Part shown: piece after piece, positions 1 to 36,196 of the stretch | Layout: each line of letters starts with the position of its first letter | Numbering within the stretch: the stretch's first letter is position 1 | From: Arcobacteraceae bacterium | GTDB taxonomy: Bacteria; Campylobacterota; Campylobacteria; Campylobacterales; Arcobacteraceae | Length of the DNA stretch: 36,196 nucleotides | Direction: 5' to 3' | Assembly (NCBI GenBank): GCA_029939245.1 | Contig: JAOZTH010000002.1 | Coordinates: 8,224-44,419 of the forward strand | Program-made: the position numbers and the translations under genes | The notes under the pieces: generated by a model | Database searches by the model: none | What the model was told of the DNA's origin: nothing | Seen by the model: the letters and a program-made list of their open reading frames with translations, nothing else

Positions 1-1
1 T

Positions 2-505
2 GATATGTTTGTGGCATTATATACCGACCATATACCTATAAAAGATGTGCCAAAGAGTATCAAAAAAGAGCGTATCAAAAACTTTTTGTGCCAATTGTCC
101 CAAAAATTAGACGGCAAATATGACAGCATAGCAGTGCTAGGACTAAACCCACACAGCGGAGATGGTGGAGCTATAGGTAGCGAAGATATAGTCATAGCTC
201 ATGCTATAGAGGAGTCAAACAGACAGCTAGCACGAGAGCTTTTCGCAGGTCCCGTGGTGCCAGATGTGGCTTTTACATATCATAGCAGACAAAACTACAA
301 GCTATTTGTAGCGATCTATCACGACCAAGGTTTAGCACCGCTTAAGGCACTTTACTTTGATGAGGTTATCAATATATCTTTGGGCGATAAAATATCACGA
401 GCTAGTGTGGGGCATGGCACGGCATATGATATAGCATACAAAAACAGCGACCGCCTTTCAAACACTAGCTATATAAATAGTATCAAATATCTTGTAGATA
501 GCTAA
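2..505 (+). CDS. pdxA: 4-hydroxythreonine-4-phosphate dehydrogenase PdxA, C-terminal part (5' end outside window)
   Basis: Open from window edge; LGLNPHSGDGGAIGSED and YHDQGLAPLKAL...INISLG motifs typical of PdxA. Confidence 0.93.
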   Translation, partial: DMFVALYTDHIPIKDVPKSIKKERIKNFLCQLSQKLDGKYDSIAVLGLNPHSGDGGAIGSEDIVIAHAIEESNRQLARELFAGPVVPDVAFTYHSRQNYKLFVAIYHDQGLAPLKALYFDEVINISLGDKISRASVGHGTAYDIAYKNSDRLSNTSYINSIKYLVDS

Positions 506-1106
506 TAGTGCCAAAATATTTGTCATAAAATGGCTTTGTGATTTTAGCAAACTGATCCTTGTCTGCATATAGATTGACTAGCCATCTGTGGTCTATGTCA
601 TAACTTTGTAGACAATCAAGGCTTAGCAAAGTGTCGCTTATGCATCCTAGATAGGATGGTGCTATGAGGAGAGCTTCGAAACTGTCAAAATAATCTTGAA
701 AATATTTGATGATATCTATCATAAATATATCATCTTTTATAGGTGTCTTTAGTCCGCCGGCACCCTCTACTAAAACTATATCGTGTCTCTCTAGTAGCTT
801 GTCTGTTTTGTGCAAAAGCCACGAGATATCTATATCTATGTTTCGTCTGTTTGCTACTATAGGGGCAGATGGCAGGGCAAATCTATATCCAGATATATCC
901 TCTATAGTTAAGTTGTCGCCATATAACTTGTGGAGTAGCTTGAGTATATCACTAGCATCGCCACTATGTGCCACTACTCCTGTCTCTATGGGCTTGAAGT
1001 ATGCTACTTTTAAACCATCGTCAAAATATCTTTGTATCAATATCTCACATGCTTTTGTCTTGCCTATGTCTGTGTTGGTCGCTGTGACAAACTGGACTTT
1101 AGAGAT
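483..1106 (-). CDS. bioD: Dethiobiotin synthetase BioD; start codon non-canonical or uncertain (candidates ATC 1106..1104 or ATA 1115..1113)
   Basis: Reading the ORF upstream of the listed TTG start gives KVQFVTATNTDIGKTKACEILIQRYFDDGLKVAYFKPIETGV, with the BioD P-loop; EGAGGLKTPI motif follows. Confidence 0.85.
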   Translation of the reverse strand: MSKVQFVTATNTDIGKTKACEILIQRYFDDGLKVAYFKPIETGVVAHSGDASDILKLLHKLYGDNLTIEDISGYRFALPSAPIVANRRNIDIDISWLLHKTDKLLERHDIVLVEGAGGLKTPIKDDIFMIDIIKYFQDYFDSFEALLIAPSYLGCISDTLLSLDCLQSYDIDHRWLVNLYADKDQFAKITKPFYDKYFGTISYLQDI

Positions 1107-1974
1107 GGTGTCTATGTAGATAACCTTTCAAAAGATTGTTCAAACCATCTTTTAGGTTTGGTTCTAATATATCTAGCTTTGATATGATTTTGTCTGCCAA
1201 TTTGTCTGCTTCGTCTATAGCGCCGTCTAGTCCCATCAGTGAGACGAAACTGTTTTTAAACTCGTCTTTGTTGGTAGATTTGCCGGCCTTTTTGTCGTCC
1301 AAAGTTATATCTAGTATATCGTCTTGTATTTGAAACAATAGCCCAATATCTAGTCCAATGTTGTGCAAAGTTTGTGTCGCACAATCGTCTAGCTCACATA
1401 TCATGGCACCTATCTTTAGGCTACTAGCTATGAGTTTGGCAGTTTTGTTTGTGTGTAGGAGTTTTAGCTCATCTATACTCAAGGTTTTGTTTTCAAAATA
1501 TATATCAACCGCTTGTCCTATTATCATACCGCTTATACCGCCATCGAGGCTGAGTTGTTTTATGATATTTATCTTGGTGCGGTCAGCTAGAGAGCTATCG
1601 GCTATGAGAAAAAAGCTGTGAGTATTTAAAGCATCGCCTACTAGCACTGCTGTAGCTTCATCGTAAGTCTCGTGCAAAGTCTCCACTCCTCTGCGAAAAC
1701 TGGCATCGTCCATAGATGGCAAGTCATCGTGGATGAGCGAATAGGTATGAAATATCTCTATACCTAAAGCAACAGCTAAACTATTTTGTAGCAGTAGTGG
1801 GTTTAAACTTTGCACCACCGATAGCATAAGCATAGGGCGAAAACGTTTGGCACCAGCTTTGGTCATGGTCTGCAAAGCTATATCAAAAGTAGGATGGACA
1901 GTCTCTATGCTAGGAGCATTTGCTTGCAAATATGACTCAAACTTGTCCAAAAGTTTGCTGTGGTTGTGTCTCAT
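1099..1974 (-). CDS. ispA: Polyprenyl (farnesyl/geranylgeranyl) diphosphate synthase
   Basis: Asp-rich motifs LIHDDLPSMDD and QIQDDILD. Confidence 0.93.
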   Translation of the reverse strand: MRHNHSKLLDKFESYLQANAPSIETVHPTFDIALQTMTKAGAKRFRPMLMLSVVQSLNPLLLQNSLAVALGIEIFHTYSLIHDDLPSMDDASFRRGVETLHETYDEATAVLVGDALNTHSFFLIADSSLADRTKINIIKQLSLDGGISGMIIGQAVDIYFENKTLSIDELKLLHTNKTAKLIASSLKIGAMICELDDCATQTLHNIGLDIGLLFQIQDDILDITLDDKKAGKSTNKDEFKNSFVSLMGLDGAIDEADKLADKIISKLDILEPNLKDGLNNLLKGYLHRHHL

Positions 1975-2270
1975 TTTTGTTTGGTCATCTGGTTAAACAT
2001 ATTTATAGATTGGGTTTGTTTGTTGGTGTCGGCTTGTTTTAAGACATCGTTGATGACACTTATTAGAAATATCTTTAGACTATCTTTGTCAATTAGAAGT
2101 TCATCGTCTATGTTTAGTTCGATTATATCGTTGTTGCCGTTTATGCTGATATCTACTAGCCCACCACCAGCAGATGCTTTGAAAACTTGATCTGCCACTA
2201 TCTCTTTGTTGTTGTCTGCTATTTGCTGAAATTTTTCAAATATCCCGCTCAAGTCTTGACCGTCAAACAT
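1971..2270 (-). CDS. YbaB/EbfC family nucleoid-associated protein
   Basis: About 99 aa, [27 protein letters not shown] typical of YbaB/EbfC. Confidence 0.85.
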
Positions 2271-2646
2271 ATATGCCTCCTGTTAGCTCATCTGCCGACC
2301 CTACTACACAGTTGTTTTCATCTACTTGTAGCACCACTGGTTTATAATCTTTTAGCTCATCTTTGCTAAACGAAGCATATGCTATGATGATAACTCTATC
2401 GCCTACTTGCACTAGCCGTGAGGCGGCTCCGTTTATACATATATCTTTTGAGCCTTTGTCGCCTTTTATCACATATGTAGTAAATCGCTCTCCGTTGTTT
2501 ATGTTGACTATCTCTACCTTTTGACCCTCTGTGAGCTGTGCTTTGTTTAGTAGCTCTTCATCTATAGTCACAGACCCAATATATTGTAAGTTTGCATCTG
2601 TTACTACTGCTCTGTGTATCTTGCTATATAGCATATCTATATTCAT
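2263..2646 (-). CDS. panD: Aspartate 1-decarboxylase
   Basis: [12 protein letters not shown] pyruvoyl cleavage site (G-S), [20 protein letters not shown]. Confidence 0.95.
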
Positions 2647-2650
2647 GGCA

Positions 2651-3004
2651 CTATAGCTCCACAGGCTCGCCCCAAAACTCTGGGTCTATAAGATACTCGA
2701 CTACTGGTTTTTTGCCGATGATATGCTGGTCTATAATCTTGTCTATCTTCTCTTTGGTAAGCTTCACATACATATAGTGTCCAGGTTCGACCATCATCAC
2801 AGGTCCCAGCTGGCATCGCCCTAGACAACTTGTCCGTATAGGTTGCACTGGTCCCATGATACCTTTTTGCATAAGTGTTTGTGCCATATGGCTGAACAGT
2901 TCGGCAGTGTCGTCATCGACACATGATGGCTTGGGCATATTGGGTGGTGAACTTTGTTCACATTTAAATATATAAAATATCGGTTGTGGGATAGTAGTAT
3001 CCAT
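2651..3004 (-). CDS. (2Fe-2S) ferredoxin domain protein
   Basis: Thioredoxin-like ferredoxin Cys pattern CEQ...[16 protein letters not shown]. Confidence 0.8.
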
Positions 3005-3098
3005 GATTTATCCTTTTTTTGTTTGTGGCGAAATAATACCAAATAAAACTTAATTTTAATACGATATAATAAAAAAAAGGAAAATTATCAAAGATATA

Positions 3099-3815
3099 TT
3101 GGACAAATATGCCACACAAAGGGATAGTAAATATGAATTATCATACGATAAGCCAGACCCACTTATGGTTGCTTGTAGATACAACTGCGAATATATTTCA
3201 CTTGTTTGTGCTCTGTTTGCATATGGCAAGGCGACTCAAATAGTGAAGTTTTTGGATAGTTTGGATTTTGATATTTTAGACAAAGATGAGCCAACTATCA
3301 CCAAATGTTTACAAAAAAGTTATTATAGATTTCAAAATTCACAAGATATTATAACTTTGTTTGTGGTGCTATCACAGATGAAAAAAACTTTATCGTTAAA
3401 CAAACTATTTACAGAAAATTTTGCTAAAACTGGCGATATTATAGATAGTATCCAGTATCTTATAAAAATTATCAAGTCCTATACCGCCTATAGTTCTCGT
3501 GGGTTTGAGTTCCTTGTAGGTAGCTCTACATCAAAAACTAGTGCCTACAAAAGATGGAACCTATTTTTGCGATGGATGGTGCGATATGATAATCTTGATA
3601 TGGGTTTGTGGAGAGGGCTTGACAAAAAGCACCTACTCATGCCACTTGATACACATACATTTAACATAGGCAAAAAACTAAAGCTAATACAAACAAATAC
3701 ACCCAACCAAAAAGCAGTGTATGAGCTGACCTATGCTTTGCGAAAGTTTGACTCAAGCGACCCAGTGAAATACGACTTTGCATTGTATAGATTGGGTCAA
3801 GAGGGTGTTTCATGA
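3099..3815 (+). CDS. TIGR02757 family protein (start may be ATC at 3087)
   Basis: YDKPDPLMVACRYNCEYISLVCALFAYGKATQIVKFLDSL; YYRFQNSQD; RWNLFLRWMVRYDNLDMGLW; HTFNIGKKL. Confidence 0.8.
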   Translation: MDKYATQRDSKYELSYDKPDPLMVACRYNCEYISLVCALFAYGKATQIVKFLDSLDFDILDKDEPTITKCLQKSYYRFQNSQDIITLFVVLSQMKKTLSLNKLFTENFAKTGDIIDSIQYLIKIIKSYTAYSSRGFEFLVGSSTSKTSAYKRWNLFLRWMVRYDNLDMGLWRGLDKKHLLMPLDTHTFNIGKKLKLIQTNTPNQKAVYELTYALRKFDSSDPVKYDFALYRLGQEGVS

Positions 3816-4174
3816 GCTTCACACAAGAGAAGCTAAATCGTATCAAATATATACGAGTGCTTGAAAAGTTTCTTAACTCCACCGTGTCAATGTTAAAAGC
3901 CGAGCAGTTTGATATAGAGAAGTTCAAACAAAAAGTAGATAGCCACTATGCCATAGTCTGTGCTGTGGAGGCAAGCAGACTTGACAAAGCATCACATGTA
4001 AAGTTGCTAGAGTATGTCAACATGTGTTTAAGCCGATGTGATAGCCACACAGACGGCGATGACTTTGAAGAGAGCAAAACAGCTTTGCTAAAGCTGGCTA
4101 ATCTGAAGCAAAAAGCAGAAAAACTTTTAAACTACAAAAAAGCCAAACACAGCAAAGAAAAGTTTAAACCCTAA
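3812..4174 (+). CDS. Hypothetical protein, ATGA-coupled to the TIGR02757 gene
   Basis: 120 aa ORF, 4-nt overlap with upstream gene, same strand, fills the interval. Confidence 0.7.
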   Translation: MSFTQEKLNRIKYIRVLEKFLNSTVSMLKAEQFDIEKFKQKVDSHYAIVCAVEASRLDKASHVKLLEYVNMCLSRCDSHTDGDDFEESKTALLKLANLKQKAEKLLNYKKAKHSKEKFKP

Positions 4175-5169
4175 GGTATATCTACTATCTTTACCCAGTA
4201 TTTATGAGTTGCGCCTTGAACTGTGACAGTCACATTGTATTTGTCTCCATCGTTGTATGTAACGCTGCTAGGCATGGTCCAAACTATAGAGTTGTCGCCA
4301 TAGCTATATCCACTACCACTTCTCATGACGATAGTTGGAGTTATGAAGACATCTCCTTTTTTTATAGTAACTACAGCATCCTTGAAGTTTGCTAGAGATT
4401 TACTAAACGACCATCTTATATTACCCCAGTTTGTGAACTGTTTTGGAAAATACCCTGCACTAGGCCAAGCTATAAAAGCTGGCTGTGAGGCAGATGCTAC
4501 AGAACCAGATGTCCCAAATACATATAGCGAATCACCCAATCTGCCAGGATCGCTCCATGTGGCACCGTGACCCATGGTTTTTGCTTGAGTGTGTAGTATC
4601 CATCGTCTGTGTCCTACTGCGAAGTTGCTATCTCCTGGGTCCACAATATAGCCATCTATCGCATGAGTATTGACTCGTCCTAGATAAATATTTGAATGAC
4701 TAGCACCATCATAACCATCGCTTGAGTAGCATTTGTCACTTGTGGTCGGTTGGTGAGTTAGCTTGCTGTTTGCTGACATTATTAGTGCCGCTTTGTGGGC
4801 TTTTTGATTGTACTCTGCTTTAAACTCCACATTGCCATCTAGTCCTACCATCTTGCGATAATAATTGATACGATTTAGAGTGTTTTTCTGTATCTCATAT
4901 GTAAGCTTACCAGGGTCACAGTTGTTAGCATTGGTTCTAACTGGGTAGTCGGCATCATTGGCACTTTTGTTGTAAAAGTTGTTGTAAAAGTTTATAACCG
5001 AACCTCTATCCAGATTATTCAAAGCTGGTGGTGTATCACCTACTATATCACTATAGCCATGACTGGCAACAGAGCTACTGCTACCTCCACTACTAGAATC
5101 GCCACTGCTTCCACTACCACAACCTATCATAAATAGTATCGCTACCAATCCTATAAAAATATTTTTCAT
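4171..5169 (-). CDS. CAP/SCP-like domain putative lipoprotein
   Basis: N-terminal MKNIFIGLVAILFMIGCGSG lipoprotein-like signal, Ser/Gly linker, then RINYYRKMVGLDGNVEF..AHKAALIMSANSKLTHQP and FAVGHRRWILHT CAP-type motifs. Confidence 0.75.
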   Translation of the reverse strand: MKNIFIGLVAILFMIGCGSGSSGDSSSGGSSSSVASHGYSDIVGDTPPALNNLDRGSVINFYNNFYNKSANDADYPVRTNANNCDPGKLTYEIQKNTLNRINYYRKMVGLDGNVEFKAEYNQKAHKAALIMSANSKLTHQPTTSDKCYSSDGYDGASHSNIYLGRVNTHAIDGYIVDPGDSNFAVGHRRWILHTQAKTMGHGATWSDPGRLGDSLYVFGTSGSVASASQPAFIAWPSAGYFPKQFTNWGNIRWSFSKSLANFKDAVVTIKKGDVFITPTIVMRSGSGYSYGDNSIVWTMPSSVTYNDGDKYNVTVTVQGATHKYWVKIVDIP

Positions 5170-5222
5170 AATATCTCCTTTTTTGTATTATACCATAATA
5201 TTTTATGTTTTTCCCACAAATT

Positions 5223-5984
5223 TCAAAATTTAGCTAAATTTAGCTCAAGTTTTTGATTTAAGGCAAATTTTTTGATATCTTGTTTTGCTACTACACACCC
5301 TATTTTATTGACTTCGTAGTCTATATCTGTGATAGTGGCTTGTAGCTTTGGATTTTCATAAGTTTTGCTGTCTTTTATGATCTTGCCGTCATCCAGCACT
5401 ATAAATCTATCACAAATATGCTGTATCTGTGCAAAATTGTGCGATATAAATATAGTCGTAGAGCCAAACTGGTCATGCATAGTTTTGATACTATCTATGA
5501 GCTTGGTTTTTATAACTTTGTGTAGATTGTTGAGTGGTTCATCTAGTAGTAGCACGGTTGGTTTCCTCATAAATGCCCTACACAAAGCCACTCGCTGGAG
5601 TTGCCCTCCGCTTAAACTTCTAGTGTCTGTCTCTTTTAGGTGAGATATATCTGCCATATCCAGTAGCTTGTCGCACATGGCTTCATCTTTTTTGATATAT
5701 AGCAAGTTTTGTCTCACTGTCATATTTGGAAACACAGCACCATCTTGGGGCATATATCCTATGCCTCTTTTTTGAGGTGGCACAAATGTTTTGTCATCTT
5801 GCCATATATTGCCACCATAAACTATACGGCTATCACTTGTCGCCAAACCTGCTATAGCACGGACTAGTGTCGTCTTGCCACTGCCACTATCGCCACCTAT
5901 GGCTACTAGCTGTTTGTCTGCTATGGTTATATCTAGCTTTAGACAAAACTGCTTTTGCTGTTTGTTTATGTTTAGCTGTAGCAT
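5223..5984 (-). CDS. ABC transporter ATP-binding protein, ModC-like (molybdate/tungstate family)
   Basis: Walker A GGDSGSGKTT, signature LSGGQLQRVAL, Walker B VLLLDEP, H-loop ISH; VPPQKRGIGYMPQDGAVFPNMTV as in ModC. Confidence 0.75.
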   Translation of the reverse strand: MLQLNINKQQKQFCLKLDITIADKQLVAIGGDSGSGKTTLVRAIAGLATSDSRIVYGGNIWQDDKTFVPPQKRGIGYMPQDGAVFPNMTVRQNLLYIKKDEAMCDKLLDMADISHLKETDTRSLSGGQLQRVALCRAFMRKPTVLLLDEPLNNLHKVIKTKLIDSIKTMHDQFGSTTIFISHNFAQIQHICDRFIVLDDGKIIKDSKTYENPKLQATITDIDYEVNKIGCVVAKQDIKKFALNQKLELNLAKF

Positions 5985-7204
5985 AGTTTGCCCTGTATAA
6001 ATACTTGGTTTATATGTTTTTTGTCAAGCAATACAGACAACGCTAGATTTTCTGGGGTAGGTTTGTCTATAAGTGTCAGCGATACTATGTCGGCTGTTTT
6101 GCCGGCTACTAGCTCCCCTGTGTTTAGATGCAAGCTCACGGCTCCGCCTTTGGTCGCCATATATAGCAACCGAAAAGCCAGACGATTTATCTCTATATAT
6201 GGATGCAAAAAAAGAGCAGTTTTAAGCTCATCAAACATATCCAGACTATCGTTTGAGCTTAGCCCATCGGTGCCTATGGCGATATCTTTGAAGCTATCTA
6301 TATCAAAAGTTTTTGAACCCAAAAATCTGTTTGACTTAGCACAATGGATTATCGAGCCGTCTTGCAGAGCGATAGTCTCTTTGTGTTTTTTGCTAGCATA
6401 ACAGCAGTGAGTATATGATATATGAGCTATATCATCAAAAGAGTTTAAAAATTTTTTTGCTTTTGATACAGGCTGGGTTTGACCTAAAAACTTAGCAAAA
6501 AACTCTTTCATACCACCTAAACCATTTTTGAGCCACTTTTTTTCGTGAATTGACTCCATAAAATGTGTCTGCACTGCGAGGTTTTTTTCTCTAGCGAAGC
6601 TCAAAACCTTTTTTATAAGTAGTGGATGTGTAGCATACGGACTATGCACGGCTACTGCTGGTGTGATGTTTGGCAACTCAATAATTTGTTGAATTTTAAC
6701 TTGAAAGTTTGCGAAATTTTCTTCTACTTGGTCTATAGATGAACCTATAACCTCTACAAAACAGACGGAGTTTATAGGACTATTTGAGAGCGAAACTGTG
6801 TCAAGTCCATATGAACTAACTGCTCCTACAGAGGTAGTGCCACTGCTTAGCATATCGTTTAGCTGTCGGTCTATCAAGCTTTTGTCTGCTTTTTGTAGTA
6901 GGTTGTCGCGGTGTATCAAGACACTAGAGAGCCACTTCATAAAGTCGCCATATGCCAAAGTGTTTGTATTTGCTCCAAACTCTAGGTGGGTGTGTGTATT
7001 TATAAGTCCGGGTATCAACACAGAGTTTATGCCCATATATTCAAACTTTTGGTCTGGATATAACCTGTCTGTGTCCTGTTTTTTGCCTACAGCTACGATA
7101 GTTTTGTTAAAAATTATAAAGCCATCTTTTATGATATTTAGTCCATCGTCACAGACTACAATCCAATCAGCCCACAAGTATCTAAGAGACACTACAACTT
7201 CCAT
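5972..7204 (-). CDS. mqnF: Amidohydrolase, probable aminofutalosine deaminase (futalosine menaquinone pathway)
   Basis: PGLINTHTHLEFG metal-binding motif, THFMES, GTDGLSSNDSLDMFDELK; resembles the campylobacterial enzyme. Confidence 0.75.
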   Translation of the reverse strand: MEVVVSLRYLWADWIVVCDDGLNIIKDGFIIFNKTIVAVGKKQDTDRLYPDQKFEYMGINSVLIPGLINTHTHLEFGANTNTLAYGDFMKWLSSVLIHRDNLLQKADKSLIDRQLNDMLSSGTTSVGAVSSYGLDTVSLSNSPINSVCFVEVIGSSIDQVEENFANFQVKIQQIIELPNITPAVAVHSPYATHPLLIKKVLSFAREKNLAVQTHFMESIHEKKWLKNGLGGMKEFFAKFLGQTQPVSKAKKFLNSFDDIAHISYTHCCYASKKHKETIALQDGSIIHCAKSNRFLGSKTFDIDSFKDIAIGTDGLSSNDSLDMFDELKTALFLHPYIEINRLAFRLLYMATKGGAVSLHLNTGELVAGKTADIVSLTLIDKPTPENLALSVLLDKKHINQVFIQGKLCYS

Positions 7205-7388
7205 CGTGTGTAGTATCGTCTATCGATTTGAACTTTTTTATAGTGTCCTCTAGGAGTTTGCTTTTTTTGATAAGTGGCAACATCAAAGCGTTTTTGCTAG
7301 TTAATGACAAGCTTTGGTCGGCTACTAGGTTCATAATATCGGTTTTGATATCAAGTTGAAGTTTGGTTAGTGTCTGTGTGTGCTTCAA
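7182..7388 (-). CDS. Small hypothetical protein (68 aa, TTG start)
   Basis: ORF fills the gap between the coiled-coil gene and the amidohydrolase gene, same strand; no clear family. Confidence 0.4.
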   Translation of the reverse strand: MKHTQTLTKLQLDIKTDIMNLVADQSLSLTSKNALMLPLIKKSKLLEDTIKKFKSIDDTTHDGSCSVS

Positions 7389-7397
7389 GCTAGATAA

Positions 7398-7793
7398 TTA
7401 TTTGGCGAAAGTGTCTATAAACTTGGATAGAGTCAAGAAAAAGCCCATCATACCTATGAGGACTACCATATTTTTGTTTAGAGCCTTTTGGATAGTAGTC
7501 TCTATATCGGCTCTCAAAACTTTAAATTCGCTTCTTAGTTCTTTGAAATCACTTCTCAAATCAGCAAATTCTCCTTTTAGTCCTGTAAATTCATCTTTCA
7601 AACTTGATACATCTGCTACCACTTCATCTAGTCTCATATCTAGATGATTGATATGATTAAACTGCGATTTTAGTAGTAGTGTGTTGATATCTTGGTGTGA
7701 AAGTGGCTCGTGTTTGCCTATCTTTGCTTCTATTTTCTCGACTTCTGGCTTGATAGCATTGACCCAAAAATCATCTACATATGTGGCTTTCAT
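7398..7793 (-). CDS. Coiled-coil protein with C-terminal transmembrane segment (Bdr/DUF1640-like architecture)
   Basis: ATG at 7793 preceded by AAAAAGGAGAGAG; five consecutive heptads LKDEFTG LKGEFAD LRSDFKE LRSEFKV LRADIET, then MVVLIGMMGFFLTL. Confidence 0.75.
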   Translation of the reverse strand: MKATYVDDFWVNAIKPEVEKIEAKIGKHEPLSHQDINTLLLKSQFNHINHLDMRLDEVVADVSSLKDEFTGLKGEFADLRSDFKELRSEFKVLRADIETTIQKALNKNMVVLIGMMGFFLTLSKFIDTFAK

Positions 7794-7873
7794 CTCTCTC
7801 CTTTTTGTAAGTATATCCAAAAAATATAAAAGTTTCAACAAAAAAAGATAAAATGACACAAAAGGTATCATAC

Positions 7874-9499
7874 ATGAACAACAAATGCAATATTATATTT
7901 GTGACAGGCGGAGTTTTAAGCAGCTTAGGCAAAGGCATCACAGCGGCATCTGTGGCAACTATACTTAAACATAGTGGCTACAAAACTACCATGCTCAAGA
8001 TAGACCCATATCTAAACGTAGATCCAGGAACCATGAGTCCGCTAGAACACGGAGAGGTATTTGTGACAGATGATGGAGCGGAGACTGACCTTGATCTGGG
8101 GCATTATGAGAGGTTTTTAAACACCAACTTAGGCAAAAAAAACAACATAACCACAGGACAGATATATAGTGCCGTCATCAAAAAAGAGCGACAAGGCAAA
8201 TATCTAGGACAGACGATACAGGTGATACCACATATAGTAGATGAGATAAAAGCTGCGATATACAAAGCTTCAAAAGGTTTTGAGTTTTTAATAGTAGAGT
8301 TAGGTGGCACTGTAGGCGATATAGAGGGTGCGCCGTTTTTAGAAGCGGTGCGAGAGATCATATTTGAAAATGATAGACACCAAACTATGAATATCCATGT
8401 GACACTTGTGCCATTTCTCAAAGCGGCCGGTGAGCTAAAGACCAAACCCACACAACACAGCGTCCAAGAGCTTCGCCGTATAGGTATCCAGCCACATATG
8501 CTAGTGTGTCGTTGTGAAAAAAACTTGCCAGAACAGCTCAAAAAGAAACTTGCCTTTAGTTGTGATGTGCCTATAGATGCTGTCATACAGGCAAAAGATG
8601 CGAAAACGATATATGCTGTGCCTATGGAGTTTTTGCAAGATGGCATATTTGAACCACTTGCGAAGCATTTTAAACTTGACAAAACTAGACCAGATATGAC
8701 AAAGTGGAGTTTGCTAGTAAACAATCTTCTCAAACCACGCCAAGAGTTAAAACTAGCATTTGTAGGAAAATATCTCAAACTCAAAGAAGCCTACAAATCG
8801 CTACTAGAAGCTATATCTCATAGTGGAGCGAAACATAGTGTCAAAGTCCAGATAATATGGTGTGATAGCGAAGATATAGAAAAACTTGGTGCCAAAGATA
8901 TCTTAAAAAATTGTGATTGTGTTTTAGTCGCTGGTGGTTTTGGCGACAGGGGTATACAAGGCAAGATAGAGGCTATCAAATATGCTAGGACAAACGACAT
9001 ACCATATCTAGGCATCTGTCTCGGTATGCAACTAGCTATAGTGGAGTATTTGCAAAATGTAGTAGGAGTCAAAGATGCAACATCTGTAGAGTTCGATGAA
9101 AGCACAAAAGAACCAGCAATATACTTGATAGAGCAGTTTATCAGCACCACAGGAGACCAGCAGTTTCGCACTACAAAAAGCCCACTAGGTGGCACTATGC
9201 GGTTGGGGGCATATGATTTCACAGCAAAAGATGGCACCATACTAGCAAAAGCATACAAAGAGAAAAAGCAAAGCGAAAGACACAGACACAGATATGAGGT
9301 AAATCCTACATACAAAGATAGGTTGCAAAAGGCAGGTATGATAGTATCGGCACATAGTGGAGAGCTAGTTGAAGCGGTGGAGATACCCTCTCACAAGTGG
9401 TTTGTAGGGGTGCAGTTTCATCCAGAATTTACCAGTAGTTTGGAGTATCCTAGCCCTATCATAGATGAGTTTATCAAAGCAGGATTAGATGGCAAGTGA
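7874..9499 (+). CDS. pyrG: CTP synthase
   Basis: FVTGGVLSSLGKGITAAS, KIDPYLNVDPGTMSPLEHGEVFVTDDGAETDLDLGHYERF, glutaminase motif YLGICLGMQLA; ATG at 7874 preferred over 7853. Confidence 0.97.
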   Translation: MNNKCNIIFVTGGVLSSLGKGITAASVATILKHSGYKTTMLKIDPYLNVDPGTMSPLEHGEVFVTDDGAETDLDLGHYERFLNTNLGKKNNITTGQIYSAVIKKERQGKYLGQTIQVIPHIVDEIKAAIYKASKGFEFLIVELGGTVGDIEGAPFLEAVREIIFENDRHQTMNIHVTLVPFLKAAGELKTKPTQHSVQELRRIGIQPHMLVCRCEKNLPEQLKKKLAFSCDVPIDAVIQAKDAKTIYAVPMEFLQDGIFEPLAKHFKLDKTRPDMTKWSLLVNNLLKPRQELKLAFVGKYLKLKEAYKSLLEAISHSGAKHSVKVQIIWCDSEDIEKLGAKDILKNCDCVLVAGGFGDRGIQGKIEAIKYARTNDIPYLGICLGMQLAIVEYLQNVVGVKDATSVEFDESTKEPAIYLIEQFISTTGDQQFRTTKSPLGGTMRLGAYDFTAKDGTILAKAYKEKKQSERHRHRYEVNPTYKDRLQKAGMIVSAHSGELVEAVEIPSHKWFVGVQFHPEFTSSLEYPSPIIDEFIKAGLDGK

Positions 9500-10607
9500 T
9501 GTATCGCTCGTCATTTTAAGTGCTGGAGACTCTACAAGATTTGGTCAAAATCCCAAAAAACAGTGGATAGCAGTAGGCGATGAACCGCTGTGGCTATATG
9601 TAGCAAAAAGGTTTCAAAAGATTTATAAATTTGACAAGATAGTCATAACTAGTAGCAAAGATGAGATGGATTATAAAAAAACTTTTTCTCAAGATTTTGA
9701 TATAGTTTGTGGAGGCGACACGAGACAAAACTCCATACAAAATGCTATCAAAAAGATAGAGACAAAATATGTGATGATCACAGATATGGCTAGATGCTGT
9801 GTGCCAAAAAAGGTCGTGCTAAACTTACTAAAACATAGAACAGATGCTGTGTGTGTGGTGCCGACTCTTGGTATAACCGATACATTAATGTATGAAAATA
9901 GTTATATAGATAGAGAAAAAACCCATCTAATACAAACTCCGCAAATATCAATCACTAGCAAACTGATACAAGCTATATCAAAAGGCAAACAATACACAGA
10001 CGAAAGCACCGCTATAAAAGCAAACGGCGGGACTGTTTTGTATATAAAAGGTAGCAAAAAGTCCGACAAGATCACGACCAAAAAAGATATCAAAGACAAA
10101 AAGTGTCTCAAAGCCCCAAGCAAAAAAACACTGGTAGGATTTGGCTACGACATACACAAGATTATCGATGACAAACCTATGTATCTGTGCGGTGTCAAAC
10201 TAGATACAAAATATGGACTACTAGCACATAGCGATGGCGATGTAGCGATACATAGTGTTATAGATGCCGTGCTAGGAGCGATGGGAGCAGGGGACATCGG
10301 CGACTTTTTTCCAGATACCGATAAACAATATGAAAATATAAGTTCGGCTAAACTACTACAACATATAGTCGGGTTCGCTACAAAAACAGGGTATAAAATA
10401 GTCAATATAGATATGACGATAGTAGCACAAATACCCAAAATATCGCCATATAAAAGCCAGATGAGACACCATATGGCAAAACTGCTAGGCACTAAGCCAA
10501 ACCGCATAAATATCAAAGCAACTACAAACGAGCTGCTAGATAGTGTAGGTCAAAGCAAAGCTATAGCTGTGTATGCTGTCGCTAACTTGAGGTATATAAA
10601 AGCTTGA
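9489..10607 (+). CDS. ispDF: Bifunctional IspD/IspF (MEP cytidylyltransferase / MECDP synthase)
   Basis: N-terminal ILSAGDSTRFGQNPKKQW (IspD) and C-terminal GFGYDIHKI...LLAHSDGDVAIHSVIDAVLGAMGAGDIGDFFPDTD (IspF). Confidence 0.95.
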   Translation: MASDVSLVILSAGDSTRFGQNPKKQWIAVGDEPLWLYVAKRFQKIYKFDKIVITSSKDEMDYKKTFSQDFDIVCGGDTRQNSIQNAIKKIETKYVMITDMARCCVPKKVVLNLLKHRTDAVCVVPTLGITDTLMYENSYIDREKTHLIQTPQISITSKLIQAISKGKQYTDESTAIKANGGTVLYIKGSKKSDKITTKKDIKDKKCLKAPSKKTLVGFGYDIHKIIDDKPMYLCGVKLDTKYGLLAHSDGDVAIHSVIDAVLGAMGAGDIGDFFPDTDKQYENISSAKLLQHIVGFATKTGYKIVNIDMTIVAQIPKISPYKSQMRHHMAKLLGTKPNRINIKATTNELLDSVGQSKAIAVYAVANLRYIKA

Positions 10608-10608
10608 T

Positions 10609-10797
10609 AGTTTTGTAGCGTTTTATATTACTTTTTTTGTAGATATTAAAAAACGAAGAACCTTGTTTGTGACGGCAGGTAAAGATAGCACTACTGTCAA
10701 ACGATTTAAAGATGATTTTATAGAGCATGATGGAGATATAGACAATATCAAAGATATAAGCTGTGATATCTGTTTGTATTTTTGTCAAAATAGGAAG
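10609..10797 (+). pseudogene. Fragment of an ISL3-family-type transposase
   Basis: Frame read by eye: YITFFVDIKKRRTLFVTAGKDSTTVKRFKDDFIEHDGDIDNIKDISCDI, resembling the ISL3 internal segment (..VDL..RRVLFVTEGKD..TV..F...L..HGGD...I..VS.DM); no start codon, truncated both sides. Confidence 0.7.
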
Positions 10798-11025
10798 TGA
10801 TAGTGTCTATATCCAAAATATCCCGAAACTTATATCGTATTTTAGCACCGATTGCTTTGCCTATATTGAGCCTGCTAGTGCTAGTATTATAAACATTTTT
10901 TTGTCATTTATATGCTTTTTATATTTTATATCCAGAAAACCCAAAAGTTATAAAATTTTAGATAGAAATAAGATTATTGAGATACTTTAAGCAAAAAACG
11001 ATAAAATAAACAAAAAAGGACAATT

Positions 11026-11226
11026 ATGAAAAAAGATATACACCCTGGCTTTGTAGCTTGCAAGGTCACATGCGCTTGTGGCAACAGCTTTGAAACCAAG
11101 TCAAACAAGGAGATCATGAACATAGATGTATGCTCCTCTTGTCATCCGTTTTTTACTGGTGAGCGAACTATGGTAGATGCTACAGGTCGTATCGACAAGT
11201 TCAAACAAAAATACAATATGAAATAG
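11026..11226 (+). CDS. rpmE: 50S ribosomal protein L31 (zinc-ribbon, Cys-containing form)
   Basis: [72 protein letters not shown] upstream. Confidence 0.96.
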
Positions 11227-11290
11227 ATAAAATTTATAACTTATTTAAAAATCAACACATCATAGACAATATATACCAAAGTTTTGTCTT

Positions 11291-12112
11291 GTGTTGAGTT
11301 TTTTACCCACCCCTATAGGCAATCTCGAGGATATCACATATAGAACCATAAAGCTTCTTAAAATTTGTGAAGTTGTGTTGTGTGAAGATACAAGAGTTAC
11401 CAAAAGATTGATAACACTGCTCAACGATAAGCTTGTCTGCCACATAGATATAAATCAAAAACAATTTATAAGTATGCACTCCCACAATGAACAATATATT
11501 TTAGACAATCTCGATGACGAGTTTTTTGAGAAAGATATCGTATATATGAGTGATGCAGGCACTCCATGTATCAGCGATCCGGGGGCAATGCTAGTGAAGT
11601 ATTGTCAAAAACACCATATAAAATATCAAGTTTTACCCGGAGCTAGTGCTTCTATAGTAGCGGTGGCTGCTTGTGGCTTTGATATAGAGCGGTTTTTGTT
11701 TGTAGGGTTTTTGCCACACAAACACACCGCTAGAAAAGTCCAACTACAAACGATACTAGACGATGGCTTCGTGAGTGTCTTGTATGAATCACCCAAAAGA
11801 GTGGTGGATTTGCTAGAGATTATCCACAGCCTAAACCCTACAGTAGAGATATTTGTAGCCAAAGAGCTTAGCAAACTTCATGAACAGTTTTTTGTAGGCA
11901 AAGCTGACGAAGTGCTTGAGATATTGAAAAAGACAAGCATAAAAGGCGAGTGGATAGTAGTGATAGATGGTGCTGCAAAATCCACAGGCGAGCCTATAAC
12001 TATAGATGATATAAGTAGCTTGAGTTTGCCACCAAAACAAAAGGCGAAACTACTAGCGAAACTAACCAGTCGCCCTATAAAAGATATTTACGATAATTTA
12101 AATGAGCTATAA
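11291..12112 (+). CDS. rsmI: 16S rRNA (cytidine-2'-O)-methyltransferase RsmI
   Basis: LPTPIGNLEDITYRTI, CEDTRVTKRL, SDAGTPCISDPGAMLV, LPGASA; GTG start. Confidence 0.95.
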   Translation: MLSFLPTPIGNLEDITYRTIKLLKICEVVLCEDTRVTKRLITLLNDKLVCHIDINQKQFISMHSHNEQYILDNLDDEFFEKDIVYMSDAGTPCISDPGAMLVKYCQKHHIKYQVLPGASASIVAVAACGFDIERFLFVGFLPHKHTARKVQLQTILDDGFVSVLYESPKRVVDLLEIIHSLNPTVEIFVAKELSKLHEQFFVGKADEVLEILKKTSIKGEWIVVIDGAAKSTGEPITIDDISSLSLPPKQKAKLLAKLTSRPIKDIYDNLNEL

Positions 12113-12697
12113 AATATGACCCAATTTTATCTTTTTTACGTTTAGATAGTCTCTGTTTTGTGCCGTAGGAGTCATCTGTATAGGCACGGTGAGTGCTATA
12201 TCTACTTTGACTGCCGATATTTTTCGTGGATTGTTGGTCAGCAAATTTATCTGCTTTATATCATAATAATCCAATATATAATCAACTATACCATAGTCTC
12301 GCATATCGTCCTCAAATCCCAGCTGATGGTTTGCTTGGACCGTGTCTAGTCCGCCATCTTGTAGAGCATATGCTTGGACTTTGTTGAACAGTCCTATACC
12401 TCTGCCCTCTTGTCGCAAATATATCACCGCTCCGCCGTGAGTGTTTATATAGTCCAAAGCAAAGTTTAGTTGAGCTTGACAGTCGCATTTGATACTAGAT
12501 ATAGCATCGCCTGTGAGACACTCGCTATGTATCCGCACATTTGGAACTTTTGGTAGCTTTGCTGTCTTTATGACTAGATGTTCTTTGTCCTTTTGTCTAA
12601 ACACTTGGACTACAAACTCGCCGTGAGTTGTAGGTAGCTTGGCAGTGTTTGATACTTCGCATATCATATCACACACCGTCTTTGTATAGTTTGGCAC
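12107..12697 (-). CDS. ribA: GTP cyclohydrolase II (true start may be a downstream internal GTG/ATG near MICEVSN)
   Basis: [51 protein letters not shown]. Confidence 0.93.
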
Positions 12698-13523
12698 ATG
12701 CAGTTGATAGCTGACGGATTTTCAGTATGTAGCTTTGGCGGTTTGTCACACTTATAGCTTTTCTGGCATCAAGTGTGTTAAATATATGTGAAGCTATCAT
12801 GCACTGGTCATATGCAGGCAAAGCCAAGCAGTGTTTGATACAGTTTCCACACTCAGCAACCGCATCGTCAAAATGAGAAAACAATATATCCACAGAAGCT
12901 ACTTCAAAGTTGTATTTGCTAAACTGCTTTTCTCCTTGTAGATGAATATCGGCATAAGTGGTATTTACATCGCCGTGAGTACTCCACACTATATCAAATA
13001 TATTGTCAACCCCTTGTAGATACATAGCCAACCTCTCTGTGCCATAGGTTATCTCTGCTGGTATTTGCTGGGCTGCTATACCGCCTACTTGTTGAAAATA
13101 TGTAAACTGTGTGATCTCCATACCATCTAGCCACACTTCCCAGCCTAGTCCCCAAGCACCCAAAGTAGGGGACTCCCAGTTGTCCTCGACAAATCGTATG
13201 TCGTGCTTTTTTGTGTCAAGCCCTATGTATTGTAGCGACTTTAGATATAGGTCTTGTATATCAGCTGGACTTGGCTTCATAACTACTTGAAACTGATAAT
13301 AACTTCCTAGTCTGTTTGGATTTTCGCCGTATCGTCCATCTGTCGGTCGGCGACATGGTGCTACATAGGCTACATTCCACGGCTTGTCGTCCAAAGTTCG
13401 CAGCACTGTAGCTGGATGGAAAGTGCCAGCTCCACTGGGTATATCGTATGGCTGCAATATATTACAACCTTGTGTGCTCCAATATGTTTGTAGCTTGAGT
13501 AGTAGTTGGCTAAATGTTAGCAT
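12669..13523 (-). CDS. glyQ: Glycyl-tRNA synthetase alpha subunit
   Basis: [59 protein letters not shown]. Confidence 0.97.
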
Positions 13524-13649
13524 ATTTGTATCCTATTTTTTGCATATTATATCGTATTAAAATAAATTTGCTACCTTTTAAGCTATGACAAAAGTTATAT
13601 TAAGCAAATTTTGGTATTATAAACAAAATTTATTATCAAGGAGTCCTAT

Positions 13650-14054
13650 ATGGATATATTATTTACGATGGTGCCTATGGGTGTGGTTTTGACTATGGCT
13701 GTGTTTTTGTATTTTGAACACAGAGCAATACAGGCAAACAAAGCTTCAAAAGCACAGACAGACGATCTTAGTCAAAAGCTAGAAAACTACAACACATCAA
13801 ACAATGCAGGACTGTTTGGTCTTGGCTCATATATTATCACATTGATATTGGCTTTTAGTTCTTTTGATCCATCATATGGGTTAATCCATGCTTTGTTGTA
13901 TATATTTATCACTACATTTGTAGGGTCTGTGATCATCTTTGTTATCAAGTTCAAAAGAAGCATATTGGTCAAGGTATTTGCTGCATTTTTGTATGGTGTT
14001 CCACATATGGTAGCATCTACTTTTGCTTTTTTGACTACTTATTTGATAATATAA
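13650..14054 (+). CDS. Hypothetical membrane protein (possibly frameshifted at its 3' end)
   Basis: SD AAGGAG before ATG; several hydrophobic segments; coding-like +1 frame continues past the stop. Confidence 0.75.
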   Translation: MDILFTMVPMGVVLTMAVFLYFEHRAIQANKASKAQTDDLSQKLENYNTSNNAGLFGLGSYIITLILAFSSFDPSYGLIHALLYIFITTFVGSVIIFVIKFKRSILVKVFAAFLYGVPHMVASTFAFLTTYLII

Positions 14055-14183
14055 CGACAAAGAGACACAACTACTTGCTGTAGTCACAAAGCTTTTAGGA
14101 ACTTTGTTTGGCAACTTGTTGATAATAATACAAAATTGCTTTAAGTTTTATTTGATATTGGGGCTGACCTCAAATTTACCTAT

Positions 14184-14215
14184 AAAAAGAGATAGCAAAT
14201 ATGCTATCTCTTTTT
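14184..14215. terminator. Rho-independent terminator hairpin, probably bidirectional
   Basis: AAAAAGAGATAGCA-AATA-TGCTATCTCTTTTT: perfect 14-bp inverted repeat with A/T tracts on both sides, between convergent genes. Confidence 0.9.
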
Positions 14216-14232
14216 ATTTTGCTTGATTTGTA

Positions 14233-14397
14233 TTAGCGATGTGATTTGATCAACAATCTAGTGATCATCAAGTTAAATTTGAAAAATCTAACTATCTGCC
14301 ACAAAATACAACTTCTCATAAATTTTGTAAACTTATTTGGTATCGGTGGGAAATATGCTTGTTCATATGCTTTTCTATTCTCTTGTTTTTCTATCAT
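14233..14397 (-). CDS. Small basic hypothetical protein (54 aa) downstream of SQR
   Basis: Read by eye: MIEKQENRKAYEQAYFPPIPNKFTKFMRSCILWQIVRFFKFNLMITRLLIKSHR*; ATG preceded by AAAAAGGAC; ends just before the terminator hairpin; below the ORF-track length cutoff. Confidence 0.75.
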   Translation of the reverse strand: MIEKQENRKAYEQAYFPPIPNKFTKFMRSCILWQIVRFFKFNLMITRLLIKSHR

Positions 14398-14430
14398 TTT
14401 TTGTCCTTTTTGTTTTATTTCTCATCATAA

Positions 14431-14450
14431 AAGATGAAATATTTCATCTT
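14431..14450. other. Perfect 20-nt palindrome between SQR stop codon and the small downstream ORF
   Basis: AAGATGAAATATTTCATCTT; overlaps the SQR stop region and can form an mRNA hairpin. Confidence 0.85.
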
Positions 14451-15924
14451 ATTCTGGTATTATTGACCAAAATGGTCTCATCTTTGCTTTCCATATAAAT
14501 GCAAGATGAAGCAGGTATTTGATCCAATGTCCGCTTAGCCCAACTTCACCTGTAGTCAACGACTGGTCTCTACCTGTGTCTGGATACTTTGCATAATCCG
14601 GCACGACAGGATATACTGTCATAGCAGCCGCTGACCCACTAAACATACCATTGCCTGTGCTAGCTACACATGCAGCACCCATCTCAGACATTTTGGCTGT
14701 GTGTGTAGGTTTGTCGGATTTGCCTTTGATCATATCACATATAGAGTTTGCTACCGCTTTTCCCATCATAGCACTAGGCATACCAGTTCTTGGTGGTGTC
14801 GGTGTTATCATAGTGCCGTTTGGCGATTTCATCGGTTTAGATATAGGATGTGGCGGTGCAAATGCTATGCCACATGCAAATATATTTTCATATGTAGGAT
14901 TTTGCAATGTGCTTGGCCAGTCATCTGCACTCCACTCTTCAAATGGTTTCGCCGTATAGTCCGCATCTACTTTCATCATACCATTTGCTGCAAAGATAGT
15001 ATCTGTAATATCACTGCCATCTTTGGCATAAGCTTTTAGTCCTACACCTGCAAATGGAGGTATAAGCATAGCGAAATCAAATGTTTGTTCATGCATAGTG
15101 CCGTCAAGCATCTCATAATGAACTTTGCCTGATTCTACTTTGTTTACATGTGTTCCTACTATCCATCTCAACCCTCGCTCTGCAAATATTGATTCTGTAA
15201 AAATTTTAGAGTGTGTCCTATATCCGCCTCTATCTAGGTGCATAGCACCCATACCAAAATCACCGATAAACTGTTCGTTTGATATCCATATCATCTCTGC
15301 TTTGTTTCTCACACCTGCATGTCTCAATGTATGCTCAACATTGAAAATATATTCAAATGCCGCGCCCTGACAAGTACACATACCGTGTCCTGTGCCTATC
15401 AAAAATTGTTTTTTTGGTGCATCTGCTGGTGAGTTTTTCATCACTTCTATGAGTTTTTGTAGCTCTTGGTTTGCATGCACCGCATGATCAGCTGAGCATA
15501 CAGAGACAGTATGTTCTCCTATAGTAGTGCCTTCACCTAGACCTTCAGTTGCACCAAAGTTAAGTTTGGGTCCTGTTGCGTTGATCAGATAATCATACTC
15601 AATCTCGCTTATAGTTGCATCGCCTTTGGTGGACTCTATAGTTACAAAAGGTTTATCCGAACTATCTTTGCCCTGTGGATGTATAGACAATGCTTTTGCT
15701 TGATGATATACGATACCTGCCTTTTTGTACACAGGATCTAGATTAAATGTAACATCCTTTTTGCTCATCTCTCCTACTCCTACCCATATATTTGATGGTA
15801 TCCAATTCCAAAGTTTGTTTGGTGTTATCACCACTACCTCGTGCTTTTTGCCTAGCCACTTAGCGGCAAACGATGCGGCTGTGTGTCCTGAAACACCGCC
15901 ACCCATCACTACAATTCTTGCCAT
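14449..15924 (-). CDS. Sulfide:quinone oxidoreductase family FAD-dependent oxidoreductase
   Basis: RIVVMGGGVSGHTAASFAAKWLG dinucleotide fold; LWNWIPSNIWVGVGEM; GTGHGMCTCQGAAFEY Cys motif; ATG at 15924 preceded by AAAAGGAG. Confidence 0.85.
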   Translation of the reverse strand: MARIVVMGGGVSGHTAASFAAKWLGKKHEVVVITPNKLWNWIPSNIWVGVGEMSKKDVTFNLDPVYKKAGIVYHQAKALSIHPQGKDSSDKPFVTIESTKGDATISEIEYDYLINATGPKLNFGATEGLGEGTTIGEHTVSVCSADHAVHANQELQKLIEVMKNSPADAPKKQFLIGTGHGMCTCQGAAFEYIFNVEHTLRHAGVRNKAEMIWISNEQFIGDFGMGAMHLDRGGYRTHSKIFTESIFAERGLRWIVGTHVNKVESGKVHYEMLDGTMHEQTFDFAMLIPPFAGVGLKAYAKDGSDITDTIFAANGMMKVDADYTAKPFEEWSADDWPSTLQNPTYENIFACGIAFAPPHPISKPMKSPNGTMITPTPPRTGMPSAMMGKAVANSICDMIKGKSDKPTHTAKMSEMGAACVASTGNGMFSGSAAAMTVYPVVPDYAKYPDTGRDQSLTTGEVGLSGHWIKYLLHLAFIWKAKMRPFWSIIPE

Positions 15925-15950
15925 AATCACTCCTTTTATAAATGTGTGCT

Positions 15951-15970
15951 ATTATATCCAAATAAACTTA
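15951..15970 (-). promoter_or_regulatory. Putative sigma70-type promoter upstream of SQR
   Basis: Reverse strand TAAGTTTATTTGGATATAAT; same arrangement before several other genes in the window. Confidence 0.6.
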
Positions 15971-16116
15971 CTTTAAGTCTATTTTAGTATTGTTTTTGCT
16001 TATATTTATTATATTTTTGATTATCTTAGGTTTAGTTTGTGTGTACAAAATATATTTTCCCGACAAGATAGCTACAAAGCTAATATATTTTTTTTGCAAA
16101 TATTGACTATAATTTT

Positions 16117-16509
16117 TTAGTTTCCTAGCAATATATTTGTAGCTTTAAACCCTATGAAAGCTAGCAAAAGTGAGCCAAAAAGATTTATGGCTATATTTAA
16201 AACTGCCAACTCCCACGATGACTTGACTAGTAGCACAGTCTCTATAGCAAAAGCAGAGTAGGTCGTCAAACTTCCTAGCAAACCTGTCATGAGTATTAGC
16301 TTGTAGCTGTTTGATATATTTGTATAGACAAACACAGCAAACAACACTCCAGCGAAAAAACTACCTAGCAGATTTACGACCACAGTCGCTAGTGGTATGT
16401 GGTGGCTGTAGTTTTTTAGCATATAAATATTTATAGCATATCGCATACTAGCGCCCACTGCCCCACCAAACGCAACTGCTAAAAAATTGCCGATATTTAA
16501 GCCTACCAA
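16117..16509 (-). CDS. crcB: Fluoride efflux transporter CrcB/FluC
   Basis: AVAFGGAVGASMRYAINIY, TVVVNLLGSFFAGVLF, GLLGSLTTYSAFAIE. Confidence 0.93.
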   Translation of the reverse strand: MVGLNIGNFLAVAFGGAVGASMRYAINIYMLKNYSHHIPLATVVVNLLGSFFAGVLFAVFVYTNISNSYKLILMTGLLGSLTTYSAFAIETVLLVKSSWELAVLNIAINLFGSLLLAFIGFKATNILLGN

Positions 16510-17627
16510 AACAACAATCCACTTAGTATTTGAGAGATAAGATCAAACGAAAGATATGCTCCAAATAATATAAATATGAGAGCAACAATACTTTGTGGTA
16601 TAGAAAATATCAACAACTTATATATTGCATTTTGTCTACCATACATATAACTTATCAAATCACATTTGATAATATAAATATATAATACAGTCCAGCTTAA
16701 TGCAACCATATAAAATATATCTGTTCTGCTAAATAAAATAGATAAAATATTTAAATGTAAAAATTGACCTCCATCTTTGTAAAATGAATTTATAAGTATG
16801 TTTGTGGCGATAAATAAAGCAACTATTGTCAATGCTGTGGTTTTAAATTGTGTTAGTAAAGTATCTCTTTTTATTCGTTTGTTTATCGTTGATTGTAGAT
16901 TGTCTTTTATATTATCTGCAATTTTTAAACTATTACATGAGCTTTTAATTTTAAATAAAAGAACAAATGTCTTCATATATGATATATATCCAGCAACATC
17001 ATCTATTGATATATTTTGATATAATTTAGTTTTGCAACCTTTTAAAAATTTAGCATTTCTTTCTATAAGCTTGATATGCGTTAGCATGTTGCCTAATATC
17101 TTTTGTGGTTTAAAGCTTTTGTGTGTTATTTTTATAGCGATATCAATCTTTTGCTTGTGATTGTCTCCATGGACAATTGACTTCAATATCACAAAAATTG
17201 ATTGTTTTATAGTTTTTATATTATCTATTTGAAATTTTTTGTCTATATTGTCTATATTTGTAAACTTAAACCTTGTTTTGCCATCTGTATGTATTTTAAA
17301 TGTGACAAGATATTGGATACTGTTTTTATATAGCAAATCAATAGTGCCATTTATTGAATTTTTCTTTTTGGTTAGTTTTATTTTTAAATCTGGAAAATGC
17401 TCTTTTTCTTTGTTTATGATTTTATTATATAGTCGTGAGAAATAGGACGAATCAGACAATATTTGTATCTCTTTTGACGAAATATGCTTTGTGTTGGTTT
17501 TTTCATCGTAAATGTAAGTAAATTTAGAATAATTTCTTTTTATGCTTTTTTTGTCTATAAAGTCAAAATTGATATAGCCTAGATTTGTAGGTATCCACCC
17601 ATACCATTTGTTATGCAAGCAGACCAA
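16503..17627 (-). CDS. Hypothetical protein, soluble Lys-rich N-terminal half and C-terminal transmembrane segments
   Basis: 374 aa ORF; overlaps neighbours on both sides on the same strand; hydrophobic C-terminal third; TTG start. Confidence 0.7.
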   Translation of the reverse strand: MVCLHNKWYGWIPTNLGYINFDFIDKKSIKRNYSKFTYIYDEKTNTKHISSKEIQILSDSSYFSRLYNKIINKEKEHFPDLKIKLTKKKNSINGTIDLLYKNSIQYLVTFKIHTDGKTRFKFTNIDNIDKKFQIDNIKTIKQSIFVILKSIVHGDNHKQKIDIAIKITHKSFKPQKILGNMLTHIKLIERNAKFLKGCKTKLYQNISIDDVAGYISYMKTFVLLFKIKSSCNSLKIADNIKDNLQSTINKRIKRDTLLTQFKTTALTIVALFIATNILINSFYKDGGQFLHLNILSILFSRTDIFYMVALSWTVLYIYIIKCDLISYMYGRQNAIYKLLIFSIPQSIVALIFILFGAYLSFDLISQILSGLLFW

Positions 17628-17874
17628 TATCGCAAAGTTCTGCTTGTCTTATAAACTTTTTTTGCTTTGTTTTTCTGTTTTCTATAAGGGCAATACCTTC
17701 TGTATAAACTCTACCTTGTGAGCTCCAGCCTTTTGGCTTTTCGTTATATTTAAATAAATATCTATCTGCTTCTGCTTTCATGAAACTATCATCACTATTT
17801 ATCATAAATTCTATCAATAGATAGCACCCTATGATTATAAAAAATATACCTATTAGACTCATCAACATCTGCAT
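17611..17874 (-). CDS. Small membrane-anchored hypothetical protein
   Basis: 87 aa ORF, N-terminal MSLIGIFFIIIGCYLLIEF transmembrane segment, then hydrophilic tail. Confidence 0.7.
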   Translation of the reverse strand: MQMLMSLIGIFFIIIGCYLLIEFMINSDDSFMKAEADRYLFKYNEKPKGWSSQGRVYTEGIALIENRKTKQKKFIRQAELCDIGLLA

Positions 17875-17919
17875 CTCCTAAAAAACTTCATCATTATACT
17901 AAAAATTTCTTAAGTCAGC

Positions 17920-18504
17920 TCAATCTTTTGATATTTTGCCGAGATTTATATATTCTCGGATTTTTCTAGCGATGGTCTCTTTGTCTAGCGAAGCATCTAG
18001 GATTATATGGTCTATACCCAATATTTTTATGGCTTTTGATATATTTTCCTGAATTTGTAGCAGATATTCCACTCCTCGTTGTTCTATCCTGTCATGGGAT
18101 TTTTCGCCCAGTCTTTTTTGTAGTTCATCTTTGCTTAACTTTAGAAATATTACTTTTGTAGGCAACAGCCCATCACAGCTAAGCTTGTTTAGTTGGACCG
18201 CTTTTTCTATATCTATATCGACAGCATATGCTATGCCACTTATGAGCGATCTGTCTGTGATGATTATCTCATTTTTGAGTTGTTTTAGGTCGTGTATATG
18301 CTCTGCTCTATCGCTCAAAAACAGAAAAAATTCAGCATAGCTAGAGTTGATATGCTCGTGTAGTAGTATATCTCGTATGCTCTTGCCTAGTTTTGTGCCG
18401 CCGGGTTCTTGGGTGAAATATGCTTGTGGGTATCTCTGCTTTAACATATCTATCTGTGTAGATTTACCAGAAGTATCAACTCCCTCTATGGCGATGTATC
18501 GCAT
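17920..18504 (-). CDS. tmk: Thymidylate kinase
   Basis: MRYIAIEGVDTSGKSTQIDML, FTQEPGGTKLGKSIRDILL, DRSLISGIAY. Confidence 0.96.
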   Translation of the reverse strand: MRYIAIEGVDTSGKSTQIDMLKQRYPQAYFTQEPGGTKLGKSIRDILLHEHINSSYAEFFLFLSDRAEHIHDLKQLKNEIIITDRSLISGIAYAVDIDIEKAVQLNKLSCDGLLPTKVIFLKLSKDELQKRLGEKSHDRIEQRGVEYLLQIQENISKAIKILGIDHIILDASLDKETIARKIREYINLGKISKD

Positions 18505-18964
18505 AAATATCCTTTGATATCTCTTTGGGAACTAGGTGTTCGAACTTACCATCAAACCGTATAAGCTCTCTTATGATAGATGAGCTTATAAAAACATTTT
18601 GAACTTTTGGCATGAAAAACAGAGTCTGTAAATCCTTGTTTAGAGAGTTGTTTGCATATCCCATCTGAAACTCGTATTCAAAATCACTCACCGCCCGAAG
18701 CCCTCGTATTATATGCGAGATACCCAGTGACGACGCTAAATCTACTAGCAGATTGTCAAATGCCACTACTTTGATATTTGGCAGACTCTGTAGAGCATTT
18801 TTCGCCATCTTGACTCTGTCATCTATGTCAAACATAGGGTGTTTGTTTTGACTGACTGCCACAGCGACCACAACTTCATCAAACACCGTGAGTGATGCTT
18901 TGATGATATCTATATGTCCTATAGTTATAGGGTCAAATGTGCCACTATATAGAGCTTTTCTCAT
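18476..18964 (-). CDS. coaD: Pantetheine-phosphate adenylyltransferase
   Basis: ALYSGTFDPITIGHIDIIKAS, IIRGLRAVSDFEYEFQMGYAN. Confidence 0.97.
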   Translation of the reverse strand: MRKALYSGTFDPITIGHIDIIKASLTVFDEVVVAVAVSQNKHPMFDIDDRVKMAKNALQSLPNIKVVAFDNLLVDLASSLGISHIIRGLRAVSDFEYEFQMGYANNSLNKDLQTLFFMPKVQNVFISSSIIRELIRFDGKFEHLVPKEISKDIYAIHRHRGS

Positions 18965-18968
18965 ACTG

Positions 18969-19940
18969 CTATATAGTGCCTTGTTCGAACTGGGCTCTCA
19001 ATCTATCTTTTTCTTGTTGTTGTTTGAGTTTCATCGCTAGCATTTTTTTGTAGTTTGTTATAGAGAAGTTAAGTTGTATCAATATAGCAGAAGCTACAAA
19101 TATAGAAGAGTAAGTCCCTACGATGATACCTACAAGCAAAGTAAAGCTAAAGCCACTGATGATCTCGCCACCAAACATATATAGGGTAAATACCACGAAA
19201 AATGTAGTCAGCGATGTGAGTGTAGTCCTAGTAAGTGTCCTAGACACACTGTCGTTTATCACTACATCTAGCTTGTCTGTCTTCGCTCCTGCTATACCCT
19301 CTCGTATCCTATCAAATACTATGATAGTATCATTGAGAGAGTATCCTAGTATCGTAAGTATGGCTGCTAATATGTCTAGATTGACATCTATAGCAAACAG
19401 CGATAGAGCTCCCATAGCTATAGATATATCATGCACCAAAGCTACCACCGAAGCTAAAGCAAATCGCCACTGAAATCGCCACGAAACATACAAAAGTATG
19501 ACAAATATAGACAACACTATAGCCATGATACCTTTGTTTCGTAGCTCTCCGCCTACCTTTGGTCCTACCATATCTACTTTTCGTATCTCAAACTTTCCTG
19601 TGTCAGTTAAAGCTTTGGATACTTCGTCTCCTATGTCGTTTGATATATTTTTGGTGCTTGTAGGTATCTTTATAGAGACCTCGTCATTTGCTCCAAAATA
19701 GGACACGATAGTGCCGTCAAACTGACTATGTTCTCTCAGTTTCGCTCGTATCTTATCTATAGGAGCATCGCTAGTATATTTGACTTGGACTGTAGTGCCA
19801 CCTGTGAAGTCTATACCAAAGTTCAAGCCCTTTGTAGACAACAAAACAAGCGAACCAATCACCAGCACCAAAGATATCGACAACGACAACTTTCTTTTTC
19901 CCATAAAGTCATAACTTTTGTATTTTTTAAAAAATTCCAT
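18969..19940 (-). CDS. secF: Protein translocase subunit SecF
   Basis: GLNFGIDFTGGTTVQVKY, LGYSLNDTIIVFDRIRE, SRTLTRTTLTSLTTF; ATG in TAATG overlap with secD stop. Confidence 0.96.
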   Translation of the reverse strand: MEFFKKYKSYDFMGKRKLSLSISLVLVIGSLVLLSTKGLNFGIDFTGGTTVQVKYTSDAPIDKIRAKLREHSQFDGTIVSYFGANDEVSIKIPTSTKNISNDIGDEVSKALTDTGKFEIRKVDMVGPKVGGELRNKGIMAIVLSIFVILLYVSWRFQWRFALASVVALVHDISIAMGALSLFAIDVNLDILAAILTILGYSLNDTIIVFDRIREGIAGAKTDKLDVVINDSVSRTLTRTTLTSLTTFFVVFTLYMFGGEIISGFSFTLLVGIIVGTYSSIFVASAILIQLNFSITNYKKMLAMKLKQQQEKDRLRAQFEQGTI

Positions 19941-21508
19941 TATTTTATCCCGAACCATTTTCTTAAATTGTTTGCTTTTGCCATATTTGGCATGAGAGTA
20001 TGATATATCCCATGAGTGCCTAGTATAGCTGTGAGCATAGAAGCTAATATACCTATAGATATAGTTACCGCAAACCCTTTGATAGGTCCTGTGCCATATA
20101 CATATAGTATCACTGCTACTAGCAAGGTGGTTATATTGGCATCGAGTATAGCACTCATGGCATTGTTGTAGCCGTGAGTTATACTATACGATATAGAGTT
20201 GCCTGTCTTTAGCAATTCTCTCACCCTCTCGTTTATGATAACATTGGCATCTACTGCCATACCCACCGTCAGCACGATACCAGCCATACCTGGCAGTGTC
20301 AAAGTCGCCCCAAACATAGCCATGACCGCTATGATTATAAATATATTTGCTATAAGTGCCACATTTGCTATGATACCTGCATATCCATAATAGACCACCA
20401 TAAACACGATGACTAGCATAAACCCTACTAGCAGTGCTAGTATAGATGACCGGACACTATCAGCACCTAGACTAGGTCCTACACTTCGTTTCTCTAGCAA
20501 CACCACAGGAGCCTGCAAAGCTCCGCTTCGCAAAGCTATAGCTACATTGCCAGCTTCATGGACTGTAAATCCGCCGCTTATCTGTCCGCTACCGCCACCT
20601 ATTCGCTCTCGTATTACAGGAGCAGAATATACCAAGCCGTCTAACACGACAGCCAGTCTCACGCCTACATTTTTGCCAGTAAAGTCTCCAAATATCCTAG
20701 CACCTGTGGCATCTAGCTTGAAGTTTATGATGGGTTGGTTGTTTTGGTCAAATGCTACAGAAGCATCGGTGATCTGTGAGCCAGTAAGCAAAGGTATAGC
20801 TTTTAGGAGATATTTTGTCTCGTTGCTATCTGATGATGGCAATATCACATCGCCATAATTTTTGACATCCTCTTGCGATATAGTATATACTTGGTCAGCT
20901 CTTTGTTCATCTACAGTCATCATCTCTAGCTGTGCTGGTTTGGCTATAAGTTCTCTAGCTCTTTGTTCCTCTTCAACTGTCTTGATACCGGGCAGTCCTA
21001 CAGATATATCAGTAGGACCTTGTCTAGTGACCGATGGTTCTGCTAGTCCGAACTGATCCAGACGATTTCGTATCGTCTCTACCACTTGCGAGACAGCTTT
21101 GTCTTTGATACTTGCTTGCTCTATCTCATCTATAGTTATCTTGTATCGCAGGTCGTCGTCTTTGACAAACTTCAACCCAGCATTTGCACTCAACATCTTT
21201 TCTATAGTCTCTATCTCATCGCTATCAAGTAGCAAAAAACCGAAACTATAGTCCTCTATGATAAGCTCCTCTATAAGTATAGAGCTATCATCGGCAAAAT
21301 ACTTGACAGAGGATGCTATGGACTTGATCTTCGACACCACTGCCTTGTCTGTCTGGACTCCTAGTAGCATATGCAAGCCACCTTGCAAGTCTAGTCCTAG
21401 CGATATCTTTTTGCCTCCGCTTGTCTGTAGAAATGATGGCAAAGAAAATGCCACAGCTCCTATCAAGGCTATAGCAAATATGACTATACGATAATTTATC
21501 CTATTCAT
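19940..21508 (-). CDS. secD: Protein translocase subunit SecD
   Basis: KISLGLDLQGGLHMLLGV, GMAVDANVIINERVRE. Confidence 0.97.
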   Translation of the reverse strand: MNRINYRIVIFAIALIGAVAFSLPSFLQTSGGKKISLGLDLQGGLHMLLGVQTDKAVVSKIKSIASSVKYFADDSSILIEELIIEDYSFGFLLLDSDEIETIEKMLSANAGLKFVKDDDLRYKITIDEIEQASIKDKAVSQVVETIRNRLDQFGLAEPSVTRQGPTDISVGLPGIKTVEEEQRARELIAKPAQLEMMTVDEQRADQVYTISQEDVKNYGDVILPSSDSNETKYLLKAIPLLTGSQITDASVAFDQNNQPIINFKLDATGARIFGDFTGKNVGVRLAVVLDGLVYSAPVIRERIGGGSGQISGGFTVHEAGNVAIALRSGALQAPVVLLEKRSVGPSLGADSVRSSILALLVGFMLVIVFMVVYYGYAGIIANVALIANIFIIIAVMAMFGATLTLPGMAGIVLTVGMAVDANVIINERVRELLKTGNSISYSITHGYNNAMSAILDANITTLLVAVILYVYGTGPIKGFAVTISIGILASMLTAILGTHGIYHTLMPNMAKANNLRKWFGIK

Positions 21509-21780
21509 TTGGCTATTTTAGATGCGATATAATCCACTGCTACTTTCATCTTTGATCCGTCCATATTTTTCACTTCATAAAAATTGTCAGTAATCTTGGT
21601 CAATGTCACTATGACTCCGCCATTTATCACTACTTCGTCGCCTATCTTTAGATCTGCTACCATCTGTTTGTGCTCTTTTGCTTGTCTTTGCTGTGGTCTT
21701 ATAATAAGAAAATAAAATATAGCAAACAATGCCACCAACGGCAACAACGACCCCAATAAATTTCCGCTCCCTGCTTCCAT
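21505..21780 (-). CDS. yajC: Preprotein translocase subunit YajC
   Basis: LLPLVALFAIFYFLIIRPQQRQAKEHKQMVADLKIGDEVVINGGV. Confidence 0.96.
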   Translation of the reverse strand: MEAGSGNLLGSLLPLVALFAIFYFLIIRPQQRQAKEHKQMVADLKIGDEVVINGGVIVTLTKITDNFYEVKNMDGSKMKVAVDYIASKIAK

Positions 21781-21799
21781 AAATATCCTTTTTTTGGTT

Positions 21800-21819
21800 A
21801 TTATATCAAAATTAACTTA
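21800..21819 (-). promoter_or_regulatory. Putative sigma70-type promoter for yajC-secDF operon
   Basis: Reverse strand TAAGTTAATTTTGATATAAT. Confidence 0.6.
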
Positions 21820-21837
21820 TATATGATACAATAAGTT
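21813..21837 (+). promoter_or_regulatory. Putative promoter of lnt, apparently leaderless
   Basis: AACTTATATATGATACAATAAGTT-ATG: TACAAT -10 element (21827..21832) only 5 nt from the ATG; no SD. Confidence 0.5.
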
Positions 21838-23022
21838 ATGAATTTACTAAAATCTTTTTTTGTCGCTTCTGTTTTTTCGTCGTCAATATACCTAGAACAC
21901 TATGGTTTGGGCTACTTGTGGCTAAACAGTCTAATAGGTATAGTCGCTATATATTTGATACTTATTCAGACAAGGCGAGAGCTGTTTTGGGTGGGATTTT
22001 TCGCAGGACTTCTGTGGTTTTGGTGGATATTTTATAGTTTCGAGCATTATGGTGTGCTTTATCTATCGTTTGTAGTTATCGCTGTCGTAGGGCTGATATA
22101 TGGAACCATATTTTTCATCGTAGGAGTATCACGAAACACCTACATAAGAGCTGGACTGTTTAGTGGCTTGTATTTTTTGTCTGTGCTTGGGTTTAACTGG
22201 TTTAAACCACAAGCGATATTTGCAAATAGTTATTTTGATATATCGTTTGTAGCATTTGCTATCATATTAGCTAGTTTGTCGCTAGTTATAGACAGGCGAA
22301 ACATAGCATATTTGTTGCTACTGGTTTTTGCTTTGGATTTTTCACAGCAAAAGATACCGCCCCCAAATATGAAAATATATATGCCTCAATACCACACCGC
22401 CCAAGAGGACAAATGGCGAAAGTCATACAGAAAAACTTTGATAAACGAAAACAAACAAAACATAGAATATGCCATAGATATGGGCTATGACCTAGTGATA
22501 CTTCCAGAGACTACATTTCCACTGGCTCTCAATAAAAATGAAAAACTGCTAAACTATCTAAAAGACAAAAGTAAAGATATAGCCATAATAACAGGTGGTT
22601 TGGAGCTAGATGAACGGCGACACTACAATACATCCTATTTTTTCCATCGTCAAAAACTTCGTATCGCTAGAAAGCTAGTGTTGGTGCCGTTTGGCGAAGC
22701 TGTGCCGTTGCCAGCCATGATGCGAGACTGGATAAATGACGAGTTTTACAACGGAGCTAGTGACTACAAAGTAGCGAAACACCCTACGACATTTGACATA
22801 GATGGGACAAAATTTCGCAATGCCATCTGCTACGAAGCCACGACCGATGAGATATTTGCCGACATAGACACATCATATATGATAGTGCTGTCCAACAATG
22901 CTTGGTTTGTGCCATCTATAGAACCAGTTTTACAAAATATACTATTGAGATACTATGCTAGAAAATACGATATGCTAGTGTATCATAGCTCAAACAGCTC
23001 ACCAAATAGTGTCATAGATTAG
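21838..23022 (+). CDS. lnt: Apolipoprotein N-acyltransferase
   Basis: ILPETTFPL, GGLELDERRHYNTSYFF, LVPFGEAVP, NAICYEATTDEIF, VLSNNAWF, nitrilase-like domain with N-terminal TM region. Confidence 0.88.
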   Translation: MNLLKSFFVASVFSSSIYLEHYGLGYLWLNSLIGIVAIYLILIQTRRELFWVGFFAGLLWFWWIFYSFEHYGVLYLSFVVIAVVGLIYGTIFFIVGVSRNTYIRAGLFSGLYFLSVLGFNWFKPQAIFANSYFDISFVAFAIILASLSLVIDRRNIAYLLLLVFALDFSQQKIPPPNMKIYMPQYHTAQEDKWRKSYRKTLINENKQNIEYAIDMGYDLVILPETTFPLALNKNEKLLNYLKDKSKDIAIITGGLELDERRHYNTSYFFHRQKLRIARKLVLVPFGEAVPLPAMMRDWINDEFYNGASDYKVAKHPTTFDIDGTKFRNAICYEATTDEIFADIDTSYMIVLSNNAWFVPSIEPVLQNILLRYYARKYDMLVYHSSNSSPNSVID

Positions 23023-23059
23023 CGATTTTTGTATTATAAGCGAAAAGCAAGTGCGATAA

Positions 23060-23280
23060 CTATATATTTCTCATAAATTCACCTATATCTAACTTACTAA
23101 AAGCAAAAACCTTGTGTCCCAAATCCTTGAAGCTAGCATATACATGATACAGCTCTTTATACTTCTCTTTTCTCTTCGTTTTGAAATATCGCAAGATTTG
23201 CGATAGTTGAGTATCTTTTTAGTTTTTTCTTTGTTATATCGTTGTCCTAACTTGACTTTGGTGGTCATGCTTTGTGGCAC
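23060..23280 (-). pseudogene. Degraded, frameshifted coding remnant of unknown family
   Basis: Two abutting frames: KVKLGQRYNKEKTKK.. then after a frameshift near 23219 DTQLSQILRYFKTKRKEKYKELYHVYASFKDLGHKVFAFSKLDIGEFMRNI*. Confidence 0.45.
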
Positions 23281-23319
23281 CAGCTAAATACCAGTGTGAG
23301 AAAAAGAGAAGCTAAAAAT

Positions 23320-24240
23320 TTATAATACCCTAGCTTTGATATAAGCTCTCTTTGGAGCAGGGTAGCCTTCCAGGGTCAAGTTGTGGTCATCTGGGTTTAG
23401 GAAGTTTGCCAAACTTTGATCAAATGTCCATCTAGTCGCTCGCTGTTCGTGTGTAGTCGTCTGTGAGATATTTAGCACCTCTATATCTATAAATCCAGCA
23501 CGACCTAGCCAGTTGGTCAATGCTTTGATGGTAGGTATGAAATATATATTTGGTATCATAGCATATCTGCTCTGCGGTGTCAGGCACATATCGCCATCTC
23601 CATCTATGATAAATGTATCCAATATGACTTCGCCTCGTGGAAGCAGAGCATTTTTCAGTTGTTTTAGTGTGCCTATAGGGTCAGCTCTGTGATACAAAAC
23701 TCCTAGCATAAATATCGTATCAAATTTGTGGTCATAGAGTTGTAGATGTTCTACTCCTAGTAGCTCAAACTTTATGTCGCTTTTGATAAAGTGGTTCATC
23801 ATATCAAACTGGAGTTTGCACAAAGCCGATGGGTCAAACCCTACGAGTTTGCGAGGTTTGTCGCTGGTCATCTTGAACATATAGTAGCCATTGTTGCACC
23901 CTATATCTGCTACGACTTTATCTTTGAGGTCGAAGTGTGGTCTCAATATGTCGTATTTGATATAACTTCGCCACTCTGTCTGGATATCTATATCAAATAT
24001 CTCAAACGGACCTTTCCTCCACGGTATCAGTAGAGCTAGAGCCTTTTGGATAGTTTGTATATCTTGTGTAGATATATCTTGTGCGGTTTGTATCTGGACT
24101 GTGTCGCCTAGAGATACTTTTATATCTTGTATCTCTAGCTTCTTGACCTTTTGCACCGCTTCATATATAGGTCGGATATTTTTCCAGCTATAGGCTTTGT
24201 TTTTCTTTGCTTTTATCGTCTCTATGTTGTTGTTATTCAT
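23320..24240 (-). CDS. cmoB: tRNA U34 carboxymethyltransferase CmoB
   Basis: KGPFEIFDIDIQTEWRSYIKYDIL, VADIGCNNGYYMFKM, FMLGVLYHRADPIGTLKQLK, RTTHEQRATRWT-like C-terminus. Confidence 0.95.
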   Translation of the reverse strand: MNNNNIETIKAKKNKAYSWKNIRPIYEAVQKVKKLEIQDIKVSLGDTVQIQTAQDISTQDIQTIQKALALLIPWRKGPFEIFDIDIQTEWRSYIKYDILRPHFDLKDKVVADIGCNNGYYMFKMTSDKPRKLVGFDPSALCKLQFDMMNHFIKSDIKFELLGVEHLQLYDHKFDTIFMLGVLYHRADPIGTLKQLKNALLPRGEVILDTFIIDGDGDMCLTPQSRYAMIPNIYFIPTIKALTNWLGRAGFIDIEVLNISQTTTHEQRATRWTFDQSLANFLNPDDHNLTLEGYPAPKRAYIKARVL

Positions 24241-25441
24241 TTTTAAGTATGTCTATGATATCTAAGTTACCAGCTCTCATAGATGGATACAAAGCAGACA
24301 GATACACTACTATAGATGACCCAAAAAGTATGATAGCCAGATCAGTGTTGGATAGATCTAGTGGTAGCTTGGTAGTGCCATATACATCGGCAGGTAGTGA
24401 TATAATATCATAATTTTCTAGCAGATACATACCACCAAAACCTAGAGCCGTGCCTATCAATATACCGCCAAAACCTATGATAGTGCCAAGTCGTAGAAAT
24501 ATAGTCTTGATCTCTTTTTTGCTAGCACCTTGACTTATGAGTAGTGCTATCTCTTTTCGCCTACTCATCACCGTCATGAGAAGTGAGCTTATAATATTTA
24601 GCGATGCTATGAGGACTATGAGCATGAGCACCACTAGTAGTGCCTTTTTTTCCATCTCCATAGCTGAAAACAGATTGCCGTTTTGTTGCCACCAGCCTAC
24701 TACTCCGACTCCTTGGTCTTTGAAGTCTTTGAGTATGATTTTCTTGTCTTTAAATGGTGTCTTGCTATATACATGTATGCCATCATATGTGTTGTCAATC
24801 TTACCTAGCACCAACCGCAAGGCATCTATGGTCACATATATATAGGCATTGTCATATGCATTTAGTCCAGATTTGAAGCTTTTTATATGGCGAAATCGTT
24901 TGACCTTTGGCATCTGTGATAGTCCAGTAGGCGAGACGGTAGAAAAGAAAAACACTATCTTTTCATTTTTGTCAAATATGCCCAAACTCTCTTCTATACC
25001 TTTGCCTACGATAGTATCAAACTTTTTCACTCTTTGGTTTTTGACTGCTTTGGCAAATATCTTGTTGATCTTTTTCTCTTTTTGCATATCTACCGCATAT
25101 ACGATACCGCCACTCATCTTGTCGCCATTTTGCAAGATAGCTTGAGTTTTGAGATATGGTGAAAACTTGAGTTTGGGATATCTCTTTTCCAATTTTTGTA
25201 GCAATTTTTTGTCTACTGTGCCATCGATTACAGGATAGATAGTCAGCGGATAGTTCATAGTAAACAGCTTTTTGGCAAACTCTTTTGCAGTGCCGTTCAT
25301 GATAGCCATAGAGATGATAAGCACCATCACCCCTACACTCACCCCTACAAAAGCCAGTATGGCACTGATACTTATATATGGATTTGTCTTGTCCCATTTT
25401 AGGTATTTTTTGACTATGAAGTTTACAAGGCGGTTGTTCAT
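24233..25441 (-). CDS. ABC transporter permease, LolC/LolE (FtsX-like) family
   Basis: [80 protein letters not shown] coupling to secA. Confidence 0.88.
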
Positions 25442-28050
25442 ACTTTTGCTAAGTCGCCTTTCTTTGGACCACTTATACCACAGCATTGTTTGTATTTTTT
25501 GCCACTTCCACAAGGACACGGAGAGTTTCTTGGCACCTTTTTTTCTATAGCAACCGGTGTAGTGCTGTCGCCTTTTGTGTATTGTTTGTTTTTGGCTTTT
25601 TCCTCTTGTGCCATCTTTTGTTTGAGTTTTTCTATCTCTTCTTGTTCTTTGTCTCGTATTCGCACCGAAAACAGCACTCGCACAATCTCATGTTTGATAG
25701 AATTTACAAGCTCTATAAACATCTCGTAGCTCTCTTTTTTGTATTCTACTAGTGGGTCTTTTTGGTTGTAGCTTCGCAATCCTATGCCCGTCTTTAGCGT
25801 ATCTATAGCATACAGATGCTCTCGCCAATAGTTGTCTAGCACTTGTAGATACATCAGTCGTTCTACTTCGCTTTTTTGTTCTGGTGTGATCTTCTCAAAC
25901 TTTTTGTGGTATGGTTCGTTCATATAACTTAGCACAAACTCATGTATAGCCTCCACATCCATATCTGCTAGATTTTCTGTGTTTATATCTATAGACAAAT
26001 CTTCTTTGAGCTTGGTTTTTAGTAGCTCTATGTCAAACTCTTCTGCTGGCATACCATCTAATATATTGGCATCGTTTAGCAAGTTGTCGACATACCAGCT
26101 GAAGTTTTCTGCTATCTTTGAGCCTATATCGTAGTCATCATCTAGCAAGTTGTCGCGGTATTTATATATCGTCTGTCGCTGTTTGTTGGCTACATCGTCA
26201 TATTCTAGCAGGTGTTTTCTGCTCTCAAAGTGCATAGCTTCTACCTTTTTTTGAGCTCCCTCTACTGATCTAGTAACCATACCTGACTCTATATGTTCGC
26301 CATCTTTTAAGCCCAGTTTGCCCATGACAGACGATATTTTGTCGCTGCCAAATATTCGGAGTAGATTGTCCTCAAGCGATAGAAAAAACTGGCTACTGCC
26401 TACATCGCCTTGTCTGCCTGCTCGTCCTCGTAGCTGGTTGTCTATACGCCGGCTTTCGTGTCTCTCTGTGCCTAGTATCGCCAGTCCGCCTAGTGCTATA
26501 CACTCGGCTGGTAGTTTGATATCCACCCCTCGTCCTGCCATATTTGTAGCGATAGTCACAGAGCCTTTGAGTCCTGCTTCTTCTATGATCTCGCCTTCCT
26601 TTTTGTGTTGTTTGGCATTTAGCACTGTGTGTTTGATCTTTGCTTTGGTTAGATGGTCGTGTAGTAGCTCAGACTTTTCTATAGAGCCAGTCCCCACTAG
26701 CACTGGCTGACCTTTTTTGTTTAGCTCTTTTATCTTCAGTGCCACCGCTTGAAACTTCTCCTGCTCGGTTCGAAATATCAGGTCATTTTTGTCCTCTCTG
26801 TTTACTTGGACATTTGTAGGTATAGATACTACATCTAGGTTGTATATCTGTGAAAATTCCGCTGCTTCAGTCTGTGCTGTACCTGTCATACCAGAGAGCT
26901 TGGTATATAACCTAAAATAGTTTTGAAATGTAATATCAGCTAGAGTTTGAGACTCTTTTTGTATCACTACACCCTCTTTGGCTTCAAGTGCTTGGTGCAA
27001 TCCCTCGCTAAACCGTCTGCCCTCGCTCACTCGCCCTGTAAATTCATCTACTATGAGTATTTTTTTGTCTCTTATGATATAATCCACATCTTTAGAGAAA
27101 AGATAGTTTGCCTTGATAGCTTGGTCTATGTTGTGCGACAGCACGGCATTTTCTATAGAATACATACTATCCACACCAAAGGCCTTTTCTGCTTTTTCTA
27201 TACCTTGGTCTGTGATCATGACATTTCTGTTTTTCTCGTCTAGTGTAAAGTCGCCAGTGGTGATAGTAGGCTCGTCTGCCGATTTTGGCTCTATCGTCTC
27301 GCCTTGGGTCATATCTTTGGCTATCTTGTCTGCTAGAGTGTAGTGTTCGTTTTTCACTCCACTAGCTCCAGAGATGATAAGCGGCGACCTAGCTTCATCT
27401 ATAAGTATAGAGTCTACTTCGTCAACTATAGCAAAGCTGTGTCCTCGCTGTATCTTGTCTTTGTGGCTTTCTGTCATGTTGTCTCGCAAGTAGTCAAATC
27501 CGTATTCGTTGTTGGTGCCGTATGTGATATCGGCATCGTATTGAGCTTTTCTGTCCTCGTGGTCATCTATGTTGCCAACTATTGCTCCTACTGTGAAACC
27601 TAGAAAAGCATACAAAGGCTCTAGCTCTATAGCATCTCTACTAGCTAGATAGTCATTTACCGTGACTATATGCACTGGCTCACCACTCATGGCATTTAAC
27701 ACCACAGGCAAAGTAGCTACAAGAGTCTTGCCCTCGCCTGTCTTCATCTCTGCTATCTTGCTATCGTTTAGCACCATACCACCGATGAGCTGGACATCGT
27801 AGTGTCTCATATTTAAAACTCTTTTGCTACTCTCACGAACTATAGCAAACACATCGTTGAGAAGTTCTGCTTGAGTTTTTTTGCCATCTTTTAGCTCCTC
27901 TTTGAGTTTGGCGAAGCTTTGTTTGAGTTCATCGTCTGTTTGTTTTTCGTATTGTGGCTCTAGGGCGTTGATCTGCGAGACTATCTTGCCGTATAGCTTG
28001 AGTTGTTTGTCGTTTCTTGTGCCAAATATTTTAAGTATATTTTTTATCAT
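25438..28050 (-). CDS. secA: Preprotein translocase ATPase SecA
   Basis: Helicase motifs, [35 protein letters not shown]-terminal zinc motif [14 protein letters not shown]. Confidence 0.98.
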
Positions 28051-28087
28051 TTTGTTCCTTAGTTTTGTTGTTTTGTTTTATTTTGTC

Positions 28088-28107
28088 ATTTTATCCAAAT
28101 AAACTTA
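28088..28107 (-). promoter_or_regulatory. Putative sigma70-type promoter for secA
   Basis: Reverse strand TAAGTTTATTTGGATAAAAT. Confidence 0.55.
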
Positions 28108-28228
28108 TATGATGTTTGTTTTAGACATTTCGTAGCGATAAATTTGTAAATACCACCTCAAAAAAACTATCAAACATATTGTCAGTATAGCAAAAACTGT
28201 TCCAAGCAAACAGATATCTACAAAAAAT

Positions 28229-29122
28229 TTACTGGACGGTCTGTAGTGTCTCTATACTGTCCTCTATAGTAGCAGATATAGGCTTGTGTCCTGTGCGGAT
28301 ATAGTCTATGAAACTATCCAACTCATCGTATAAAGGCTCTCGCTTTTTCACAAAACAGTTTCGCATGACAAACGAATTGTCCGCTTTGAAGTTGGAATAC
28401 TCTAGCAACTCTTGGGACATCAGGTTTGCCTCATAGTATGCTTCTTTGCATGCTACTTCTACTGTCCGTTTTTTAAACGGTGTCAGCCAGTTTGTGGTGA
28501 TAGATGCTACTATATCATCGTCCATAGCAAACGATAGTATGGCATTGTCTTCGTGGTGATTGTGGATCTTTTTTGACTTAAATATACTTTTGTTCAAGAT
28601 ACTCTTTTGGGTGATAAATCGTATCAAGTCTATATCATGCACTGCTAAGTCGGTCAATATACCTACATCGGCGATCCGTGGTGGTATTGGTCCTATTCTT
28701 GTGATATTTATACTATATATCTCTTTGTCTTTTATCTCCTCTTTGAGTGCTTGGACTACAGAGTTAAACCGCTCTATATGTCCTACTACTGCTTTGAGTC
28801 CTTTTTTGTTTAGTTTTTTTAGTATCTCTTTACCGTCTGCTACATTTGATGCTACAGGCTTCTCTATAAACAGGTGGATACCTTTGTCGATACACTTCAG
28901 TGCTACTTCTTTGTGCAAAAATGTAGGAGTAGCTATGATGACAGCATCTATGGCTATAGCACCTAGCATATCATCTAGGTCTTGGTATAGTTTGTGGGCA
29001 AACTTGTCGTCTGCTATAGGGTCGCACAGTCCTACTATCTTTGCTCCTTGTATCTTTTGTAGGACTCTGTAGTGATTTTGTCCCATCACACCCATACCTA
29101 CTATCGCAACTCTAATCATCAT
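28229..29122 (-). CDS. Gfo/Idh/MocA family oxidoreductase (possible nucleotide-sugar dehydrogenase)
   Basis: RVAIVGMGVMGQNHYRVL, AVIIATPTFLHKEVALKCIDKGIHLFIEKPVA, DLAVHDIDLIRFI. Confidence 0.88.
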   Translation of the reverse strand: MMIRVAIVGMGVMGQNHYRVLQKIQGAKIVGLCDPIADDKFAHKLYQDLDDMLGAIAIDAVIIATPTFLHKEVALKCIDKGIHLFIEKPVASNVADGKEILKKLNKKGLKAVVGHIERFNSVVQALKEEIKDKEIYSINITRIGPIPPRIADVGILTDLAVHDIDLIRFITQKSILNKSIFKSKKIHNHHEDNAILSFAMDDDIVASITTNWLTPFKKRTVEVACKEAYYEANLMSQELLEYSNFKADNSFVMRNCFVKKREPLYDELDSFIDYIRTGHKPISATIEDSIETLQTVQ

Positions 29123-30197
29123 TTACCACCTTTATAATATAATCCTGCTGCTCTTGTGTCAAAAATGCCGACATAGGCAAAGCTAAAATATCTTTTGATA
29201 CCGCTACAGATATAGGAAAATCATCTGGACTATACCCTAGATAAGCAAACACCTCTTGCATATGTAGAGGAATTGGATAATAGACTCCTGTAGGCACTCC
29301 GTTTTTTTTGCAGTTTTCTATTGTTTTTTCTCTGTTTTTTACTCTTATACAGTATTGAGCCCATACGCTAGTGTAGTCATCTGGCACATACGGGGTCGTG
29401 ACATTTTGTAGCTTTTTGTTGTATTTGTCGGCTATGCTTTGTCGTCTATCTAGCTCATCTTGATAGTGTTTTAGCTTTGCTATCAGCACTCCTGCTTGCA
29501 AGGCATCTAGTCTGCCGTTGATACCTATGTGGCTGTGGACATATTGTTTGGTTTGTCCGTGGTTTAGTAGCACTCGTATCTTAGATGCTAGCTCGTCATC
29601 ATCTGTCCATATAGCACCACCATCGCCATAGCATCCCAGTGGCTTAGCCGGGAAAAACGAAGTAGTCCCCATATCGCTAGTGGTGCATGATTGTTTGCCC
29701 CTATATGTAGCACCGAAGCTTTGAGCTCCATCTTCTATCACTTTGAGATTGTATTTTTTGGCTATAGAGTTGATACCGTCCATATCTGCCATCTGCCCAA
29801 ACAACGACACAGGTATCACGGCTTTGGTTTTTGAGGTGATTTTCTCCTCTATTTTAGAGACATCTATATTGTAAGTTCGCTCATCTATATCTACAAATAC
29901 TGGTCGTGCCTTTAGCAGTGCTATAGCTTCAGCCGTGGCTATAAATGTAAAAGGTGTCGTGATGACCTCGTCATCTGGCTCGATACCTATAGCCATGAGA
30001 GCTAGCACCAAAGCATCTGTGCCACTGCTGCATGCTATAGTGTGTTTGGAGCCTGTCCATTTAGATAACTTTTGTTCTAGTTGCTCCACCTTGCCACCAA
30101 TATACACAGAGCTATCTAGCACTTGCTGTATCTGTGTATCTATGTCTGTTTTGTATTTTTGATACTGTGCTTGTAGGTCTATAAAATTTATTTTCAT
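29112..30197 (-). CDS. DegT/DnrJ/EryC1/StrS family PLP-dependent sugar aminotransferase
   Basis: CSSGTDALVLALMAIGIEPDDEVITTPFTF, EDGAQSFGATYRG, TSFFPAKPLGCYGDGGAIWTDD, HGQTKQYVHSHIGINGRLDALQAGVL. Confidence 0.93.
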   Translation of the reverse strand: MKINFIDLQAQYQKYKTDIDTQIQQVLDSSVYIGGKVEQLEQKLSKWTGSKHTIACSSGTDALVLALMAIGIEPDDEVITTPFTFIATAEAIALLKARPVFVDIDERTYNIDVSKIEEKITSKTKAVIPVSLFGQMADMDGINSIAKKYNLKVIEDGAQSFGATYRGKQSCTTSDMGTTSFFPAKPLGCYGDGGAIWTDDDELASKIRVLLNHGQTKQYVHSHIGINGRLDALQAGVLIAKLKHYQDELDRRQSIADKYNKKLQNVTTPYVPDDYTSVWAQYCIRVKNREKTIENCKKNGVPTGVYYPIPLHMQEVFAYLGYSPDDFPISVAVSKDILALPMSAFLTQEQQDYIIKVVNDD

Positions 30198-30270
30198 ATC
30201 ATTCCTTTTGGCTATAATACCAAAAAAAGTTTAATTTAAGTTTTTTTTGATAAAATAGCGAACTTTTTAT

Positions 30271-30347
30271 GCGTCCATGGCTTAACTGGATATAGCACTG
30301 GGTTTCGGCCCCGGTGGTTGCGGGTTCGAATCCTACTGGGCGTACCA
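30271..30347 (+). tRNA. tRNA-Arg (anticodon TCG), CCA encoded
   Basis: Cloverleaf by eye: acceptor GCGTCCA/TGGGCGT, anticodon stem CTGGG/CCCGG with loop TTTCGGC, T loop TTCGAAT, ACCA end. Confidence 0.88.
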
Positions 30348-30359
30348 ACTTCAAACCAC

Positions 30360-30518
30360 CTAAACATAGGCTTCTATAGACATTTTGACCGCTTGTTTGA
30401 GGTTTGATAAAATCTCATTTTGTATCGTATTTGTATCAACTATTTTGATTTTGACTTTTTTGATTGATTGGATATTGTGTTTTTTGGAGTGTCGTGTATT
30501 GAGATTATTATAAAATAT
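30360..30518 (-). pseudogene. Start-less ORF remnant directly behind the tRNA gene
   Basis: Frame read by eye: IFYNNLNTRHSKKHNIQSIKKVKIKIVDTNTIQNEILSNLKQAVKMSIEAYV*; no ATG/GTG/TTG at its 5' end. Confidence 0.3.
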
Positions 30519-30539
30519 CTAGCAGTTGATCGAAAATTT

Positions 30540-30562
30540 ATATTTTTTAGATACAATATCTC
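30540..30562 (+). promoter_or_regulatory. Putative promoter of the addA-like gene, apparently leaderless
   Basis: TTTTTTAGATACAATATCTC-ATG: TACAAT (30552..30557) 5 nt from the ATG; no SD. Confidence 0.5.
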
Positions 30563-33298
30563 ATGCAAAAACAAAACACAGTCACACACCAAAACTGTCT
30601 CAAACACAAAATAGTATCAGTCAAGGCAAGTGCCGGCACTGGCAAGACATACAATCTATCCGCTAGATATATAGCATTGCTACTTTGTGGTGCAAAAGTA
30701 GATAATATATTGTGTTTGACTTTCACAAATAAATCAGCAAATGATATGCGACAAAAGATAGCAGGATATATAGCAAATCTAGCCCATGATGATGACTTTG
30801 TCTCCACAATACAGACTCACATAGATATGCCAGCAGAAAAGATAAAGGCGAGACAACCACAGATATATAGCGACTTTTTGCATAGTTTTAGCTCTATTAT
30901 GACTATTGATAAATTTTTTGGCAATGTGTTTCGGCAGTTTGCAGGCTATCTAAACATAGATGACAGCTACCATATAGCAAATGCCGACAAAGAGAAGCTA
31001 GGATTTGAGTTTTTGCAAACTTTGCACAAAGCACAGCTAGATAGTTTGGTGCAACTGTGTCTAAAGACAAACAAAAGTTATGCCTCTGTGCTGGAACTGT
31101 TTGAAAAGATACAAGACAACTCACAGAAGCTAAACTTCGCAAACATAAGTTTAGCCGACTTTGATATAGCCAAAGATGATGTCATAGCAAAAGCCACAGC
31201 CATAAAGCAGTTTGTAGCCGATAGTCCCACCGCTTCCGCCCTTGCCAAAAAGGCAGTAGAGTTTGACAGCTTTGATGCTATTTTTAGTAGCACATGGATA
31301 CAAAAAAACAGCTTCAAAGAGTTTAGCTACTTTAAAAAGATAGCAAACGAGACAGCAGAAGTGTTATTTGCAGAGTTTAAAACTGCATCAAAGATATATT
31401 TCCAACTCAAAAACCACTACACCATAGGCAAGTTAAACGACATATACATAGCATGGCAAAAGTTTACAGAGCAAAACATAGCAAAATCACACAGCCTAGG
31501 GTTTGGCGATGTGACAAATATGACACACAAGCTACTACACGGACACATAGACCGCGAGTTTTTGTATTTTAGGCTAGATAGCAGATATGACCATATACTG
31601 CTAGATGAATTTCAGGACACTTCTATAGTCCAGTATTCTGTGTTAAAACCGCTCATAGATGAGATAATGTCCCAAGATAACGAAAGGTTTCGGTCATTTT
31701 ATTTTGTAGGCGATACAAAGCAGTCTATATATAGATTTCGTGGTGGCGAGGCTGGACTTTTTGGGCATCTTGATACTATCTACAACTCTACTGCCAAAAG
31801 TTTAGCCAAAAACTACAGAACTGCCACAAATATCATAAACTTCGTGTATAGTGTGTTTGAAAATATCGGCACATTTGATATATCTAAGCCTACTTCAGAT
31901 ATAGATGGAGGATTTGTCAAAGTGGTGCAAACCAGTGATATAACCACAAACATAATCAAAAAGCTCAAAGCCATGGCTAGGATAGGGGCAGATATGGACG
32001 ATATAGCCATACTAGCATATACAAATGCCGACATACTAAAGATATATGATGCTATAAAAGAGCAGTTGCCACAGCTAAAAGTATCGACAGATACTACTAG
32101 TATGTTGGTCAATCATCCCAAAGTAAAAGCTGTGATAAATCTAGTCAAATACCTATACTACGGCGACAAGATATACAAAGAAAATTTTCACTCCATCATA
32201 GGTGAAAAGGCGGCAGTAGATGTGTCGTGGCAGACAAATTTTCGCACTTTATCTGTAGTGGAACTGGTGCATAACATAGCTACATATTATAAACTGTTTG
32301 ACGAAAATATGATAAAATTTTTGCATGATGTACAGATGTATGAAAATATCACGGATTTTGTATTTAATATAGACCAGTTAAACAGCCATATCACAAACCA
32401 AAGTCGTGCTGGTATCGTGCTTTTGACCATGTTCAAAGCCAAAGGACTGGAATTTGAGACTGTGTTTGTGGTAGATAGATTTAAAAAGCAACCAAACGAC
32501 ACATCCTCTTTGCTACTACAATACGAACAGATGAAACTTAGACGAATATATATAAAAGACAAGCCTATGGAGTATTTTGACGATGACTACAAGATGGCAC
32601 TAGAGTATGAAAAAGCACAAAAGCAGACAGATAGGTTAAATGTCCTATATGTCGCACTAACTAGAGCGAAAAAAAACTTGATAATGTTTAAAAAGCCAGC
32701 TGGCTCGTCGTTTGATATAGTTCCACCAGCAAAGATAGGCAAGTTATACAAGGCTATATCGCCACAACCCAAACAGGGACACAGAGACAAGTTATCGTTT
32801 GAAAGTATAAACTACGGCAGACAAGCAGTATCGAAAAAGTCCCGACCGTCTGTATCCTCTATGGAGCTTATAAATTTTGGCTTAGCTACACACTATTGTC
32901 TGGAGATGATGAGTTGTTTTGATACATATAGCCTACAGACCGCTATGAAGCTAGTGCGAGCAAACTATAGCCACACGATAGATGAGCAGGCACTAGAAAA
33001 TATCTACAAGATATGCCACAATCTCATATCGCACAAGCCGTTTATAGATAAGATCAAAGGCTACAAGCTATCAAAAGAGCAAGTTATAGCATATGATCAA
33101 GAGATAAAAGTGATAGACTTAGTAGCTACTAGCGATGATGATATAGTCATATTTGACTACAAGACAGGCAACCAAAATCCAAAAGATAGCTCACAAGTAT
33201 CGAACTACAAACAAGCGATGACAGATATCACAGGCAAAACAGTATCTGGCTTTTTGCTATATCTGTCTATAGATGGTGTGGATATGATAGAAGTTTAA
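30563..33298 (+). CDS. RecB/AddA-like UvrD-family helicase with C-terminal nuclease motif
   Basis: VKASAGTGKTYNLSARY, LCLTFTNKSANDMRQKI, LLDEFQDTS, GDTKQSIYRFRGGE, NVLYVALTRAKKNL, nuclease motif DLVATSDDDIVIFDYKTG. Confidence 0.92.
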   Translation: MQKQNTVTHQNCLKHKIVSVKASAGTGKTYNLSARYIALLLCGAKVDNILCLTFTNKSANDMRQKIAGYIANLAHDDDFVSTIQTHIDMPAEKIKARQPQIYSDFLHSFSSIMTIDKFFGNVFRQFAGYLNIDDSYHIANADKEKLGFEFLQTLHKAQLDSLVQLCLKTNKSYASVLELFEKIQDNSQKLNFANISLADFDIAKDDVIAKATAIKQFVADSPTASALAKKAVEFDSFDAIFSSTWIQKNSFKEFSYFKKIANETAEVLFAEFKTASKIYFQLKNHYTIGKLNDIYIAWQKFTEQNIAKSHSLGFGDVTNMTHKLLHGHIDREFLYFRLDSRYDHILLDEFQDTSIVQYSVLKPLIDEIMSQDNERFRSFYFVGDTKQSIYRFRGGEAGLFGHLDTIYNSTAKSLAKNYRTATNIINFVYSVFENIGTFDISKPTSDIDGGFVKVVQTSDITTNIIKKLKAMARIGADMDDIAILAYTNADILKIYDAIKEQLPQLKVSTDTTSMLVNHPKVKAVINLVKYLYYGDKIYKENFHSIIGEKAAVDVSWQTNFRTLSVVELVHNIATYYKLFDENMIKFLHDVQMYENITDFVFNIDQLNSHITNQSRAGIVLLTMFKAKGLEFETVFVVDRFKKQPNDTSSLLLQYEQMKLRRIYIKDKPMEYFDDDYKMALEYEKAQKQTDRLNVLYVALTRAKKNLIMFKKPAGSSFDIVPPAKIGKLYKAISPQPKQGHRDKLSFESINYGRQAVSKKSRPSVSSMELINFGLATHYCLEMMSCFDTYSLQTAMKLVRANYSHTIDEQALENIYKICHNLISHKPFIDKIKGYKLSKEQVIAYDQEIKVIDLVATSDDDIVIFDYKTGNQNPKDSSQVSNYKQAMTDITGKTVSGFLLYLSIDGVDMIEV

Positions 33299-33326
33299 AG
33301 GTCGCCTCTAAAACCTCTAAATTGTT

Positions 33327-34655
33327 TTATGTGGTATTTTGTTGCTTTTTGCTTTTTCCAAAAAAACTATAAAAGTAGTTTTTTATGGTTTTGCTCTTGG
33401 CTCTGTTTAGCACTAGGTCGCCAGATGATGTGTCTTTGGTAACTTGACTTCCAGCTCCTATCATACAGTCATCGGCTATAGATAATGGAGCTATGAGTTG
33501 GCTTCCACTTCCTATAAATACATTTTTGCCTATATACGTTTTGTGCTTGGATATGCCGTCATAGTTGCATGTGATAGTCCCTGCTCCTATGTTGGCTCCA
33601 CTATCTACAAAACTATCACCAATATAGCTTAGGTGTCCTGCTTTTGTGTCAAACAGCTTTGAGTTTTTGACCTCTACGAAGTTGCCTATGTGGCTTTGGT
33701 CTATGTGGCAATGTGGGCGAACTCTAGCCATAGGTCCTATGTCGCTATCTTTTATGATAGAGTTTTCTATGACTGTGTTTGTCTTTATATGGCTACTTGT
33801 GATGATAGTTTCGCCTAGTAGCGACACTCCGCTTTCTAGTATCGTCTCGCCATATATTTGCACAGAGCTATCTATATATATAGTATCTGGTAGCTTCATG
33901 ATGACACCGTTTAACATAAAGTTTCGCTTTATATTCTCTTGCATAATCTTTTCTGCCATAGCGAGGTCATATTTGCTATTGACTCCTTTGAAACTATTTT
34001 CACACACTTTGACTGCTTTTATAGTTTGCTGCTCTTGTATAGCTATAGCGACTATATCTGTGATATAATACTCTTGTTGGGCATTGTTGTTGTCTAACTT
34101 TGGCAAGCTGTTTTTTAGAAAATTGGTATCAAAACAATATATACCAGCATTTGCTTGAGTTATAGCTAGTTCTTTGTCGTCACAATCTTTTTGTTCTACT
34201 ATCTTGACTACTTTGCCATCTTTTTGCACTACTCGCCCATAGCCAGTAGCATCGTTTAGCTCAAGATAACTCATCTTGACTACTTCATCGCCGTGTATTA
34301 TCAACTTTTCTAGCTCATCGGCAGCAACTAGTGGCATATCTCCGTTTAGCACCAAAGTTTGTGAGTGTTTAGTGTCAAACCCCATGACCGCTCCACCAGT
34401 GCCGGGGTAGTTGCCGTGGTCTTGTATGTGGTAGTTTAGGCAACCGCTGTCAAAATACCCGTCCATAGTTTGCCGTATATTGTCCGCTTGATGATACAGC
34501 ACTATATGGATATCGTCGCTCAATTTTAAAGCTTCGGCGATACTATAACACAACATAGGTTTGCCAGATATTTGATGTAGGACTTTGGGTATGTTGCTTT
34601 TCATTCTAGTGCCTTTGCCAGCAGACAATATGATGATAGATATATCTTTTTTCAT
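33327..34655 (-). CDS. glmU: Bifunctional GlmU (N-acetylglucosamine-1-phosphate uridyltransferase / glucosamine-1-phosphate acetyltransferase)
   Basis: IILSAGKGTRMKSNIPKVLHQISGKPM, left-handed beta-helix hexapeptides, GAGTITCNYDGISKHKT. Confidence 0.97.
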   Translation of the reverse strand: MKKDISIIILSAGKGTRMKSNIPKVLHQISGKPMLCYSIAEALKLSDDIHIVLYHQADNIRQTMDGYFDSGCLNYHIQDHGNYPGTGGAVMGFDTKHSQTLVLNGDMPLVAADELEKLIIHGDEVVKMSYLELNDATGYGRVVQKDGKVVKIVEQKDCDDKELAITQANAGIYCFDTNFLKNSLPKLDNNNAQQEYYITDIVAIAIQEQQTIKAVKVCENSFKGVNSKYDLAMAEKIMQENIKRNFMLNGVIMKLPDTIYIDSSVQIYGETILESGVSLLGETIITSSHIKTNTVIENSIIKDSDIGPMARVRPHCHIDQSHIGNFVEVKNSKLFDTKAGHLSYIGDSFVDSGANIGAGTITCNYDGISKHKTYIGKNVFIGSGSQLIAPLSIADDCMIGAGSQVTKDTSSGDLVLNRAKSKTIKNYFYSFFGKSKKQQNTT

Positions 34656-35812
34656 CTGTTTTCTACCAACTTTTGTGCCTGTTTGAGTGCTGTTTCGCTA
34701 CTATCTTTGTCAAAACATAGCACGACCCCCATTCGTCTGCCGGGTTTGCTATATGGCTTGCCAAACACTCTAGCAAAACTATGTTTGCCAAACACTTCAT
34801 CGCCTAACTGGACAAAAGGATTTTGCGATGAGCTGTCTGCTTTTATCGCTCCACTAGCTCCAGCTCCATATGTGACAAACTCCACACCTAGCCCTACTAT
34901 AGCTCTCACATGCAAAGCAAACTGGCTAGCACTTTGAGTTATCATGGTGACCATACCAGTATCATGTGGTCGAGGGCTTACTTCGTTAAAATAGACTTCA
35001 TCGCCTTTGACAAACAACTCCACACCAAACACTCCGTATCCGCCTAAACCATCTGTGATATCTGTGGCTATCTTTTTGCATGCTTTTTTTGCCTTGTCGC
35101 TCATGACGGCTGGTTGATGCGAAAATATATAGTCGCCATCTTTTTGTGTATGTCCTATAGGCTCACAAAATACAGTGCCGTGGCGACTTCGCACGGTTAG
35201 AAGTGTAATCTCATAGTCAAATCGTATAAACTCCTCAACTATCAGCAGACTACTATCACCACGGGCTTCTTTGGCTATGTTCCATGAGTTTTCTATATCA
35301 TCGAAGCTTTTTGCTATAGTTTGTCCATGTCCGCTACTACTCATGACTGGCTTGATGACACAAGGGAAGCCTATATCATCACAAGCGGTCTTTAACTCCT
35401 GTAAATTTTTGACAAACTTGTAGGCACTTGCCTTTAGTCCTAGCTCTTCACAGGCAAATTGTCGTATATTTTTTCTGTTCATAGTCAGCTTGATAGCTCT
35501 GGCATTTGGCACTATGTTGTAGCCATCGTTTTGCAACTCTTCTAACGCCTCCAAACTCAATGCCTCTATCTCTGGTATCACGAAGTCTGGCTTGAGCTTT
35601 TTGACTGTATCTACTAGCTTTTGTCTATCTTTCATATCCACTACCACGGAGCTGTTTGCTACAAAGCTAGCTGGTGGATTTGCATAACTATCTGCAACTA
35701 CTGTCTCGAAGCCCAGTCTGCTAGCCTCTATGACGACCTCTTTGCCTAGTTCGCCTCCGCCTAGAAGTAGCAACTTTTTGTTGTTTGCTTGCTTTGTAGT
35801 GTAAAATTTCAT
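34652..35812 (-). CDS. purT: Phosphoribosylglycinamide formyltransferase 2 (formate-dependent)
   Basis: LLLLGGGELGKEVVIEASRLGFETVVADSYANPPA, VIPEIEAL, FPCVIKPVMSSSGHGQ, NEVSPRPHDTGMVT; ATG at 35812 after AAAGGACAAAA. Confidence 0.96.
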   Translation of the reverse strand: MKFYTTKQANNKKLLLLGGGELGKEVVIEASRLGFETVVADSYANPPASFVANSSVVVDMKDRQKLVDTVKKLKPDFVIPEIEALSLEALEELQNDGYNIVPNARAIKLTMNRKNIRQFACEELGLKASAYKFVKNLQELKTACDDIGFPCVIKPVMSSSGHGQTIAKSFDDIENSWNIAKEARGDSSLLIVEEFIRFDYEITLLTVRSRHGTVFCEPIGHTQKDGDYIFSHQPAVMSDKAKKACKKIATDITDGLGGYGVFGVELFVKGDEVYFNEVSPRPHDTGMVTMITQSASQFALHVRAIVGLGVEFVTYGAGASGAIKADSSSQNPFVQLGDEVFGKHSFARVFGKPYSKPGRRMGVVLCFDKDSSETALKQAQKLVENR

Positions 35813-35885
35813 ATTTTTGTCCTTTTTTTGATACATTTAATTATTTTATGGTATTATATCAAAAAAAGTTTAAAAAGGCAAAGAT

Positions 35886-36196
35886 TTGAGAGGTCGGTCA
35901 AAAAATTCTATAGAAAATTTGTTTGTAATTGTAGTCATCATAGTAGCAGGATGGGCGATATACCACTATTTTCTCAGCACCTATATGCACACAAACTATT
36001 TGGACGAAAAGAGAGATATTAAAAAGATTCAAAATGAATACATAGACAAGCTAAACAGCATAAAAGTGGTCAAAAAACCCAAGCTAGAACAAACAAAAAA
36101 GATACCACAACTCTCTACAGACGACAACAATACAGACGAAAATATCACCACAGATACAAACCAAACCACACAAAAAGCAACTTTGGATACAAATAC
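35886..36196 (+). CDS. N-terminal part of a single-pass membrane protein (runs off window)
   Basis: TTG start after AAAAAGGCAAAGAT; LRGRSKNSIENLFVIVVIIVAGWAIYHYFLSTYMHTNYLDEKRDIKKIQNEYIDKLNSIKVVKKPK..., open to the window edge; missed by ORF track because it has no stop. Confidence 0.7.
   Translation, partial: MRGRSKNSIENLFVIVVIIVAGWAIYHYFLSTYMHTNYLDEKRDIKKIQNEYIDKLNSIKVVKKPKLEQTKKIPQLSTDDNNTDENITTDTNQTTQKATLDTN

Follow-up and report, generated by a model that had tools for sequence, protein, structure and literature searches.

Sulfide:quinone oxidoreductase (SQR) takes electrons from toxic hydrogen sulfide. It is a main route by which these electrons reach respiration and photosynthesis, yet it is treated as a single-polypeptide enzyme. 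In the window, the 36,196-nt stretch of DNA from an Arcobacteraceae MAG of ~1.5 Mb that was analysed here, an SQR gene is directly followed by a small ORF for a basic peptide of 54 aa. The question is whether this ORF is a gene and, if so, whether its product works together with SQR.

The peptide gene and its SQR neighbour

The features of the locus are as follows.

14449 to 15930, minus strand: SQR gene, 491-493 aa (PDB best match 3hyv; invariant alignment columns; Foldseek 3hyv)
14398 to 14448, minus strand: intergenic gap of 51 nt between the SQR and peptide genes (sequence)
14403 to 14411, minus strand: Shine-Dalgarno-like AAAAAGGAC of the peptide gene (sequence; 5 nt ahead of the ATG)
14233 to 14397, minus strand: peptide gene, 54 aa (ORF and translation; conservation; dN/dS; predicted helices)
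14182 to 14217, read on the minus strand, listed by the program on the plus strand: hairpin and T-run, which probably terminate the SQR-peptide unit
13650 to 14054, plus strand: convergent ORF for a hydrophobic protein of 134 aa (window)

The original prediction had described the 54-aa ORF with a good Shine-Dalgarno sequence and a strong terminator. The ORF was recovered with the same sequence, coordinates and strand, and the SQR stop codon lies 51 nt upstream on that strand. AAAAAGGAC, at 14411-14403, is 5 nt from the ATG, and AAGGA/AAAGGAG-type sites also precede the peptide start in most relatives. A hairpin with a T-run does follow the gene, and only its distance was corrected, from 18 to 15 nt after the stop codon. 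This hairpin is nearly symmetric and thus usable by both strands. Among 194 distinct pairs, the gap from SQR to peptide had a median of 39.5 nt (range 5-267). The probable SQR start is the ATG at 15924; the listed ORF opens at the GTG at 15930. The convergent 134-aa ORF had no useful-score match in Pfam or NCBIfam, and it was rejected as a part of the SQR unit because it is not conserved beside SQR elsewhere.

Comparison with relatives confirmed that the peptide gene is real and under strong purifying selection. The median dN/dS was ~0.12 among relatives, and the window copy gave 0.12 and 0.08 against its two nearest relatives. The peptide family is typically ~48-60 aa long with a net charge of about +7 (+8 in the window), and P20, R28, W33, Q34, R37, F38 and N42 are near-invariant. 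A C-terminal K-S-H is usual, and in the window peptide it is K51-S52-H53. Two helices are predicted, a short one at 22-29 and a long amphipathic one at 31-53. For the C-terminal half, which had been proposed to hold an amphipathic segment at the membrane surface, the analysis found an amphipathic stretch at 31-53, which is not a classical transmembrane helix. A transmembrane peptide is not favoured, since the maximum 19-residue hydropathy was 1.14 in the window, with a family median of 1.32.

The gene had been called unlisted, and this was also true of the family libraries. None of 31 family members matched Pfam, the 6 members tried against NCBIfam gave no useful score, and annotated members carry the RefSeq label 'hypothetical protein'. 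The peptide profile had no match in the PDB. A partner variant that has GGHGGTR close to its end and the core ..NP(L/I)IQFF.(Y/F)(L/I)YL..K.L.. was seen at three loci (L288, L390 and L393). Two of these (L390 and L393) were missed by the profile, which suggests that the HMM captures only part of a wider family.

We then assigned the SQR by fold and length. Its best PDB match was the Aquifex aeolicus SQR 3hyv, both by sequence (E 1.1e-38) and by Foldseek (TMt 0.85), and the fold is the type I fold. C145, C187 and C421, which align with the three redox/flavin cysteines of the Aquifex enzyme, are invariant in the SQR alignment. The quinone pocket is represented by A420, V422 and F478, and A420 falls at the alignment position of Ile346, which belongs to the quinone pocket in Aquifex (PMC9666304). 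The fold, the three catalytic cysteines and the quinone pocket are common to the type I SQRs of A. aeolicus (3hyv) and Acidithiobacillus ferrooxidans (3sz0, 3t31). Type I SQRs, however, are single chains with two C-terminal amphipathic helices (PMC9666304), whereas the window SQR has a single C-terminal helix (465-482), ends 15 residues beyond the quinone-site Phe F478 and has a separate peptide. As calculated from chain lengths and published positions (PMC9666304), type I chains run ~40-45 residues past this Phe, which gives room for the second helix. Type I membership was rejected because this second helix is absent from the same chain.

Type III, suggested by an NCBIfam match, was also rejected, as the score was far below the cut-off. 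None of the NCBIfam SQR models matched this clade above cut-off, so the clade often carries no annotation beyond 'FAD-dependent oxidoreductase'. Type VI (SqrF) is a short chain of ~44 kDa, and the SQRs of this clade have 485-493 aa. The SqrF of Thiocapsa roseopersicina also has one C-terminal helix (PMC9666304), but its catalytic cysteine pattern is different and no peptide partner is described there. Allochromatium vinosum is reported to have only types IV and VI, type IV being the only non-type-VI SQR listed for it (PMC3368242). The clade occurs in Allochromatium and its chains exceed the type VI length, so that type IV (SqrD) is the probable assignment, which takes in length, PDB neighbour and occurrence. 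The organism range and length of SqrD (Alvin_2145, Chlorobaculum CT0117) also fit the window SQR.

The peptide is inherited, duplicated and lost with SQR

The peptide is conserved, and it is co-inherited, co-duplicated and co-lost with SQR. Within the family (104 genomes), significant peptide matches were found in 15 genomes and SQR in the same 15, with the peptide always directly downstream. A 15-sequence profile found the peptide in 201 of the 399 genomes of the order, and the SQR search found 193. Both were present in 190 genomes, SQR alone in 3, the peptide alone in 11 and neither in 195. Of the 3 genomes with SQR alone, 2 were explained by contig ends, and the remaining one (G110) has a divergent ORF at the expected place, ending ...FRLIVICFKILSIMRKGH. 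The 11 genomes with the peptide alone were accounted for by contig breaks, by noise matches that contain stop codons, or by relics. In the two relic genomes (G239, locus L170; G297, locus L172), the SQR gene has disappeared and the peptide gene survives only as a frameshifted remnant between an NrfD-like gene and thioredoxin, so loss of SQR is followed by decay of the peptide. The gene order in one family is NrfD-like gene, SQR, peptide and trxA.

A Campylobacteraceae contig (L147) carries a tandem SQR-peptide-SQR-peptide arrangement. Its second peptide is strongly diverged and ends in RRNERDIPV instead of KSH, and this second pair is possibly neofunctionalised. At another locus (L290, G566:C8:64600-66200), the first ~250 residues of SQR are joined in-frame to the last ~28 residues of the peptide, a relic that apparently arose by internal deletion.

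The pair was also found beyond Campylobacterota, in Gallionellaceae, Rhodocyclaceae, Chromatiaceae, Zetaproteobacteria, Alphaproteobacteria (Marivivens), Ignavibacteria, Cytophagales and one Planctomycetota MAG. All 71 SQR carriers among 210 Chromatiales genomes had the peptide. Peptide copy number matched in Chromatiales genomes with several complete SQRs, and even a 44%-identical SQR has the peptide alongside. In the phylum Bacteroidota, SQR was present in 97 of 396 genomes with the peptide at every locus read, and an SQR clade of this phylum that is 38-44% identical to the window SQR has it in a shortened form. In this second SQR clade (L281-L286, L292 and L293), the partner has ~38 aa and the core YQ(L/F)WRF..LN(I/L)KILKAVHH. 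At 100 further loci, the HMM detected the peptide in 97, 2 had divergent forms and 1 was cut. The genes flanking the pair vary by lineage, so the linkage is not a by-product of general synteny. Lack of conservation, lack of linkage to SQR and stop codons in sister strains, named beforehand as the outcomes that would speak against the peptide, were all looked for, and the linkage was near absolute across phyla.

Covariation and predicted docking

The covariation between the two proteins was investigated via direct-coupling analysis of 282 SQR-peptide pairs, covering 141,819 residue pairs with an effective sequence number of only ~67. The coupling of SQR A387 with peptide L49 ranked 6 of 141,819 with a z of 14.4, compared with a shuffled maximum of 4.5-5.9. 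It outranked nearly all couplings within SQR itself and disappeared on shuffling, a procedure that largely strips phylogeny; a tree-based co-change test answers this in part. This test was added because the within-cluster shuffle is weak, one cluster holding 258 of the 283 sequences. On the SQR tree, 9 of the 12 changes at 387 coincided with a change at peptide position 49 (Bonferroni 5e-8), most often G to A in SQR together with V to I/L in the peptide. Co-change was also detected for M388-L48 (4e-8), T239-T24 (2e-6), R234-Y15 (4e-5), and A420-N42 and A420-L48 (0.03 each).

SQR position 462 and peptide position 37 were E/R in 273 pairs, T/Q in 5 and D/K in 3. Judged from these alignments, E462-R37 behaves as a putative ion pair that is swapped as a unit.

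The SQR and peptide genes of the window share a reading frame by chance, as do about one third of the loci, so natural in-frame read-throughs could be modelled. In the AlphaFold2 model of the window-lineage read-through, the peptide core had pLDDT values mostly of 85-92 and the linker was below 50, with a pTM of 0.88. The Allochromatium read-through showed the same pattern with a pTM of 0.87. These models are artificial single chains, which favour contact, and they were assessed by their confidence values only. Taken together, covariation and structure prediction strongly indicate that SQR and the peptide are in physical contact; the covarying residues suggest the exact pose, with the C-terminal helix of the peptide on the quinone side of SQR and its N-terminal arm beside SQR 227-239.

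Role of the peptide and comparison with known systems

We propose, with a probability of roughly 0.75, that the peptide is a dedicated small subunit of one SQR clade, docked by the quinone site and completing the quinone/membrane face. A small membrane or quinone-pool partner of SQR had been put forward in the original prediction, and the near-absolute linkage, the covariation and the structure prediction support such a partner beside the quinone site. SQR and the peptide would probably be expressed from one transcription unit. An extended N-terminal arm of the peptide may run along SQR at ~227-245, and helix 31-53 would pack on the C-terminal domain beside the quinone pocket, at 387/388, 420, 462 and 477, held there by the E462-R37 ion pair. 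The basic face and the K-S-H end would probably complete the membrane-facing wall and the quinone entrance. In this arrangement, the peptide may contribute to membrane attachment, give shape to the quinone channel and, through His53, possibly take some part in quinone protonation. A stronger form of the proposal, in which the clade is an obligate two-subunit SQR whose ~50-aa second chain walls the quinone channel and whose K-S-H tail acts in quinone binding or protonation, is tentative, and we hold it at somewhat short of even odds. A type VI SQR without its C-terminal helix is still membrane-bound and active (PMC9666304), so that a helix of this kind may be dispensable.

Other explanations were weighed against the same data. 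That the ORF is spurious or an unrelated neighbour gene might be thought from its short length and its absence from family libraries; with a frame conserved over phyla, a dN/dS of ~0.1 and no peptide where SQR is absent, this can practically be dismissed. An assembly or stability factor that binds the nascent C-terminal domain of SQR, helps to insert FAD or to deliver SQR to the membrane, and afterwards departs or stays sub-stoichiometric, would equally yield strict linkage, co-loss and covariation at the interface. The contacts, however, are concentrated on the quinone side of the mature enzyme, and the ion pair is kept through swaps, as in a lasting subunit. Some lineages would also be expected to have the gene of a free chaperone away from that of its target, and no such case was seen. 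We consider an assembly factor unlikely, though it is the strongest of the competitors.

The SQR-bound peptide may instead serve mainly as a tether to another membrane partner, such as bc1, a reaction centre, an oxidase or polysulfide reductase. Contacts with SQR alone do not obviously account for the basic, conserved C-terminal face (KSH), and the locus with an NrfD-like gene, SQR, peptide and trxA in one family also fits a tether. The hosts, on the other hand, include phototrophs, iron oxidisers, Campylobacterota and Bacteroidota; their electron acceptors are very different, so that no single partner is obviously common, and the neighbouring genes vary. This makes a tether quite improbable. 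A peptide docked next to the quinone site might obstruct that site as readily as complete it, as an inhibitor or regulator acting as a brake on quinone reduction would do. Some lineages should then have lost the brake and kept SQR, and among several hundred cases no intact example turned up, which leaves a regulator more improbable still.

The preferred small subunit might do, as the product of a separate gene, the work of the second C-terminal helix in type I SQRs. When the fused family is aligned by profile with type I SQRs, the alignment ends before the C-terminal helices, and homology of the peptide to the second type I helix was not supported, as there was no profile signal. The likeness is functional analogy only, since sequence homology was undetectable. 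In the open-access literature searched, no second subunit of SqrD and no small subunit of any SQR is described; an earlier mention of the ORF in subscription papers is possible.

If the small-subunit reading is correct, a universal unannotated second chain would alter how this SQR clade is expressed, assayed and modelled, and could account for weak or inconsistent results when SQR is expressed by itself. Under the stronger form of the proposal, the single-chain models now in use would be incomplete for a major SQR clade that is spread widely among phototrophic and chemolithotrophic sulfur oxidisers. In metagenomes, the peptide could also mark the clade by its sequence, and it would be another micro-subunit, here completing a quinone site in a flavoprotein.

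CydX and CcoQ are comparable small proteins of ~30-60 aa that are encoded beside the large-subunit gene, are easily missed and support a membrane oxidoreductase. They are transmembrane helices on integral membrane enzymes, whereas the peptide is amphipathic and would sit on a monotopic flavoprotein; library scans gave no sequence relation between them. As a lead only, YjlC-YjlD (integrative model 9a63) likewise combines an NDH-2-like membrane flavoprotein of the SQR fold with a small partner.
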